Below, in pieces: positions 1-64,000 of a stretch of 64,000 nucleotides of DNA. The notes beneath the pieces are model-generated. The model had not been told where the DNA came from. It was given only the letters and a program-made list of their open reading frames with translations, and did not search any database. Each line of letters opens with the position of its first letter. Position 1 is the first letter of the stretch. Source of the stretch: Bacteroidota bacterium (lineage in GTDB: Bacteria; Bacteroidota; Bacteroidia; Chitinophagales; Chitinophagaceae). The DNA lies in the NCBI GenBank assembly GCA_018267955.1, contig JAFDXL010000009.1:1018717-1082716 (forward strand), given 5' to 3'. A program made the translations under genes and the position numbers.

Positions 1-43
1 GACTAAGGAGCAAAAACAAGTGATATCTGTTCAAAAGAATCAT
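1..43 (-). CDS. Start of the next gene of the efflux operon (partial)
   Basis: An ATG at 43 (minus strand) opens a frame reading MILLNRYHLFLLLS before the window ends. These 14 residues look like the start of a signal peptide or membrane anchor. The frame begins 7 bases after the stop of the TolC-like gene, so it is probably the next gene of the same operon. In such operons that is often a periplasmic adaptor, but too little is visible to assign a product. Confidence 0.4.
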   Translation of the reverse strand, partial: MILLNRYHLFLLLS

Positions 44-50
44 AACGATA

Positions 51-1292
51 TTATCTATTCCAATAGTTAATTTGGTTGATTATCTGCAGTCTGTTAATAT
101 TGTTTTGAGTCAATAGATTCTTCGCCGTCAGATAGTTATTAATTGCTATGACTACATCTGATATTTTAGCGTCACCAGTTGTCATAAATCTGCGATTGAC
201 TTGTATTAACGTTTCTGCGTACTTTATTTGTGCATCAATGTCTTTGATCAACGCTTCAGTGCTAACAAGCTGTTGTCTTAGCATTGTAATCTGTTGATTA
301 TACTGTGCATTGAAGAAGTCCCGATAGTTAATAACGGATTCCTTTTTAAGTGTAATTTTTCTTATTTGGAGTTTACGCTGATTACCATCGTATATAGGCA
401 GGTTTAAATTTAGGCCGACCCCTGCGCCAATATTTTTTTCTGCCTGGTACATCAATGAAGAGTTATAGCCTCCGTTGGCGTAAATTGTAACCCTTGGACG
501 ATAATTATATTTTAGAAGAGATAAATTATTTACGAGCGACAGACTGTCAAGTATATATTTTCGATAGAAAATAGAGTTTATTGCATCTCCGTTTACAGCC
601 AACTGAATGGCGGGGTACTCTAAAGCGCTGACAGTAGTATCAAAGATCCCGCATAGATAATTCAGTGTAGAAAGGTCTGTTCGATATTGTATTTGAAGTT
701 GTTTAATTTGCAGTTCCTGTTGTTGTAATGTGACCAAAAAGGTTAAATAATCAGCTTGTCTGTAGACATTGGATTGAGTAAGTTTCCTTAGCACACTATC
801 CTCGCTTGTTAACAGTTCATGCACTTGGTTATAAAATAGCAGGTTTTGCTCATCCCCGTAGGTGACAATATATTGGGAAGTAATTGTTCGTTTAAGATCC
901 CCCTCAGATATCTTTTTTTCATTGCTGAGTGAATCCTTCGTTAATCTGATTCCGTAAAATTGAGTTTGTAAATATTTCTTGCTTGCAAGATTCTGATTAA
1001 CATTTAACATCGCACTGTAACCTCCTCCATTTGTTACAGTAGGATCGTAACCGAAACCATTTATCACAGGCGCATAGAAATTGTTACTTGTAAAAGACAC
1101 TTGAGGTTTATAGTTAGCTCTTACAAGCGCACTATCGATTCCATTTGAGATTAATTGATTAGAGAAATCTCTTAAAAGAGGGCTATTTTTAAGCCCTTGA
1201 TTAAGAAAATAATCAAGCTGGCGTACTTGTGCTACCGTTCGACCTATAAATAAAGTCCATAAAGCTATTGATGTGAAAAGAACTCCTTTCAT
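51..1292 (-). CDS. TolC family outer-membrane efflux protein
   Basis: 413 residues with a signal peptide (about 1-21, cleavage before QVRQ). The rest is long, alternating helix and strand with many Gln, Asn and Leu, as in the outer membrane efflux protein (OEP) family, which forms trimeric channel-tunnels for tripartite pumps and type I exporters. It is slightly shorter than usual TolC proteins (430-480 residues). It lies downstream of a two-component pair on the same strand (gap of 43 bases to the kinase stop) and just before another exported or membrane protein, so the pair probably controls this exporter. The substrate cannot be told from sequence. Family assignment is fairly safe; the operon link is inference. 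Confidence 0.8.
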   Translation of the reverse strand: MKGVLFTSIALWTLFIGRTVAQVRQLDYFLNQGLKNSPLLRDFSNQLISNGIDSALVRANYKPQVSFTSNNFYAPVINGFGYDPTVTNGGGYSAMLNVNQNLASKKYLQTQFYGIRLTKDSLSNEKKISEGDLKRTITSQYIVTYGDEQNLLFYNQVHELLTSEDSVLRKLTQSNVYRQADYLTFLVTLQQQELQIKQLQIQYRTDLSTLNYLCGIFDTTVSALEYPAIQLAVNGDAINSIFYRKYILDSLSLVNNLSLLKYNYRPRVTIYANGGYNSSLMYQAEKNIGAGVGLNLNLPIYDGNQRKLQIRKITLKKESVINYRDFFNAQYNQQITMLRQQLVSTEALIKDIDAQIKYAETLIQVNRRFMTTGDAKISDVVIAINNYLTAKNLLTQNNINRLQIINQINYWNR

Positions 1293-1335
1293 GTATATGC
1301 AAAGTAAAGAGGTAAAACTGTAGAAATTCAGAATG

Positions 1336-2583
1336 TCAGAATGCTATCCAAAAGAAGTGCATACCTTTAATATAGGTATATGTAATTGTAAAACCTGCGG
1401 CCTCACATATGCGCTTTACGATAGCCAAGCCCAAACCGTTGCCCTCTTCTTTTGCCTCGGGAGACCTGAAAAATCTCTGAAACACACGCTCATTCGTCAT
1501 TGCATTGAGATAAGAAGTATTGCTGACAACAAGTTCGTTCTCATTTAACTGGATATTAATAAATCCCCCTTTTACATTATATCTAATAGCATTATTGAGT
1601 AAATTCCCTACTAATATATCAGCTAAATAGACGTGGAAATTTACTGCAACAGGTTGAATTTGCTTTTCTATGGAAATCTCTTTCGCATTGATAAGGTCTT
1701 CCAGTTCACTCAATTTATGATTGATTATCTTATCAATTCTAACCTTTTCAGTAAAGGTAAACTGTTCATTTTCAATTTTATTCAGTAATAATAATGATTG
1801 ATGTAATTTAGTCAGTTTTCTAACAGCTTGTAGTACGCTCGTGATTTGAACTGTGTGATTTCTAAATACAGTTTCATCCTGAAGTAAAAGCTCTAACCTT
1901 GCTCGAATTACAGCCAAAGGCGTCTGCATTTCATGAGCTGCATAAGCTGTAAACTGATTTAATGATTCAAAATCGGCTTGCACACGCTGTAACGCGCCTC
2001 TAATATCATTATTAAGCTGGTCGAATTCCTCTATGTTAGATTGCTCCAGGGTAAACTTGCTTTTCTGGTCTAATTTAAAGCGCCTTAAAACATCGAGTGC
2101 ATTATAAAATGGTCTCCACAATCTATTTAGAACTGCTCTATTAATAAAATAAGCAGATCCAAGAATCAAAGCGATCAATAAAACTGTAACAACGATAATT
2201 ACCTGTAGCAAATCTTCTGTTTCCTCCAGAGGCTTACTTACTGTAACCTTATAATTCATCCCATTTGCAAACACACTAAAAACAATCTGACGCGACCATT
2301 CTTTTTCCTTCTCATACTTAACAAAACGGTTGCAGTAATATTCATTGAATGGACGTGAAACCCTATCGTACACCGTATTTTCATCCGGAGTATTAATTAC
2401 TTCAGGAAGCTTTCCATGTTTTTGTTCGAATGCTAATACCTCCTGTTGTTCAGTTTTCAAAGCTTCATCAAGCTGATGCAGAAAAATATAATGAACCAGT
2501 AAATAGAATAAACAACTGCCCAATAAAAAAATAACTATCGTGACAGCGACATTTATACGATTATATTTGGTAAATAACTTCAC
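1336..2583 (-). CDS. Two-component sensor histidine kinase
   Basis: 415 residues. Membrane segment 1 at about 12-34, a periplasmic sensor loop of about 90 residues with no recognised domain, membrane segment 2 at about 128-150, then a HisKA dimerisation domain with the phospho-acceptor His217 in AAHEMQTPLAVIR. An HATPase domain follows, with N box near 333 (NLLNNAIRYN) and G box near 383 (GNGLGLAIVKRI). It is an inner-membrane kinase. The start ATG overlaps the stop of the upstream response regulator by 4 bases (ATGA), so the two are translationally coupled and form one system. The signal is unknown; the position beside TolC suggests envelope or efflux control. Confidence 0.88.
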   Translation of the reverse strand: MKLFTKYNRINVAVTIVIFLLGSCLFYLLVHYIFLHQLDEALKTEQQEVLAFEQKHGKLPEVINTPDENTVYDRVSRPFNEYYCNRFVKYEKEKEWSRQIVFSVFANGMNYKVTVSKPLEETEDLLQVIIVVTVLLIALILGSAYFINRAVLNRLWRPFYNALDVLRRFKLDQKSKFTLEQSNIEEFDQLNNDIRGALQRVQADFESLNQFTAYAAHEMQTPLAVIRARLELLLQDETVFRNHTVQITSVLQAVRKLTKLHQSLLLLNKIENEQFTFTEKVRIDKIINHKLSELEDLINAKEISIEKQIQPVAVNFHVYLADILVGNLLNNAIRYNVKGGFINIQLNENELVVSNTSYLNAMTNERVFQRFFRSPEAKEEGNGLGLAIVKRICEAAGFTITYTYIKGMHFFWIAF

Positions 2584-3266
2584 AAGATGCCGAATTTATA
2601 TCCCATACCATACACGCTTTGTATATAATCTCCACAACCTGCACTAAGCAATTTTCTACGAAGATTTTTAATGTGTGAGTACATAAAATCAAAACTCTGA
2701 ACAGCCTCCATATCGTCTCCCCACAAATACTCCGCTATTAAGTTTTTGGAAAGAAGTTTATTTTTATTCACTATAAAATACACCAAGAACTTATATTCCG
2801 TTTTTGTGAGCTGTACGGGATTCCCGTTCACTGTAACTTTTTTCTCTTGCAGATCGACGGAGATTTCTTCAAAATCAAGTTGATTGCTCAATAAATGATT
2901 TTTACGTCGGACAATTGCTGCAATTCTGAGGCTTAACTCCGCTAAATGAAATGGCTTAGTCATGTAATCATCGGCACCAAGAGCTAATCCTTTCAATTTA
3001 TCATCCAGTTGATCCCTTGCGGATAGGATTAATATACCTTCTGATTTTCTTTGATCCCTAATTTCTTTAAGCAGTTCCAGGCCACTGGCATCAGGCAACA
3101 TAACATCAAGGATCACACAATCGTATTCATAAAGGTCAATCTTTTCTAGTGCATCAGCATAATTTGTAACTGATTCACAAGTATAATCAAGTGTTTTAAG
3201 ATATTCTGAAATACTTATGTTCAACGATTGTTCGTCCTCTACTATTAGTACTTTCATTAGCATCAT
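2580..3266 (-). CDS. OmpR/PhoB-type response regulator
   Basis: 228 residues from the first ATG; a start three codons later (MKVLIVEDE, at 3257) is equally plausible and fits the family better. The N-terminal receiver domain carries the acidic pair ED near residue 11, phospho-acceptor Asp54 in VILDVMLPDASG and Lys in TKPFHLAEL. The C-terminal half (about 135-228) is a winged-helix Trans_reg_C domain (LTKTEYKFLVYFI, YSHIKNLRRKL). First gene of the regulator-kinase-TolC run, coupled to the kinase by a 4-base overlap. It probably controls its own operon, including the efflux gene. Confidence 0.9.
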   Translation of the reverse strand: MMLMKVLIVEDEQSLNISISEYLKTLDYTCESVTNYADALEKIDLYEYDCVILDVMLPDASGLELLKEIRDQRKSEGILILSARDQLDDKLKGLALGADDYMTKPFHLAELSLRIAAIVRRKNHLLSNQLDFEEISVDLQEKKVTVNGNPVQLTKTEYKFLVYFIVNKNKLLSKNLIAEYLWGDDMEAVQSFDFMYSHIKNLRRKLLSAGCGDYIQSVYGMGYKFGIL

Positions 3267-3416
3267 TATTTTTTGCCAAACAGAATTTTCAACCGAATAT
3301 GAGAACCGAATGAAATTGCAAGTATTAATATAATTATTGAGTTATTCCTGGCAAAACCCAACAGTGTTTGCTAAAGCGGAATGCTATTAATCATTCCGCT
3401 TTAGACTTGATTCTTG

Positions 3417-3842
3417 CTAATCTTTAACAGCTCTAAGAAACACACCTTCTTTGCTAAAAATAAGATCCTTGCCCTTTACTTCCGCTTCATAATTCATTTC
3501 TCCAGACTGCAATATGATCTGTGCTGCTTCTTTTATATTTGCTCCCTTATAGTTCTTTGCAATGTAATTCTTGATACTTTGTGGCAACTCATTGCTCGGA
3601 ATAGCAGTTTCTTCTTCAATAATTTTACCGGTAGGCTCAATTAAAACTGACTTTTCCTTAGAATTGTCTTTGAAATTTACTTCAAAACTACCTTTCTCAA
3701 TCTCCCATGAAGGTTCTTTAGCAGCAGGATATTTATGATTAAACGCCCGACTTACTATTCCTGGAACCTTTTCAGTCCCTATCTTTTGTGCTTTTGCAGT
3801 TGTTACGCCTAGTATCAAGGCTGCCAGAATCATTTTTTTCAT
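3417..3842 (-). CDS. PepSY-like periplasmic protein
   Basis: 141 residues with a signal peptide (1-18, cleavage after TAKA). The mature part has two similar alpha/beta units, one around 30-75 (AFNHKYPAAKEPSWEIEKG) and one around 85-140 (NYIAKNYKGANIKEAAQ...). This is the pattern of the PepSY-like family common in Bacteroidota (beta-lactamase-inhibitor-like fold). These small periplasmic proteins have no settled function. It lies upstream of and on the same strand as the response regulator, with 150 bases between them, so it may be a separate transcript or a target of the regulator. Confidence 0.75.
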   Translation of the reverse strand: MKKMILAALILGVTTAKAQKIGTEKVPGIVSRAFNHKYPAAKEPSWEIEKGSFEVNFKDNSKEKSVLIEPTGKIIEEETAIPSNELPQSIKNYIAKNYKGANIKEAAQIILQSGEMNYEAEVKGKDLIFSKEGVFLRAVKD

Positions 3843-3985
3843 CGCTTTTTATTTTGATTAATAGCAAAGCAATACACCCTTTCTGGATACATTCTGGACA
3901 AACAGGATAATTCCCTGTTAATATTTTGATAATTCAAGGTTGCTTAAATCGTGGCACTGACAAAAAAACAAAGTATATCCATAAT

Positions 3986-4015
3986 AATCAGAACTATTAT
4001 ATAATAGTTCTGATT
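3986..4015. repeat. Perfect 30-bp palindrome
   Basis: The two 15-base arms (3986-4000 and 4001-4015) are exact reverse complements with no spacer. The left arm reads AATCAGAACTATTAT. The palindrome sits between the end of the TonB-receptor gene and the PepSY-like gene, both on the minus strand, and has no clear U-tract on either side. It could be a protein-binding dyad, an RNA hairpin or a recombination relic. The rest of the 389-base gap (3843-4231) shows only a looser inverted repeat near 4114-4161 built on GAACGAAC/GTTCGTT. Confidence 0.8.
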
Positions 4016-4231
4016 TCTCCGGATCCATTAGGTTAGTAATTAACCACAAAACTAAGAAGGTGCGTAATTAGTGGCATTCCCTTTAAAAATAACTGAAAAA
4101 CCTTGATGGGAGCGCATCGAACGAACAAGTTCGATTTCATCCAGTTCATTGCGTTCGTTATTCAATTTACAGAATTATTGTTTCCTCGAAATACAAATAG
4201 TCCGAGAGCAAATCCTAGCGCCTTATTACTA

Positions 4232-7093
4232 TTATAGAATCACTCTCAATCCCAATGTTAGTATCCTACCCGGCCTATAACTACTGATCTCTTTATCTCC
4301 CTTCCGGAATTTTCCATCATTATTATCGTCCAGTCTAAGGATGATGGCACTGTTCAATATATTACTAACACCAAGACTGACAGATAACTTTGAAGAAAAA
4401 TTTTTGCGCAACAAAATATCCACAACATGACGCTGCATTTCACCAATGCTAGGCCCACTCTGCGTACCCGGGCCATCATTCCCTCCAACTAAGTATATCC
4501 GCGGCCCAAGCACATTGTAAAATGCCGTCATTTGTAGTTTATTCGCTTCTTTGGGCGTTTCGAAACTTAAACCCAGATTGGCCATATAGGGTGCCTGCCC
4601 TTGCAACTGGTGCCTGGCTACCAATGTGTCATTGCTATTGTTTACAGCACTATTTACCAAAGTTGCATTTATGTTTATTGATAACCGGTTGAACATATTC
4701 CATCCTGTAGAATTAGCGAGAAAAGACAACGATCTCTGAGCTTCTAATTCCAACCCTGCACAAAATGCGGATGGCGAATTTCTAAAAGTAATTTCTCGGC
4801 TTACCCCTGTTCTATGTTCCCTGTTTTCGATTGTCAACTCAATAGGGTTTTGAAAATACTTATAAAATACCCCAACAGCTACTATACCCTCATCCCTGGG
4901 ATAAAGCTCATACTTTAGGTCAAAATTTTGAATTGTTGCTGTCTTTAAGGTAAATCCGTGAGGATAGCTAACAGAAGGAGTTAAAGTTCCATGGCTCAAG
5001 GCCATCATTTCAAAATCATAGTATTCCATTGGGGACCATTCTCTAAATTCTGGTCGATTCAATGTTTCTGCGTATGCAATGTGGAAATTAGAATTACCTG
5101 TCAAAAAATATTTAAGGTTTAGCGATGGCAGATAATATTGCGTGTGTATGCTTTGATTAACTGTGTCCACTCCAACAACAGTATGAATGAACTGAGTATT
5201 ATCTTCTAAACGCAAACCAACTTTTAAAGATAAATTCTTCTTCCATGAAAATTCTGCAGTGGCAAATCCGGCCAAAAGCATGTTGGTTCCGGTATAGGAA
5301 TTTGATGGACTTGTATTTTCATTTATCCTAAACCCGGCTGCGATATTTCTGTTTGAATCAATAGCATCAATATTCTGATCGGTAAACATTTGGCCAATAG
5401 ACTGCTCAATCAAATGCCTTCTTATCAATGATGCTGGAAGTGTATATCCAAGGGTGCGCGTATTAAACTCACGATCCTTAAATTCTACATATGACCCAAT
5501 GCTTAAAGTGCATTTATAAGATTCTGCAACTATACTATGATGATAGACCTGGGTAAAAGAATACATATACTCATTGAGCTTTCTATATTGTCTTGTTGCG
5601 CCATCTGTAGGATCTATTGTACCACTGCCCGGTGCTATATTAGAGCCGAAGACAGTATCGGGAGGCATTTGGTAAAAAACGTTTCGGAGATCAGGGTTCA
5701 ATCTTTGATTGTAAGAAAATCCAACTATAGCATTATAGTTATCTTCATCCTTAATACCCCTGGTTGAATAAGACAGCTGCGAAGAATATAGCGTGCGTTG
5801 CTCATAACCAAAACTGTATTCCCTGATCCTGATATCTTCATCACCACCATTCCTTACGATAGTTTGGTTGATACCCGTCCTGCTAAACAGATTTTTAAAT
5901 TCTAATTTATTTTTCTCGTTAAAACTGATATGAAAATTTTGTACGCCGCTAAGTAGTACATTTTTAATACTTTGATGATCGGTATAATCTTTTGTAGGGT
6001 TATCGGGTATCAGCGTAGCAACCGGGGTTTCATATTCATTTTTATGAACGTCATATATATTGCTGCGTGAATAGTAATTTATAGCCGTAACGCTACCTAA
6101 AAATGAACGCCCAATCTTAGTGCCAACGGAATAGGTAGCTCCTATCCTAAGATCAGGAGATGCTGCATGTTGATGAATATCCCAATTGTTCCTGAATAAT
6201 TTCGTGAGGCCAGCTGACGAGCTTTGGATATAATCAGGTACTCCAGCAGGCATGGCCCGGTATTTTGCACCACTGCCTAGAAAATCAATAGAGGATTTGT
6301 CGGTATACTGTACCTGGCGGAACGTAGTATATTCATTGTAGTAACCATTTAGTTCAATAGTTAGCTTTTTACCCATATCAGGTGTTCTGGTAAAAATTTT
6401 GATCAACCCGCCCGCAAAATCGCCGGGCATATCTGCACTCGCCGTCTTGTACACAAGTATTTTCTCAATGAGGTTAGCCGGCACAATATCAAAAGAAAAG
6501 GATTTCTTATCCGGTTCTGTACTTGGTGCCACAATATCATTGAGCATGGTAGTATTATACCTTTCATTGAGCCCCCTGACTACCGCAAACTTATTTAGGT
6601 TCACGCTGACGCCTGATATGCGTCTTATTATTTCAGAAGCGTCTTTATCTGTTGTTCTGTTGATCATTTCTGCTGATATACCATTTAAGACCTGTAAACT
6701 TCCTTTTATATCCAGCAACAGTCTGCTGTTACTGCTATTGTCAAGCCGTGCACCAGTGACATTTACTTCATTTAATTGGCGAGAATCCAACGCTAGTACC
6801 GCATCAGTTTTAGTATTCCTGTTTGGTTCCACTTTTATATTGTACAGAGTGTCTTTATATCCTTCATAACTTATTAATACTATATATCGGCCCTTCTGAA
6901 TACCTGTAATTTCATAATCACCATTACCATCTGCAATGGTTTGACTGTTTGTTTCAAGCAACACAACAACAGCCCCCGCAGCAATTCCCGTGGTCCCTGC
7001 AATTTTTATATGTCCCGAAATACTACCGGTTTGAGCCCCTACTTGCGCAGATATCAGGAACAAAACTATAAATGCACTTATCTTATTGAGCAT
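4232..7093 (-). CDS. TonB-dependent receptor with carboxypeptidase-like N-terminal domain
   Basis: 953 residues with a signal peptide (1-20). An N-terminal CarboxypepD_reg-like beta-sandwich follows (about 24-107, GSISGHIKIAGTTGIAAG), then a plug domain (about 120-235, with ISGVSVNLNKFAVVRGLNER) and a beta-barrel to the C-terminus, ending in a typical last strand (RILTLGLRVIL). This is an active outer-membrane transporter that takes up large or chelated nutrients using TonB energy. No SusD partner, sigma/anti-sigma pair or TonB gene is adjacent, so the substrate is unknown. The barrel lacks the SusC-specific signature; this looks like the single-gene receptor type. Confidence 0.9.
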   Translation of the reverse strand: MLNKISAFIVLFLISAQVGAQTGSISGHIKIAGTTGIAAGAVVVLLETNSQTIADGNGDYEITGIQKGRYIVLISYEGYKDTLYNIKVEPNRNTKTDAVLALDSRQLNEVNVTGARLDNSSNSRLLLDIKGSLQVLNGISAEMINRTTDKDASEIIRRISGVSVNLNKFAVVRGLNERYNTTMLNDIVAPSTEPDKKSFSFDIVPANLIEKILVYKTASADMPGDFAGGLIKIFTRTPDMGKKLTIELNGYYNEYTTFRQVQYTDKSSIDFLGSGAKYRAMPAGVPDYIQSSSAGLTKLFRNNWDIHQHAASPDLRIGATYSVGTKIGRSFLGSVTAINYYSRSNIYDVHKNEYETPVATLIPDNPTKDYTDHQSIKNVLLSGVQNFHISFNEKNKLEFKNLFSRTGINQTIVRNGGDEDIRIREYSFGYEQRTLYSSQLSYSTRGIKDEDNYNAIVGFSYNQRLNPDLRNVFYQMPPDTVFGSNIAPGSGTIDPTDGATRQYRKLNEYMYSFTQVYHHSIVAESYKCTLSIGSYVEFKDREFNTRTLGYTLPASLIRRHLIEQSIGQMFTDQNIDAIDSNRNIAAGFRINENTSPSNSYTGTNMLLAGFATAEFSWKKNLSLKVGLRLEDNTQFIHTVVGVDTVNQSIHTQYYLPSLNLKYFLTGNSNFHIAYAETLNRPEFREWSPMEYYDFEMMALSHGTLTPSVSYPHGFTLKTATIQNFDLKYELYPRDEGIVAVGVFYKYFQNPIELTIENREHRTGVSREITFRNSPSAFCAGLELEAQRSLSFLANSTGWNMFNRLSININATLVNSAVNNSNDTLVARHQLQGQAPYMANLGLSFETPKEANKLQMTAFYNVLGPRIYLVGGNDGPGTQSGPSIGEMQRHVVDILLRKNFSSKLSVSLGVSNILNSAIILRLDDNNDGKFRKGDKEISSYRPGRILTLGLRVIL

Positions 7094-7292
7094 CAGCTAT
7101 ATGCAGTTTAAAAAATTGTAGCAAACCTCAATTTCAATTCTGTATGGATTCTGAATTTAACACTGTATCCAGATTATCAAAATATTAACTATGAATTACA
7201 GACATTGTCATTTAACTTTTATTCAAAAACAAAAATCATATTTGTTTTATTCATGCTCCGATGCGCAAGTAATAAACTTTACAATTGAGCTG

Positions 7293-7321
7293 CACCCGCA
7301 ACTATGCGGGTGTTCTTTTTT
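7293..7321 (+). terminator. Rho-independent terminator, plus strand
   Basis: An 8-bp GC-rich stem (CACCCGCA, loop ACTA, TGCGGGTG) is followed by TTCTTTTTT, a strong U-tract on the plus strand only. No plus-strand gene lies upstream inside the gap 7094-7292, whose other side is the start of the minus-strand TonB receptor. The terminator therefore either ends an unrecognised short plus-strand transcript or is a relic. Nothing else was recognised between 7094 and 7388. Confidence 0.7.
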
Positions 7322-7448
7322 AAGCAACACCATCTCGTTAATACGCAGTTAACTGGTTGCTAATCCGGGGTTAAGCTCAAGCTATTCTTTGTTTGCACTG
7401 CCCGTTTTACTCCCATATCTATTTGCATCATCAAACGGAAATAAAACA

Positions 7449-7734
7449 ACAAAACAAATAAAACTATTTACCATTGCCGCTGTCATTACTTCAGCCTTCG
7501 CGGCTGAGGCCAAGAGTCCTTTTACAGCAACTCAAACAGTTAATCTGAATCTAGCAGACGTCGTCTCTATCTGTTTTGTAAACTCGGGAACAACCGTCCT
7601 TACTATGAACCTGAACTTTACTACGGTAAATAACTATGCGAATGGTATGCTGATTCGTCTAAGGGTTGAAACACATCCAGCATAAGTTTGATTTTGTAAC
7701 CTCTTGTGTAAGTTGGGGTATGGTTTTTGCATAA
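7449..7734 (+). pseudogene. Broken pilin-like subunit gene
   Basis: The frame reads KQIKLFTIAAVITSAFAAEA, a signal peptide whose start codon position (7449) is ACA rather than ATG. It continues with VNLNLADVVSICFV and FTTVNNYANG, the pattern of the small exported subunits encoded at 49.8-52.2 kb (a short beta-strand, then F.t...y.nG, then L.V.snk.F.V). After LRVETHPA the frame stops, but the +1 frame resumes with HKFDFVTSC, as expected for the next strand, and ends at 7734. Lost start codon, frameshift and truncation all point to a decayed paralogue with no chaperone or usher beside it. The call rests on motif similarity seen by eye. Confidence 0.5.
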
Positions 7735-7794
7735 ACTCATTTGAATCAATCAGAAATATAGTGGAATAATTATGATCAAGAGAAAGCTAACTAT

Positions 7795-10700
7795 TTACCT
7801 AAAATCCCTCGAATGCCCAAACAACTCTGTTTGAATAGCATTAGCTGCTCGCACTCTTGCATCCTGGTTGTGATAATTATTCAGGTCTTTTTCATCACCT
7901 CTTGCCAATGTCTGCACATCCGGCTCTTCGTTGGTTTGCGAAAGCTTTTTGAGTAATGGAGATAAATTATGACAACGCTGTACAATGACGTGTATTACTT
8001 CACCTTCTATCTGCAATTTACCCTCTACCATTAGTAGTCGCGATTGTAATATCTCCTTCCGGTATTTATCGAATAGTTTTTGAAACACTACCAGGTTGGC
8101 AATGCCGGTTTCATCCTCTATAGTAATAAAACATATTCCACTGGCAGTACCAGGTCTTTGCCTTACTAATACCAGCCCGGCAACTTTTACCGTCATCCCA
8201 TCTGTAAGCTTTGATAAATCTGTTGTTGGAGTGATGTGAAGGGACGTCAATGCATCCCGTACAAAACTTACAGGGTGTGCTTTAAGAGATAAAGATGTAG
8301 CACTATAATCCTGCACTACATGTTCCGGTAAGCTCATCTCCGGTAGTGAAATATCTTTTTCCAATGCGCTTTCTGAAGCCTGTCCTTCATACATACCGGT
8401 AGGCGTATCACTTAAGGCAGCAACTTCCCATAAAGCTTTTCGCCTATCCAGCCCTATCGACCTGAAAGCATCGGCATCTGCCAGCTTCTCTAATGTTGCA
8501 AGAGAAACGCCTGTCTGGTATAATTGTGGGATATCCTTATACGGCTCAGCTCTTTTGTCAACAAGTAATTGTACATCTTCCTGCTTTAGCCCGCCCACCT
8601 GCCGAAAGCCAAGCCTTAATGCACAATAGCTGCCGCATATTTCTTCCAGTTGATTATCCCAATCTGAATAATTGATATCTGCGGGCCTCACCTCTACCCC
8701 ATGTTTCCTTGCATCTATGACTATCTGCGCAGGCTGATAAAAGCCCATAGGCAAACTATTGAGCAATGCCGCTGCAAACACATCAGGATAAAAGCATTTG
8801 ATCCATGAGGATACATACACCAATAAGGCAAAGCTGACTGCATGGCTTTCCGGAAAACCATAACTACCAAAACCTTCCAGTTGCCTGAATACCCGCTTAG
8901 CAAATTCTTCCTCGTATCCATTGGCTACCATACCATGTATAAGCTTCGTTTCCCAGTCGCTTACTTTGCCCTTAGCTTTGAAGGTTGCCATGCTCCTGCG
9001 CAATCCATCAGCTTCAGCGGGTGTAAATCCGGCAGCTACAATAGCTATCTCCATAGCTTGTTCCTGGAATAAAGGCACTCCTAATGTTCTCCCCAGTATC
9101 TCCTTTAGTTCTTTTGACGGATATGTTACCGGTTCTTCTCCATTACGCCTGCGAAGGTAGGGATGAACCATATCGCCTTGTATAGGCCCCGGCCTTACGA
9201 TTGCCACTTCTATTACCAGGTCATAAAATTCTCTGGGACGCAATCGTGGCAGCATAGACATCTGTGCCCTGCTCTCTATCTGGAACACACCTATCGTATC
9301 TGCATGGCTGATCATTTCATACACAGCAGGATCATCTTGTGGAATATTAGCCAAAGTAAGATCCCGGTCGTAATGCTTTTTAGCCAGATCAAATGCTTTA
9401 CGTATGCACGTAAGCATACCAAGCGCTAATACGTCTACTTTCAAAAAGCCTAATGCCTCAATATCATCTTTGTTCCATTCGATGCAGGTACGATCTTCCA
9501 TCCTTGCATTAAGGATAGGACATAGTTCTGTCAGCTTGCCTCTTGTTATCACAAAGCCTCCTGTATGCTGTCCTAATTGCCGCGGGAAACCAACATACTG
9601 CTCTGTAAGCTCCAGCACTTTCATCAAATGAGGGTCTTTTGCATTGAAGCCTTCTGCAGATATACGCCCCCCGGCCATCCATTCATCATTAAATTCCCAG
9701 ATAGATTTAGATAAGCGGTTAATAGCATCTACAGACATACCCATGGCTTTAGCCACATCTCTTATAGCACCTTTATGATGCACCTGTGTTACCGTTGCCA
9801 CGATGGCCGCCCTATCGCGGCCATATTTCTCATATATGTATTGTATCACTTCTTCGCGTCGCTCATGTTCAAAATCTACATCTATATCCGGTGGCTCATC
9901 TCTTGCATCGGACATGAAGCGGGCAAACAATAAATTGAATTTGGAAGGGTCTACAGAAGTGATGCCTAAACAATAACAGATTACAGAATTAGCTGCTGAT
10001 CCCCTGCCCTGGCATAGTATATTTTTACTACGTGCAAAACGCACAAAATCGTATACAGTTAGAAAATAAGCAGCGTAGTTTTTACGCCCCATAAATTCCA
10101 GCTCCATGTCAATAGTCGCCTTTACTTTTTGCGGTATTTGTTCGCCAAATTTCTCCTTCGCTCCGATCCATGTAAGGCATTCTAACTCCTCTTGTGGCGT
10201 TCTGCCTTCGCTGGTTATTTCTTCGGGATATACATATTCCAGTTCATCCAAAGAGAACTTGCAAGCTTTTACTATCTGTTCCGCATTGGCAATGGACTGT
10301 GGATATTGCGCAAACAAACGCAGCATTTCTTTTTCGGGCTTTAGAAATCTTTCTGCATTTTGATGCAATTTGTAACCGGCATTATATATTGTGCATTTTT
10401 CGCGCACGCAGGTGAGCACGTCTTGCAATTCTCTTCGTTGGGCTATATGGTAATGTACATCATTGGTAGCTGCCAGGGGAATATCGTATTGTTCTGATAA
10501 CTGCGCCAATCTGTACAGTCTCTTATTATCTCCTGCCTGGTAAGTGCGCATCATCCCCAGGTACAATTGACTACCAATAGCGTGCTTATATTCCTCAACA
10601 GCTTGCCTGAAATCCACATCAAAGTCAAATTGTGCATTTAATTGCAATGGTGGAACAACTAGAAATAACATCCCTGCAGCATGACTAAATACATCTGCTT

Positions 10701-11022
10701 TATATAGTTCACATTTGCCTTTCTCAGTACGCAGATTACCGAGTGACAGTAAAGAAGATAATCTTGCATAAGCTTCTTTATTTGTAGGATAAGCTAATAA
10801 GGATGGCCCATCTATAAGATCCAATCTGCATGCGGGAATGATACGAATATTTTGTTTTCTCGCCGCTGCGTGGGCACGTACTATGCCGGCAAAAGTATTG
10901 CGGTCTGTAATGGCTATTCGCTCATATCCTAATTCCGCCGCCTGTGCTACTAACTCTTCCGGGTGAGAAGCACCACGCAAAAAGCTGAAATTGGTGGTTA
11001 CCTGTAGTTCTGTATATCCCAT
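7795..11022 (-). CDS. dnaE2: Error-prone DNA polymerase DnaE2
   Basis: 1075 residues from the chosen start. An N-terminal PHP domain (YTELQVTTNFSFLRGASHPEEL, ITDRNTFAG) is followed by the C-family polymerase palm with PDIDVDFEHERREEV, then helix-hairpin-helix and OB-fold regions (IEDETGIANLVVFQ). DnaE2 is a catalytically active translesion polymerase that works with ImuA and ImuB at damaged DNA. The frame is open further upstream, to 11115, but this would overlap imuB by 89 bases. ATG at 11022 (MGYTELQV) lies 4 bases after the imuB stop and matches where family members begin, so I chose it. Last gene of the imuA-imuB-dnaE2 operon. Confidence 0.93.
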   Translation of the reverse strand: MGYTELQVTTNFSFLRGASHPEELVAQAAELGYERIAITDRNTFAGIVRAHAAARKQNIRIIPACRLDLIDGPSLLAYPTNKEAYARLSSLLSLGNLRTEKGKCELYKADVFSHAAGMLFLVVPPLQLNAQFDFDVDFRQAVEEYKHAIGSQLYLGMMRTYQAGDNKRLYRLAQLSEQYDIPLAATNDVHYHIAQRRELQDVLTCVREKCTIYNAGYKLHQNAERFLKPEKEMLRLFAQYPQSIANAEQIVKACKFSLDELEYVYPEEITSEGRTPQEELECLTWIGAKEKFGEQIPQKVKATIDMELEFMGRKNYAAYFLTVYDFVRFARSKNILCQGRGSAANSVICYCLGITSVDPSKFNLLFARFMSDARDEPPDIDVDFEHERREEVIQYIYEKYGRDRAAIVATVTQVHHKGAIRDVAKAMGMSVDAINRLSKSIWEFNDEWMAGGRISAEGFNAKDPHLMKVLELTEQYVGFPRQLGQHTGGFVITRGKLTELCPILNARMEDRTCIEWNKDDIEALGFLKVDVLALGMLTCIRKAFDLAKKHYDRDLTLANIPQDDPAVYEMISHADTIGVFQIESRAQMSMLPRLRPREFYDLVIEVAIVRPGPIQGDMVHPYLRRRNGEEPVTYPSKELKEILGRTLGVPLFQEQAMEIAIVAAGFTPAEADGLRRSMATFKAKGKVSDWETKLIHGMVANGYEEEFAKRVFRQLEGFGSYGFPESHAVSFALLVYVSSWIKCFYPDVFAAALLNSLPMGFYQPAQIVIDARKHGVEVRPADINYSDWDNQLEEICGSYCALRLGFRQVGGLKQEDVQLLVDKRAEPYKDIPQLYQTGVSLATLEKLADADAFRSIGLDRRKALWEVAALSDTPTGMYEGQASESALEKDISLPEMSLPEHVVQDYSATSLSLKAHPVSFVRDALTSLHITPTTDLSKLTDGMTVKVAGLVLVRQRPGTASGICFITIEDETGIANLVVFQKLFDKYRKEILQSRLLMVEGKLQIEGEVIHVIVQRCHNLSPLLKKLSQTNEEPDVQTLARGDEKDLNNYHNQDARVRAANAIQTELFGHSRDFR

Positions 11023-11026
11023 AGCC

Positions 11027-12523
11027 CTATGCAAAATATCCGTGGAGAAACCATTTGGGCTCTGCGTGTTCATAATGGCCTGCCCTGAACAGCCAATATC
11101 TGCATCCATTATCATCTTCTACACAATAGTAATCTCGATAAAGCCCTTGTTCTATCCACCATTCCTGTTCTATACGTTCCGGGCCATCTGCTTTAGCTAC
11201 ACGATGCAGTACATCCTTATGTTTAAACAATATGGGCGGATAATCCGGTATAGCTACCGTTACTTCTATTTGTTCCGGTTGTGGCAACAAGTGTATAGGC
11301 CTTGGCAAGTCTTCTCTCCATGAGGTAGCAGGTTGGTCTTCCAGTGATAAAGCTTGTTTATAAGAACGTTCCGGCCAATAGTGTTCTGAAGGTAAGTAAC
11401 GATGGATGGCCTTTTCACCAACCTTCACTGCAAGCCTGTCCAATAATTCTGCAAGCTGCATTTCCTTATCATGACTAATATTCCACATAGCCTCCTGGCT
11501 GCTGATGAGCGGTTCTACTACGGGTGCTTCCAATACAAATAACTCTATACCGAGGTTGGGTTCTATCTGGCCGGTCTTCAGTTCAAATAATTTATAAAGA
11601 TGGTTGCTGTTGCGGGATGCTTTGGCTGTATTGATTTGTATTGCTTGTATATTACCATCCAGTCTGTAACATTTAAACACAGCTATACGCAAACCCTTAT
11701 TTTCATCTGCCAGCCGTTTACATAATTGTTCCAGAAGTTCTTTTAAAGCTATTTCTATACCTGTTGCCGTTTTTATAGGCTCCAGGCAGGGCAATCGTTC
11801 CTGATAAGGCTCTATGGGGCATACCGGTACCAATGGCTCTATTTGCTGTCCTAAGGCATAATCTAATTGTTGCAATAAGGATTCACCAAAGCGCCTGCGT
11901 AATGCCTTGCGTGGCATGTATATAAAACTGCGTATGTCTTTTAACCCGAGCTTGTGAAGGCGTTCTGCTATATTATTTTCTAGTCGCAAGGCTGCAGGTG
12001 GCAATGGCAGCAATGCTTCTATATGTTTACCCGGCTCAATGATTGGATACACACTCCCGTAGCGGGATATTGCCCATGCAGCACCTATCGTATCGGCCAT
12101 AGCTATACGCACATGGTAACCGAATGCCCTGAGCCTGGTGAGCAGGTCTTTAAGATATGCAAGTTCCCCACTCCATAGATGCGCGCAGCCACTGGCATCC
12201 AGTATAATGCCATCCGCTCCGTCAATAGCAGCTATGGGAGTGAAACGGATACACCATTCTGCCAATGCTTGGAGTAACCGGTGATCCCTACCCGGCTCTT
12301 CATCAAACACCTGCAGCTCCGGTAATATAGCACGCCCATCGGCAACCACCATTCCGGTATATATACCGCTTGCGTAGGCTATGGGGTTTACAGCTTTAAC
12401 GATCATCCTGCCGTGGTCAGGTGCAGCTATTACAAAGGGAATCTCTTTCAACTCCGGTTTGCGACGGGTGAACCAATCTGTTAGCAGATGACGAAACCAT
12501 ATTGCTACAAAACGCCTAGCCAT
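11027..12523 (-). CDS. imuB: ImuB, Y-family polymerase-like adaptor
   Basis: 498 residues. The N-terminal half matches the Y-family fold (MARRFVAIWFRHLLTDW; LDASGCAHLWSGE; RIAMADTIGAAWAISRYG). ImuB proteins usually lack the catalytic acidic residues of true Y polymerases and act as a hub that recruits DnaE2 and the sliding clamp. Here the LDASGCAHLW stretch stands where active enzymes carry the Asp-Glu pair, so it is likely inactive. The start follows the imuA stop by one base (TAAAATG) and dnaE2 begins just after its stop: a tightly coupled three-gene operon. Confidence 0.9.
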   Translation of the reverse strand: MARRFVAIWFRHLLTDWFTRRKPELKEIPFVIAAPDHGRMIVKAVNPIAYASGIYTGMVVADGRAILPELQVFDEEPGRDHRLLQALAEWCIRFTPIAAIDGADGIILDASGCAHLWSGELAYLKDLLTRLRAFGYHVRIAMADTIGAAWAISRYGSVYPIIEPGKHIEALLPLPPAALRLENNIAERLHKLGLKDIRSFIYMPRKALRRRFGESLLQQLDYALGQQIEPLVPVCPIEPYQERLPCLEPIKTATGIEIALKELLEQLCKRLADENKGLRIAVFKCYRLDGNIQAIQINTAKASRNSNHLYKLFELKTGQIEPNLGIELFVLEAPVVEPLISSQEAMWNISHDKEMQLAELLDRLAVKVGEKAIHRYLPSEHYWPERSYKQALSLEDQPATSWREDLPRPIHLLPQPEQIEVTVAIPDYPPILFKHKDVLHRVAKADGPERIEQEWWIEQGLYRDYYCVEDDNGCRYWLFRAGHYEHAEPKWFLHGYFA

Positions 12524-12524
12524 T

Positions 12525-13283
12525 TTATCCGGCTTTCAGCTTTTGAGGAATGGAAATAATATGCTGCCGGGTATCACATTCTTCAAATCCACTGCCATTC
12601 CATTGCAATTGCCAGCTGCCGGGTTTTCCGTTACGAACTTTCACAAGATCTGCCTGCCAGTGAGGATAACCTACGCCGGGGAGCCCATCTAATGTAGCGC
12701 TATGAATACTTCTGATCTTAAACCGGGAAACACAGGCGGTAATATTTTCTGTCTTTGGTTTATATCTATGAATAAAGCCTGTAACATGGCTTTGCTCTAC
12801 TGCCAACTGCAACCGACGGGATTCTTTAAAGGATAGTTCAGATAATATGCCCACAACAGCAGACACAGCCTGGCATTTAAGCGCTTCTTCTATTGCCCAC
12901 AATATATTCTTATTACTTACGTCCAGGAAAATGATATGCTCCGGATCAATTCCAAAAAATTTAAGTGCCGGTGGAAATATAACTCTTGCGGATCCTACCC
13001 AAATACTATATCCGGATCTACCTGCCAGGTAGTTTAATATGCCGCTTATAAATCCATTTGTAGCGGCTGCATGTTCCTGCTCATAGCTAATGAATTCATG
13101 CACTGCACCTGTAGGAAAACTTTGATTAGGAAAAGCAGTTTCAAAGGGGCCGATAGTATGCGTGGTTGCATCATTTACTTTTTTAAACCGCTGCAAGCTG
13201 TATACCTCCTGCCGCAGCTTTGCAATGATCTCCTGCTTTGCTTCAGCTTTATTGAATAATGGTATTTCAGCAACATCAGCCAT
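12525..13283 (-). CDS. imuA: ImuA, RecA-like protein of the mutagenesis cassette
   Basis: 252 residues, without signal peptide. It has the RecA/SulA-like ImuA pattern: FPNQSFPTGAVHEFISYEQE (Walker-A region, degenerate), YSIWVGSARVIFPPALKFFG, HIIFLDVSNKNILWAIEEAL and LSFKESRRLQLAVEQS. The classical P-loop GxxGxGKT is not visible, as in many ImuA proteins. ImuA works with ImuB and DnaE2 in damage-induced mutagenesis. First gene of the operon; the promoter region just upstream carries two near-identical palindromes (see regulatory entry). Confidence 0.88.
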   Translation of the reverse strand: MADVAEIPLFNKAEAKQEIIAKLRQEVYSLQRFKKVNDATTHTIGPFETAFPNQSFPTGAVHEFISYEQEHAAATNGFISGILNYLAGRSGYSIWVGSARVIFPPALKFFGIDPEHIIFLDVSNKNILWAIEEALKCQAVSAVVGILSELSFKESRRLQLAVEQSHVTGFIHRYKPKTENITACVSRFKIRSIHSATLDGLPGVGYPHWQADLVKVRNGKPGSWQLQWNGSGFEECDTRQHIISIPQKLKAG

Positions 13284-13294
13284 TAATTATCCCT

Positions 13295-13338
13295 ATTTGC
13301 ACAAATGTACAAATAAATAAAAATAAATTTGCACAAAA
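13295..13338 (-). promoter_or_regulatory. imuA promoter with two operator-like palindromes
   Basis: On the plus strand, ATTTGCACAAAT (13295-13306) and ATTTGCACAAAA (13327-13338) are near-identical dyads with a 32-bp repeat distance, about three helical turns. The first overlaps a minus-strand TACATTTG (13309-13302), which fits the Bacteroidota -7 consensus TAnnTTTG. The start of imuA is at 13283. A repressor bound here would cover the promoter. The natural candidate is a LexA-like or other damage-responsive regulator, but no such gene is in the window, so the regulator is inference. Confidence 0.6.
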
Positions 13339-13382
13339 GAACAAGTTATTTGGCTGACATCAGTGATGAAATACAAAACCCA

Positions 13383-13417
13383 AAAAAATCCCCCAACTGA
13401 CTAAGGGGGGATTTTTT
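13383..13417 (-). terminator. Strong terminator after the T9SS gene
   Basis: AAAATCCCCC and GGGGGATTTT arms with a loop of about 11 bases, flanked by A and T runs on both sides. It works for the minus-strand gene ending at 13431 and could also act on the plus strand. It separates the large secreted-protein gene from the imuA promoter. Confidence 0.85.
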
Positions 13418-13430
13418 ACTCATCATGCTA

Positions 13431-16400
13431 TTAATGTACCACTACTATCTTCGCTTTATCCTGCAAACCGGTGTCTGTGTTCATTACCACCAGGTACACG
13501 CCTGCGGGTATGTCCTTGATACTAACAGGTATCACATCACCTGCTCCCGCTTTCCCGCTCCAGAGTTTTGCTATCACGCTACCTGTAAGGCTTTGCAAAT
13601 AAATATCTGCATGTTCCTCTTTTGTGAGCGACAATTGTAAATAAGCTTTATTATCTGCTGGGTTCGGATAGACCTTAAACGCAGAACCCAAGGATTGCGT
13701 AATAGACACCCCTGTTGGCGGTATAGTTACAGAGGCCTCAGCTATAGCTGCTTTTTGTTCGCTGTTCTCTACCTTATCTATAGCCAGTGAATAGAATCTG
13801 TAGGACGAATCAGGCCTTCCCTGCAATATCAAACTATCTTCTACTGATGCCGCTGCCAGTATCCACGGGCCACCGTTGGTAGAGCAATACACATAGTATT
13901 TGGCAATTCCAGAACTGGCATCGCTACCGCTAAAACGCAATACAAAAGTGCTGTCGTAGATGAGTGTAGCACTCGATATCTGGCTGGTAGGCGGGGCAAG
14001 GTCCATCTTATTACTCCACACATCTGTGGCTATGGCTGCATTCTGGTCAAAAACAATACTCGCCGTGCTGTTTAATACCGTACCATCCACAAGAGACGAT
14101 AAAGGTTCTACCTCGTAGCTTACACTGGCTTCACCTTCCGGCATATTTACATTCGGTTTCAGGAAGCCATCAAATGCCGGCCGGTTACCACTGGCAGAAT
14201 CGATGGAGGAAAGCATCCAGGTGATCACACCACTGGCTGTATCCGTTTTACCGGTTATCCTTACAAACATCCCTGGACGGTTAGCAAGGCTCTTCTGCAA
14301 TGTAAACTCACTACGCCCTTTAGGCACACGGTATATTTGGTTGGCTATTACTATATCTCCCAATGTAACGCTACTGATATCAAAACGGCTTTTATCAATG
14401 GTATCACGTATCACTACGTCTTGAGCATCGGCACTGGCAGTATCCGCATTTTCAAAATGGATAACAAACGGTTGCCTTTTTACATTTGCTATATAGCGCG
14501 GTGTATCTACCCCTACCGGTCCGTAAATACCATTCGGGTCGAAGGAATTGCGGGTATCTATTATAGATAAGGATGGATCCTGGTGATCTAATTCCTGGTT
14601 GAGCAATTTCTTTAACTCGTCTATCTGGTCTTGCAATTCAGGACAATCTTTGGCTAATTGCTCCAGCTTCTTCAGTTTTTCATTAAGGTCATACAGGTTT
14701 TTGGTGTCATTAAGAATGTCTGTCAATAATTTCAAACGGTCATAATTAATACCTGTGACACTTTTGCCCAGGTTAGCCATTATCTTTTGCGTAGCCTCAA
14801 GCGTAGCGGGGCTCATATTCGCTTTATTCGCCAGCAGCCTGTTGCCAAACTTTATCTGCTCATTGGCACTGGCCGCTCTCGATACTGCCGAATTCAATAA
14901 AAGTCCTCCTACTTCCTGTGCTGCCACTTGTATGGCATATTCATTATTGGCGTCTGTTTCTGCGATCCAATCGGCCACATTCGCATTATGGTCTGTTTCG
15001 TAACCATCCCACCAGGCCCAGAACTCCTTGCCTATATAAGTAGCTGCAGACTGCATATGGTGTTGTCCTATCTTGGCCGATTTAGTAAAGGCAGTCAGCG
15101 CCGGTATCTTAGATTTATCAGCTATCATATCAGCTGCATCCAGCAATTCTGATGAAATATCGTCGCTATAATCTTCATAATTACCGGTAGGACAAGAGCC
15201 TAACATGTTGGGCCTGTGTGTATAGGTATAGAACCTGGTTGCAACCGGTAATGCCGCACGCGCTATGAATGGTATCTCTACCGTTGATCCCGGTGGTACG
15301 TGCTGCACCTGGAAGAAACGTATGTATCCATCAAACGGCTGTCCTTCAAATGAATCTATTGCGGTAGTAGTGGTCAGGCTATCGTAGATATATTTAAATA
15401 TACTGTTGGGATAGACATAGGTTTTGCTGTTGGCTAACAGGGTATCATTTTTGCTATAATCAGGTTTGTACACATTTGCTTTCCAGGTTACCTGTACGTT
15501 CTTAGGCCATACCATCGCCACCACTACACCGTTTGCAGTTACATTCCCTTTGTTACCTACCAATAAGGTGTAGATGTTATCCACGCCGGTTCTCATCCTG
15601 CCCGGGCCTGTTACCTGGCTCCAGGCATATGGATATTTTAATGCTTCTACATAAAAACCCTTTGTGTAAGTGATTGGTGCCTGGTTGGGTACTTGTATCA
15701 CCACATCATAATAACCGGTATCGGCAAAATGAAGGTCAAAATCAGCACCAAGATGGTTTAGTCTGCTATTAGGATATAGATCTCTCGGTGTCAGAACAGT
15801 GCTTCCTTTCACCAGTTTCACTTGTGTAGCAGCGCTAAGATCCCCGCCATATATCTGCATCATTACATCGCCACCCCTACCCGCTTTAGTTGGTGTATAA
15901 TACTCAACCCCGGCTATGGTAAAGTTTACTTTTGCAGTATCGTGTGTACTGCATCCGCTACTGGATGCCACGAGTTTTACATCATAGTTTCCCGGTACAT
16001 AGGTAGTCATCGGCGGGTATCTTGATGAGTATTGCTGCCCGTTGCCCATAAGCCACAAATACGTATCAGAGTATCGAGACAGGTTAACAAACCCTAACTC
16101 ATTACCCATGCGGCTGTAGGTAAGATCAGCCTTGGGGCCGGGTACATATTCATACCGCAGATCATAACTGCTTGATGTTCCCCCATATTGAAAATTGAAA
16201 TAATTGTACACATCCACATACACCGTATCACTGCTGACACAATCGATGCGCATGGTATCTGTTACACTTTGCCCATATGCAAGGGAGCCATTATTCCGCA
16301 CACGTAGTGGTCCTCCGCCGGCACCCGTAGCACTCTTTATGTAGAACGGATAATTAGTTTTATCTGTCACTCTTATAGTTGGTGCTCCTGCGATCCCGTT

Positions 16401-17912
16401 GATATAACCCCATGTATTTCGTCCCGTAACATACAGCACAATAGATCCGCCTGCTGGTTTTACTATCCGGTAATAATCGTCCACATCCGTACCGCCCCCG
16501 CCATCTATGTAGGTCACGTGTCCGTGTATGGTATCTGCCGGGGTGATGGGCTGTGCTGTCGCCATAGTTTCATTCGGCCCGGCTTCATTATAGGCGCTGG
16601 TATCATCCAGTTGGTACCTTAACGTATAGTGCCCGGCAAATGCCCACCCCTGGCCAAAATGATAGTTCTGAACATGGATATAGAACGTGTCCTTTGCACG
16701 CCCGAAAACATGCATAGTATCCATTACCGTACCCATAAATGGTAAAGAAAAAACATTCCCAACTCTAAGCGCCCCCGATTGTGCTCCTGCATTATTTTGG
16801 TTCAATATCTGTGATCCGTTCTTGTCCTCTACTATAATATTGGGTGCAGGGTTTGTCTGCTGGTTCCAGGTATTTTGTGCAGAGGTATATAAAGTGATGG
16901 TCGCATCTTTGTCTAATACTACGCGATAATAATCGTCTACATCAGGGCCATTTCCTACATAAGAGATGTCACCGTAAATAATTTGCCCCGCTGCCAGGTC
17001 ATTGGCAGTTGCCCGCGTTTCATTGGGGCCCGGCTCGTTATTATAGGCTGTATCGGTTACTACCCAGTGCATACTATAGGTAGCGGGCCAGCTGCTGCCA
17101 AATCCATCAAAAACCACATACATGGTATCTGCGGCGCGGCCATAGATATTCAATGTATCTGCTACTTGCGAGAATGCCGCCTGCGAACCCCAGGCGCCGA
17201 GGTTTAGCCATGTAAAACCCGATGGATTATTATTATGATAAATACCAAGGTTTGCATACCCGTTACGGTCGTAGAAATACATTCTTGGCATTACATTATT
17301 GTTGGTCGTTAGCATACACCTCGCACTCACATACAATTTGAAAGTACCATCGCGCGGAAAGATGATCTTATACCAGTCATTACCATCTGCACCGGCAGCT
17401 GTACCGAAACCTATGTAACCATCCCTGTTTGTATTTAAAGCCAGCACTTCTGCCGTTTGACGGGTGTCATTACTCGCAGACAACTCCGTATTAGGAGCGC
17501 CATACAGTATATCGTATTTCACAGTATAATTCTGGGTCTGCCCGGCCCACACATTATCTACCAGTATATACAGGCTATCCGCCTCTATAGCACCTACGAT
17601 AAAAGTATCAGCGCCTGATGATAGGGCATTGCGATTAACATTGTAGTAATTGATCGTATTTTGATTCTTCCAGTACACGCGGTACTGTACAATACCAAAC
17701 GCACCGCCTGTGTTGGCTGTAGAGGTAATAAGGCGCACTACCCCCTGGTTGGTCGGCAGCCAGGTCTTATAATAGTGCTGACCAACGGTACTGGAAACCG
17801 TGCCCGACTTGGTGACACCGGCACTCATTGTATCTGCAGTCGCAAATGAGTACTGCGCTTGAGTTGTGCCGTAGAACAGCAGGCACAACATAATGGTAAG
17901 TATCTGTTTCAT
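13431..17912 (-). CDS. Large T9SS-secreted multidomain protein
   Basis: 1493 residues with a signal peptide (1-19, cleavage before QYSF). Between about 25 and 590 there are four similar beta-sandwich units, each with a DG(N)DWYKI or DVDDYYRI motif followed by an LYV/LYT strand and a DT(M/F)Y(V/I) strand, like bacterial pre-peptidase C-terminal domains. A PKD-like unit follows (about 600-670), then IPT/filamin-like and conserved-repeat regions with a helical stretch at about 960-1120, and a C-terminal T9SS type A sorting domain (KVYPNPADNKAYLQL to the end). It is exported to the surface or medium by the type IX system. Function unknown; adhesion or matrix role is a guess. Divergent from a TPR sensor kinase across a 126-base gap holding a palindrome. 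Confidence 0.82.
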   Translation of the reverse strand: MKQILTIMLCLLFYGTTQAQYSFATADTMSAGVTKSGTVSSTVGQHYYKTWLPTNQGVVRLITSTANTGGAFGIVQYRVYWKNQNTINYYNVNRNALSSGADTFIVGAIEADSLYILVDNVWAGQTQNYTVKYDILYGAPNTELSASNDTRQTAEVLALNTNRDGYIGFGTAAGADGNDWYKIIFPRDGTFKLYVSARCMLTTNNNVMPRMYFYDRNGYANLGIYHNNNPSGFTWLNLGAWGSQAAFSQVADTLNIYGRAADTMYVVFDGFGSSWPATYSMHWVVTDTAYNNEPGPNETRATANDLAAGQIIYGDISYVGNGPDVDDYYRVVLDKDATITLYTSAQNTWNQQTNPAPNIIVEDKNGSQILNQNNAGAQSGALRVGNVFSLPFMGTVMDTMHVFGRAKDTFYIHVQNYHFGQGWAFAGHYTLRYQLDDTSAYNEAGPNETMATAQPITPADTIHGHVTYIDGGGGTDVDDYYRIVKPAGGSIVLYVTGRNTWGYINGIAGAPTIRVTDKTNYPFYIKSATGAGGGPLRVRNNGSLAYGQSVTDTMRIDCVSSDTVYVDVYNYFNFQYGGTSSSYDLRYEYVPGPKADLTYSRMGNELGFVNLSRYSDTYLWLMGNGQQYSSRYPPMTTYVPGNYDVKLVASSSGCSTHDTAKVNFTIAGVEYYTPTKAGRGGDVMMQIYGGDLSAATQVKLVKGSTVLTPRDLYPNSRLNHLGADFDLHFADTGYYDVVIQVPNQAPITYTKGFYVEALKYPYAWSQVTGPGRMRTGVDNIYTLLVGNKGNVTANGVVVAMVWPKNVQVTWKANVYKPDYSKNDTLLANSKTYVYPNSIFKYIYDSLTTTTAIDSFEGQPFDGYIRFFQVQHVPPGSTVEIPFIARAALPVATRFYTYTHRPNMLGSCPTGNYEDYSDDISSELLDAADMIADKSKIPALTAFTKSAKIGQHHMQSAATYIGKEFWAWWDGYETDHNANVADWIAETDANNEYAIQVAAQEVGGLLLNSAVSRAASANEQIKFGNRLLANKANMSPATLEATQKIMANLGKSVTGINYDRLKLLTDILNDTKNLYDLNEKLKKLEQLAKDCPELQDQIDELKKLLNQELDHQDPSLSIIDTRNSFDPNGIYGPVGVDTPRYIANVKRQPFVIHFENADTASADAQDVVIRDTIDKSRFDISSVTLGDIVIANQIYRVPKGRSEFTLQKSLANRPGMFVRITGKTDTASGVITWMLSSIDSASGNRPAFDGFLKPNVNMPEGEASVSYEVEPLSSLVDGTVLNSTASIVFDQNAAIATDVWSNKMDLAPPTSQISSATLIYDSTFVLRFSGSDASSGIAKYYVYCSTNGGPWILAAASVEDSLILQGRPDSSYRFYSLAIDKVENSEQKAAIAEASVTIPPTGVSITQSLGSAFKVYPNPADNKAYLQLSLTKEEHADIYLQSLTGSVIAKLWSGKAGAGDVIPVSIKDIPAGVYLVVMNTDTGLQDKAKIVVVH

Positions 17913-17955
17913 ACTCCTGGATTTTGAAACAAAAGTATCCGGACGGGCAAGCGGC

Positions 17956-17978
17956 TACAATAACTAATTTGTATTAGT
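17956..17978. promoter_or_regulatory. Operator-like dyad between secreted protein and kinase genes
   Basis: ACTAATTTGTATTAGT (17963-17978) is a perfect 6-4-6 palindrome in the gap between two divergent genes. The 21 bases 17956-17976 recur exactly, in inverted orientation, at 19970-19990, just upstream of the LuxR-type regulator gene. The position fits a binding site for that regulator controlling both the secreted protein and the kinase, which is inference. Confidence 0.55.
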
Positions 17979-18038
17979 GATGCCTAACCCATTGCCGGGT
18001 TCGCAAAGAAGAGATAGCTTTACTATATCCCCATTTGT

Positions 18039-19982
18039 ATGAAACGTCTCTTTATTCTCATATTGCTTTTATTAAGCACTGCGACAGCAAACGCGCAGAC
18101 CGAAAGAATAGCATCTTTAAAACAGGCTGTAATATCTGAGTCCGATCCTGTAAAGCGATTTGATAATATACTTCAATTGCTCGACGAGCATGAAAGCATC
18201 TACAAGGACAGCCTGCCTGTATATGCACAAGAGGCATTTATCATGGCAAAGGGGCTGCATAGCAAAAAAGCGATAGTAAACGCCGGTATTGCGCGCATCA
18301 ACAATTTTTATCGGCACGACATGTTGGATAACGCCAACAAGCTTACTGATAGTTTATTGGCCTTCGTAGATAGCAACAACGTGGCCGAGCAGGAAATGTA
18401 TGTACAACTGGCTCTACAAAAGGTAAATGGCTATGCCGCAGGTACCAACTACGAAGCAGCCACAGGTTTAATATTTAAAGTACTTGCTATTGCAGAACGA
18501 ATCAAGGATACTGTGGCACAAGCCAAATGCATGAATACCCTTGCCGTATTTGCCTATAACATGAATAAGCTGGACGACGATATTCTATGGTGCAGGCGCG
18601 TACAGGCATTATGTCGCGATAAAGAACGTTTTCTGAGAGTGCAAGCTTACAATTATATCAACCTGGCTACCCATTTTGCATGGAAGGAACAATACGACAG
18701 TGCTAATCTTTATGTCAATGCAGCGATCACAGCAAGCGAACGACTGCAAAATTTATATTACCTCGCCAATGCATATCTATGGGTATGCAACATTCACAAA
18801 TGGAGCGGTGACATGCCCGGTGCCGAGCAGGCTATGCTCAAGGCAATGGATTACCGACGTAAAACAGAGGGCAATCTTACCTTCTCTAACGAACAGCTTG
18901 CACTTGCCAATCTATATGTATCAGAAAAACAATATCAAAAAGCTATTGATCTTTATACACAGGGCATTAGCTATGCGTACGACTCCATTAAGGCGAGAGG
19001 CAATGCGTTTGACTACGATATATTGCAATATTACTATGTAGGGCTTGCCCGGAGTTACCAGGCAACAGGCAATCACGACCTCTATGAAAATGCCCTCGAG
19101 CATATTATTACACTTAAAGACACACTCACTCAATTAAACTCTGCTCGTGCTATTGCAGACATGCAAACAAAGTACGAGGTGCAGCTAAAGGACAATACCA
19201 TCATCCGGCAAAAACTCGACATCACGCAAAAAAATGTTTTATTCTACGGTTCGCTGATCGTACTGGCACTTAGCCTCATTATTGCGTGGCTGCTGTTTCG
19301 AAATTATAGCCGCAGGCAAAAAATGCAGTTTTACCTCGCGCGCGAGGAAGAACAACGAAAGGCTGCCTGGGCTGTTAAAGAGGCGCAGGAAAAAGAACGT
19401 AAGCGTATTGCGGCAGACCTGCATGATAATATGGGCAGCTATGCGGCCAGCATCAAGGCAAATGTAGAAGAATTGATGTCGCAGGTACAAACTACTGCGC
19501 CCGCTATCAACAGCCTCAACGAAAACTCTCAGCAAATGGTAGCATTACTGGGCGATACTATATGGGCATTAAACAAGGAAGAGCTATCATTAAGTGCCAT
19601 TAGCGACCGTATAAAGGTGTTTTTGCAACGCTTGCGAAAAAACTATCCGCAGATAGAATTTAATGTAGATGAACGAATAACGAACGATATAAAACTACCC
19701 CCCGTACAAGCTTACCACCTGTTCATGATAGTGCAGGAAGCGGTCAACAACGCCGTGCGGCATAGCAGGGGTACAGAGATACAGGTAGCAATTGTAAGCG
19801 AATACAACTGGAGCATAACAGTGACAGATAATGGTATAGGTATGAGCAACAGCAGCGGCACAACGGATGGTGGCAATGGTAGCCATAACATGCGTACACG
19901 AGCCGCAGAAGCTGGCTGGCAGCTATCATGGGAACCAATAACCCCAACAGGAACGAAGGTATTAGTGAGTAATACAAATTAG
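18039..19982 (+). CDS. TPR-containing sensor histidine kinase (NarL/LuxR partner type)
   Basis: 647 residues with a signal peptide (1-19). A periplasmic region of tetratricopeptide-like helices follows (about 25-385), then one membrane segment (about 398-420, LFYGSLIVLALSLIIAWLLF), a coiled stretch, a HisKA_3 domain with His462 in RIAADLHDNMGSYAAS, and an HATPase domain (QEAVNNAVRHS, DNGIGMSN). Kinases of this type sense through the TPR domain and phosphorylate NarL/FixJ-type regulators. The matching regulator starts 66 bases downstream on the same strand. Both this gene and the divergent T9SS gene share the palindrome-containing gap. Confidence 0.88.
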   Translation: MKRLFILILLLLSTATANAQTERIASLKQAVISESDPVKRFDNILQLLDEHESIYKDSLPVYAQEAFIMAKGLHSKKAIVNAGIARINNFYRHDMLDNANKLTDSLLAFVDSNNVAEQEMYVQLALQKVNGYAAGTNYEAATGLIFKVLAIAERIKDTVAQAKCMNTLAVFAYNMNKLDDDILWCRRVQALCRDKERFLRVQAYNYINLATHFAWKEQYDSANLYVNAAITASERLQNLYYLANAYLWVCNIHKWSGDMPGAEQAMLKAMDYRRKTEGNLTFSNEQLALANLYVSEKQYQKAIDLYTQGISYAYDSIKARGNAFDYDILQYYYVGLARSYQATGNHDLYENALEHIITLKDTLTQLNSARAIADMQTKYEVQLKDNTIIRQKLDITQKNVLFYGSLIVLALSLIIAWLLFRNYSRRQKMQFYLAREEEQRKAAWAVKEAQEKERKRIAADLHDNMGSYAASIKANVEELMSQVQTTAPAINSLNENSQQMVALLGDTIWALNKEELSLSAISDRIKVFLQRLRKNYPQIEFNVDERITNDIKLPPVQAYHLFMIVQEAVNNAVRHSRGTEIQVAIVSEYNWSITVTDNGIGMSNSSGTTDGGNGSHNMRTRAAEAGWQLSWEPITPTGTKVLVSNTN

Positions 19983-19990
19983 TTATTGTA
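19970..19990. promoter_or_regulatory. Second, inverted copy of the 21-bp dyad
   Basis: This is the exact reverse complement of 17956-17976 and spans the stop codon of the kinase gene (TAG at 19980-19982), about 60 bases upstream of the regulator start. Finding the same 21 bases before both genes of a two-component system, one partly inside a coding end, supports a shared regulator site. Being at the two ends of one gene, the pair also has the geometry of inverted terminal repeats. Confidence 0.55.
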
Positions 19991-20048
19991 ACAGGCTCGA
20001 CGCCGTATAATTTTGTACAGTACGAGCCGAAGTAAACAATTAGAAAAG

Positions 20049-20741
20049 ATGATGGACAGGAAAATACGTATAGGCCTGGCAGAAGATAAAGTGGTGAACC
20101 GTAATGCTTTCATCAGCAAGGTAAACCAAATGAACAACTGTGAACTGGTGTTGAATGCGCATAATGGTCGTGACTGCCTGGATCAGTTAAAAGGCCTGCC
20201 CGAAAGCCGAAAGCCCGATGTGATCTTTATGGATATAGAGATGCCTTATATGGATGGCATTGAAACAGTCGCTTACGCCAGGCAACTCTACCCATCTATG
20301 CACTTCATAATACTCACTGTATTTGACGATGACGATAAAGTTTTTGATGCCATAAAAGCCGGTGCAGAAGGCTATTTGCTAAAGCATGAATCTGCAGCTG
20401 TACTGGAAGATGCAATAAATAATGTGCTTACCTACGGAGGCGCGCCCATGAGCCCCGCGATAGCCCGAAAAACATTACAACTATTGCATCATGCAGATAG
20501 GCCCACTGTTACACAACCCTTGCAACAAAACAATGAGTTGCCATCTGATATGAGTGAGCGCGAAATGGAAGTATTACAAATGATGGTAAATGGCCTTGAT
20601 GCTAAAAGCATTGCAACTAAAATAGACTTGAGTGTACATACCGTACGCAAGCACATTGCCAATATATACGATAAGCTGCACATCAACTCCAAAGCACAGG
20701 CAATCAGCCTCGCGCACAGGCAAGGATGGTTCAATGGTTAG
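20049..20741 (+). CDS. LuxR/NarL-family response regulator
   Basis: 230 residues from ATG at 20049 (MMDRKIRIGLAED). The frame is open from a TTG at 20013, but those 12 residues are not expected in the family. The receiver domain shows the acidic AED start, phospho-acceptor Asp in VIFMDIEMPYMDG and Lys in YLLKHESA. The C-terminal GerE helix-turn-helix reads LSEREMEVLQMMVNGLDAKS followed by LSVHTVRKHIANIYDKL. It is the partner of the upstream TPR kinase. A copy of the 21-bp dyad lies just before it, so autoregulation is likely. Confidence 0.9.
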   Translation: MMDRKIRIGLAEDKVVNRNAFISKVNQMNNCELVLNAHNGRDCLDQLKGLPESRKPDVIFMDIEMPYMDGIETVAYARQLYPSMHFIILTVFDDDDKVFDAIKAGAEGYLLKHESAAVLEDAINNVLTYGGAPMSPAIARKTLQLLHHADRPTVTQPLQQNNELPSDMSEREMEVLQMMVNGLDAKSIATKIDLSVHTVRKHIANIYDKLHINSKAQAISLAHRQGWFNG

Positions 20742-20881
20742 CTCCTTTCATTTTTTTGAAGATTGCCGCGCCTGTATTATAAATACATCCAACTGCCTTA
20801 TGATTTGGCATTTATGGTTTAAATCGCATTGAATCGGCAACATGGATAAAGACACATATCTTAATCAATATGGCATATTGA

Positions 20882-21036
20882 ATTTGCTTAAAAATCGTAT
20901 TTTTATGATGTAGTTCTTAACAGACAAAGAAGAAATGAGTCATTCATGAGTAGGCAAATACAAAACAACCTATACCCATGAAAATCAATATATTGCGAGC
21001 TGGGGTTCGAATCCCTCTCTCTCCGTCCAAAAGATA
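20882..21036 (+). repeat. tRNA-3'-end-like repeat, copy A
   Basis: Bases 20998-21029 read like the 3' end of a tRNA (Ser type): GGGGTTCGAATCCCTC is a T-arm, then TCTCTCCG as acceptor strand and TCCA as tail. No D-arm or anticodon arm is found upstream, so it is not an intact tRNA gene. About 115 bases upstream (from about 20882, including AGAAATGAGTCATTCATGAG) are shared with copies B (28154-28318) and C (33088-33250). The pattern fits tRNA (or tmRNA) 3' fragments left by integration of mobile elements. This copy is the least decayed, and it alone keeps a terminator. Confidence 0.6.
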
Positions 21037-21064
21037 AAAGCCTCACGTTTGTGGGGCTTTTTTA
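21037..21064 (+). terminator. Terminator after the tRNA-like fragment
   Basis: AAAGCCTCAC, loop GTTT, GTGGGGCTTT, then TTT. A 10-bp stem with one G-T pair and a U-tract on the plus strand, directly after the tRNA-like end. This is the usual order at a stable-RNA 3' end and supports the view that copy A derives from an RNA gene. Confidence 0.75.
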
Positions 21065-21113
21065 TTGAATTTACGGGTTTGAAATGCAAATGAAATGACG
21101 ATTGAAAGTATTC

Positions 21114-21157
21114 TCAAGGTTTCGTTCAAGGTTTCAACCAATTTTGCTCAAGGTTTC
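21114..21157 (+). repeat. Three short direct repeats TCAAGGTTTC
   Basis: TCAAGGTTTC occurs exactly at 21114-21123, 21126-21135 and 21148-21157, just downstream of the tRNA-like end. Clustered short direct repeats beside a tRNA 3' end are how arm-type integrase sites look in attachment regions. No integrase gene is present, so this is suggestive only. Confidence 0.5.
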
Positions 21158-21164
21158 ACTTTTT

Positions 21165-21272
21165 ATGCCTGCAAAGATGCCTGATGTACAAATCAAACTG
21201 TTCGATACACTCGAACGAAAAGTGCATGAGGCGCGTATAAAGCTTATAGAAAGAAAGAAATCACCGCGCTAG
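21165..21272 (+). CDS. Small ORF next to the att-like region (doubtful)
   Basis: An ATG at 21165 opens 35 codons (MPAKMPDVQIKLFD, then a basic, helical end with ERKVHEARIKLIERKK) ending at TAG 21270. It is charged and could be a fragment of a DNA-binding protein, for example the first residues of a recombinase, but I do not recognise it. It may not be expressed. The rest of 20742-21395 holds no other gene. Confidence 0.2.
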   Translation: MPAKMPDVQIKLFDTLERKVHEARIKLIERKKSPR

Positions 21273-21339
21273 CAATCAACTACATGAGGATCATCAATTG
21301 AGTGTATACAAATAACGCCCTGACCGGCTAAAAAAAGGT

Positions 21340-21369
21340 AAGAAGTCATTGAATAGTCAATGACTTCTT
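21340..21369 (-). terminator. Terminator of the RND efflux operon
   Basis: A perfect 13-bp stem (AAGAAGTCATTGA at 21340-21352, loop ATAG, complement to 21369). On the minus strand it is followed after three bases by a run of seven T. It lies 27 bases beyond the stop of the outer-membrane factor gene. Confidence 0.85.
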
Positions 21370-21395
21370 ATAATAAACTATTCACTCGTGAAAAA

Positions 21396-22814
21396 TTAAT
21401 TTCTTCCGCCACCTGTAGCCCGGTACAGATCTATTGCTGCATACATCTGTTGTTTTTGCATAGAAGCAAGATCCAACTCTGCCTGTAAAGCATTTGATTG
21501 TGCCGTTATCACTTCTAAATAACTTGCGAGGCCGCTGTTAAATAACATCTGCGCATCTGACACGGCAGTATGCAATGTTTTAACCCTGCCCGCCAATAAT
21601 TCTTTTTGCTCTTTTACCCTGTCGATGCTAATTAGTGCGTCAGATACTTCACCAACGGCTTTCAGTACCGATTGCCTGAAGGCTAAGACAGATTCATCGC
21701 GCTGGGTTTGCGCAACTTTGTATTGGGTTTTCAACGTCCTATGCTGCAGTAAAGGTTGTGCCAGGCTTCCGGCAGCCATGCCAAATAACGATGCAGGTAT
21801 ACTAAACCAATTACTTGCTTTAAATGAGTTAATACCGCCTGCAGCTGTAATATTAAGGGCAGGATACATTTGCGTCTTTGCTATCCCTACTTTCTTATTT
21901 GCCGCAACCAGGCCTAGCTCAGCCGCGCGCACATCCGGCCTGCGATTAACCATTTGTACTGGTATACCGGCAGACAGGTCAGCTTTGATATACTGGTCGT
22001 CTAACTCCGTACGTGCAATAACTTCTCCGGGCATAGCGCCTGTTAATATATTCAGTGCATTCTCCTGCAAAGAGATACTTCTATTAATTGCCGGTATTAA
22101 TGTTGCCGCAACCTGGCGCTGCGCCTCTGCCTGCTCAAGAGCCAACGTAGTAACATTACCTGCGTCACGTTGCAACCTGGTCATTAATACAATACTATCA
22201 GCGAGCGCAAGGTTACTTTTTGCTACAGTCAACTGCTTATCCAGCATTTCCAGGTTATAATACCCCTGGGCTATATCAGATATGAGACGGGTTTGCACTG
22301 CCTGCCCTACTTCGTAAGTCTGCATGTATTGTGCAACAGCAGCTTGTTTTTGTAATCCAAGTTTGCCCCATATATCAGCTTCCCACGATATAGATATTTG
22401 TGCGTTGTAGTTTTCTATATAGGTGGAATGCAAAAAACTCTGAGCAGTGATACCGTTAAGACTATTGTCTGACGGCCTGGTAAGCTGATAATTCGCAAGG
22501 AAGTCAGCATCCGGCAGTAATAGTTGTTTAGCTTGTTTTAATTGCTGGTTTGCTGCATCAATATGTTTTAATGCAATCTGCAGATCGTAATTATATTGCA
22601 AGCCCTTTTCTATAAGAACTTGCAGTTGAGGATCCGCAAAAAAACTACGCCAGCCAATATTTGCAACGCTTGCTGTATCATCAGTATTATGAGCACCATG
22701 AAACTGGTCGGGCAATTGCAGATCGGGCCGTTGATACTGTTTATGTATACCGCAAGATGCCAGCACTATCACGCACCCTATCAGTAGTGAGTATTTATTT
22801 CTAATAAATGGCAT
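21396..22814 (-). CDS. RND efflux outer-membrane lipoprotein (OprM/NodT type)
   Basis: 472 residues. The lipoprotein signal peptide has lipobox LASC (Cys about 21), and two OEP repeats follow. Typical segments are IGWRSFFADPQLQVLI, ISWEADIWGKL and VNRRPDVRAAELGLVAANKK. It forms the outer-membrane channel of a tripartite RND pump. It is the last gene of an adaptor-permease-channel operon on the minus strand, starting 22 bases after the permease stop. Confidence 0.92.
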   Translation of the reverse strand: MPFIRNKYSLLIGCVIVLASCGIHKQYQRPDLQLPDQFHGAHNTDDTASVANIGWRSFFADPQLQVLIEKGLQYNYDLQIALKHIDAANQQLKQAKQLLLPDADFLANYQLTRPSDNSLNGITAQSFLHSTYIENYNAQISISWEADIWGKLGLQKQAAVAQYMQTYEVGQAVQTRLISDIAQGYYNLEMLDKQLTVAKSNLALADSIVLMTRLQRDAGNVTTLALEQAEAQRQVAATLIPAINRSISLQENALNILTGAMPGEVIARTELDDQYIKADLSAGIPVQMVNRRPDVRAAELGLVAANKKVGIAKTQMYPALNITAAGGINSFKASNWFSIPASLFGMAAGSLAQPLLQHRTLKTQYKVAQTQRDESVLAFRQSVLKAVGEVSDALISIDRVKEQKELLAGRVKTLHTAVSDAQMLFNSGLASYLEVITAQSNALQAELDLASMQKQQMYAAIDLYRATGGGRN

Positions 22815-22836
22815 TTTCTGTTATTCAAAAAGGTTA

Positions 22837-25800
22837 CTAATATTTTTCCATTTCTATTGCTCCGCCATCCACATGCAACACATTACCTTCTAAGGATTCT
22901 CTATGGCGACGTTTTCGGCTCAACCGTTCCTGTAAATGCTGAAAGATCACAAACAATACAGGTATTACAAATACACCAAACACCACACCGGTAAGCATAC
23001 CGCCCACAGCACCGCTACCTATTGATTTATTACCAAGGGCAGATGCTCCGTGAACGCTGAGCAAAGGAAGCAAGCCTGCTATAAATGCAAACGAGGTCAT
23101 CAATATGGGTCTTAGCCTCAATACAGATGCCTGTATTGCCGCTTGTACCAGCCCCATACCCGCACGTCTCCTTTGCACTGCATATTCCACAATAAGTATC
23201 GCATTTTTAGACAGCAATCCTATAAGCATAATAAGGCCTACCTGCACATAGATATTATTTTCGATGCCCATAAGGTTGATGAACAGCATTACACCAAATA
23301 CACCTAACGGTATAGTCGTGATCACCGCAAGCGGCAGTATATAACTCTCGTACTGAGCTGCCAGAAGGAAGTAAACAAATATCAGGCTAAGTATAAATAT
23401 GAAAACTATCTGTGAGCCGGATTGTACTTCTTCACGTGTCATACCGGTCCACTCGTACGTATAGCCTCTTGGTAGTGCTTGTGCGGCTGTCTCCTGTACC
23501 GCGCGTATAGCATCGCCGGTACTATATCCGGGCTTGGGAACACCATTTATCGTCACAGCATTGAAGAGGTTGTTTCGGGTTACAGTTTCCGGCCCATACA
23601 CCTTTTTCAGGCTAACGAGCGTGTTGGCAGGTACCATATTACCCTGGTTATTTTTCACATAGATACCATTAATGGAAGAAGGGTCTGTACGATAGGCAAT
23701 GTCTGCCTGCGCCATCACCCGGTAATATTTGCCAAAACGGTTGAAATCGCCGACGAAACTACTACCAAAATATGTTTGCAATGTCCTCAGCAACTCACTA
23801 ACAGATACACCCAGTTGTTTGGCTCGCGCATTGTCTATCTGCAATTCATATTGCGGGTTACCGGTTGCAAACGTGGTAAAGGCATATGCGATCTCTTTGC
23901 GCGCCATAAGAGCACCGATGAATTTATTAGCGGTCTCGTTCAGCTTGTCGAGCGATCCGCTATTGCGATCCTGCAACATGAATTCAAAACCACTCACATT
24001 ACCAAACCCTTGTACTGTGGGGAACGTAAAGAAGAAAGCGTTTGCATCTTTTACCTGGCTCACTTTCTGAGAAAGCCTGTTAGATATCTGTTGAAAATCA
24101 TTTACCTCTCCACGCTGGCCATAAGGCTTCAGCCTGATGAAACCTGCGCCGTATGGCGATGCATTTGCATTAGAGATAAAGTTCATCCCTTCTACAATAT
24201 ATCTTTTATCTGCGGCGGGGTCTGCTTTAACAATGCTGTCTATCCTGGCCATAGCCTTGTGTGTTCTGTCCAGGGAACTTCCCGGAGGTGTTTTCACTGC
24301 ATAAAGGATAAAGCCCTGGTCTTCGGTTGGTATAAATCCTGTCGGTGTCGTCTTTAGCAGAAACAAGCTGGCCACTGCAATTACCGCAATACCCCCAATA
24401 GCTATCCACTTACGTTTCAGCAACAATTGTATACTACGCTTGTACCTTTCTGTTACAGCATTAAATCCCACATTAAACGCTTCAAAGAAACGCCTGCCGA
24501 ATCCTTTTTTCTCACCACCTTCACCTGCTGCATGATTGTTTTTTAGGAACAATGCACATAATGCAGGACTCAATGTAAGTGCGTTAACAGCTGATATGAT
24601 GATGGCAATGGCCAGTGTAAACGCGAACTGTCTGTAGAATACCCCGGCCGGCCCCTGCATAAATCCTACCGGGACAAACACCGCAGCCATTACCAAAGTA
24701 ATGGATATGATGGCACCTGATATCTCGTTCATAGAACTGATGGTTGCCAGCCTTGCCGACTGTTTGGTATGTTCCATCTTGGAGTGTACCGCTTCTACTA
24801 CTACGATGGCATCATCCACCACTACACCTATCGCCAATACCAGCGCAAAGAGCGTAAGCAAGTTGATCGTAAACCCAAATAGCTGCATAAAAAAGAACGT
24901 ACCTATGATGGCTACCGGTACCGCGATCGCTGGGATCAATGTAGAACGCAGGTCCTGCAGGAATATAAATACTACAATAAACACCAGTACAAACGCTTCA
25001 AGTAATGTTTCTGTAACCTGGTGTATGGAAGCATCAAGGAATTCCTTCGAATTATACATTACGGTAGCATGAACACCCCGTGGCAGGTTGGCAGAAAACT
25101 GTTTCAATTGCTTTTGTGCTTCTGTAAGAATAGCATTTGCGTTACTACCTGCAGTCTGGAAAACGGCAACACCTGAGGTGGCATTACCATTAAGCTTACC
25201 GTTTGATGAGTAGATATAAGATCCGAATTCTACCCTCGCTACATCTTTCAGCCTTACAAAAGACCCGTCACTATTGGAGCGTACAATGATATTTTCATAG
25301 TCTTCGTTCTTATTGAGCTTTCCTTTGTATTTCAGCACATATTCAAAAGCTTCAGTACTACTCTGTCCAAATCGTCCCGGTGCTGCTTCCAGGCTCTGAT
25401 CCCTCACAGCATCGGTCACATCCTGCGGAGACAGGCCAAGTGCAGCCAGCCTATCAGGCTTTAACCATATACGCATGGAATAATCGCGAGCACCAAATGG
25501 CTGTGCTTCGCCTACTCCCGGGATACGCTGCAACTGCGGTACCAGGTTTATTTTAATATAGTTGAGCAGGAAGGTCTCATTATATACGGTGTCAGAACTT
25601 GACAAAGCCACGAACATAATGATACTATTCTGCTGCTTCTGTGTAGAGATACCTGCTTGTATTACCTCTTGTGGTATCTGGCTTGTAGCTTTCGATACCC
25701 TGTTCTGAACGTTTACTGCAGCTATATCGGGGTTAGTACCCTGTTTGAAGTAAACGCTTAAAGTAAGGCTACCATCGTTGCTGGAATTGGAGGTCATGTA

Positions 25801-26028
25801 TGTCATGTTCTCCACACCATTAATGGCTTCTTCCAACGGGGTTGCCACCGACCTCGCAACTACTTCGGCATTTGCTCCCGGGTAGTTTGCTGTTACCTGC
25901 ACGCAGGGAGGTGCGATGTCCGGGAACAAGGTAATGGGGAGCGAGAACAGTGAAAGCCCCCCGAGTAAAAGCAATATAATGGATATGACCGTTGATAATA
26001 CCGGCCGTTCTATAAATTTTCTGAACAT
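22837..26028 (-). CDS. RND multidrug efflux permease (AcrB/HAE1 family)
   Basis: 1063 residues, full family length. Starts MFRKFIERPVLSTVISIILL with 12 expected membrane helices and two large periplasmic loops. The proton-relay aspartates are visible in AIGVVVDDAIVVVEAV. Other signatures: PDIAPPCVQVTANYPGANAE and GLLSKNAILIVEYAVQ. This is the inner-membrane proton-driven drug exporter, trimeric, working with the adjacent adaptor and channel. Gap of 62 bases to the adaptor gene. Confidence 0.95.
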   Translation of the reverse strand: MFRKFIERPVLSTVISIILLLLGGLSLFSLPITLFPDIAPPCVQVTANYPGANAEVVARSVATPLEEAINGVENMTYMTSNSSNDGSLTLSVYFKQGTNPDIAAVNVQNRVSKATSQIPQEVIQAGISTQKQQNSIIMFVALSSSDTVYNETFLLNYIKINLVPQLQRIPGVGEAQPFGARDYSMRIWLKPDRLAALGLSPQDVTDAVRDQSLEAAPGRFGQSSTEAFEYVLKYKGKLNKNEDYENIIVRSNSDGSFVRLKDVARVEFGSYIYSSNGKLNGNATSGVAVFQTAGSNANAILTEAQKQLKQFSANLPRGVHATVMYNSKEFLDASIHQVTETLLEAFVLVFIVVFIFLQDLRSTLIPAIAVPVAIIGTFFFMQLFGFTINLLTLFALVLAIGVVVDDAIVVVEAVHSKMEHTKQSARLATISSMNEISGAIISITLVMAAVFVPVGFMQGPAGVFYRQFAFTLAIAIIISAVNALTLSPALCALFLKNNHAAGEGGEKKGFGRRFFEAFNVGFNAVTERYKRSIQLLLKRKWIAIGGIAVIAVASLFLLKTTPTGFIPTEDQGFILYAVKTPPGSSLDRTHKAMARIDSIVKADPAADKRYIVEGMNFISNANASPYGAGFIRLKPYGQRGEVNDFQQISNRLSQKVSQVKDANAFFFTFPTVQGFGNVSGFEFMLQDRNSGSLDKLNETANKFIGALMARKEIAYAFTTFATGNPQYELQIDNARAKQLGVSVSELLRTLQTYFGSSFVGDFNRFGKYYRVMAQADIAYRTDPSSINGIYVKNNQGNMVPANTLVSLKKVYGPETVTRNNLFNAVTINGVPKPGYSTGDAIRAVQETAAQALPRGYTYEWTGMTREEVQSGSQIVFIFILSLIFVYFLLAAQYESYILPLAVITTIPLGVFGVMLFINLMGIENNIYVQVGLIMLIGLLSKNAILIVEYAVQRRRAGMGLVQAAIQASVLRLRPILMTSFAFIAGLLPLLSVHGASALGNKSIGSGAVGGMLTGVVFGVFVIPVLFVIFQHLQERLSRKRRHRESLEGNVLHVDGGAIEMEKY

Positions 26029-26090
26029 GTAGAATGTTTTTTCTGTGGTTATAAACCCAGTTTAGATTGAATGTGTGAATGCATCATTAA

Positions 26091-27233
26091 TTATAGCGGG
26101 TTTGCTTTCAGAAGACTGTCTGTCGATATTTCTATTGGCTTTATAGCTGCACCATCCCTCAGGCGGTCCAACCCTGCAAGAACGATTTTATCACCCGACT
26201 TTACGCCTTTGTCTACGAGATAGTAGTTACCTGCTTTACCGCTAACGTTGATAGGCTCACTGATTACCTTATTGCTATCAGCCACTCTGAATACAAATAT
26301 TTTGTCCTGTATCTCGTAAGTAGCTTCTTGCGGCACTACCAGTGCAGCTGACATTTTTTGAGCAACCCGGATCCTGCCTGTATTGCCAGAACGTAGCAGT
26401 CCGTTGGTATTCGGGAATACTGCACGGAAGCTAATAGTACCCATAGTCCTGTTAAATTGCCCTTCTGCCAGTTCCACTGTTCCTTTTGATGGATATACGG
26501 TGTTATCTGCCAATACAAGCTCTACAGCAGGCATATGTTTAATCTTTTCTTCTATAGTATTGCCATCAAATTGCTCTTTGAACTTTATAAAATCGTTTTC
26601 GCTCAAAGAAAAATAAGCGTACATATTTTGTATCTCTGATAATACGGTAAGAGGATCTGGTGATGAGCGGCCAACCAGGCTACCAGGTTTGTACGGTATT
26701 CTCCCGATATAGCCATCTACTTCAGCCATAATATTAGTATACCCCAGGTTGATGCGCGCGTTACTTACCACAGCTTCAGCCTGTGCTACGCTTGCTTTTG
26801 CCGCATCATATGCAGCTTTTGCACTTTGTACCTGTACATTAGATACAAGATTATGTTCCAGCAAAGGGGTTAATTTATCAAAGTTGATACGAGCATTTTC
26901 CATATTGGCTTTTGCGGCCAACAAGCTGGCATTCGCATTACGCAATTGTTCCTGGTAAGGTTTATCATCAATTTTGAATAAAAGCTGCCCTTTGCTTACA
27001 TGAGCACCTTCTTCAACGTATATCTTCTCCAGGTAACCATCCACCTGCGGGCGCACATCTATGTTTTTAGTACCTTCTATAGAAGCATTAAACTCCCGGT
27101 ATACAGATGCATCTTGAGTTGTGATTGCTACCACAGGCAACTCCTGTGGCTGGTCTCCACCAGTTGCCGCTGGTGCAGATTTGCAACCATATAGCAATAG
27201 AGACACGACGATAGTATATATTACATTTCTCAT
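26091..27233 (-). CDS. RND periplasmic adaptor (AcrA/MexA family)
   Basis: 380 residues. Lipoprotein signal with lipobox LYGC (Cys about 17). HlyD/biotinyl-lipoyl halves are visible (VDGYLEKIYVEEGAHVSKGQ and INLGYTNIMAEVDGYIGRIP) around a helical hairpin (about 100-160), followed by a beta-barrel and a membrane-proximal domain (VPQEATYEIQDKIFVFRV). It bridges permease and outer-membrane channel. First gene of the operon; two TTAAC-N3-GTTAA dyads lie within 75 bases upstream. Confidence 0.93.
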   Translation of the reverse strand: MRNVIYTIVVSLLLYGCKSAPAATGGDQPQELPVVAITTQDASVYREFNASIEGTKNIDVRPQVDGYLEKIYVEEGAHVSKGQLLFKIDDKPYQEQLRNANASLLAAKANMENARINFDKLTPLLEHNLVSNVQVQSAKAAYDAAKASVAQAEAVVSNARINLGYTNIMAEVDGYIGRIPYKPGSLVGRSSPDPLTVLSEIQNMYAYFSLSENDFIKFKEQFDGNTIEEKIKHMPAVELVLADNTVYPSKGTVELAEGQFNRTMGTISFRAVFPNTNGLLRSGNTGRIRVAQKMSAALVVPQEATYEIQDKIFVFRVADSNKVISEPINVSGKAGNYYLVDKGVKSGDKIVLAGLDRLRDGAAIKPIEISTDSLLKANPL

Positions 27234-27250
27234 AAACGGTGTTAGATAAC

Positions 27251-27306
27251 TTAACAGTGTTAAATAATTAAAACCAAATCTTTAATTGCCTGTTAACTCT
27301 GTTAAC
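27251..27306 (-). promoter_or_regulatory. Two TetR-type operators before the efflux operon
   Basis: TTAACAGTGTTAA (27251-27263) and TTAACTCTGTTAA (27293-27305) share the dyad TTAAC-N3-GTTAA, 42 bp apart, ending 18 bases before the adaptor start. A third copy overlaps the promoter of the adjacent tetR gene. The pattern is what a local TetR repressor that controls both itself and its pump would use. Confidence 0.7.
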
Positions 27307-27346
27307 CAAAGGCAACACTAATAACTATTGTAAGAATGAAGGCGGA

Positions 27347-27949
27347 CTATTCAACAATGGTCCTGATAATGCCGGTAATGGCATCTTTTAAGATCTCCTG
27401 GTTCAATTCGTCAGTCTGTCCTTTGTTGACGATATTGATACTGATTAGGCCATGTATTACTGACCAGAAAGTGTAATATTTTTTACATGCATTGGTTTGT
27501 GGGTTTTTACTGTTATCAATAAGGGTTTGTATTACCTCTGTAAAAATGGCGGATGGCAACTCTTCCTCAGCCAAATAATTTGTTTTACAGTTGCAACAGT
27601 TCACTTCTACACCATACATCAATTTGTAATATTCACGCTCATCAAAGGCAAAGTTCCAGTAGGCTAGCCACATAGCTTCTAATTGTTTTGCCGGAAGCCT
27701 ATGCTTATTTTTTGCTTCGTTGAGCCTGGCAGCAAGATGTAAATATCCCTGTCGGGTAAATTCGGTTAGCAGTGCATCTTTATTATCGAAATATCCGTAA
27801 ATGATCGGCGCGGTATACTCTATGGCATCAGCAATTCTGCGCATAGATAGTGCCTGCCAACCTTCCTTCTTCACTATATTCCATCCTGCAGTAAGTATGT
27901 TTCTCTTTACATCTTCCTTTTTGCGCAGAATTCTTTCTTTACTACCCAC
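27347..27949 (-). CDS. TetR/AcrR-family repressor of the efflux operon
   Basis: 200 residues from the GTG at 27949 (read as MGSKERILRKKED). The N-terminal TetR helix-turn-helix includes ILTAGWNIVKKEGW and MRRIADAIEYTAPIIYGYF. The ligand-binding C-terminal region includes a Cys cluster (VNCCNCKTN) that is unusual and might sense metal or redox. The frame stays open to a TTG at 27985, but that TTG lies inside a -7 box (TACATTTG) and the codons after it are an operator dyad, so translation surely starts further in. Same strand as and 113 bases upstream of the pump operon it likely represses. Confidence 0.85.
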   Translation of the reverse strand: MGSKERILRKKEDVKRNILTAGWNIVKKEGWQALSMRRIADAIEYTAPIIYGYFDNKDALLTEFTRQGYLHLAARLNEAKNKHRLPAKQLEAMWLAYWNFAFDEREYYKLMYGVEVNCCNCKTNYLAEEELPSAIFTEVIQTLIDNSKNPQTNACKKYYTFWSVIHGLISINIVNKGQTDELNQEILKDAITGIIRTIVE

Positions 27950-27968
27950 GTTTACACGATTAACTAAT

Positions 27969-27990
27969 TTAACACTGTTAAGCAAATGTA
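27969..27990 (-). promoter_or_regulatory. tetR promoter with overlapping operator
   Basis: On the minus strand TACATTTG (27990-27983) matches the Bacteroidota -7 box. The dyad TTAACAGTGTTAA (27981-27969) begins one base after it, in the initially transcribed region. The dyad is identical to that at 27251-27263 apart from strand. This supports autoregulation and fixes the start codon downstream, at 27949. Confidence 0.65.
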
Positions 27991-28079
27991 CACCTTTTAT
28001 AAAGCAACGATATTTGTTTTACAAATAGCAGCATAAAAATATAGTAACTCTTCTCAGGCTTAACGCGCTAATCTTTTCT

Positions 28080-28131
28080 TTTTCTACAGTGAGTATCCAT
28101 TACTTACAAAATTGATACTCACTGTAGAAAA
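28080..28131. repeat. Long inverted repeat (18-bp arms)
   Basis: Arms 28080-28097 (ending CTACAGTGAGTATC) and 28114-28131 are exact reverse complements around a 16-base loop. No U-tract follows on either strand, so it is not an ordinary terminator. It sits between the tetR promoter and repeat copy B, at the edge of the duplicated segment. It may mark a small mobile or palindromic element. Confidence 0.75.
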
Positions 28132-28153
28132 TTCAAATGCAGACCAATCTAAA

Positions 28154-28318
28154 CATTTGAAAAATTGTATCTATATTTTGTAGTTTTCAAGACACAAGAA
28201 GAAATGAGTTATTCATGAATAGGCAAAATGTAAATAGGCTGTAGTCACGAAAATTGCGAGCTGAGATTCGAATTCCTCCCTCTCCGCCTAAAAGAATAAC
28301 AAGCCCGAAGAAAGTCCC
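28154..28318 (+). repeat. tRNA-3'-end-like repeat, copy B
   Basis: Shares with copy A the block around AGAAATGAGTTATTCATGAA and the T-arm-like GAGATTCGAATTCCTC followed by CCTCTCCGCCT, close to a Ser-type acceptor end (CCTCTCCGCCA). The T stem has mismatches. It is closest to copy C, and both continue with AACAAGCCCGAAGAAAGTC and into copies of the same ELWxxDGT gene. Confidence 0.6.
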
Positions 28319-28379
28319 CCTATGCGTCTTTGGTTACCAGCTTTCTATTATTATATCTATAGACACTAATAACTCCATT

Positions 28380-28877
28380 ATGAAAAAACTATTGATCGTG
28401 CTAATTACGGCTGCAAACTTCGCACAAGCACAGGTACCGGTATTCAAAAGCATTGACATTAATAATGGTGTTGGTAACCATTCCGGTGCATTCGGCTTTA
28501 TAAACTTAAACCGCAAATTTATTATTCGGGGCAACAACGGATACTGCCGGCACGGCACCATGTATAAGCGACGTTATTATCGCCAGCACTAAGCAAATAA
28601 AAAAACTAATCCAGGGCCATCGGGTGGACTCACTTCTAACGTTCAATTTTTAGCATGTAATGGAAATGCTTTTTAGCTTCAGATGATGGTGTCCATGGCT
28701 GGGAACCCAGGATAACAGATGGCATAGAAGCAGCTACCGACATGATAAAGGATAACCCCGGCTCTTTTCATAGGTAATGACGGAGTAAATGGTGAAGAGC
28801 TTTGGATTACTGATGGAACAGCATCAGGAACAAATTTCTAAAGGATATTAAAACCGCATCGCTATCCTCATCAATAT
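28380..28877 (+). pseudogene. Decayed 5' copy of the ELWxxDGT-repeat gene
   Basis: Begins MKKLLIVLITAANFAQAQVP and is nearly identical to the intact gene at 33315 for about 45 codons. The frame is then broken by small insertions and deletions, including an internal deletion of about 50 bases near 28765. Recognisable DNA continues until about 28877 (ends CTATCCTCATCAATATC) and then stops matching. The remaining two thirds of the gene are absent. It is a partial, non-functional duplicate, on the same strand and with the same upstream repeat as the intact gene. Confidence 0.85.
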
Positions 28878-28951
28878 CACCACGAAGCGTATGGTAGTTA
28901 ATAAATATTTTTTTTACCGCAACACGATAATAAACTTCTATACTATTACAC

Positions 28952-28980
28952 AATAAGCCGGAATGAAATTCCGGCTTATT
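28952..28980 (-). terminator. Hairpin at the end of the LytTR regulator gene
   Basis: Perfect 13-bp stem (AATAAGCCGGAAT, loop GAA, complement), starting one base after the minus-strand stop codon. No clean U-tract follows, but the position and stability suggest transcription termination or 3'-end protection. Confidence 0.65.
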
Positions 28981-28981
28981 G

Positions 28982-29728
28982 CTAAGCTTCAAACAGGCCC
29001 AAAAAATCTTTCTTCCTTCGCTTGGAAATATCAACAACAGAACCGTCAACCATTGTCACATAACCTCCATCACCTCGGTGATAATGTTTTATAAGCGACA
29101 AGTTAATAACATGTGAATGATGAACTCTGAAAAATTGAATCGATGGCAATAACTCTTCGTAATCCTTAATTGGTTTTGAACTTAGTATAGATGTCTTATC
29201 AAGACAAAAGATTTGTGTATAACTGCCCTCAGCTTTCATTCTTATAATATTATTCAGCGCAATAAAACGTAAACCATCATTTACTGGAACCGCTATCGTG
29301 TCGGTAGTCACTGTTTTCTGTGTTAGTTCATTTACAATTGTTTGTACATTATAGAAGCCTCTTTTCTCCAATATCCGTTCTTCTGCTTTTTGCACAGCCA
29401 ATTGTAATTCAGATATGTTAATAGGTTTAAGTAGATAATCGATAGCGGAAACCTTGATCGCATTAAGTGAATATTCGCTATATGCTGTAACAAATATCAC
29501 CTCGAATGATATATTCTTTACATTTTCAAATAACATAAAACCATCTCCTCCTGGCATATTAATATCCAAAAAAACGAGTTCTGGCTTTAGCTGCTGAACA
29601 AGCGTTATTCCTTGTTCAACGTTATCTGCATCAGCCTTGATGATTACATTATTACAGTATCTTGATAGTAAAGTGCAGAGCGTATTTCTGCTTTTCAATT
29701 CATCATCGATAATTACCGAGCGTATCAT
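28982..29728 (-). CDS. LytTR-family response regulator
   Basis: 248 residues from ATG at 29728 (MIRSVIIDDELKSRN); the open frame extends three codons to a TTG that is a poorer start. The receiver domain has Asp55 in LVFLDINMPGGDG and Lys in YLLKPINISEL. The C-terminal LytTR DNA-binding domain reads IIRMKAEGSYTQIFCLD and FFRVHHSHVINLSLIKHYH. It is divergent from the large sensor kinase at 29872, across 143 bases. This is the usual Bacteroidota arrangement in which a 5TM- or propeller-type kinase of the His_kinase family signals to a LytTR regulator. Confidence 0.9.
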   Translation of the reverse strand: MIRSVIIDDELKSRNTLCTLLSRYCNNVIIKADADNVEQGITLVQQLKPELVFLDINMPGGDGFMLFENVKNISFEVIFVTAYSEYSLNAIKVSAIDYLLKPINISELQLAVQKAEERILEKRGFYNVQTIVNELTQKTVTTDTIAVPVNDGLRFIALNNIIRMKAEGSYTQIFCLDKTSILSSKPIKDYEELLPSIQFFRVHHSHVINLSLIKHYHRGDGGYVTMVDGSVVDISKRRKKDFLGLFEA

Positions 29729-29871
29729 GGCAAACAATTTTAATATTGATACGGGTAAACAGTTAAAAATTGACTACTTAATTAATAATAGCTATAGAAA
29801 TTCTTATACTAATTTACTAAATTAACAATACAGTACGTATATATAGAATATTATTTTAATAAACTTCAAAT

Positions 29872-32800
29872 GTGCTGAAATATTTCCTTTTCATCTGTTT
29901 TTTCTATCTAAGCACTCAGTGTGCAGCGCAGTTTTGTAGCGGTAATTATTGCTATGAGGAAATAGATACTAAACAAGGTTTATCTAATAATATCGTATTA
30001 TCTCTCTTACAGGATAGCGAAGGGTATCTATGGATCGGTACATATAACGGGTTGTGCATGTATAACGGAACCAAGTTTACTAAGATGCAAAACGTTTTAG
30101 GTGAAAGTGACCAAAATGTAGTGAATGCAATAGAAACAATTTTCGAAGACAAGAGAAAAAATATATGGATAGGAACACGTTATGGCTTAGTAAGCCGATA
30201 TACAAAAAAAGAGAAGCGATTCTATATATATCCTAATACTATAAATGCTGCAATTACCGGTTTCTTTCAGGATAAAAAAGGTACTATTTGGGTAACTAAT
30301 GACAAAGGAATGATCGGGAGTATCACAGGGGATAAAATAAATTTTTATCCAATCACAGTTGACGAGAATATCTTAAGCGTAGCTGAAAAAACTGATGACA
30401 TGTTAATTATAGTATGTGCTGTTAAAAGTTACGTTTTTTCTAAATTAAATAGGACAGCAGCCATAATACGTTACAATGGAGAAAAAGCTTATAATTATAA
30501 TAGTGCAATTGCAACCAGAGATGCAGACGTTTTCACCGTAAACCAAAAGGGATGTAACCTAATTAATATCAAAGAGAATACGATAAAAACAATAATACCG
30601 ACTCCATCCTTTTTCAGAAGCCCTTCTCATCAAAAAATTGCACTAGGTAATAACACAATTTATTACACAGATGGTGTAATAATGGGCGAGTATACACTGC
30701 AAGGAAAGCATATCAGCACCTTTAGCATTAATGAATTAGGCCATAAAAATAATACTGAAATAAATACAATGATATCTGATAAATCAGGCATCATATGGTT
30801 AGGGACAAATAGTGGCCTCCTTAAGATAGATAAATATAAATACCAGTTCGATAAATACATGTCAAACGGTATAAGTAAGTATATCACACATGATTATGTC
30901 AGATCAATATACACAGACAAACAAGGAAATTTATGGATAGGTATGCGCAATGGCGCTGTAAATAAACTTTGCTATAACAGATCGAATAATCAGTACGATT
31001 TTTCCGGTTCATACAGGCTTCATTATTGCAATAAAAATTTATCGGAATACACAGTAAACTGCTTTTTACAGTTGCGCAATGGCAAATTACTTGTTGGCGG
31101 GCAACAAGGGGTCTCATGCCTTAAACACAATTCTAATATTTTTACAAAATATTTACCGGATAGTATAAACACACGAATTGTTGAAGTATGGAGCCTGTAT
31201 GAAGATGCGTATGGCAACATTTGGATTGGCTGTAATAATCTAGGCTTATTTATATATAATCCGAGGTTAAAACGAGTTTACCATTACATGAATAATCCAT
31301 CAGATAAAAATACAATCGCAGGTAATTCTGTATGGAATATTTATGAATCAAAAAACGGACACATATGGCTTGGAACCAGTAATGGCCTGTGTTTTCCTCA
31401 ACAATTTTGTGGGGTGCAAAACCTGAATTTTAAACAATGCTTACTGAATGATACTAAACCAATTCAGGTGTGGAGTATATCTGAAGATAGAGACAGTAAT
31501 TTGTGGATAGGTACTACCGGCAATGGTCTTTACTCTGTGTCTCTACGTACAAATAAGATTAATCATTTTAATAACTTAGTAAATAATGTTGTAGCCTCTG
31601 TTTTTTTTGATAAAAAAGAGACCATTTGGGTAAGCACTGTAAATGGCCTTTATCATTACGATAAAAAAATAAATCTTCTAAATAGCTTTGGTGAACAAGA
31701 TGGTCTGCAAAGCTCAGATTTTAATTTCAAAGCATACAGTGTAGCAGCTAACAATAAAGTGTTTTTGGGTACGAAATCCGGTATAGTGAGCTTTTCTCCT
31801 GATAGCATAAAGACAAGAAATTACAACCATATCCCTGTTTATATAACGTCATTAAAAATTTCAGGGGTAGATTCATCATGCGCAATTTCCAGGCATAGCA
31901 TTATTAACCTTAGTTATAAACAAAATTTTATCAATATAGGTTTCGCAATTGTAGATTTTACAAAACCGGAAACACATACATATAGGTACAAACTTGAAGG
32001 ATTTCAAAAAAAGTGGACTTACACTACAGCCGACCAACCCTACGCTAACTATACCAATATACCGCCGGGTAAATACAAATTTTTACTAGAAGGAAGCGTA
32101 AATGGAAATGATTGGAATTCACAAAGCCAATTTTTGTTTATTGATATTCATCCCGCTTTATGGCAAAGACCAATATTCTGGTTAGTGTTATGTATTACAA
32201 TAGTAACTGCAGTATCCTTATTTGTTTATAAACGAATAAAGCATATAATAAAAAAAGAGCGAGAAAAAAACAAAATACAATTAGAAATTGTAACCCTCGA
32301 ACTTAACGCTTTGCAAGCGCAAATGAATCCTCATTTTATCTTTAATACCCTTAATGCAATACAACATTACATAATTAATCATGACGATATAGCGGCTAAT
32401 AATTATTTGTCAAGGTTTGCAAAATTGATGCGTTTATTCCTGGAGTCATCAAAAAATAAATATACCAATTTGCAAGCCGAGATTGAGTTGAATGAACTGT
32501 ATATATCGTTAGAAAGATTGCGTTTTGAGGATAAGTTTGATTATTCTGTAACTATCGATCACAAGATAAATGTTAACGGAATAAGAATACCATCCATGCT
32601 GATACAACCTTTTATAGAAAATGCTATTAAGCACGGGCTAATATACAAACAAACCAAAGGAATATTGAAGCTGTCATTTTTCATTTCTGATGACCAGGAA
32701 TATATCCTTTGTGAAATAGATGATAATGGTATAGGAAGAGAAAAATCTAAACAATTACACAACAAAAATGAAAAGTATAACGCTCATGCATCACGAGGCA

Positions 32801-32928
32801 TGCAGCTTATAAGAGAACGTGTTGATGCTTATAACTTTATTGAGAAAAGAAAAATCGGGATCGAGGTTATTGATAAACATTATCCTGAAGAAGGAACTCT
32901 TATTAAATTGAAAATCCCCGTTAGCTAA
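29872..32928 (+). CDS. Reg_prop/Y_Y_Y sensor histidine kinase
   Basis: 1018 residues, GTG start (GTGCTGAAATATTTC); signal peptide 1-19. The periplasmic part holds many two-component propeller repeats, seen as W(I/L)GT..GL motifs (LWIGTYNGLCMYN, IWLGTNSGLLKID, LWIGTTGNGLYSV, IWVSTVNGLYHYD), then a Y_Y_Y domain (YRYKLEGFQKKW, YTNIPPGKYKFLL). One membrane segment (about 768-788) leads to a His_kinase domain (LQAQMNPHFIFNTLNAIQHY) and HATPase (IENAIKHGL, DDNGIGR). No receiver or AraC domain is attached, so it is not the hybrid form; the separate LytTR gene upstream is its likely target. The propeller often senses glycans, but the ligand here is unknown. Confidence 0.9.
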   Translation: MLKYFLFICFFYLSTQCAAQFCSGNYCYEEIDTKQGLSNNIVLSLLQDSEGYLWIGTYNGLCMYNGTKFTKMQNVLGESDQNVVNAIETIFEDKRKNIWIGTRYGLVSRYTKKEKRFYIYPNTINAAITGFFQDKKGTIWVTNDKGMIGSITGDKINFYPITVDENILSVAEKTDDMLIIVCAVKSYVFSKLNRTAAIIRYNGEKAYNYNSAIATRDADVFTVNQKGCNLINIKENTIKTIIPTPSFFRSPSHQKIALGNNTIYYTDGVIMGEYTLQGKHISTFSINELGHKNNTEINTMISDKSGIIWLGTNSGLLKIDKYKYQFDKYMSNGISKYITHDYVRSIYTDKQGNLWIGMRNGAVNKLCYNRSNNQYDFSGSYRLHYCNKNLSEYTVNCFLQLRNGKLLVGGQQGVSCLKHNSNIFTKYLPDSINTRIVEVWSLYEDAYGNIWIGCNNLGLFIYNPRLKRVYHYMNNPSDKNTIAGNSVWNIYESKNGHIWLGTSNGLCFPQQFCGVQNLNFKQCLLNDTKPIQVWSISEDRDSNLWIGTTGNGLYSVSLRTNKINHFNNLVNNVVASVFFDKKETIWVSTVNGLYHYDKKINLLNSFGEQDGLQSSDFNFKAYSVAANNKVFLGTKSGIVSFSPDSIKTRNYNHIPVYITSLKISGVDSSCAISRHSIINLSYKQNFINIGFAIVDFTKPETHTYRYKLEGFQKKWTYTTADQPYANYTNIPPGKYKFLLEGSVNGNDWNSQSQFLFIDIHPALWQRPIFWLVLCITIVTAVSLFVYKRIKHIIKKEREKNKIQLEIVTLELNALQAQMNPHFIFNTLNAIQHYIINHDDIAANNYLSRFAKLMRLFLESSKNKYTNLQAEIELNELYISLERLRFEDKFDYSVTIDHKINVNGIRIPSMLIQPFIENAIKHGLIYKQTKGILKLSFFISDDQEYILCEIDDNGIGREKSKQLHNKNEKYNAHASRGMQLIRERVDAYNFIEKRKIGIEVIDKHYPEEGTLIKLKIPVS

Positions 32929-33020
32929 TTAAGATTAACCCAAACTACGGGCTATGAACTTCGCGCAAAAAGCTTAAACCAATTACAGAAGCGTTACATT
33001 GCTGCATCACTTACTCTTGC

Positions 33021-33085
33021 GGCCCCTCCATAACTTGGGCCCAAGACTCCCTGATTACGAGCCAAGGGCTACACTCTCTTTGTCT
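33021..33085 (-). other. Degenerate tRNA-like sequence (doubtful)
   Basis: Read on the minus strand, CTTGGCTCGTAATCAGG forms an anticodon-arm-like hairpin with a seven-base loop CTCGTAA (anticodon CGT, Thr). It is followed by AGTCTTGGG and a spoiled T-arm ending in GGAGGGGCC. The T-loop is not canonical and no good D-arm or acceptor 5' strand is seen. It may be a tRNA relic in the 386-base gap 32929-33314; no gene is seen in the rest of that gap besides repeat copy C. Confidence 0.25.
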
Positions 33086-33087
33086 TT

Positions 33088-33250
33088 GATTAAAACGTAT
33101 CCCATTTAGTTCTTAAGAGACAAAAAAAATGAGTTATTCATGAGTAGGCAAGAGTTTAATAGCCCTTAGACATGAAAATCAAGATATTGCGAGCTGAGAT
33201 TCGAATTACTCCCTCTCCGCCTAAAAGAATAACAAGCCCGAAGAAAGTCA
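33088..33250 (+). repeat. tRNA-3'-end-like repeat, copy C
   Basis: Contains TAGTTCTTAA, ATGAGTTATTCATGAGTAGG, ATTGCGAGCTGAGATTCGAA and CTCCCTCTCCGCCT in the same order as copies A and B. It lies 65 bases upstream of the intact ELWxxDGT gene and may also carry its promoter or leader. The T-arm is mismatched, so this is a fragment and not a tRNA gene. Confidence 0.6.
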
Positions 33251-33314
33251 CCCTATGCGCCTTTGGCTACCTGCTTCTTTATCAGTATATTTATAGAACA
33301 CAAATAACTCCATT

Positions 33315-34967
33315 ATGAAAAAACTATTGATTCTGCTAATTACGGCGGCAAACTTCGCACAAGCACAGGTACCCGTATTCAAAAGCATTGACATTAATAA
33401 TGGTGTCGGTAACCATTCCGCTGCATTCGGCTTTATAAACTTTAACGGCAAATTTATATTTGGAGCAACAACAGATACTGCCGGCACGGAACCATGGATA
33501 AGCGATGGTACTATCGCCGGCACTAAGCAAATAAAAAATACTAATCCGGGAGCATCGGGTGGACTCACTTCTAACGTTCAATTTTTAGCATGTAATGGAA
33601 ATGTTTTTTTTAGTGCAGACGATGGCGTCCATGGCTGGGAACCCTGGATAACAGATGGCACAGAAGCAGGCACCTACATGATAAAGGATATCAATCCCGG
33701 CTCTGCAAGAGGATGCTTGTTCCCATTTGCAACATTAAATGGAAAGGTCTTTTTCATAGGTAATGACGGAGTAAATGGTGAAGAGCTTTGGATTACTGAT
33801 GGAACAGCATCAGGAACAAATTTGCTGAAGGATATTAAAACTGCATCGCTATCCTCATCAATATCGCAGTTTACGGTTTTTAATTCCAAATTATATTTTG
33901 CAGCGTGGGATCTTAGCCATGGACAGGAACTTTGGGTCACAGATGGTACAACTGCCGGTACACAAATGGTAATGGATATTAATCCCGGTACCAACAACTC
34001 AAACATCGGTATCCTCTGCGAATATAATGGCAAGCTATATTTTCATGCACAGGACGACACCCACGGACTGGAGCTATGGTCTACAGACGGCACAGCAGGG
34101 GGCACACAGATGGTAAAAGATATATGGCCGGGTAGCAACCCCGGGGTACCGGGTCTTTTTAACTATTGCGCTGTTTATAACAGTAAGCTTTATTTTCCCG
34201 CTAACGATGGCACCAATGGTGTCGAGTTGTGGTCTTCTGATGGTACTACAGGAGGTACACAAATGGTAAAAGATATAAACTTATCGGGTAACGGCGACCC
34301 TACCTACCTGATGGTGTACAAGGGTAAATTATATTTTTCAGCTGCAGATGTAGATCATGGCTATGAATTATTCTCTTCTGATGGTACCGCCGCAGGCACA
34401 CAAATTGTAAAGGATATCTTTCCGGGAGCAAGTGTATCCAATAGTAGCATGCCCGGCTATCTTTTTGCAGGAAAAAACCGCTTTTATTTCACTGCACAGA
34501 GTACAACAAACAATACGCAGTTATGGCAATCTGATGGCACAGACACCGGAACGAAAATGATATCACCTGTGGTAACACCTAATAATAATGCTTTAGTCAA
34601 TACTCTTGAGTTTTTCTTTTACCCGCAGGATTCCTCATTTTATTTTACTGCCAATTTTAATACCATCGGCAATGAATTGTGGAGCTTGAAAGATACTACA
34701 GGTGCAACAACTATCGCTGCACTAACTAATAGCAACGGGATCAGCATCTATCCCAATCCTAATAAAGGAATATTTGAAATAAGTATTAAAGATCATTTTT
34801 TGAAAGCAACCACAACTGTCTATGATATGCACGGACGTATGATATACAGCACAGATTTGCACAAGCAGGCAACCAAACTATATTTGAAGGATGTTCCCGC
34901 AGGCAATTATGTTGTAAACATCCTGGTAGACAACAACAACTATTCACGGCTATTGCAGATACAATAA
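33315..34967 (+). CDS. ELWxxDGT-repeat protein with T9SS sorting domain
   Basis: 550 residues; signal peptide 1-18 (cleavage after AQA). The body has eight or nine repeats of about 47 residues with the signature (E)LW.(T/S)DGT..GT..(V/I)KD, for example ELWITDGTASGTNLLKD and ELWSSDGTTGGTQMVKD. This is expected to fold as a beta-propeller. The last 80 residues are a T9SS type A sorting domain (ISIYPNPNKGIFEI, VYDMHGRMI, LKDVPAGNYVVNIL). It is exported to the cell surface. Function unknown. A decayed partial duplicate lies 4.9 kb upstream, and the LytTR/kinase pair lies between the two copies. Confidence 0.9.
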   Translation: MKKLLILLITAANFAQAQVPVFKSIDINNGVGNHSAAFGFINFNGKFIFGATTDTAGTEPWISDGTIAGTKQIKNTNPGASGGLTSNVQFLACNGNVFFSADDGVHGWEPWITDGTEAGTYMIKDINPGSARGCLFPFATLNGKVFFIGNDGVNGEELWITDGTASGTNLLKDIKTASLSSSISQFTVFNSKLYFAAWDLSHGQELWVTDGTTAGTQMVMDINPGTNNSNIGILCEYNGKLYFHAQDDTHGLELWSTDGTAGGTQMVKDIWPGSNPGVPGLFNYCAVYNSKLYFPANDGTNGVELWSSDGTTGGTQMVKDINLSGNGDPTYLMVYKGKLYFSAADVDHGYELFSSDGTAAGTQIVKDIFPGASVSNSSMPGYLFAGKNRFYFTAQSTTNNTQLWQSDGTDTGTKMISPVVTPNNNALVNTLEFFFYPQDSSFYFTANFNTIGNELWSLKDTTGATTIAALTNSNGISIYPNPNKGIFEISIKDHFLKATTTVYDMHGRMIYSTDLHKQATKLYLKDVPAGNYVVNILVDNNNYSRLLQIQ

Positions 34968-35226
34968 CAAGAATGATTAAACATTGTATTGGATTTAGCA
35001 AAGCACAGCCTGTATAAAAAAAAGACGATCGCTTCAGGCATTTGTAGCTTGTTTGAAATTAAAGCAAAAGATATAGATGCCTTTTTGCGAAGTGACGTAC
35101 TAAGATTTAAGCAAATAGTGTGTTGGGCAGGGTACTCTGCATCATCTTTAATCTGTACCATAATTGGTAAACCTTCATATCAGGGTATAAGTTTTACGGC
35201 AGTTTTACGCTATTTTTATACCAGAT

Positions 35227-36480
35227 ATGCATAACGCATGTACATATAGTAGGATCGTATTTTTTTGTTTATTGACCTTATTCACCCGCGCAGCTGTAGC
35301 ACAGGACACCACAAGTGCCGATGGCTTATTTGAGGCTGCACGTAACCAGGCTTTTAAAAACAAAAACTATACAGAAGCTGTCAGGCTTTCGAAAAAAGCG
35401 CTGTTACTCAATGCCGCTTATACAGATGTCATTGTTTTCACAGGGCGTATATATGCATGGAACAAGCAGCCTGACAGTGCCAAGGCATACTTTGAAAAAG
35501 CATTGCTGCAAAAACCAACGCCAGAGGATGCATATGCAGGCTATGCTGACCTTGAATTCTGGAATGATAATTCGGAGAAAGCACTATCGCTCTTGCAGCA
35601 AGGCTTGTCTGACTATCCTCAATCTGTAGAGTTATTGTTACGAAAAGCCAAAATCCTAAATGCAAAGAAGGATTTTAAACAGGCAATATTAATAGTTGAT
35701 ACAATACTGAAACTGGACAAGAACAATACGGATGCGCGGGCGCTTGCGTCACAAATACGCGATAATATTTCGAAAAACAGGATTGGTATTAAGTATGACT
35801 ATGTTTCATTCGACAAACAGTTTCCCGACCCATGGCACTTAGCCAGTATTGACTACACCCGACAGACGCAGGCTGGTGCCTTTACGGCGAGGGTGAATTA
35901 TGCGAATAGGTTTAATATGGATGGCTTGCAATACGAGCTTGAATCTTACCCGCGCTTTTCTAAAACATTCTATGCATACGTCAACACCGGCTATTCCGAT
36001 AATGTAGGTGTGTTTCCTAAATGGAAGGCCGGAGCATCGTTATATGCAAATCTGCCCAAAGCGTTTGAATCAGAATTAGGCGTTCGCTACCTGTATTTCA
36101 CATCCAATGCGTTTATCTATACCCTATATCTTGGTAAATATTACAAGAGCTTTCTGTTCGGCGCCAGAACTTACCTTGCTCCTGCAAATAGCAATATATC
36201 ACAATCTTACAGCGTGATAGCGCGCTACTATTATGGCGGTATTGATGATTATATAGGTTTGCTTGCAGGTGCGGGTCTATCGCCTGACGACAATCGTGTT
36301 ATTGTGCAGCTTAACAGCACTTACAAACTGCAAACCTATATGGCAGAACTTACGCTGAGGCACGCTATACGAAAACTCAATATCATTACTGCCAACTTCT
36401 CTATTCTGAACCAGGAGTATAGAATGGGAATGAAAGGAAACCAACTGCAGGCAGGCATTGGTTATATACGCAGGTTCTAA
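35227..36480 (+). CDS. YaiO-family outer-membrane beta-barrel protein with TPR domain
   Basis: 417 residues; signal peptide 1-26 (cleavage after AAVA). TPR-like helices (about 30-185, AVRLSKKALLLNAAYTDV, AYFEKALLQKPTPEDAYAGY) precede a YaiO-type barrel (about 195-417, KIGCT-free, with YDYVSFDKQFPDPWHLASI and TRQTQAGAFTARVNYANRF). The last strand ends QAGIGYIRRF. YaiO-type proteins are thought to act as export pores or anchors for polysaccharides. Convergent with and touching the glycosyltransferase gene (1 base between stops), which strongly suggests a shared exopolysaccharide job. Confidence 0.85.
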   Translation: MHNACTYSRIVFFCLLTLFTRAAVAQDTTSADGLFEAARNQAFKNKNYTEAVRLSKKALLLNAAYTDVIVFTGRIYAWNKQPDSAKAYFEKALLQKPTPEDAYAGYADLEFWNDNSEKALSLLQQGLSDYPQSVELLLRKAKILNAKKDFKQAILIVDTILKLDKNNTDARALASQIRDNISKNRIGIKYDYVSFDKQFPDPWHLASIDYTRQTQAGAFTARVNYANRFNMDGLQYELESYPRFSKTFYAYVNTGYSDNVGVFPKWKAGASLYANLPKAFESELGVRYLYFTSNAFIYTLYLGKYYKSFLFGARTYLAPANSNISQSYSVIARYYYGGIDDYIGLLAGAGLSPDDNRVIVQLNSTYKLQTYMAELTLRHAIRKLNIITANFSILNQEYRMGMKGNQLQAGIGYIRRF

Positions 36481-36481
36481 T

Positions 36482-37909
36482 TTATTTCTTGACAGGCGTA
36501 GGCCCGAAACCCTGCCTGGTCATTTCGCCCCAGCTATTCTTCTTGCGTATGATATCTACATACCCTTTTATTGCCGCCCAAACTACGAATGGATGAAAAT
36601 AAAATGGCTCTGAAAGTGCTGCTATTAGCAGTTTCATCATATCTGTACGTCGGTGATACATATTGTATGTGGTGACTTCCATATAAGCCGCGAAAGCAGA
36701 ATAGAGATACCCAAATGAAATAATGAACACTAGCAGGGCAATAAAAAGATGCCAGTTAATAAGCCCAAACACGGTTAGCAGCAAAAATATGATCATGCCG
36801 AAGAATTCAATCACAGGCGCCAGCATTTCAAAGAAAAACCAATAAGGATAACTCAGCATACCTAACAATCCGTATTTAGGATTGAAGAACATTATTTTAT
36901 GGAACTTAAGTGTTTCTATTGTGCCACGCGTCCAGCGGTTACGCTGGCGGCCAAGTATCTTTTTTGAGGTTGGGGCCTCTGTCCAGCACAGCGGATCCGG
37001 TATGTAGGTTACTTTATACGGCACATTCAACTCCTCCATATACCTGCGCATGCGCACTACCAATTCCATGTCCTCTCCAACAGTCTTATGATTGTACCCT
37101 CCTGCACTAATAGCTATCTGTTTATCGAACGCACCGAATGCACCTGATATCAGCAACAGGCCATTAAGCCGTGCCCAGGCCATGCGTCCTAATATAAAGG
37201 CACGTATATATTCCAATGATTGCATCTTTGCCCAATAATTATCGGGCAAATGCACTTTTACCAGGCGACCATCCTTTATTTCGCATGAGTTGGCAATACG
37301 TACTACCCCACCCGAGGCTATTACCTTTGCATCAGTTTCTTCAAGAAAGGGTTTTATCATCTTTAGAACAGAATCCTGCTCAAGTATGCAATCTACGTCA
37401 ATGCATACTATGTAATCATTGGCAGAAACGTTGATACCCACATTCAAGGCATCGGCCTTGCCACCATTTACTTTGTCAATAACCATCAGCTTTTTGTAGG
37501 CCGGGTTTTTGCTCTTATAGATGCCCCTTACTTCTTTGGTAGCTATTTTGTACTGTACATGATAGTCTATTTTTTCCAGCTGATATGCATCTATAAGCTT
37601 CTGCAGGCTATCGTCTTTGCTGCCATCATTAATGATCAGCACTTCAAGGTTACTGTAATAAAGTGAGAGAAGCGAGCGCACATTTTCAATAATAGTTGCC
37701 CCCTCATTATATGCAGGGGCGAGTATGCTTACAGATGGTGCGTGTGGCGACGATGCCAGCAAACGGTAATCTGTAAACGAATTCTTATGCATGTACTTTC
37801 TCGTATCCCCGATAGAAAACAGTCCTATAGCGATATAGAATAATAGAAGTACTATCGCATAAAGGAATATGCCATAGGTTAACAGATCAGATGCTATTTG
37901 CCCTATCAA
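36482..37909 (-). CDS. Membrane glycosyltransferase family 2 (poly-GlcNAc-synthase-like)
   Basis: 475 residues. An N-terminal membrane helix (about 10-32) is followed by a GT-A catalytic domain (about 55-300) with VSILAPAYNEGATI, the DxD-type IVCIDVDCILEQD, GEDMELVVRMRRYM and the processive-synthase motif Q/RxxRW (RQRNRWTRGTIETL), then three or four C-terminal membrane helices. This fits a processive polysaccharide synthase like PgaC or cellulose/hyaluronan synthases. The product sugar cannot be told. It overlaps the HEAT-repeat gene by 4 bases and shares its operon with a receiver protein. Confidence 0.88.
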   Translation of the reverse strand: MIGQIASDLLTYGIFLYAIVLLLFYIAIGLFSIGDTRKYMHKNSFTDYRLLASSPHAPSVSILAPAYNEGATIIENVRSLLSLYYSNLEVLIINDGSKDDSLQKLIDAYQLEKIDYHVQYKIATKEVRGIYKSKNPAYKKLMVIDKVNGGKADALNVGINVSANDYIVCIDVDCILEQDSVLKMIKPFLEETDAKVIASGGVVRIANSCEIKDGRLVKVHLPDNYWAKMQSLEYIRAFILGRMAWARLNGLLLISGAFGAFDKQIAISAGGYNHKTVGEDMELVVRMRRYMEELNVPYKVTYIPDPLCWTEAPTSKKILGRQRNRWTRGTIETLKFHKIMFFNPKYGLLGMLSYPYWFFFEMLAPVIEFFGMIIFLLLTVFGLINWHLFIALLVFIISFGYLYSAFAAYMEVTTYNMYHRRTDMMKLLIAALSEPFYFHPFVVWAAIKGYVDIIRKKNSWGEMTRQGFGPTPVKK

Positions 37910-38985
37910 ACTGCGTTCTCGTATTTTACTTGTTTAATAATAGATATCAGTATATCATCCCCCGCACTTGTATGCTCAAGTTCCGAAAAAGCATTATTAT
38001 CTATGGATGCAATAGCCCTTATCGCCTCCAGTTTCAGGCCGTCATCTTCCTCATCCAGCTTATCATATAAAAACTCAAGTTCAGCTCCTGTGCCATTTAC
38101 AACAAACTGCTCCAAAATGGCTTTTTTATTTAAAACAGTTTCTTTGTCATAATGTTGCTTAAATATCTCAATTGTATTTTCAGAAGCTATGCTGCCTAGC
38201 GTTTTTATAGCCTGGTTGCGTATTTTATCATTTTTACTTTCAAGGCAGGGAACTACATCATCATGCACCTGGAATTGTTGGTATATTTCTGTAAGCTTCA
38301 ACGCAAAGTGAACAACATAAGAATTGGCAGAACTTAACCATAAAGGCAAATGTGGCATATCTCCGGTATTCACCGCATTTAATTGCTCTAATAGCTTAAT
38401 CTGCTGCCACTCATATAAAGGATACGTTAACTGATCCAGGAACACAAGTCCATTGAAACCCGAAAAACCTATAATGGCAGTTTGCGCTTCCATACGCACA
38501 AACTCATTATTGCTGTTAGTGTATTCAAGTATATCCTGCAGTTCTTCCTTTTGTTGCATCATATACAATTCATATATACCCCTTGCACGCTTATGCCATA
38601 CTAGTGACTTTAATTTACGGACGGAATCATCTTTCAGCCCGAGCATCTTGTAAAGTACAACAAGGCTTGTAGCCACATCGCCCGTCACATTTTTCCTGAT
38701 ATTTATAAGATTATCCATCAAAAACTGCCGCATAAACGGCTTTTTAAGATAGTGTGATATATCATTAGGTATGGCAATGCGAGGTAATTCATCTTCTGTC
38801 AATGCATCACTTATCCATTCATTAAGCTGTGCCCCAACAAGGGCCTTTATCCTGAAACGGCTTTTTTTGACATACAGGAACAAGTATATCATTAGGACAA
38901 TAATGACTGTAATGATGCCAAATATCGTAGCGCCAAAGTATAGATGTGATGGAGATATAAAACGGAAGAAAGCATCGCTGTTCAT
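37906..38985 (-). CDS. Membrane-anchored HEAT-repeat protein
   Basis: 359 residues with one N-terminal membrane segment (about 13-38, LYFGATIFGIITVIIVLMIYL). A long cytoplasmic helical part shows HEAT-like repeats (DNEFVRMEAQTAI-type units; NDKIRNQAIKTLGSIASENT; DDGLKLEAIRAIASID). HEAT repeats bind other proteins. It is translationally coupled (4-base overlap) to the glycosyltransferase and preceded by a response regulator, so it probably scaffolds or regulates the synthase at the membrane. No enzymatic motif is seen. Confidence 0.8.
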   Translation of the reverse strand: MNSDAFFRFISPSHLYFGATIFGIITVIIVLMIYLFLYVKKSRFRIKALVGAQLNEWISDALTEDELPRIAIPNDISHYLKKPFMRQFLMDNLINIRKNVTGDVATSLVVLYKMLGLKDDSVRKLKSLVWHKRARGIYELYMMQQKEELQDILEYTNSNNEFVRMEAQTAIIGFSGFNGLVFLDQLTYPLYEWQQIKLLEQLNAVNTGDMPHLPLWLSSANSYVVHFALKLTEIYQQFQVHDDVVPCLESKNDKIRNQAIKTLGSIASENTIEIFKQHYDKETVLNKKAILEQFVVNGTGAELEFLYDKLDEEDDGLKLEAIRAIASIDNNAFSELEHTSAGDDILISIIKQVKYENAV

Positions 38986-38997
38986 TGTTCAGAGGCT

Positions 38998-39363
38998 TTA
39001 GGTTCTGCTCAATTGTTTCTTGATGCGTATAGTAAGTTCTGTAAGACTAAAGGGTTTGGTAATATAATCGTCAGCACCCAATTCAAATGCTTCTTCCACT
39101 ATTTTCTCCTGTCCCATAGTGGATAAGACAATGGTACGAATATTTTTCTGCGTGATGGCCTTTACGGCGCTCACGATCTCAAGTCCGGATACATATGGGA
39201 GCATAACGTCTGTAACCACAAGATCAGGAAGCTCCGTAGCTAATTTTTCTACACCTTCCTTACCATCGCTGCAGCAAGTGACTTCAAAACCTTCTTTTTT
39301 GAGTTTCGAACCTACGGTTTTCTGGATCAAAACATCATCCTCTATCAATAAAATTTTGGCCAT
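38998..39363 (-). CDS. Single-domain response regulator (receiver only)
   Basis: 121 residues from ATG at 39363 (MAKILLIEDDVLIQ). The frame is open 22 codons further, but those codons do not fit the family. Receiver features: acidic ED, phospho-acceptor Asp in LVVTDVMLPYVSG, Thr/Ser in IVLSTMG and Lys in DYITKPFSLTEL. No output domain. It is the first gene of a receiver-HEAT-glycosyltransferase operon, 12 bases before the HEAT gene. It may switch polysaccharide synthesis by protein contact; its kinase is not obvious. Confidence 0.85.
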   Translation of the reverse strand: MAKILLIEDDVLIQKTVGSKLKKEGFEVTCCSDGKEGVEKLATELPDLVVTDVMLPYVSGLEIVSAVKAITQKNIRTIVLSTMGQEKIVEEAFELGADDYITKPFSLTELTIRIKKQLSRT

Positions 39364-39535
39364 GTAAATAGCGCTTATCTCTTTAGAATTATTCTCTCTC
39401 TGGACGTTAAAAGTACAACGTTTTTGCATATCAACACCTCGTAGCTAAATTGTTCATACCCAAATAAAAACAGATTCGCTACTTTTGCCTTATCCTCTTT
39501 CCGTAACGCTGCAGATAGTTAATTTGTAGCTTAAT

Positions 39536-40336
39536 ATGTTATATAATCCGCTTAAAAAAAACAGCGTTACCATATTAAATGGCAACGCTGGTAAACAAAC
39601 AATTGTATTTGCACATGGGTTTGGCACCAACCAGACAGCGTGGCAAAAAGTTGCCCCTGCATTTGCCGATAATTACAGGGTTGTGTTATATGACAACGTA
39701 GGTGCGGGAAATTCTGAACCCACAGCTTTCAGTCCCAACAAATATGATACCCTGCGCAGCTACGCAGATGATCTGCTGGATATATGTAACGAGTTACGAA
39801 TAAAAGATGCTGTAATGGTGGGGCATTCTGCAAGTGGCATGATAAGCTTGCTTGCAGCAATAAAAAACCCAACACATTTCAGTAAAATGGTATTGATAGG
39901 TGCATCACCTCGTTATCTCGATGATGTAGGCTATATAGGTGGCTTTACACAACAGGCATTGAACGATTTGTATGATGCAATGGCCAACAACTATTATGCC
40001 TGGGTCAGTGGCTTTGCACCGGCTATAATGGCAAATGCCGACCGGCCGCAACTGTCAGCGAGTTTTGCTCAATCGCTATCAGCTATAAGACCAGACATAG
40101 CGCAATCTGTAGCGCGGGTTATATTTCAGTCAGATCATCGTAACGATTTACCTAAGCTTCAGATCGATACTTTATTGCTTCAAACGCAACAGGATATAGC
40201 AGTACCTATGGAGGTAGCAGAATACCTGAACACCCATATTAAAAACAGCAAATTAAAGGTGGTAAATGCAGAAGGGCACTTTCCGCATATGAGTGCTCCC
40301 GATGAGATCATTACAGCAATTAAAGAATATATTTAA
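39536..40336 (+). CDS. RsbQ-like alpha/beta hydrolase
   Basis: 266 residues without signal peptide. Oxyanion-hole motif VFAHGFGTNQTAW, nucleophile elbow VGHSASGMIS, acid in LQTQQDIAVPM and catalytic His in EGHFPHMSAPDE give a complete Ser-Asp-His triad. The pattern matches the RsbQ/KAI2/D14-like group. In Bacillus, RsbQ is a small-molecule hydrolase needed to activate the PAS-containing phosphatase RsbP in energy stress. Here the gene is followed after three bases by a hybrid sensor kinase, so it may make or gate the ligand of that kinase (inference). Confidence 0.82.
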   Translation: MLYNPLKKNSVTILNGNAGKQTIVFAHGFGTNQTAWQKVAPAFADNYRVVLYDNVGAGNSEPTAFSPNKYDTLRSYADDLLDICNELRIKDAVMVGHSASGMISLLAAIKNPTHFSKMVLIGASPRYLDDVGYIGGFTQQALNDLYDAMANNYYAWVSGFAPAIMANADRPQLSASFAQSLSAIRPDIAQSVARVIFQSDHRNDLPKLQIDTLLLQTQQDIAVPMEVAEYLNTHIKNSKLKVVNAEGHFPHMSAPDEIITAIKEYI

Positions 40337-40339
40337 AAC

Positions 40340-42757
40340 TTGGAAACACCTGGCAAATATAACTGGCAAAAAGAAGCACTGGATTTCTTTGTCAATCTAT
40401 ATCCTGTTAAACAGGAAAAAGAACTTTCGACTATACGGCACAAATTAACAAATCTGCTTCTACAGCATACGCATGCACTGGCAGCTGCCTCCATAAAACT
40501 GGAGGATGACATAACTGCAAGAGTAGTATATGCTACAGACGCTACGATCACGGGATTTGTGAATGCCGAATTTATAGTGGAAACAATTGCCAGGGATGAG
40601 ATCACTTTCTGCGATGGCGCTGATTTCCTCTATGGCAGCAACACAATTGCTATTTTACTGCCTGTTAATGCCGGTATATACATCGGGGCATTCATATTAT
40701 ACATAGACAAGTCGCTGGATCTGACAGATGATTTCAGACAACTGCTGCAACATGTGTGGATAGGCCTGAAAGGCATTACTATGCTCATGCAGTCTCACTA
40801 TGCCATTGAAGAGCTGACGATCCGCTTTAATGCGATACTGGGAACGGTAAATGAAGGTATCGTTTTTGTAGACGACACAGGTAAGGATGGCTGGGTAAAC
40901 GCTGCTGCTTCTGAATTATTAGGTATTTCCAGGGACAGGAACTCGTCTACTGCCATTGCAGCAGCTATGCAAAAACTGCGGGTACTTGCCAACAACAGTG
41001 AAGAAATCGCTAAACGTGGAACAGCTCTGTTCAGTTCACCAAACCAGACTATAAAAGATTGGAAATGGATATACGGCAACCCGGTCTCTAAGGTATTGAG
41101 CGTGGCATGTACACCAACTGTATCCGACAACATCAAAGGCCGCCTGTGGGTATTTACAGACATTACAGAAACATACTTGCTAAACGAAGAACTGGCAGAA
41201 AAGAGAAAATTGGCGGATGAACAAAACCAGGCCAAATCAGACTTCCTGGCCAATATGAGCCATGAGATACGTACACCAATGAACGGTGTAATAGGCATGA
41301 CTAGCCTATTGGCCAATACGCCTTTGAATGACGAGCAGAAAGACTATTTGGATACCATACGCATCAGCGGCGAATCATTACTTGCCATTATTAATGATAT
41401 ACTCGACTTCTCGAAAATTGAATCCGGCAAGATGGATCTGGAAGCCCATCCATTCAGGATTAGTAGCGTAATTGAAGAAACTTACGACTTGCTAAGTGTA
41501 AAAGCTAATGAAAAAGGCCTGGATTTGCTGTACCTGTTAGACCCTGACGTACCTAATGAGATTGTTGGCGACATTACGCGTTTCCGGCAGATATTAATAA
41601 ACCTGGTATCAAATGCACTAAAGTTTACTGAGAAAGGTGAGATATTTATATCTGCAAAAAATCTCGGTGTAAAAGAAGGTGTGTTTACCTTACAGTTTAC
41701 AGTTAAGGATACAGGCATTGGCATACCCGAAGACAAATACCATAAATTGTTTGAAAGCTTTTCACAGGTTGATTCATCTACAACCAGGAAGTATGGCGGC
41801 ACAGGTCTAGGACTTGCCATTTGCCATCGACTGGTGAAATTGATGGGAGGAAATATAAGAGTGGAAAGTGAACAAGGTAAAGGCTCTTCCTTCATTTTCA
41901 CTATACAGGCATCTGCTAACGCTCAAAAAACACGATACATCGCTAAAGAGAAGACTGATGCCAGCGTCTTAAAAGATAAGTCGGTATTGATACTCGATGA
42001 CAATATAACCAACCTGAAAATACTAAGTAAGCAATGTGAACTGTGGGGCATGAAGGCGGTCGTGTGTGATAATTATAAGACGGCTATAAAGCAACTTGAT
42101 AATGACCAGTTCGATGTAGCTATCATTGACATGCTAATGCCTGATGCCAATGGCATTGAGGTAGCTACTCTTATAAAACAGCAAAAGCCTGTCCTGCCAA
42201 TAATCTTATTCAGTTCTGCAGGTTACTTACCGCCTGGGGATGCACAGATACAAGAGTTGTTTGCCGCAGTGATTAACAAGCCGGTAAAACACAACCAAAT
42301 GGAAGAGATACTGGTAAATATTTTAGGCAAAAAGCATCTTGACAGGCAAACTGTGGCAAATGTGCCGGCAGACGCCAATGCATTACTGGTAAACATATTA
42401 GTTGCCGAAGATGATGAGATAAATCAGAAAATGATACGCAGGGCGCTGGAAAAGCTGGGATATACTTTCGACTTAGTGGGAAATGGTAAACTGGCAGTTG
42501 AAGCTGCAAATACGAAACAATACCAGCTGATATTTATGGACGTAATGATGCCGGAGATGGATGGCTTTGAAGCCACAAGAATAATAAGAGAAAAGCACGA
42601 TGGGCAAAGACCCATTATCATAGCACTAACGGCAAATGCACTGACGGGTGATAAAGAGAAAATGTTGGCGAAAGGAATGGATGATTATATAAGCAAACCC
42701 TATAAAATGCAAGACATAAAAGAGATCATACAAAAATGGGAAAAAGCTATTGGATAA
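40340..42757 (+). CDS. Hybrid sensor histidine kinase with two receiver domains
   Basis: 805 residues starting at TTG (TTGGAAACACCT), three bases after the hydrolase stop; no ATG start is available nearby. No membrane segment: N-terminal sensory region (about 1-150, perhaps GAF-like), a PAS-like domain (about 155-280), HisKA with LANMSHEIRTPMNGVIGM, HATPase (LINLVSNALKFTEKG, DTGIGIPEDK, GGTGLGLAICHRL), then receiver 1 (about 550-665, LILDDNITNLK, AIIDMLMPDANG) and receiver 2 (about 690-800, VAEDDEINQKM, LIFMDVMMPEMDG, KPYKMQDI). It is a soluble phosphorelay kinase. The separate Hpt gene follows after three bases. Confidence 0.9.
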   Translation: METPGKYNWQKEALDFFVNLYPVKQEKELSTIRHKLTNLLLQHTHALAAASIKLEDDITARVVYATDATITGFVNAEFIVETIARDEITFCDGADFLYGSNTIAILLPVNAGIYIGAFILYIDKSLDLTDDFRQLLQHVWIGLKGITMLMQSHYAIEELTIRFNAILGTVNEGIVFVDDTGKDGWVNAAASELLGISRDRNSSTAIAAAMQKLRVLANNSEEIAKRGTALFSSPNQTIKDWKWIYGNPVSKVLSVACTPTVSDNIKGRLWVFTDITETYLLNEELAEKRKLADEQNQAKSDFLANMSHEIRTPMNGVIGMTSLLANTPLNDEQKDYLDTIRISGESLLAIINDILDFSKIESGKMDLEAHPFRISSVIEETYDLLSVKANEKGLDLLYLLDPDVPNEIVGDITRFRQILINLVSNALKFTEKGEIFISAKNLGVKEGVFTLQFTVKDTGIGIPEDKYHKLFESFSQVDSSTTRKYGGTGLGLAICHRLVKLMGGNIRVESEQGKGSSFIFTIQASANAQKTRYIAKEKTDASVLKDKSVLILDDNITNLKILSKQCELWGMKAVVCDNYKTAIKQLDNDQFDVAIIDMLMPDANGIEVATLIKQQKPVLPIILFSSAGYLPPGDAQIQELFAAVINKPVKHNQMEEILVNILGKKHLDRQTVANVPADANALLVNILVAEDDEINQKMIRRALEKLGYTFDLVGNGKLAVEAANTKQYQLIFMDVMMPEMDGFEATRIIREKHDGQRPIIIALTANALTGDKEKMLAKGMDDYISKPYKMQDIKEIIQKWEKAIG

Positions 42758-42760
42758 GGC

Positions 42761-43129
42761 ATGACAAATAAGAACGACTACAAGTACATCGACCTGGAAT
42801 ACATATACGACATGGCAGATGGTGATAATGATTTTATGGTTGAGATAATTGGTAATTTCCTGGAAGCCATGGGACCAAATATGCAAAAGCTTTATGATGC
42901 AATAGCAACTAATGACAGGGAGTCAATCATATTTCTAGCCCATAAGTTAAAAGGCTCTTTCCGGTTTGTTGGCTGCAACAGGGAAGGAGCAATGATGGAA
43001 CAAATTGAAGAACTGATAGGTTCAGATGTCGATATTAGCGAAATAAAAAAAATAGCAGATATGGTGGGCGATCAGTTCAACAATATTCAAAACGAATTAA
43101 TACAGTTTCAAAATTCAATTAATGATTAA
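42761..43129 (+). CDS. Histidine phosphotransfer (Hpt) protein
   Basis: 122 residues, all helical. The phosphotransfer His61 lies in the Hpt signature AHKLKGSFRFVGC. It would carry phosphate from the last receiver of the upstream hybrid kinase to a further regulator, possibly one of the other receiver proteins in this window. It starts 3 bases after the kinase stop: a three-gene operon hydrolase-kinase-Hpt. Confidence 0.87.
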   Translation: MTNKNDYKYIDLEYIYDMADGDNDFMVEIIGNFLEAMGPNMQKLYDAIATNDRESIIFLAHKLKGSFRFVGCNREGAMMEQIEELIGSDVDISEIKKIADMVGDQFNNIQNELIQFQNSIND

Positions 43130-43142
43130 TCGTTGTATGTGT

Positions 43143-43169
43143 ATGGGCAGTATAAACCAAAATGCCCAT
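43143..43169 (+). terminator. Weak hairpin after the Hpt gene
   Basis: ATGGGCA and TGCCCAT arms (7 bp) with a 13-base loop, 13 bases after the Hpt stop. No U-tract, so it may be only a weak terminator or chance. Confidence 0.3.
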
Positions 43170-43224
43170 GCAATCATTTGATATACTTGCTGAATAAGAT
43201 TTAGGTCAAAACAGATAGCAAACG

Positions 43225-43878
43225 CTAAACCCCTATAAACATATTGTCTTCTATCTCTATCACCCCCGGAGATGACCATACAGCATTTTCAACATCTCTC
43301 CTTTCAGACCATGATCTTACTTTACCTTTCAATATCACCTTATTTCCTTTAATCTCTACTTCTATATTTGACGCTTCAATGGTTGCGCTCCGTTTTAACG
43401 CGTTCATAATGTCAGTTTCTATTTTGGCCGCGTTTGCTTTGGGTGTTAAGAATATCAGGTTGCTAACTCCCTTCACGCCGGCCAGGTCCTTTACCGCATC
43501 CATTGCTGCATTTTTTTGATATTGCCAGTCAACAGTACCCTCTAATGTTACCCACCCGTTCTCTACCTTCAATTTTAATTTATCGTCAGGTACATTAGAG
43601 TGCCATTTCATCGCATCCAGGGCAGCCGCCGCAATGTCGGTGTCCGTACGTTTAGTTCCTTTCCCAAAATGTACTTCTATTTTTTCTGTAACTGCCTGCA
43701 CGCCTTTAACGCGCTTGGCGGCATTTTCAGCAGCAAACTTTTTGGCATATGCATCTACATAGCCATTAAGGGTAACTACACCGTTCTTAACGGATACTCC
43801 GATTGCCGAAGCTGAAAGAGCAGGATCCCATTTAATTTCATCCATTACATCTTCCTGCAGCTCCTTATCAGTTTTCAT
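43225..43878 (-). CDS. Triple BON-domain protein
   Basis: 217 residues without a signal peptide. Three BON domains of about 68 residues: 5-72 (SVKNGVVTLNGYVDAYAKKF), 79-147 (LKVENGWVTLEGTVDWQYQK) and 153-217 (EVEIKGNKVILKGKVRSWSE). BON domains bind membranes or lipids; OsmY-type proteins respond to osmotic stress. The lack of an export signal suggests a cytoplasmic form, as is common in Bacteroidota. It stands alone, convergent with the Hpt operon. Confidence 0.88.
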   Translation of the reverse strand: MKTDKELQEDVMDEIKWDPALSASAIGVSVKNGVVTLNGYVDAYAKKFAAENAAKRVKGVQAVTEKIEVHFGKGTKRTDTDIAAAALDAMKWHSNVPDDKLKLKVENGWVTLEGTVDWQYQKNAAMDAVKDLAGVKGVSNLIFLTPKANAAKIETDIMNALKRSATIEASNIEVEIKGNKVILKGKVRSWSERRDVENAVWSSPGVIEIEDNMFIGV

Positions 43879-44048
43879 TTTTTATTATTTTTTTGAGAGT
43901 TAACAATATTGTTACTTCATAAATATAATAGAGAATGTATCCCGGGCTATTGATGGAGATCAGACACGTGCATGATATTAAACAGAGCTTTAAGTATACA
44001 AGTTCCAAAACTTGATCAAAGGTCTACTCTTAGCAGCTCACTCATTTT

Positions 44049-45572
44049 TTAAAAGTCGAATTGTAACGATTTGGAGGGAGTATTTTGAAAAGTGGTACGG
44101 TTGGGAATCTTTATAATAAACGTTGTTCCTACACCTAACTCACTTGTAAAATTAATTGTACCGTTTAGTAATTCTACGTAACGCTGCACAATATTTAACC
44201 CAAGGCCGGTACCTCTAATATTACCTACGTTAGATGCCCTGAAATATTTATTGAATAGTTTTTCATGCTCGTCGTTAGGTATGCCAATGCCGTTATCTGC
44301 CACAGCTATGGTTATCCTTTTTTTGTTTACCTCGATATCCAGCTGTATATTTTTATCAGAATATTTTATGGCATTGCTTAACAAATTTGCCAGCATGTTG
44401 CGCAGTATTTTTATCTCAGACCTAATTTTCGGGTAACCCTTATAAGAAAAAATAATTTTTTGACCCGCTTTCATAATGCTTTCAAATTCATCTAATGTCT
44501 CAGCCGCCAGTTGCTGCAGGTCAAACAGCTCATTTCTCAACTCAATTACACCATCGTCCAGTTTGCCAACAGCCAAAAAATCATTCATAGTGTCTGTTAA
44601 ATGTTTTACCGCAGCCCTTATCCTGTTCAAATGCGCGTATTCATTTTCCGGTTGATTGAGTTTAATATAGCTTTCTATAAGCCCCACAGATGACAATATG
44701 GTACTTAAAGGTGTATGAAATTCATGAGATGCTAATGAAACAAACTGAGATTGGAGCTTGTTATTACGTTTTTCCTGTTCCAGTGCAGCTACCAGTTCCA
44801 ATGTTCTTTGTTTTACACGTTTTTCCATTTTCTGGTTCATCATTACCTGGTCGTGTATATCTACACAAGTACCCGTATATCCTATAAAATTACCCGGTGG
44901 GTCATACATCGGTTGGCCTGTATAAGCAACCCAACGATAGCTTCCATCATGGTGGCGTATTCTGAATTCCCTATGAATGGTTGCTCTTTTTTCAAAAGCC
45001 TCGTCAAAGGCTTCCACGAAGCTTTGCCTGTCATCCTCAAACACTGCTACCGCCCTGTTCTTACCTGTCTGTCGTTCAAAGCTAAAACCGGTAAACTGGA
45101 GAAATGCAGGGTTCAAATAGTTTGTCCGCTTGTTCGAATCGCAGCTCCACATCATTACAGGTACACAGTCTGCTATGTATTGAAACCATTTCCCCCCATC
45201 TGCAATTACTTGTTTGATCTTTTTTTTGTCTGAAATATCGTTGTAATAAATAAATATTCCTGACTGATGTGCATAAGCACGGATTTCCATCCAACTATCC
45301 AGCCTCGGTATATAAATTTCAAAATGGGAGTGTGTTCTTTGCTCCATTACCTTTCGGTACTCAGCTTCAGCTTCAGTACCGTCTATTTCAGGAAAGCATT
45401 CCCAGAGAGTATTACCAATAAGCTCTTCAGCCTTTTTACCCAGCTTTTCAATTGCTGCATCATTCAGGAACTGGAAGCGCCATTCGCTATCAAGGTAAAC
45501 AAAAGGCTCATACATACTTTGAAGTATAGCTTCAGGTGTTAGCAAGCGGTTTATATTGGTTGCGGCGTTCAT
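44049..45572 (-). CDS. PAS-domain sensor histidine kinase (soluble)
   Basis: 507 residues without membrane segments. PAS 1 (about 12-115, YEPFVYLDSEWRFQFLNDAA), PAS 2 with PAC (about 128-250, WSCDSNKRTNYLNPAFLQFTG; RHHDGSYRWVAYTGQPMYD), a coiled linker, HisKA (FVSLASHEFHTPLSTILSSV) and HATPase (LLSNAIKYSDKNIQ, DNGIGIPNDE, GTGLGLNIVQRY). It lies 44 bases after a receiver-Crp fusion gene on the same strand, so the two very likely form one signalling pair sensing a cytoplasmic cue such as redox or energy state. Confidence 0.9.
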   Translation of the reverse strand: MNAATNINRLLTPEAILQSMYEPFVYLDSEWRFQFLNDAAIEKLGKKAEELIGNTLWECFPEIDGTEAEAEYRKVMEQRTHSHFEIYIPRLDSWMEIRAYAHQSGIFIYYNDISDKKKIKQVIADGGKWFQYIADCVPVMMWSCDSNKRTNYLNPAFLQFTGFSFERQTGKNRAVAVFEDDRQSFVEAFDEAFEKRATIHREFRIRHHDGSYRWVAYTGQPMYDPPGNFIGYTGTCVDIHDQVMMNQKMEKRVKQRTLELVAALEQEKRNNKLQSQFVSLASHEFHTPLSTILSSVGLIESYIKLNQPENEYAHLNRIRAAVKHLTDTMNDFLAVGKLDDGVIELRNELFDLQQLAAETLDEFESIMKAGQKIIFSYKGYPKIRSEIKILRNMLANLLSNAIKYSDKNIQLDIEVNKKRITIAVADNGIGIPNDEHEKLFNKYFRASNVGNIRGTGLGLNIVQRYVELLNGTINFTSELGVGTTFIIKIPNRTTFQNTPSKSLQFDF

Positions 45573-45616
45573 GACCTGGTTAAAATTTGGATGTTACTAC
45601 TGCGTATCGGTTGTCA

Positions 45617-46681
45617 CTACCGTATTAATTGATTTAACCGATTCTTGTTTAGTATTGTAATATGCCCGTCCTTCATGTCGATGAGTTTTTCCTGCTTAAA
45701 TTCTGTCAATGTCCTAATGAGCGATTCCGTTGCAGTCCCTGCTATACTGGCAAGGTCGTTGCGTGTCAGGTCTATAGTAAAAGCCTCATCTTCACGGGTG
45801 TGAAATTTTTTCTCGAAGCTTGCTAAAGCCTTGGCAACTTTCTTTCTCAATGTATTGTAAGCAAAATCTAATACCTGTTGTTCTTTATCCTGTAATTCGT
45901 CGGCCATAAGCCCGATGAATTTTTTCATTACTTCTGTATGCGTATTAGCCACTTCATCAAACCTGCTTTTGGGTATAACTATCAGCTTGCAATCTTCAAT
46001 AGCTTCTGCGGTCAATAGATGAATATGTCCTTTTATCAGGGGAACATAGCCAATAAAATCTCCTTCTCCATGCAGTCCTACAATAAGATCTTTACCATCT
46101 TCATGGCTTTTATAGGTTTTAATTTTCCCTGATTTTATATAATACATATACCTGGCAGGGCTACCTTCCTTGTATATTATTTGCTTTTTATGATATTCGG
46201 TCTCATCACAATTATCTGTTAACAGGCTTATGATATCCGATTCTCTGGTGATCTTGCGGAACTCATCAGGCCTGGCAATTACCTGGGTTACCTTTGTCTC
46301 GTCTTTAGCTTTATTTGCCTGCCTGAGGCGTTGGTCTATAGCCTTTAAGAGGTCACCCGCCTCAAATGGCTTGGCTATATAGTCATCTGCACCCAAATGC
46401 ATGGCCTGCCTGTAATAAACAGCTTCTCTTTTAGAACTGAGAAATATAAACGGAATATTCCTGGCTTTGTCTTCCTTTCGTAGAATGTGTAATACACCAA
46501 AGCCGTCTATGCAAGGCATGGAGATGTCGCTCAGTATTAGGTCGTACGGCTCTCTGTGTGCTTTTTCAATACCTTCCAGGCCGTTCCTGGCTATACTTAC
46601 ATTGTGGTTGGCTAACGAAAGGATCTCGGCTACATTTGAGCACATATCTTCGTCATCCTCCATTAATAGAATGTTGGCCAT
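45617..46681 (-). CDS. Response regulator fused to a Crp/Fnr-type transcription factor
   Basis: 354 residues. A receiver domain (1-120, ILLMEDDEDM, LILSDISMPCIDG, YIAKPFEAGDL) is joined by a linker to a cyclic-nucleotide-binding-like beta-roll (about 155-265, KKQIIYKEGSPARYMYYIKS, LIVGLHGEGDFIGYVPLI) and a Crp winged helix (about 275-345, LTRNDLASIAGTATESLIRT). There is no Cys cluster for an Fe-S centre as in Fnr. The fusion places a Crp-type output under phosphorelay control. A dyad of Crp/Fnr size lies 54 bases upstream of the start. Confidence 0.88.
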   Translation of the reverse strand: MANILLMEDDEDMCSNVAEILSLANHNVSIARNGLEGIEKAHREPYDLILSDISMPCIDGFGVLHILRKEDKARNIPFIFLSSKREAVYYRQAMHLGADDYIAKPFEAGDLLKAIDQRLRQANKAKDETKVTQVIARPDEFRKITRESDIISLLTDNCDETEYHKKQIIYKEGSPARYMYYIKSGKIKTYKSHEDGKDLIVGLHGEGDFIGYVPLIKGHIHLLTAEAIEDCKLIVIPKSRFDEVANTHTEVMKKFIGLMADELQDKEQQVLDFAYNTLRKKVAKALASFEKKFHTREDEAFTIDLTRNDLASIAGTATESLIRTLTEFKQEKLIDMKDGHITILNKNRLNQLIR

Positions 46682-46735
46682 ATAGAGAATAGAATTGCGT
46701 TACAATGCAAAAATAATCGCTATATCACCCATGGC

Positions 46736-46751
46736 AATGACTTTCGTCATT
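46736..46751. promoter_or_regulatory. Crp/Fnr-type dyad upstream of the fusion regulator
   Basis: AATGACTTTCGTCATT: perfect 6-bp arms with a 4-base centre, the same total size as Fnr sites (TTGAT-N4-ATCAA). It is 54 bases upstream of the receiver-Crp gene start, so it may be the autoregulatory site of that protein. The DNA contact is inferred from size and position only. Confidence 0.5.
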
Positions 46752-46819
46752 ATATAACCAAATTATTGTCAATTATTTATATAAATTCAAAAAAATATGC
46801 GTATAAAGACGGGCAATGT

Positions 46820-47005
46820 AAAAAAGGGAGCGGAAGCTCCCTTTACTCATCGGGGTTACCCCTTTACAACCTCCTTAACCAATAACTTGTTGAATACCTA
46901 TTTTCCTTGCTAAGCACCAACGGCTACAGGCCGATCCGTATACTTAGTTAATGCGCCTGACATGATATCCTCTTTGTCTTTTAAAATGTCAAAAAATCAT
47001 GTTTA
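46820..47005 (-). ncRNA. Candidate short RNA with a 17-codon ORF
   Basis: On the minus strand a -7-like TACATTTG (47019-47012) is followed by AGAGGA, five bases, then ATG at 46963 and 17 codons (MSGALTKYTDRPVAVGA, stop at 46910). After it come a perfect Shine-Dalgarno-like AAGGAGG (46876-46870), a small hairpin GGGGTAACCCC (46862-46852) and the strong terminator at 46844-46823. The two SD-like boxes stand out, because few genes here have one. It could be a small-peptide gene, a leader or a regulatory RNA that engages ribosomes. The rest of 46682-47198 shows only the Crp-like dyad. Confidence 0.45.
46823..46844 (-). terminator. Terminator of a short minus-strand transcript
   Basis: AAAGGGAGC, tetraloop TTCC, GCTCCCTTT followed by TTT on the minus strand. 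The U-tract is good only on that strand. No known gene lies directly upstream; the candidate short RNA at 46820-47005 does. Confidence 0.8.
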
Positions 47006-47198
47006 TTAAAGCAAATGTATATGCCGGTTACTCCTATTGTTATTGACATAGGTTAGGCCAGGACTTGATTCTCGTCAATATAGCGGTTAGTCTATACGCA
47101 AGCTTTTTATGCATTTGATTAACATCAGAACAGCGTCTGACAATCATCAGGAAACACTTTAAGGCTTCGCACTACTTTGCAACCTCAAACTCCTGCAA

Positions 47199-47549
47199 AT
47201 GACAGTACTTACAACATACTTCAGCCAACACTCATACGGCAAACAACACTTAAATATTTTCAGGAGAATGGCACACACCATCATCAGTGATTATTTAAGA
47301 GAGATGAAAGAATACGTAGAAGACAAAGGCTTCCCTCCCTCTTTTGAAGAAATGATGAGTGCAGCTAAAAGACTGGAAAACGATCTTTTACTAAAAGGCG
47401 ATTGGTTGAAGCTTGCCTATAAGAAGGAGAGAGGAAAAGGATCTCCCAGCTTATCAAAGGGCGTAAAAAGAATTATAAAAGGAGCGCTTAACGACTATAT
47501 AAACCGCACAAAAGCAATAACGGCAAATAAACCCAAACAAGTGTTATAG
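47199..47549 (+). CDS. Hypothetical protein (116 residues)
   Basis: Basic, mostly helical, no signal peptide, Lys-rich C-terminus. An internal Met at 24 (MAHTIISDYLREMKEYV) is an alternative start. I do not recognise the family. It opens a run of plus-strand genes leading into the chaperone/usher-like cluster but has no export signal, so it may be a cytoplasmic or regulatory partner, or unrelated. Confidence 0.6.
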   Translation: MTVLTTYFSQHSYGKQHLNIFRRMAHTIISDYLREMKEYVEDKGFPPSFEEMMSAAKRLENDLLLKGDWLKLAYKKERGKGSPSLSKGVKRIIKGALNDYINRTKAITANKPKQVL

Positions 47550-47591
47550 TACTTACCGCATATTGATTCCTTAACTATAAAAAGTACAAAA

Positions 47592-48194
47592 ATGAGCACA
47601 ACAATTAAAGCAGTGGCCGTCAACGAGAGCACCACTAATATTGAAAGGAACGCTATCCGTATCATGTTGCTGAATAATGGAGCGTGTGATCATGTAAAAA
47701 CTTTCCCGCTTGAAACGCATACTAAGAACACCTCCATATTATTGTCCGTATTAAAAGAAGAACTACCACCCTATAAAAAAAATGCCTACCTGGGTATAGG
47801 CTTCGTTTCTTATGAAAATGTCAACCTGATACAGTTCAAGTCTACTTTCAAATCATTCCCTCTAAACCGGGGTGATGAGTTCGTATTCTACTTTGAAGAC
47901 GGGCAAAAACTGGTTTTCAATATGAATTTTGAGAGCAAAAAAGAAGGCCCGTTTTTTAAAAATGAAAGCCTGATAACAGATGAGGAACTTGATCTTTTAA
48001 AAAGAACAGACCTCAAATATTACAAATTGACCAACTGCCAAAAACATATCTCGGTAATCGGTGGCTTTGTGCACCAGGAAAATAATATTCAATATAGCTC
48101 CGAGCGCACCGGTAAAAAATTATTCAAGTTAATGGCTAAGCGCATATTGCTGGCAAGGCGAAGAGTAGAGCTGGCCTGCTGTAACAATTATTAA
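47592..48194 (+). CDS. Hypothetical protein (200 residues)
   Basis: No signal peptide. Predicted mixed alpha/beta, with FYFEDGQKLVFNMNFESKKEG and a C-terminus rich in Lys and Arg (KLFKLMAKRILLARRRVELA). Not recognised. It lies 42 bases after the preceding gene and 23 before a secreted hypothetical protein, so it is probably co-transcribed with the chaperone cluster. Confidence 0.65.
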   Translation: MSTTIKAVAVNESTTNIERNAIRIMLLNNGACDHVKTFPLETHTKNTSILLSVLKEELPPYKKNAYLGIGFVSYENVNLIQFKSTFKSFPLNRGDEFVFYFEDGQKLVFNMNFESKKEGPFFKNESLITDEELDLLKRTDLKYYKLTNCQKHISVIGGFVHQENNIQYSSERTGKKLFKLMAKRILLARRRVELACCNNY

Positions 48195-48217
48195 TACCTA
48201 AACTAAATAATAGAGTT

Positions 48218-48931
48218 ATGAAAAAATTACTCCTCCTTACACTGAGTATAATAACAACGACTGTTGGCATGTGTCAAAAAGCAAATGAAACAGTTGCGAT
48301 TAATTATGTTGATAGCCTCTTTTCTCCCGGAGAACACAAGTTGGAAATACTGGAAAAAAATATCCCTGCAGATCTGAAAGAAATAATAGTGAATTATCGT
48401 AAGGCAATTGCTGATAGCCTACAGTGGTATGATGTGTATTCGCAACAACACAAAAATGAAGTACCCCTACCCTACCATGTAAACTTTGGAATTACCAAAG
48501 CTGACTACGACCGTATGAATACGGAATTCCCGACAGTAAAGATGAAAGTGAAAACTGTAAAAGGAATAACGGTTAATAAATTAAACGGCCAATTGGCATT
48601 AAAGGGTAAGGGCGACTTTACCATACTCGACGAAATAATATTTGACGTGGCTAATAAAAGCTTAATAATCGGGGATCAGCATATCCCCTATACCGGCGAA
48701 ATAAATGAAAGTGAAGGATCAGGCATCGGGGCATGGAATGGTTATGACTGGAAACTGGAGGTTGGCAGCATGGCTGATGTAAAAGCATTCAAAAGTGTTG
48801 ACTACACCATGATAGATTTAAGCATCGGCAAAACGCAGACGGAAAACAAAATCGTTCTGCAATACAAAACCATATACGTAATTGACGGAGATCCCAAAAT
48901 CAATGGCTCACTTACAGCATTTTTGAAATAA
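48218..48931 (+). CDS. Secreted hypothetical protein
   Basis: 237 residues; signal peptide 1-19 (cleavage near GMCQ). The mature protein has a helical N-terminal part (VDSLFSPGEHKLEILEKNIP) and a beta-rich C-terminal half (KVKTVKGITVNKLNGQLALK to VIDGDPKINGSLTAFLK). No known motif. It sits 23 bases upstream of the chaperone gene and is likely in the same transcript, so it may be a periplasmic accessory of that system. Confidence 0.65.
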   Translation: MKKLLLLTLSIITTTVGMCQKANETVAINYVDSLFSPGEHKLEILEKNIPADLKEIIVNYRKAIADSLQWYDVYSQQHKNEVPLPYHVNFGITKADYDRMNTEFPTVKMKVKTVKGITVNKLNGQLALKGKGDFTILDEIIFDVANKSLIIGDQHIPYTGEINESEGSGIGAWNGYDWKLEVGSMADVKAFKSVDYTMIDLSIGKTQTENKIVLQYKTIYVIDGDPKINGSLTAFLK

Positions 48932-48954
48932 CCGTACAACAAAAAACGTATTTT

Positions 48955-49779
48955 ATGTCTGGAATCAGAATTAGAAATATTTCATTATTCGTAGCTATTA
49001 TTACATGCCTGTCATTTACCGCTCATGCCCAAAAAAGTGCTATTTCTATTGGCCCTGCAACGCTATACTTTACTGTAGACAAAGGACAGACTGCTACACA
49101 AACAGTATATATCACCAACAAACTCAGCAAACCATACAGTTTCAGTATTGAGGTTATTGACTGGACGCTTGACTCTAACGGCGATGACCGTTTTTATGAA
49201 CCCAAAACCGTACAAAACTCCTGCGCCGAATGGATAACGCTGGACAAAACATTCGTTGAGATACCGGCTAACTCCAAGGAAGGTATCAACGTAACATTAC
49301 ATGTGCCAGACTCTGCAGATGCTGTAAAAGAAATCAAATGGACGATGTTGCATATTGGTACTAAAGGAGAGAAAAAGGCTCCCAAAAAAACAGGTGAGCT
49401 TGAGTTAGAGCTAACGAAAAGCCTGGCCGTAGGTGTGCGAGTATACCAGGTGCCCCCGGCAAATGTATCGCTTACAAAAAAAATAAAAATGAGATCGTTT
49501 ACAATGCTGCAGGATAGTGCCACCTATAGGATTGATGGCGAAAATACCGGTGATATGATGCTGCGATGCCAATATTCCATTGAGCTGTCTTCAGAAACCG
49601 GTGATAAAATTACTGTTGGCCCTAAACAGGCATTGATGTTGCCGGGCCAAAAAAGATATATCGATCTGCAAATACCCAAAACATTGCCCAAAGGTAAGTA
49701 CATAGCCACTGCGCTTATTGAACCGGGAGATGATGATGTGCCTTTGGAAGCATCAGAAATGACAATTGAAGTAAAATAA
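48955..49779 (+). CDS. PapD-like periplasmic chaperone
   Basis: 274 residues; signal peptide 1-25 (cleavage after AHA). The N-terminal Ig-like domain (about 28-135) has the pilus-chaperone pattern ISIGPATLYFTVDKGQTATQ, VYITNKLSKPYSFSIEV and FVEIPANSKEGINVTLHV, then a second beta-sandwich (about 165-272, QALMLPGQKRYIDLQIP). Pilus chaperones hold subunits in the periplasm by donor-strand complementation. It is followed 2 bases later by the first small subunit gene. Similarity is at the pattern level; a WxL-interacting-like or other Ig fold is an alternative. Confidence 0.6.
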   Translation: MSGIRIRNISLFVAIITCLSFTAHAQKSAISIGPATLYFTVDKGQTATQTVYITNKLSKPYSFSIEVIDWTLDSNGDDRFYEPKTVQNSCAEWITLDKTFVEIPANSKEGINVTLHVPDSADAVKEIKWTMLHIGTKGEKKAPKKTGELELELTKSLAVGVRVYQVPPANVSLTKKIKMRSFTMLQDSATYRIDGENTGDMMLRCQYSIELSSETGDKITVGPKQALMLPGQKRYIDLQIPKTLPKGKYIATALIEPGDDDVPLEASEMTIEVK

Positions 49780-49781
49780 GT

Positions 49782-50261
49782 ATGAAACAAAAAATGCGTC
49801 AGCTGTTTTTGGTTGCCTTGATTTTGATCCCGGCTTTGTCGAGGGCACAGGCAGACGCAGATAATAGTTTTCACATAACATTGAATACACCTTTGATTAC
49901 CAGCTATTCAAATATAGATGAGGTATTGGCGCCCAGGGTGCTTCAAAATGCCATTGAATTAACGCTAACTCAAAAGGGATACACCAGGAATATTATGGCA
50001 AGCATTAACTACACGGGCATATCACAAACAGATATTGCGCCGAATTGGATATCCTTAAAACTGAGGAGCGTTAACTCCTCGAATGTTATTATATATCAGC
50101 CTCAGGTAAATTTATCGCTGTCACCAATCTTGCTTTCTACCCTGCCAGCTTCCTCCGGCAACGAAAATATCATCCTGGTATATGACCTCGTAATTAACCC
50201 GTCAAATATATTCCTGTTCACAGGCAATATCAACTATTCTATTGCATTTTCAATTCAATGA
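49782..50261 (+). CDS. Small exported subunit-like protein 1
   Basis: 159 residues; signal peptide 1-22 (cleavage after SRA). The mature part is all beta, with SFHITLNTPLITSYSNIDE, RNIMASINYTGIS and a C-terminal strand GNINYSIAFSIQ. The layout (N-terminal beta-strand, central F/Y...G turn, end strand G.Y.(Y/G).I.F) matches the two other small proteins in the cluster. It starts 2 bases after the chaperone gene and overlaps the next by 4 bases. Likely a minor subunit or adaptor of a surface fibre (inference). Confidence 0.55.
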   Translation: MKQKMRQLFLVALILIPALSRAQADADNSFHITLNTPLITSYSNIDEVLAPRVLQNAIELTLTQKGYTRNIMASINYTGISQTDIAPNWISLKLRSVNSSNVIIYQPQVNLSLSPILLSTLPASSGNENIILVYDLVINPSNIFLFTGNINYSIAFSIQ

Positions 50262-50761
50262 TCATGAAGAAGTTTACATTAGTTATGTTGTTGTTCCCTT
50301 TATATTCATCGGCACAACCCTTTCCGGGGCATCAAACCACAGTATCAATTCAGGGTACCATACAAATGCCATCGATGGTAAGTATAAATGTAATCTCTGC
50401 AATTCAATCCATATCAATAAACAGTTTTGAAGAAATCACTTCAGGAAAAATCTATCCATCTTTTTTTCAGCTTCATGTAAAAAGCAACAAAGCATGGACT
50501 GTCAGTGCAATGACCAGTGCACAGCATCTATCTTCCATTACAACTGCCGGCACGCAAAAGATCCCGGCCAATATCCTTAGTTTAAAGGCAGAACCAGGCA
50601 ATGATTTTGTTCATTTGTCAAATCAACCGGTCGCACTTTTCCATAACGTCAATAATCAAATCGACAATACTTACAAAGTAGATTTAAAAATAGATGGCCT
50701 GCTCAATTACTACGGCGGCGAGTATACCTACAATATAATATTTATCGTCTCGGCGCGCTAA
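50258..50761 (+). CDS. Small exported subunit-like protein 2
   Basis: 167 residues; signal peptide 1-20. All-beta mature part with VSIQGTIQMPSMVSINVISA, ISINSFEEITSGKIYP, FFQLHVKSNKAWTVSAMTSA and last strand GEYTYNIIFIVSAR. This resembles DUF4402-type and spore-coat-U-like subunits (x-L-x-V-x-S-N-x-x-W-x-V motif). Overlaps the previous gene by 4 bases (ATGA). A long 827-base gap follows before the third subunit. Confidence 0.58.
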   Translation: MIMKKFTLVMLLFPLYSSAQPFPGHQTTVSIQGTIQMPSMVSINVISAIQSISINSFEEITSGKIYPSFFQLHVKSNKAWTVSAMTSAQHLSSITTAGTQKIPANILSLKAEPGNDFVHLSNQPVALFHNVNNQIDNTYKVDLKIDGLLNYYGGEYTYNIIFIVSAR

Positions 50762-51588
50762 GAGCTGCTACAAAAAAAGACTACGCAAAGTCTAACCTGG
50801 AATATAACCGGCCATAAATATTACCGGGGCTAAGTAAACAACACTGTTTATTTTGCTCCGTTTTAAATTTTAAGCCCTTCCTGGCAATGTTTTAATTTAA
50901 AACAATAGCTTTGTTTTCAAATTGAACACATCTATCAGCCATTTTTTCACCTAAAAATCATATCAATTTAACACCAGGTGAAGGCTATATTGCCATTCAC
51001 ATTTTTCAGGTAAAAGCTACATGCTTTTCGGTGAGCAATTTATTTTGTGGATTTCCTGTTACATCCGGTGCATAACTCCATTGGAATATTTCAATTCATA
51101 CAAATTTACCCGAATTGGAAATACCATTTATACAAGACACCATTTGAGCGTTTAGTTTCATGCCGCTAAAACATGCTATAGACAATGCTTTCAGCCGACC
51201 TAGAAGGACATAAGGAGCTGGGTACCGTAATATTATTAGCCCTGCCAAAAATGGACATACTGATGTTGATAAAGAACGTTCTGCGTTTTGCAAAAGTTCA
51301 TTAATGCGTGTTTTTAAATCAGGAAAAGCGCCTCTTTTTTATTTAAACATCCTTCGAATAAATCCCCTGAAACCCTATCCCGTATTGTGTCCTATGTAAA
51401 TAGACATTTCTTATCGGAAGAATAATAAATGAACAGAAGCACCATTCAACGATGTTTCTTTTAATCGTTACTAATTTGTTTATAACTGCAGTAAACTACC
51501 GTCTTGTTTTGATGGAAGTTTGTGTCATCAAGGCTTTGAAACACAAATTTTAAACAACATTAAAAAACAAAATTAAAAATTGCCAATT
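50762..51588 (+). other. Long non-coding leader of the major subunit gene
   Basis: No convincing gene on either strand. The DNA is AT-rich. Near the 3' end, 51509-51547 can form an H-type pseudoknot: TTGATG (51509-51514) pairs with CATCAA (51526-51531), and TTTGTGT (51519-51525) with ACACAAA (51541-51547). The order a-b-a'-b' gives loops of 4, 0 and 9 bases. This lies 41 bases before the start codon at 51589 and suggests an independently controlled transcript. Confidence 0.4.
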
Positions 51589-52179
51589 ATGAAAAAGCTA
51601 ACATTAACAGCTGCTATTCTATTTGCAGCTATCAGTATGGTAAAAGCTCAAGCAAATGCTAACAGTGAAGTTCCCGGAACAGTGGATAATACCACATTAG
51701 TAGGATCATTGGGTATCACAGATATGATTGACCTCGTACCTGAATACCAGGTTGCAGGTAATAACGCCGACACATGGAGCGAATTCGAAAATGGCCTTAA
51801 CTTCCTGGAAGCATGGCCAAACACACCGGTAGGTGGTAACGATATCGAGTTCCGTATCTCAGCAACTCGTCACTTCCATGCAAGTGTAAAAGGTGCAACT
51901 TTCACAAGAATAGGTGGCGGCGATCCCGGTTTGCCAGCAAGCAGCTTCAAATGGTTAGTGTACAGCTATAGCACAATTCCTGGTGGCGCTGCAGAAAACG
52001 GCTTCGGTACAGGCAATGGCGCAGCACTGTCTACTTCTGCCCAAAACTTCCTGCAAGGTGACGGCTGCTACAACAAACTGTTTATTACCCGTCTTTCTTT
52101 GAACCCAGGTGCTGCTTATGGCCATCTTGGAGGTACCTATCAAGGCAACATTATGGTTACCGGTACATTAGCTCCATAA
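51589..52179 (+). CDS. Putative major surface subunit
   Basis: 196 residues from ATG at 51589 (MKKLTLTAAILFAAISMVKA is the signal peptide); the frame opens at a TTG three codons earlier. The mature protein has LVGSLGITDMIDLVPEYQV, FENGLNFLEAWPN, IEFRISATRHFHASVKGATF and an end strand GTYQGNIMVTGTLAP. It is Gly, Ala and Asn rich and has just one Cys. Pattern matches the other small proteins and the pseudogene at 7449. Its own leader and strong terminator suggest high expression, as for a major fibre subunit. Function is inferred, not recognised. Confidence 0.6.
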   Translation: MKKLTLTAAILFAAISMVKAQANANSEVPGTVDNTTLVGSLGITDMIDLVPEYQVAGNNADTWSEFENGLNFLEAWPNTPVGGNDIEFRISATRHFHASVKGATFTRIGGGDPGLPASSFKWLVYSYSTIPGGAAENGFGTGNGAALSTSAQNFLQGDGCYNKLFITRLSLNPGAAYGHLGGTYQGNIMVTGTLAP

Positions 52180-52218
52180 TACACAACTATAGCTGTAGCT
52201 AATAGCTGATGATAATGT

Positions 52219-52253
52219 TAAACCCTTCCCCGTAAGGAAGGGTTTACTTTTTT
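52219..52253 (+). terminator. Strong terminator between subunit and usher-like genes
   Basis: TAAACCCTTCC, loop CCGTAA, GGAAGGGTTTA, then CTTTTTT. Perfect 11-bp stem with U-tract on the plus strand. It ends the subunit transcript 22 bases before the usher-like gene, so the large gene is made by read-through or from a promoter inside this short gap. Confidence 0.88.
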
Positions 52254-52274
52254 AAAAATGTACATTTTTTAGTA

Positions 52275-55076
52275 ATGATATCATTTTTGAAACATATCAA
52301 ATTCACTACTTCTATTTTGTTTTGCATCTTATTCATAAGTGCAGAAGCAGCCGATGTGGATCATTGTAAATTTTTTGAGGTTCATTATAAAGATTCATTA
52401 GTAGCTAAAAATGAGACCAACATCCTTTATAATACTATCAAAATAAACAACCCCAACCGCAAGTTCATCAGGCTGGGAATTACTGTTAAGATTCCGTCGG
52501 GCTGGAAACTTTTATCCAAAGATTCTCTTTTATCCGGCAGAGAAATATTCTGCACCCTTCAACCCAACAGCACCAGGAGTATTCCTTTAAATTTATTAAA
52601 ACTTCCAAAAACACGGGCGTCCTGGGATAGCATTAAAATATCAGTCCGCGTACCAGACGTTACCGACCAGCATGTTTATTATTATCACCTAAAACCAGAA
52701 GCTGATCCTAAGTTTACAGCCGAGTATATTACTGAAGACCTTTTATTTAGTGAGCGCCCAGACTCTGTGCAATTAAGCGTTCATTTAAAAAACACGGGCA
52801 ATATCAATGATACATACACATTGCAATGGCAGAATCAAAATCTGCTCGTAAACGACAAGAATATTATAAAGCTTGATCCGGGCAGGGATACTATTTATAA
52901 CTGGGCATTGAAATTATCTGCTTCGCAATGGCAAAACATCTGTCATGAAAATATTGCCTTATGCGTTAAGGGCAGTGGTATGAACTCTTACACCCACTTG
53001 TATAAATTAAGCAGGCCCAGGCACAATATCAAAGAGAACCCATCGCCTTATTCATTAATACCTCTTACTATAGAAGGCGGAATGATCAATCAAAATAACC
53101 GGCTTAACTATTATGGCGCTGCGAGAGGTGATATCCACTTTGGCAATAGAAATGATCTGAGATTTTATTATAAAAGCAAACAATTTGGTACCGAAGTTTA
53201 CGGCATCCAGCAAAACATGTATCTCGTGGATTATATATACCACGACTGGAAATTCTCCGCAGGTACGATACAACCTATACAACGCTATTTTCTAAGTAAC
53301 GGACGTGGATTTGGCATTAGCCACAATTTCAATCACAACGTCGAGGTGGCTGTTACAGCAAATCTCAGGGATCGCAATTTCTATTATTCAAGCAATAACT
53401 TCTCCACACAGGTAAGGTACCAACTGGGAAAAATAGGATGTACGAATATTATAAGCACCAATTTCGATGACCAAAACCATCTAAATGGCTATGTATTATC
53501 TGGTAACGCACAATTATTAAATACCCAAAAAGTAGTCCTGTCTATCCAGGCAGGAACCGGCCTATCTCAAAAAACAAAGGATGTGGAAGGGGTTAAAAAA
53601 CAAACATGGGGCTTAACCGGTGGTTATAAGTTTTCATTCCGGCAGTATAATAATTGGACGATTAATTCGAGTGTAGAATACTATGACAAGAATTTTCCCG
53701 GCATCAATAATGGCATGATGGTTCAGATGCACCAGATAGCTCGCGAATTCAATAAGAAATTCGCGGGCATATTTTATTCTTCAAGTTTTTTAAATACCAG
53801 GTACTATACGGATACGCTGTATAACACAGATATGCTGAAGTACAATAGTGAGCGGTTTGGTGTAAACGCAGGTTTAAAAGACACGCGGAACAGTCTTATG
53901 ATTTCTACAGGTTTGCTAAATGAAGGCGGAATAGGCAGCCAAACAGACCTCAACAATATGGCATTCTTTGACGTGAATTATTCTTACCAGAAGGATAAAA
54001 AGATTTCGGTGTTGTTAAATTCTCAGAATGCTTTTAAAAATAACGTCGGTAGTAATCATGCAAGCGTATTTGTTACTAGTACCATGGCTTCAATTAATGT
54101 TGGCTGGCCCGGTGTAATGGCAACATATACCCGTAAACCGGTTTTAAGTTATGATGGCCCGGCCCAAAATGTAAAGAGTTATGATGTTACGTTGTGCGGA
54201 GGGCCTTTCATGAAATTCAATTTCTTCAAAAGTAGGCTAAGTGGCATGGTGAAGTTCCAGGTTTCCAAATCTGTTTATGATCAGATTGTAAGATCGTCTG
54301 TGGTTGGCAGCGTTAATTATTTGAATGATAAAATTGGAACTTCGATACAGCTCTCCGGAAATATTCCCACAAGTAACATCCTGACCAATGGCCACCAATT
54401 GCCGATTACAGAAGAGAAATTTCTGACATTATCTATATCCAAACAACTCAACGTACCGGTTATTACCAAGAGAAAATTGTATACGATGACTCTGGTATTG
54501 TTTAATGACCATAACAATAACGGCTTGCTGGATGCAAAAGAAGAATTATTGAAAGATGTACAAATATTGGTCAACGGGAATGAAATTCTGCTAACCGATA
54601 AAAAAGGGGAAGCCCGGTACATGAATATTACAAAGGGCAATTATGCTATCGAGCTAAATACGATTCAATCCAAAGGACTGGTACCGGTAAATGGAATACT
54701 TCAATCTGTTTCCTTACAAAAGAACACTACGATAGCTATACCGTACAAAAAAGGCACCGTTGTTTCAGGTAAAATCAGGATAATCCGGGATTCCTATAGT
54801 AAAACCAAGTTTACTGCAGACGGAATAAAAGTGATCGCAGTCGATACGTCCGGAAAGATTTACAGTACAGTAACAGATCTGGCAGGAGACTATTCATTTA
54901 GTTTGCCGGCTGGTATTTATACGATCGCATTAAATCCACAGGCTTTTGAAGGCAGTGATTTCATTCCGGATAAGCTGTCTTACAAAATTGATTTATTTAA
55001 AAACAATGAAGATAAAACCGGTTTTACGATCACGCAAAAGCCACGTAAAGTAGAATTTCTAAAACGGATTAAATAG
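52275..55076 (+). CDS. Large outer-membrane protein, usher-like
   Basis: 933 residues; signal peptide about 1-25 (cleavage after AEA). Two N-terminal Ig-like domains (about 30-145, TIKINNPNRKFIRLGITVKI; and 150-250, VQLSVHLKNTGNINDTYTLQ) precede a long stretch of amphipathic strands (about 262-730, many Asn/Tyr turns) that looks like a large beta-barrel. At the C-terminus are an SdrD-like domain (about 736-815, LVLFNDHNNNGLLDAKEELL) and a carboxypeptidase-like domain (about 818-915). Domain order (periplasmic N-domain, barrel, two C-terminal beta-sandwiches) parallels pilus ushers, and the gene follows a PapD-like chaperone and subunits. No usher signature could be confirmed by eye. An unrelated export barrel is possible. 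Confidence 0.5.
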   Translation: MISFLKHIKFTTSILFCILFISAEAADVDHCKFFEVHYKDSLVAKNETNILYNTIKINNPNRKFIRLGITVKIPSGWKLLSKDSLLSGREIFCTLQPNSTRSIPLNLLKLPKTRASWDSIKISVRVPDVTDQHVYYYHLKPEADPKFTAEYITEDLLFSERPDSVQLSVHLKNTGNINDTYTLQWQNQNLLVNDKNIIKLDPGRDTIYNWALKLSASQWQNICHENIALCVKGSGMNSYTHLYKLSRPRHNIKENPSPYSLIPLTIEGGMINQNNRLNYYGAARGDIHFGNRNDLRFYYKSKQFGTEVYGIQQNMYLVDYIYHDWKFSAGTIQPIQRYFLSNGRGFGISHNFNHNVEVAVTANLRDRNFYYSSNNFSTQVRYQLGKIGCTNIISTNFDDQNHLNGYVLSGNAQLLNTQKVVLSIQAGTGLSQKTKDVEGVKKQTWGLTGGYKFSFRQYNNWTINSSVEYYDKNFPGINNGMMVQMHQIAREFNKKFAGIFYSSSFLNTRYYTDTLYNTDMLKYNSERFGVNAGLKDTRNSLMISTGLLNEGGIGSQTDLNNMAFFDVNYSYQKDKKISVLLNSQNAFKNNVGSNHASVFVTSTMASINVGWPGVMATYTRKPVLSYDGPAQNVKSYDVTLCGGPFMKFNFFKSRLSGMVKFQVSKSVYDQIVRSSVVGSVNYLNDKIGTSIQLSGNIPTSNILTNGHQLPITEEKFLTLSISKQLNVPVITKRKLYTMTLVLFNDHNNNGLLDAKEELLKDVQILVNGNEILLTDKKGEARYMNITKGNYAIELNTIQSKGLVPVNGILQSVSLQKNTTIAIPYKKGTVVSGKIRIIRDSYSKTKFTADGIKVIAVDTSGKIYSTVTDLAGDYSFSLPAGIYTIALNPQAFEGSDFIPDKLSYKIDLFKNNEDKTGFTITQKPRKVEFLKRIK

Positions 55077-55127
55077 CAATTCAGTATTTACAATGATAAA
55101 ATATAGCAACCAACAAAATTATAAACA

Positions 55128-55190
55128 ATGCAAAAGACCACACTATTCATTGCCATACTGGCCTGCATTATTATAGCAGTGAGCATTTAA
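55128..55190 (+). CDS. Hydrophobic 20-codon ORF (doubtful)
   Basis: MQKTTLFIAILACIIIAVSI then TAA. It reads like a signal peptide or single membrane helix. The same frame resumes with 38 codons from ATG 55236 to the stop at 55350. The two may be fragments of a broken small membrane protein or independent micro-proteins. Nothing else is seen in the gap 55077-55475. Confidence 0.25.
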   Translation: MQKTTLFIAILACIIIAVSI

Positions 55191-55475
55191 ACAGCAACAC
55201 TGTATCTGCAAAATAACGACAACAAAAAAGCAAACATGATGAGATCAATACATCTTGCATCCATTGGCCTGATGCTACGTGCATACTTCGCTGCAGCATT
55301 TGTAGTTATATACATAAAACACCTCACCTCTATGTACATTTTATCAGCTTAAGCCTGACTACAAAGTGTCTGTCAACCACCATATTTAAGTAGCTGACAA
55401 GAATCAAGTAGCGGTCTAATCTTAGTCATGTGAAGTAACTGTACACACTAATAAGTTTGTATAAAAGCAAACATT

Positions 55476-55925
55476 ATGAGCAACAGCATTATCAAGTTTC
55501 GAACAATTAGCCTTACAGCGATAGCCATTGCACTGATGGCATTGATACCATCCTGTAAGAAATCATCTAATGATGACGATAACAATATCACCCCCAGCCA
55601 GAATATCTTTTCCGGCATTTACTACGGAACATTTAGCAAGGGTAGTTTTAGCGAGGCAGATACCATTGTAATACCTACGACCACCTCTTCGGATATAGTA
55701 ATGAATTCACGCACCGAACGTGGATCTGTATACAGCATTAAAGCCACTACCGATGGAAGCAATTTTACAATTCCCTCCCAGTCGGTGACCGTTGCAACAT
55801 TGGGCGGAACTTACACTGTGACAGGCACCGGTACATTATCCAATTCAAATCTTGTTATCAAATATATCTTTGTAACATCAGCAGGTTCCAGCAGTAACTG
55901 GACATTCACTGGCACTAAGCAATAG
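55476..55925 (+). CDS. Small lipoprotein of unknown function
   Basis: 149 residues. Lipoprotein signal with lipobox IPSC (Cys about 26), then KKSSNDDDNN, a typical Bacteroidota outer-surface lipoprotein export stretch. The mature part is beta-rich and Ser/Thr-rich (SGIYYGTFSKGSFSEADTIV, GGTYTVTGTGTLSNSNLVIK), like small lipocalin-type or fibre-capping proteins. No assigned family. It stands 399 bases after the usher-like gene and may or may not belong to the system. Confidence 0.75.
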   Translation: MSNSIIKFRTISLTAIAIALMALIPSCKKSSNDDDNNITPSQNIFSGIYYGTFSKGSFSEADTIVIPTTTSSDIVMNSRTERGSVYSIKATTDGSNFTIPSQSVTVATLGGTYTVTGTGTLSNSNLVIKYIFVTSAGSSSNWTFTGTKQ

Positions 55926-56030
55926 CAACACATGATAAAGGCAAATTTATACCATAGGTAGTCCTGCCTTTAGCACCGACTACGGTACCGCATTAAGAAA
56001 ATTTGTAAAAGAATAATTGCCGATATATGG

Positions 56031-56900
56031 TTACATCTTTACCCCCACCGCCATTTTGTAGGCTAATGCTGCATCAGGTAGTGGCGTCATAGAATCTAAT
56101 AAATGCTGGTAAGTACCTTGCGATGATAACTCATCCGCTACTTTTTTTATCAGCGCCAGCGTAGCCTTCATCAAACTCGATCCCAGGCTCAGGCGGGCAA
56201 CACCTAAGTCCTGCAGTTCTTGCACAGATGGTGGCAATCCATCTCCTATGGCAGGGTTGGAAAGAATGTTGATAGGTGCATTGATCTCTTTCACCAATGT
56301 GGCAATGATATCCCGTTGCCATACCGGTTGCACAAATATGCAGTCAGCCCCTGCCTCGCGATATTTATTGCCTCGCCTGATCGATTCCTTTAACTTTTCC
56401 TGGGGAGAAGCCTGTGATGTATAGAACGAGTCTGTTCTTGCATTGATGACCAAATGAAAACCCAGCGAATCTGATAAGGAGCGGATAGCAGCTATCCTTT
56501 CGCAAAACTCATTTTCGTCTATCAGCGCGGGGCTCAGGTTGAGGCTATCCTCTATATTGATCCCTACTATCCCGGTAGCAATGATCTTTCTTATCGATGC
56601 TATTACTTCTTCCGTATTGTTTCCATACCCTGCTTCTATATCTACTGTTACAGGGGCCTCAACTGCATTTACTACTTGCGTTATCGCCGCTATCATTTCC
56701 TGCAGCTGTATCACCTGGCAGTCGGGGTACCCTAACGATGCCGCTATTCCCATACTGGTGGTGGCAATTGCCTTATACCCACATGCCTCTATTAACTTAG
56801 AACTTCCTGCATCCCATGAATTTAGCAATACCAAAATTTCTTCATCCTGATGAAATTTCAGAAACCTTTCAGCCTTTTCTTTTTGAATAGTGGAAACCAT
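56031..56900 (-). CDS. PEP mutase / isocitrate lyase superfamily enzyme
   Basis: 289 residues without signal peptide. TIM-barrel features: LLNSWDAGSSKLIEACGYKA, ATTSMGIAASLGYPD, VDIEAGYGNNTEEV (metal-binding Asp region), GINIEDSLN, VINARTDSFY and DCIFVQPV. The KKCGH motif of true isocitrate and methylisocitrate lyases is absent; the matching place reads EDSLNLSPALIDENEF. It is therefore in the oxaloacetate hydrolase/PEP mutase-like group, and the substrate is uncertain. It stands alone. Confidence 0.85.
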   Translation of the reverse strand: MVSTIQKEKAERFLKFHQDEEILVLLNSWDAGSSKLIEACGYKAIATTSMGIAASLGYPDCQVIQLQEMIAAITQVVNAVEAPVTVDIEAGYGNNTEEVIASIRKIIATGIVGINIEDSLNLSPALIDENEFCERIAAIRSLSDSLGFHLVINARTDSFYTSQASPQEKLKESIRRGNKYREAGADCIFVQPVWQRDIIATLVKEINAPINILSNPAIGDGLPPSVQELQDLGVARLSLGSSLMKATLALIKKVADELSSQGTYQHLLDSMTPLPDAALAYKMAVGVKM

Positions 56901-57015
56901 GATCTTGTATTTAAGAATAAAATAACTCGTATTCAGGCCTCAGTAATTTAATATATTATATCGTTATCTAAAAACTTAGTATTGTCACCAAAAACTAGCA
57001 TGTATATAATCCGAA

Positions 57016-57444
57016 TTACTCAACTGTTATACCAAGTTTTTCAAAGTGATCAATTAACAACTTGCGTTCCTTAAAGGAAAGCGTCATCGGAATAGAGGTT
57101 ATAAAATTACCTTCTTTATCATAAACCTTCATTGATTCCGTGGTCAGTTTTGAAGTCAGGAACAAACTAAAAACTACTTTCGAGATTTTAGATACTTCAA
57201 TAACAGATTTAGAACTTAACATAGGCAATACACCTTTAACCTTTATATATTCATCATCCACACAGATGACATTAAAAAATACAATAAGATGAAAAAATAT
57301 TATGCAGACAGTCGACACAATACTTTCCATTAATGTCATGGATCCGGTAATCCAAAAGAACGGACCAAAAAACATATAGACTAATAGACCTCGAACCAAA
57401 GATTTATATCCATAGCATATTCTTCGGTCATCTGTATTCTTCAT
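57016..57444 (-). CDS. Small membrane protein, possibly PH-like
   Basis: 142 residues. Two N-terminal membrane segments (about 17-35 and 38-58, LVRGLLVYMFFGPFFWITG and IVSTVCIIFFHLIVFFNVI) are followed by an 85-residue cytoplasmic domain with strands (YIKVKGVLPMLSSKSVIEVS, KISKVVFSLFLTS) and a last helix (ERKLLIDHFEKL). The layout resembles small bacterial PH-domain membrane proteins. No function is known. Single gene. Confidence 0.65.
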   Translation of the reverse strand: MKNTDDRRICYGYKSLVRGLLVYMFFGPFFWITGSMTLMESIVSTVCIIFFHLIVFFNVICVDDEYIKVKGVLPMLSSKSVIEVSKISKVVFSLFLTSKLTTESMKVYDKEGNFITSIPMTLSFKERKLLIDHFEKLGITVE

Positions 57445-57700
57445 GAAATTGCATTAGTTAATAGAGTTAGCACTAAAAATGTTTCCCCGGTTTATCACAT
57501 TTTTAAATAACAATGCTTCAAGTTGTTGGTGTACATTCTGTTGTTAAATATATCGTATCGCTGTTAAAAGTTATATTGCTGCATTCGTATGGTGTTATTT
57601 CAGTGAATATCAGGCAACTTTCTTCAAACATTACTCAAAGTTGCCGAATTACAACTGCAAGTAGTGAACATACAACTAAGAGTAAAGCTCTTTTTGCTGA

Positions 57701-57719
57701 TTTCGGCTAGCGGCCGAAA
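57701..57719. promoter_or_regulatory. Dyad upstream of the HTH-pentapeptide gene
   Basis: TTTCGGC, five bases, GCCGAAA, centred about 49 bases upstream of the ATG at 57759. GC-rich in an AT-rich gap (57445-57758, otherwise empty). It could be the autoregulatory operator of the adjacent HTH protein or a leader hairpin. Confidence 0.4.
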
Positions 57720-57758
57720 TAACTTTGCCCTATCGAAAAAATAAAAAAGACGATACTT

Positions 57759-58697
57759 ATGGATACGAAAATCATCGGCAGCAAAATTGTCCAGGCAAGA
57801 AAAAAAGCGAATATGTCGCAGGCGCAACTCGCCCAACTTCTTTTTATCAGTCCCCAGGCGGTTGGCAAATGGGAACGTGGTGAATCTGTCCCCGACATCA
57901 TCACGTTCAACCGCCTGGCAGAAATTCTAAGCGTTGACCTCAACTATTTTTCAGAAAACTTTCCATCAGCAGGTAATGAAACTAACCTGGCAGCGACGGA
58001 TGATAGCAATAACGCTCCGGAGGAATCCTTACAGGAAAACACCGAGGCTGCAATACCGGGACAGCAATTGTTAACTAACTTCAACGGAAGCAATCTCACA
58101 AAGAGTGATTTCGCCGGCGTTACTGCCCATAAAATGAAGTTTAAAGCAAGTGCTTTGTTCGGATCTGATTTTTCGGGGGCCGATCTTACAGGCAGTACTT
58201 TTGACACCTGCGACGCCCGTGAAGCCAATTTTGATTCTGCAAACCTCGCAGATTGTAACTTTTCTATTACTGACCTTACAGATGCAAGCTTCAGCAAAGC
58301 TACCATCCAAGGCACCACGTTTAACACATCAGGACAGGGTGCAAATTTCACAGATCTAAACTTCGCTGATGCAAAGTTCACAAAGACCGACCTTAGAAAA
58401 ACCATATTTGGCAACTGCAGCTTCAACAATGTAGATTTCAATAATTGCGATCTTCGGGGCGTTTCTTTTGAAGGACAAACGTTCAACAATGTTACGTTTG
58501 ATATGTCTGCGTTAAATGATGCCAGCTTTATCGATGCCACGCTAAAAAATGTATCCTTCCGTGCCAGCTTTGCCATTACCAATAAATTTTATAAGGCATT
58601 AAAGACCATTCATTTCGATGGTGCTAAAATGGATAAACTCACCTACGCTGCGTTAAAGGGATTGGGAGCAGAGCTTGCCGGGGTGACATTAATATAA
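57759..58697 (+). CDS. XRE-type HTH fused to pentapeptide repeats
   Basis: 312 residues. An XRE helix-turn-helix at about 6-62 (KANMSQAQLAQLLFISPQAV, KWERGESVPDI) is joined by an acidic linker (about 65-100) to a run of pentapeptide repeats (about 105-290), A(D/N)(F/L)xx pattern: SDFSGADLTGSTFDTCDARE, ANFDSANLADCNFSITDLTD and so on. Pentapeptide repeats form a right-handed beta-helix; some mimic DNA and shield topoisomerases from quinolones or toxins. Joined to a DNA-binding head, it could be an autoregulated binding protein. The fusion is real; the function is unknown. Confidence 0.85.
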   Translation: MDTKIIGSKIVQARKKANMSQAQLAQLLFISPQAVGKWERGESVPDIITFNRLAEILSVDLNYFSENFPSAGNETNLAATDDSNNAPEESLQENTEAAIPGQQLLTNFNGSNLTKSDFAGVTAHKMKFKASALFGSDFSGADLTGSTFDTCDAREANFDSANLADCNFSITDLTDASFSKATIQGTTFNTSGQGANFTDLNFADAKFTKTDLRKTIFGNCSFNNVDFNNCDLRGVSFEGQTFNNVTFDMSALNDASFIDATLKNVSFRASFAITNKFYKALKTIHFDGAKMDKLTYAALKGLGAELAGVTLI

Positions 58698-58734
58698 TAT
58701 GGTCTCATCAAAACCATCAAAGTACTATTGAGAT

Positions 58735-58758
58735 AAGAGCCGGCTATAGCCGGCTCTT
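58735..58758. terminator. Bidirectional terminator
   Basis: AAGAGCCGGCTA and its exact complement form a 24-base palindrome between two convergent genes, followed by TTTAATTTTC on the plus strand. It serves the HTH-pentapeptide gene and, less well, the minus-strand operon ending at 58766. Confidence 0.75.
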
Positions 58759-58765
58759 TAATTTT

Positions 58766-59134
58766 CTACTCCGAATACGCTATCGTACTAATCAACGCGT
58801 TAGCATCCTGCCGGGAGTCAAGTCTTGTATGTTGTACCACAATCGGCACATCCGACACTATCAGGCTGGAATATTCTTTTGCCGCTGGTATTGGCTGCGG
58901 GTTAGTAAGATCATTCAGGCGAATATGTTTGGTTCGCCTTGCATGCACTGTTATTTCGTAAGGGCCAATAGGGTCTCTGTCACTATAGAATATCGTAAGC
59001 TTCACATGCGCATCTTCTTCCGATGCGTTCAAGATACAAATGGACTCGTGACTGGTCATCTCCGGGTCTGGTCCATTGCTCCATCCCGGTATATACCCTT
59101 CTGCTATCGCCCATACTTTTTTTCCTATATGCAT
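58766..59134 (-). CDS. Homologue of the Anabaena sensory rhodopsin transducer (ASRT family)
   Basis: 122 residues, soluble. Family signatures: GKKVWAIAEGYIPGWSNGPD, SHESICILNASEEDAHV, YSDRDPIGPYEITVHARRTK, IRLNDL and VPIVVQHTRLDSRQDANAL. In Anabaena the protein partners a rhodopsin, but most family members are in organisms or operons without one and are thought to bind small molecules such as sugars. No rhodopsin gene is visible. It is the last gene of a sugar-acid-type catabolic operon, 10 bases after the PPC-domain gene, which supports a ligand-sensing or carbohydrate role. Confidence 0.88.
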   Translation of the reverse strand: MHIGKKVWAIAEGYIPGWSNGPDPEMTSHESICILNASEEDAHVKLTIFYSDRDPIGPYEITVHARRTKHIRLNDLTNPQPIPAAKEYSSLIVSDVPIVVQHTRLDSRQDANALISTIAYSE

Positions 59135-59144
59135 ATTTATGTTT

Positions 59145-59576
59145 TTAGATCAGTTTAATTAATGGCAGGTTCGTTTCGTCATCAAACAAACGTTCTATTT
59201 TTTGATTCCCTTCCGTAAGCACTACTTCCAGCGTCGGGTGCACCGTACCTTTCAGAAAATGGCCGCCAATGGTACTGCCATCGGCCTTTCCCAGCAATAC
59301 GTGCGCATGTACCTTGGGCTTATTCTCATACATAGATATATTGCCGATGATAGACAGCACTTCTACCTGCTCGTTTACTTCTATCTTTTTATAGTCTTTG
59401 ATGCTAAAGTCAAAATAGCCGATCGTCGCACTGCTAAATGCGCCGATGCCCTGCAAAGAAGCAAAGCCAATACTATTATGCGCGGCAAATAAGCTCAGCT
59501 GGTTCAGCACTTCGTCGCCGTCTTCAAAAATCACAAGGCGGGTACGCGGCTCATTATTGATAAGTTTTGTTTTCAT
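59145..59576 (-). CDS. PPC-domain (DUF296) protein
   Basis: 143 residues matching the plant and prokaryote conserved (PPC/DUF296) fold: RLVIFEDGDEVLNQLSLFA, FASLQGIGAFSSATIGYFD, HAHVLLGKADGSTIGGHFLK and TVHPTLEVVL. The His residues of VHAHV and GGHF form the likely metal site of the trimeric fold. Function in bacteria is uncertain (DNA binding or small-molecule/metal binding). The start overlaps the stop of the FAD oxidoreductase gene by 4 bases, so it is part of that operon. Confidence 0.85.
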   Translation of the reverse strand: MKTKLINNEPRTRLVIFEDGDEVLNQLSLFAAHNSIGFASLQGIGAFSSATIGYFDFSIKDYKKIEVNEQVEVLSIIGNISMYENKPKVHAHVLLGKADGSTIGGHFLKGTVHPTLEVVLTEGNQKIERLFDDETNLPLIKLI

Positions 59577-62500
59577 TGGTTCGTTTTATTTAATAAGATA
59601 CGCTTCATGCTTTCCAGGTATTCTCTTTCAGGATATGCTATAGGCGCTGCACTATCTTTTTGCAAACCCATGTGCAATACCTGTGCCAGGTGCAGTGCTT
59701 TTCGGTCTGTTTGCTGTTCTATCTGCCCACGGCAGCTAAAGCCATCTGCTACTATAAACGTTTCTTTCGCTGCATTTCTTACTTGCGGCAGTAATACCAA
59801 TTCTCCTGCTTTTACAGATACATCATAATGCACTCCTTTTTCATATCCGAAGTAACCTGCCATACCACAGCAGCCAGAATCCAGAATTTTATAATCAAGG
59901 CCTGTCTTTTGCAGTACCGCAGTATCATCACCCATCTTCATAATAGCTTTATGATGGCAGTGGCCATGCACCAATGCCTCGCCCCTGATTTGCGATGCGA
60001 ATTGCGGAGCCTTCAGTTGTAGAAATTCTGCCAGCGTATAGGTTTGTGTCTTTAACCGTTGCGCATTATGATCTGCAGGAAACAGGTTGCAAAGTTCATC
60101 CCTGAATACTGCTACACAGCTGGGTTCCAATCCTACTACAGGGATGCCTTTTTCTATCTCCGCACTTAAAGTCTCCAGTATATTCTTCAGTAGCTTTTTT
60201 GCCTCGCCCAGCATACCAAAATCGTACAAGGGCCTTCCGCAACACAATGCCTGCCTGGGCACTATCACTTCGAAGCCTGCCGCTTCCAGCACTTCCAATC
60301 CTGCTATCAATGTTTCGGGTAAAAAATAATTATTGAAGGTATCTGCCCAGAGGATCACTTGCGGTCGCGGCCTCAAGCCAGGCGCTTTTCTTTTACCAAA
60401 CCATTTTTTAAAAGTAGTATTGGCAAACCTGGGCACTTTTCTTTGCGGCGCAATGCCTCCTATCCATTTAAATACGGGACTCAGAATCTTGCTCTGTGTT
60501 ACAAAATTGGCTATGCCCGGTATGGCAGATGCGATGCTTGCCCAGCGGTGTATCCATCCAAATGTATAGGCCGTTATTGGGCGCAGCTTACCTTTATAAT
60601 AGTGCGAAAGAAACTCTGCTTTATAAGTAGCCATATCCACATTCACGGGGCAGTCGCCCTTACATCCTTTGCACGAAAGGCACAGGTCCAGCGAATCTTT
60701 TACATGCTCATCTTTCCACCCGTGCGCTACATCGCCCATCAGCATCTCAAATAGCATTCGTGCCCTGCCGCGTGTGCTATGTTTCTCTTCGTTGGTTACC
60801 CGGTAGCTGGGGCACATAGTGCCGCCGGCTGCCCTTCTGCACTCCCCTACCCCCACGCAGCGGGTCATGGCAAATGAAAAACTGTTTTGTTCTTCCGGGT
60901 ATTGAAAATGTGTCTTCGGTTCGTCAGGATGATAATGAACGCCGGTTCGCAGGTTGGTAAGCTGACCGTAGGGCTCTATCATCTTTCCCGGGTTCATCTT
61001 CCATTCCGGGTCCCACACACGCTTAAAGTCTTTAAAAGCTTGTAATAATTCTTTACCATACATGATCTCCAGCAGGTCGGCTTTCGATTGCCCGTCACCA
61101 TGCTCACCAGATATGGAACCGCCATATTTTACAACAAGATGTGCCGCCTCTATGGTAAACTGCTTATATGTTTCCAGCCCTTTCTCTGTAAGCATATCAA
61201 ATGGTACGCGGCAGTGCACGCAACCTTGTCCGAAGTGCCCATATAAAGAAGGATTCCATCCATATTTATTAAATAACTTTTTCAGGTCAACGAGATACTC
61301 GCCTATCTTCTCCGGCGGCACTGCAGAGTCTTCCCAGCCTTCTTCGGTAGTAGGCTCACGCGGCACCCATGCTGTTGCGCCCAGGCCCGATTTACGCACT
61401 TCCCATATTTTCCATTCCTGGTGGGCATCATCTACCAGGCTGGTAGTGGGCGCATCGGGCATCTGCTCTATAGCTGCTATTAATTCCCTTCCTTTGTTAT
61501 CTGCATCTTCCTGCGAATCACCGCCAAACTCCACCAGCAACCATGCTTTTCCTTTTGGTAATAAGGGCAGGTATTCTATGTTCAGATCTTTCTTTTTCAT
61601 GTACCCTATCAGCAGGTCATCAATGCCTTCCAGCCCTATAGGCTCATGCTTCAGTATATCCATTATATGCTTACCCGAACTATACAGATCAGGATAGCCC
61701 AATACCACCAGTGTTCTTGCTTCCGGTTTAGGCATGAGCCTTAACGTAGCTTCCAGTATGGTCACGCAGGTGCTTTCCGTACCTACCAGTGCTGCGGCCA
61801 TGTTAAATCCGTTTTCGGGCAATAATGCCGGCAGGTTATAGCCTGATACACGGCGTGGTATATTGGGGAATCTACTGCGGATGAGTTCTATATGCTGATC
61901 CCTGATTTCCTTCAGGCTGCTGTATATTTCTGCCTTTCGCCCGCCTTCAGCTATTATCTGTACATATTCTTCTTCTGTGGTAAGCCCTACTTCCATTTCA
62001 ATACCATCATAGGTAATTACGCGCATGGATGTGATATTATCAGACATGCGTGCGCCATATCCGTAGAATGCCGACATCACCGAATGCACCCCGCAGGAAT
62101 TATTACCCAGCATACCGCCTATCGTACAATGGTTGTGTGTAGATGGATCCGGGCCAAAGGTCAATCCCAGCTTTTCAGTCTCCATTTTCATATGATCGAG
62201 CACAATGCCGGGTTGCACACGCACCAGTTTATTAGCAGTATCTATCTCTAATATCTTGTTATAGTATTTCGACATATCCATCACCACTGCTACGTTACAG
62301 GTTTGCCCCGCAAGGCTGGTACCGCCTCCGCGGGATAATATAGGCGCACTGTATTTCCTGCATATCGCTATGGTCTTGATGATGTCTTCTTTATGCAGTG
62401 GTATTACAACACCAATGGGTATTTGCCTGTAGTTAGAACTGTCGGTGGAATACAGCGCTCTCGAGCCATTGTCAAAGCGTACTTCACCCTCGATTACCTT

Positions 62501-62650
62501 TTTCAGTTCCTGCTCCAGGGCAGGTACATCAATATCGCGTGTATAGGGCGAGGATAGATAATAGTCTTGCGGCGGTGTGGTATTGCTGTCTCCTTTATTT
62601 GCATTTGTCTCGGCTATTTTCAGTTCCACTTCATCAGGCTTACTTTCCAT
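59573..62650 (-). CDS. FAD-linked oxidase fused to an Fe-S/CCG reductase (YdiJ-like)
   Basis: 1025 residues. FAD_binding_4 domain (about 65-240, PILSRGGGTSLAGQTCNVAV, GGMLGNNSCGVHSVM) and FAD-oxidase C domain (about 260-560, GHFGQGCVHCRVPF, GSISGEHGDGQSKADLLEIM). Then a ferredoxin-like region (about 605-700) with CVGVGECRRAAGGTMCPSY and CLSCKGCKGDCPV, and C-terminal CCG domains (ALCCGRPLYDFGMLGEAKKL, HGHCHHKAIM, DSGCCGMAGYFGYEKG). This layout is that of large D-2-hydroxyacid dehydrogenases such as E. coli YdiJ (D-2-hydroxyglutarate or D-lactate type). Substrate unproven. Middle gene of the catabolic operon. Confidence 0.9.
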   Translation of the reverse strand: MESKPDEVELKIAETNANKGDSNTTPPQDYYLSSPYTRDIDVPALEQELKKVIEGEVRFDNGSRALYSTDSSNYRQIPIGVVIPLHKEDIIKTIAICRKYSAPILSRGGGTSLAGQTCNVAVVMDMSKYYNKILEIDTANKLVRVQPGIVLDHMKMETEKLGLTFGPDPSTHNHCTIGGMLGNNSCGVHSVMSAFYGYGARMSDNITSMRVITYDGIEMEVGLTTEEEYVQIIAEGGRKAEIYSSLKEIRDQHIELIRSRFPNIPRRVSGYNLPALLPENGFNMAAALVGTESTCVTILEATLRLMPKPEARTLVVLGYPDLYSSGKHIMDILKHEPIGLEGIDDLLIGYMKKKDLNIEYLPLLPKGKAWLLVEFGGDSQEDADNKGRELIAAIEQMPDAPTTSLVDDAHQEWKIWEVRKSGLGATAWVPREPTTEEGWEDSAVPPEKIGEYLVDLKKLFNKYGWNPSLYGHFGQGCVHCRVPFDMLTEKGLETYKQFTIEAAHLVVKYGGSISGEHGDGQSKADLLEIMYGKELLQAFKDFKRVWDPEWKMNPGKMIEPYGQLTNLRTGVHYHPDEPKTHFQYPEEQNSFSFAMTRCVGVGECRRAAGGTMCPSYRVTNEEKHSTRGRARMLFEMLMGDVAHGWKDEHVKDSLDLCLSCKGCKGDCPVNVDMATYKAEFLSHYYKGKLRPITAYTFGWIHRWASIASAIPGIANFVTQSKILSPVFKWIGGIAPQRKVPRFANTTFKKWFGKRKAPGLRPRPQVILWADTFNNYFLPETLIAGLEVLEAAGFEVIVPRQALCCGRPLYDFGMLGEAKKLLKNILETLSAEIEKGIPVVGLEPSCVAVFRDELCNLFPADHNAQRLKTQTYTLAEFLQLKAPQFASQIRGEALVHGHCHHKAIMKMGDDTAVLQKTGLDYKILDSGCCGMAGYFGYEKGVHYDVSVKAGELVLLPQVRNAAKETFIVADGFSCRGQIEQQTDRKALHLAQVLHMGLQKDSAAPIAYPEREYLESMKRILLNKTNQ

Positions 62651-62664
62651 AATTCGTAGTAGAT

Positions 62665-63786
62665 TTATATTATCCTGTATTTTTCGGCGTCGGCTTGTTT
62701 TATATCCAGTCCCAATCCGGGCCTTGTCATATCTGGTTGTATGATTCCATCCACAGGTTGCACAACGCCTTTGAAAAACATGTTTTCTATTCGCACATGG
62801 TCATAAAAAAATTCTGCTATATAGAATGCCGGCAATGATAATGCTGCATGTAAATGCACGGCCGGCGCACAATGAGAAGAATAGGGCAATTGATAACTTT
62901 CGCATAGATGCCCGGCTTTGATAAAACCTGTAATGCCACCGCAGCGTGTAGCATCACCCTGCAATACATCTACAGCACCGGCTTCCAGCATGGCATTAAA
63001 ATAAGGCAGGTTATATCCATATTCTCCTGCAGCTATCTTCATAGAAAAAGGCGCGTGCTCCCGTAATAGCTTCAGTCCTTTCAGATCGCTACTTGGTACA
63101 GGCTCCTCAAACCAGCTGATGTTATAGCGTTCATATTCATTCGCTTTTTGTAATGCTTCTTTCGCGGTGTATGCTCCATTCGCATCAATAAATAATTCGG
63201 CGGTTCCTATAGTATCCCTTGCCAGTTTTATTCTCGTAATATCCCTGTCTGGCTCTGCACCTATCTTTATCTTCACATGGTTTATTCCGCTTGCTACCCA
63301 CCCGGCCAATTGATTCTCCAGTTCCGCATCTATATAAGAGGTAAAGCCACCGCTGCCATATAAAAGCATCCCGTCTTTTACTTTCCCCAATAAAGAAATC
63401 AATGGCAACTCAAGCACATGTGCTTTTAGGTCCCAAAGGGCAATATCTACTGCCGATACAGCCATCATTGCAATACCACACTGTCCATCATTACGTATTG
63501 CTTTGATCATATCTTCTGTAAAAGCAGGCGCCAGCATTGCATCTTTACCTACTACCAGGTCTTTCAGCGTAGCGTCTATTACTTCAGCAATAGCTTTATG
63601 TCCGTAAGTGTAGCCAATGCCTTTTGCATTACCTGCATATACTTCTACCAATATCATCGTGGTGCTGTGCCATTCTATGGTACCATCAGCCTCGGGCATA
63701 CTGGTAGGTATGCTATAAACAGATACCGTCATTTTTTCAATGATCACGGCATCGCCCGGCGAATATGGAAGATCATAACCGGTCAT
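62665..63786 (-). CDS. Mandelate racemase / muconate lactonizing enzyme family protein
   Basis: 373 residues. Enolase-superfamily barrel with NHVKIKIG (KxK acid/base motif), LFIDANGAYTAKEAL (metal Asp), SWFEEPVPSSDL (metal Glu), AAGEYGYNLPYF (metal Glu) and DVLQGDATRCGGITG. An N-terminal capping domain is present (about 10-125). Enzymes of this group dehydrate or racemise acid sugars or amino-acid derivatives. It starts 2 bases after the TPP-enzyme stop and ends 14 bases before the FAD oxidoreductase gene, so the operon probably degrades a sugar acid to a 2-keto or 2-hydroxy acid. Confidence 0.9.
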   Translation of the reverse strand: MTGYDLPYSPGDAVIIEKMTVSVYSIPTSMPEADGTIEWHSTTMILVEVYAGNAKGIGYTYGHKAIAEVIDATLKDLVVGKDAMLAPAFTEDMIKAIRNDGQCGIAMMAVSAVDIALWDLKAHVLELPLISLLGKVKDGMLLYGSGGFTSYIDAELENQLAGWVASGINHVKIKIGAEPDRDITRIKLARDTIGTAELFIDANGAYTAKEALQKANEYERYNISWFEEPVPSSDLKGLKLLREHAPFSMKIAAGEYGYNLPYFNAMLEAGAVDVLQGDATRCGGITGFIKAGHLCESYQLPYSSHCAPAVHLHAALSLPAFYIAEFFYDHVRIENMFFKGVVQPVDGIIQPDMTRPGLGLDIKQADAEKYRII

Positions 63787-63788
63787 TG

Positions 63789-64000
63789 CTATGCTTTAGG
63801 AAAATATTCGTCTATTACATCTTTATAGGTTTGTTTGATCATTTCCCATCTGTTCACGTCTCCCTTCACTATCGATTTCAAAAAGTCTTTGGCTTGCTGA
63901 AAATTTATATGCGGTGGTAATGGCGGCACATTCGGGTCAGTTACAGCTTCCAGTATCACCGGCCTGTCTGCGCTCATTGCCTGTGCTATGGCATCTGCAA
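63789..64000 (-). CDS. C-terminal end of a thiamine-pyrophosphate enzyme (partial)
   Basis: The frame runs off the window edge; visible residues are ADAIAQAMSADRPVILEAVT, then PNVPPLPPHINFQQAKDF and a helical tail ending FPKA. This is the usual C-terminus of pyruvate oxidase/acetolactate-synthase-like TPP enzymes (DRPVxLEAxxDPxVPPLPPH). First visible gene of the minus-strand catabolic operon. Exact reaction not determinable. Confidence 0.8.
   Translation of the reverse strand, partial: ADAIAQAMSADRPVILEAVTDPNVPPLPPHINFQQAKDFLKSIVKGDVNRWEMIKQTYKDVIDEYFPKA

Follow-up and report, generated by a model that had tools for sequence, protein, structure and literature searches.

Pili of the chaperone-usher type have been described mainly in Proteobacteria. 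Within the Bacteroidota, the fimbriae of P. gingivalis have been noted as being without any known chaperone or usher (PMC5789003). In Firmicutes, WxL gene clusters comprise a small WxL protein, a large protein with a C-terminal WxL domain, and a WxLIP, for which a permanent partnership at the cell surface has been proposed and whose hairpin strand, according to a prediction, completes the WxL sandwich by inserting into it (PMC10599100). Such an insertion would be strand donation in all but name.

Here, we analyzed a locus within a 64,000-nucleotide stretch of DNA from the Chitinophagaceae (“the window”), which an earlier note, made from the sequence alone, had read as a divergent chaperone-usher-like fibre system. 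Chaperone homology, filament homology, pilin-type termini, tip-like subunits, and fixed gene adjacency all speak for that reading. A literature search, with most subscription journals outside its scope, found no description of this system, and we regard its novelty as provisional.

Gene organization of the locus

All genes were found where the earlier note had placed them, and the gene set it listed was recovered in full. The single run it described was not: the genes form two blocks, 47199-50761 (116, 200, 237, 274, 159, and 167 aa) and 51589-55076 (196 and 933 aa), and the 827 bp between them, ahead of the 196-aa gene, are non-coding and hold no long ORF (Table 1). In the first block, the 159-aa and 167-aa subunit genes overlap by 4 bases. 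The three proteins in front that had been called unrecognised are there (116, 200, and 237 aa), with the qualification that no counterpart of the 237-aa protein was seen beyond the nearest relative. The 116-aa protein, in contrast, occurs at several related loci: it also stands beside barrel and chaperone genes in the Chitinophagaceae-level loci L027 and L028, and shorter, more distant forms are found in L029 and L030.

Table 1 Features of the locus, in positions of the window.
Feature	Position	Strand	Remark
116-aa cytoplasmic-type protein	47199..47549	+	relatives found; LexA-type match sub-threshold
200-aa protein	47592..48194	+	homolog in second copy, same genome, E 7e-41
237-aa exported protein	48218..48931	+	seen only here and in nearest relative L026
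PapD-like/WxLIP-like two-domain putative periplasmic chaperone, 274 aa, signal peptide	48955..49779	+	FimC and WxLIP profile matches
159-aa subunit without extra N-terminal strand, candidate tip/initiator	49782..50261	+	
167-aa pilin-like subunit, N-terminal strand and Gly at -14	50258..50761	+	family matches TLP-1/TLP-2 in PDB
827-bp non-coding gap, presumed regulatory region of second block	50762..51588	.	79.5% identity to relative
196-aa subunit, candidate major pilin	51589..52179	+	99% protein identity to relative; codon optimisation
933-aa usher-like putative outer-membrane protein with signal peptide	52275..55076	+	domains and strand scan

Pfam and NCBIfam named almost nothing among the window proteins, the matches being weak WxLIP-type Ig domains in the 274-aa chaperone and, in the C-terminal part of the 933-aa protein, an SdrD_B and a CarboxypepD_reg domain. 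Type IX secretion substrates were rejected as a candidate, no C-terminal T9SS sorting domain match being found in the window proteins. Upstream of the cluster, 44049-46681 encodes a histidine kinase of divergent sequence with PAS, together with a regulator of the receiver/CRP type; apparent NarL-type regulators adjoin the cluster in several of the related loci L059-L064.

A chaperone homologous to both FimC and WxLIP

A profile of 25 chaperone relatives was compared with twelve proteobacterial chaperones, mostly from E. coli K-12 and with archaic chaperones not among them. The family matched these FimC-type chaperones at full length (hhalign 97.0%, score 76.7, 228 columns), while shuffled and reversed controls scored at most 18.3. 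Against six WxLIPs, the same family reached 97.8% and a score of 94.5; a profile search of the PDB returned EfmWxLIP1 over nearly the full length (E 2.7e-6), and both Ig domains of the chaperone are homologous to WxLIP (DUF916-DUF3324). Compared with each other, FimC-type chaperones and WxLIP gave 20.0 vs 19.5, i.e., background and no match. Since both are matched by the chaperone family but not by each other, this family bridges FimC and WxLIP. Its hairpin strand, LRVGIHIYQTPP in the family form, coincides in the alignment with FimC's G1 donor strand, and the window chaperone carries a putative donor strand, AVGVRVYQVPP, at the F1-G1 position.

That the chaperone family lies closer to WxLIP (94.5, and EfmWxLIP1 in the PDB) than to FimC (76.7) could point to a surface display like that of WxL, in which the PapD-like protein would be the permanent surface partner of the small proteins, no fibre would form, and the barrel would serve for export only. 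The gene content indeed parallels that of WxL clusters (PMC10599100), and there is a likeness between the C-terminal strand of the subunits and the strand of the WxL motif (88%, 18 columns). However, the translations inspected held no recognisable transmembrane helix or LPXTG partner, the 274-aa chaperone itself ending after its second Ig domain with no transmembrane helix recognised, and a WxL Pfam match was found in 0 of 34 subunits. The subunits also match filament proteins, have N-terminal strands, and occur in tandem near-identical copies (see below), and overall we consider such a display improbable. A record labelled as a Klebsiella pneumoniae plasmid (CP069367.1, 101782-102450) carries a WxLIP gene that shares 73% identity with the enterococcal query; it is probably a mixed assembly.

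Subunits with pilin-type termini

Profile matches place the three small exported proteins in one superfamily, in agreement with the shared motif layout noted earlier: a deep subunit profile matched the 167-aa protein, itself a profile member, at 1.7e-40 and the 196-aa protein at 6.4e-9, and the 159-aa family profile matched the 167-aa protein at 3.5e-11. Glycine stands at position -14 in 37 of 46 distinct subunit tails and tyrosine at -12 in 42 of 46; glycine at -14 is also a mark of classical pilins. The C-terminal strand scored 28.0 against the FimA tail (controls ≤13.8), with the match of the subunits to classical pilins restricted to the last 32 residues.

At the N-terminus, 32–48 residues separate the signal-peptide cut from the first conserved motif in most subunits and 19–27 in a minority, giving two classes about 15 residues apart whose difference amounts to one strand of alternating pattern. 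The near-identical counterpart of the 159-aa protein in L026 has 26 residues in this stretch (the window's own protein aligned too weakly), and the L027 member of the 159-aa class, which has a long leader, is an exception to the length rule. Most loci with the full gene set hold one subunit of the short kind or a multi-domain protein of 339–514 aa; these larger proteins, found in 11 related loci, contain several subunit-like domains, of which the C-terminal one is the strongest. No multi-domain tip-like protein is present in the window, where the strand-less 159-aa subunit stands instead. Judging from these lengths and domains, one short-type or multi-domain subunit together with the others appears to be what a fibre with tip and shaft would need, and by sequence pattern the N-terminal strand and the glycine at -14 make the subunits look like donor-strand pilins.

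Codon adaptation sets the 196-aa gene apart, with a CAI of 0.615 vs 0.41–0.55 (maximum 0.551) for 20 other window genes and 0.64–0.80 for ribosomal genes. Its counterpart in a second copy of the locus reached 0.707, and because codon adaptation is high in both, the 196-aa subunit is the likely shaft protein. A structure model of the 167-aa subunit had a pLDDT of 36, too low for use, from an alignment with the window and L026 as its only rows. Among related loci, several of L059-L064 (Flavobacteriales-like) contain 3–5 tandem near-identical genes for 180-aa subunits, which suggests dosage or antigenic variation, and L039 (7305-7613) encodes a 102-aa subunit with an apparent mid-protein truncation, possibly a decaying copy.

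Type V (FimA/Mfa1) fimbriae come from the same phylum and donor-strand polymerisation has been proposed there too (PMC5789003), so that the locus might be read as a variant of them. Against this, no fimbrillin Pfam match was found in the window proteins or in the subunits of relatives, and type V fimbriae were rejected as a candidate on that ground. The signal peptides of the subunits are moreover type I-like and end in AQ, not of the lipoprotein kind, and no chaperone or usher has been described for type V systems (PMC5789003). We give this variant next to no credence.

Homology to filaments of known structure

When a profile of 34 subunit relatives was searched against the PDB, exactly two sequences were returned at E ~4e-8, namely TLP-1 and TLP-2 (9ikj and 9ikk, with 16 chains in each); an earlier profile of 16 relatives had reached an E of 0.05 only. 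The match stood at 3e-7 without the nearest member and at ~1e-6 with six loci dropped. In the reverse direction, a TLP-2 stretch searched in 395 Bacteroidota genomes found a single one (1/395), with two neighbouring subunit genes of L056 that adjoin chaperone and barrel genes. The homology between TLP-1/TLP-2 and the subunits covers the first half with its N-terminal strand, and a G.YTLNV C-terminal strand matches as well, but the TLP proteins are ~237 aa long with a longer middle. We take TLP to stand for Tsinghua Lotus Pond (CryoSeek), and the cryo-EM structures are presumably of pond-water filaments. These searches indicate that the subunits are related to the TLP filament proteins.

A putative barrel protein without detected usher homology

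The domain layout foreseen for the 933-aa protein was recovered: two Ig-like N-domains (about residues 25–250), a strand-rich middle (about 250–735) with about 25 amphipathic strands in a crude scan that gives 19–23 for an usher set, and two C-terminal beta-sandwiches, SdrD_B-like and CarboxypepD_reg-like. In the same crude scan, no plug-sized gap was seen among the predicted barrel strands, and the Ig-like N-domains differ from the usher N-terminal domain. The usher family PF00577 had no match in the window proteins or in their own genome, and the 25 families shown for 17 relatives did not include it. A weak match of the barrel family to a FimD profile covered the C-terminal domains only and was given no weight because it changed between runs.

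Of the two families that had been put forward for profile comparison, PapD gave a match (97.0%, 228 columns) and the usher did not (PF00577 absent, no stable match). The accompanying remark that a clear classical usher signature is missing still stands, with PF00577 absent and no match surviving repetition. Classical usher membership was rejected for the absence of PF00577, and by the tests made the system appears not to be a member of the usher family; the barrel may be an usher so divergent that it is no longer recognisable, or else a separate invention. A structure model of the barrel had a pLDDT of 28, likewise too low for use, again from window and L026 rows only. The window protein and its homologs share a conserved basic C-terminal tail, F.IKQK.R.INIKK (residues 916–933, window positions 55021-55073).

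Recurrence across the Bacteroidota

A diverged second full copy of the locus lies elsewhere in the same genome (barrel identity 35%). Outside the window, this genome also has a third chaperone/subunit locus, G000:C10:1117230-1119749 (L086 7230-9749), with no recognised barrel; an M16 peptidase gene lies directly 3' of its subunits. In Bacteroidetes bacterium 43-93, the nearest named relative, the block is kept in the same order at 86–99% protein identity. The conservation in 43-93, the second copy, and the recurrence of the set across the phylum indicate that the locus is not a product of chance.

When 149 genomes from its own family were searched with the window barrel, 18 proved to hold relatives. 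A barrel profile built from relatives was applied to 395 phylum-wide genomes and recovered 18 full-length barrel genes, all of which (18/18) have a chaperone-family gene within 4 kb. Weaker barrel matches in at least 17 further genomes of this sample also adjoin chaperone matches, and the chaperone family is present in 80 of the 395. The set of subunits, chaperone, and barrel is kept at loci from distant families. The earlier note had proposed a check of gene order in other Chitinophagales; the gene set itself recurs across the phylum, and the proposed fibre system is not confined to Chitinophagales. PF00577 was found in 0 of 148 Bacteroidota genomes (E. coli control positive). No homologs were found on viral contigs in three scans, plasmids gave no match for the window barrel or for one chaperone homolog, and PADLOC gave no match.

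In the family from which the window comes, several barrels also occur as orphans, with no chaperone gene nearby (L030, L033, L035, and L037). Together with the missing usher signature and plug, these orphans would suit a barrel that exports soluble or surface-attached adhesins, with small proteins that fold completely alone. This would leave unexplained both the 18/18 linkage to a PapD-homologous chaperone and the filament homology, and we judge it very improbable.

A proposed assembly mechanism and its implications

Based on the FimC homology, the homology of subunits to filament proteins, their termini, the tip-like relatives, and the barrel–chaperone gene linkage, we consider it highly probable that this is the locus of a donor-strand pilus system of chaperone-usher-like kind, which works like a chaperone-usher system. 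The sequence comparisons support the chaperone homology, the relatedness and termini of the subunits, the homology to filament proteins, and the gene linkage; strand donation, docking, translocation through the barrel, subunit order, and adhesion as function are what we infer from them. Specifically, the small Ig-like subunits would be exported by the Sec machinery, and the 274-aa chaperone would cap each one at its C-terminal edge with a strand on loan, the G1-like strand in the first domain of the chaperone. The complex would dock on the 933-aa barrel via periplasmic N- and C-terminal domains, where the next subunit would put its own N-terminal strand in place of the chaperone strand, so that the fibre would grow outward. 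The 159-aa subunit, which has no such strand, would form the tip with which the fibre begins, and most of the shaft would consist of the 196-aa subunit.

We also lean, by a narrow measure, toward a wider interpretation: a phylum-wide pilus system whose chaperone links PapD and WxLIP and would imply that monoderms and diderms have in common a single ancient pair of subunit and chaperone working by strand donation, with TLP filaments as its products from aquatic Bacteroidota and a barrel that is an usher beyond recognition or an independent invention. If this were true, a pilus system, or at least its chaperone, would have been overlooked in about a fifth of the sampled genomes of the phylum, the TLP filaments would gain a source as well as a machinery for their assembly, and one old family would have PapD and WxLIP as its branches.

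Comparison with known systems

Type V (FimA/Mfa1) fimbriae resemble the proposed system as Bacteroidota fibres whose polymerisation is thought to proceed by strand donation, but differ in their unrelated subunits, the lipoprotein route, and the lack of a described chaperone or usher. WxL/WxLIP clusters of Firmicutes share a chaperone homologous over both domains, small and large subunit-bearing proteins, and a similar C-terminal strand; unlike them, the window system has a predicted outer-membrane barrel, and no WxL Pfam match, transmembrane helix, or LPXTG protein was recognised in it. From the chaperone-usher pathway of type 1 pili (FimC/FimD/FimA), the locus differs in a barrel that is not PF00577-homologous and has Ig-like N-domains in place of an usher NTD, with no plug detected, and in subunits that match pilins at the C-terminus only. 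It shares with that pathway a PapD-homologous two-domain chaperone, adjacent genes, small exported subunits with an N-terminal strand and glycine at -14, a multi-domain tip-like subunit in relatives, and a predicted outer-membrane barrel with domains at both ends.
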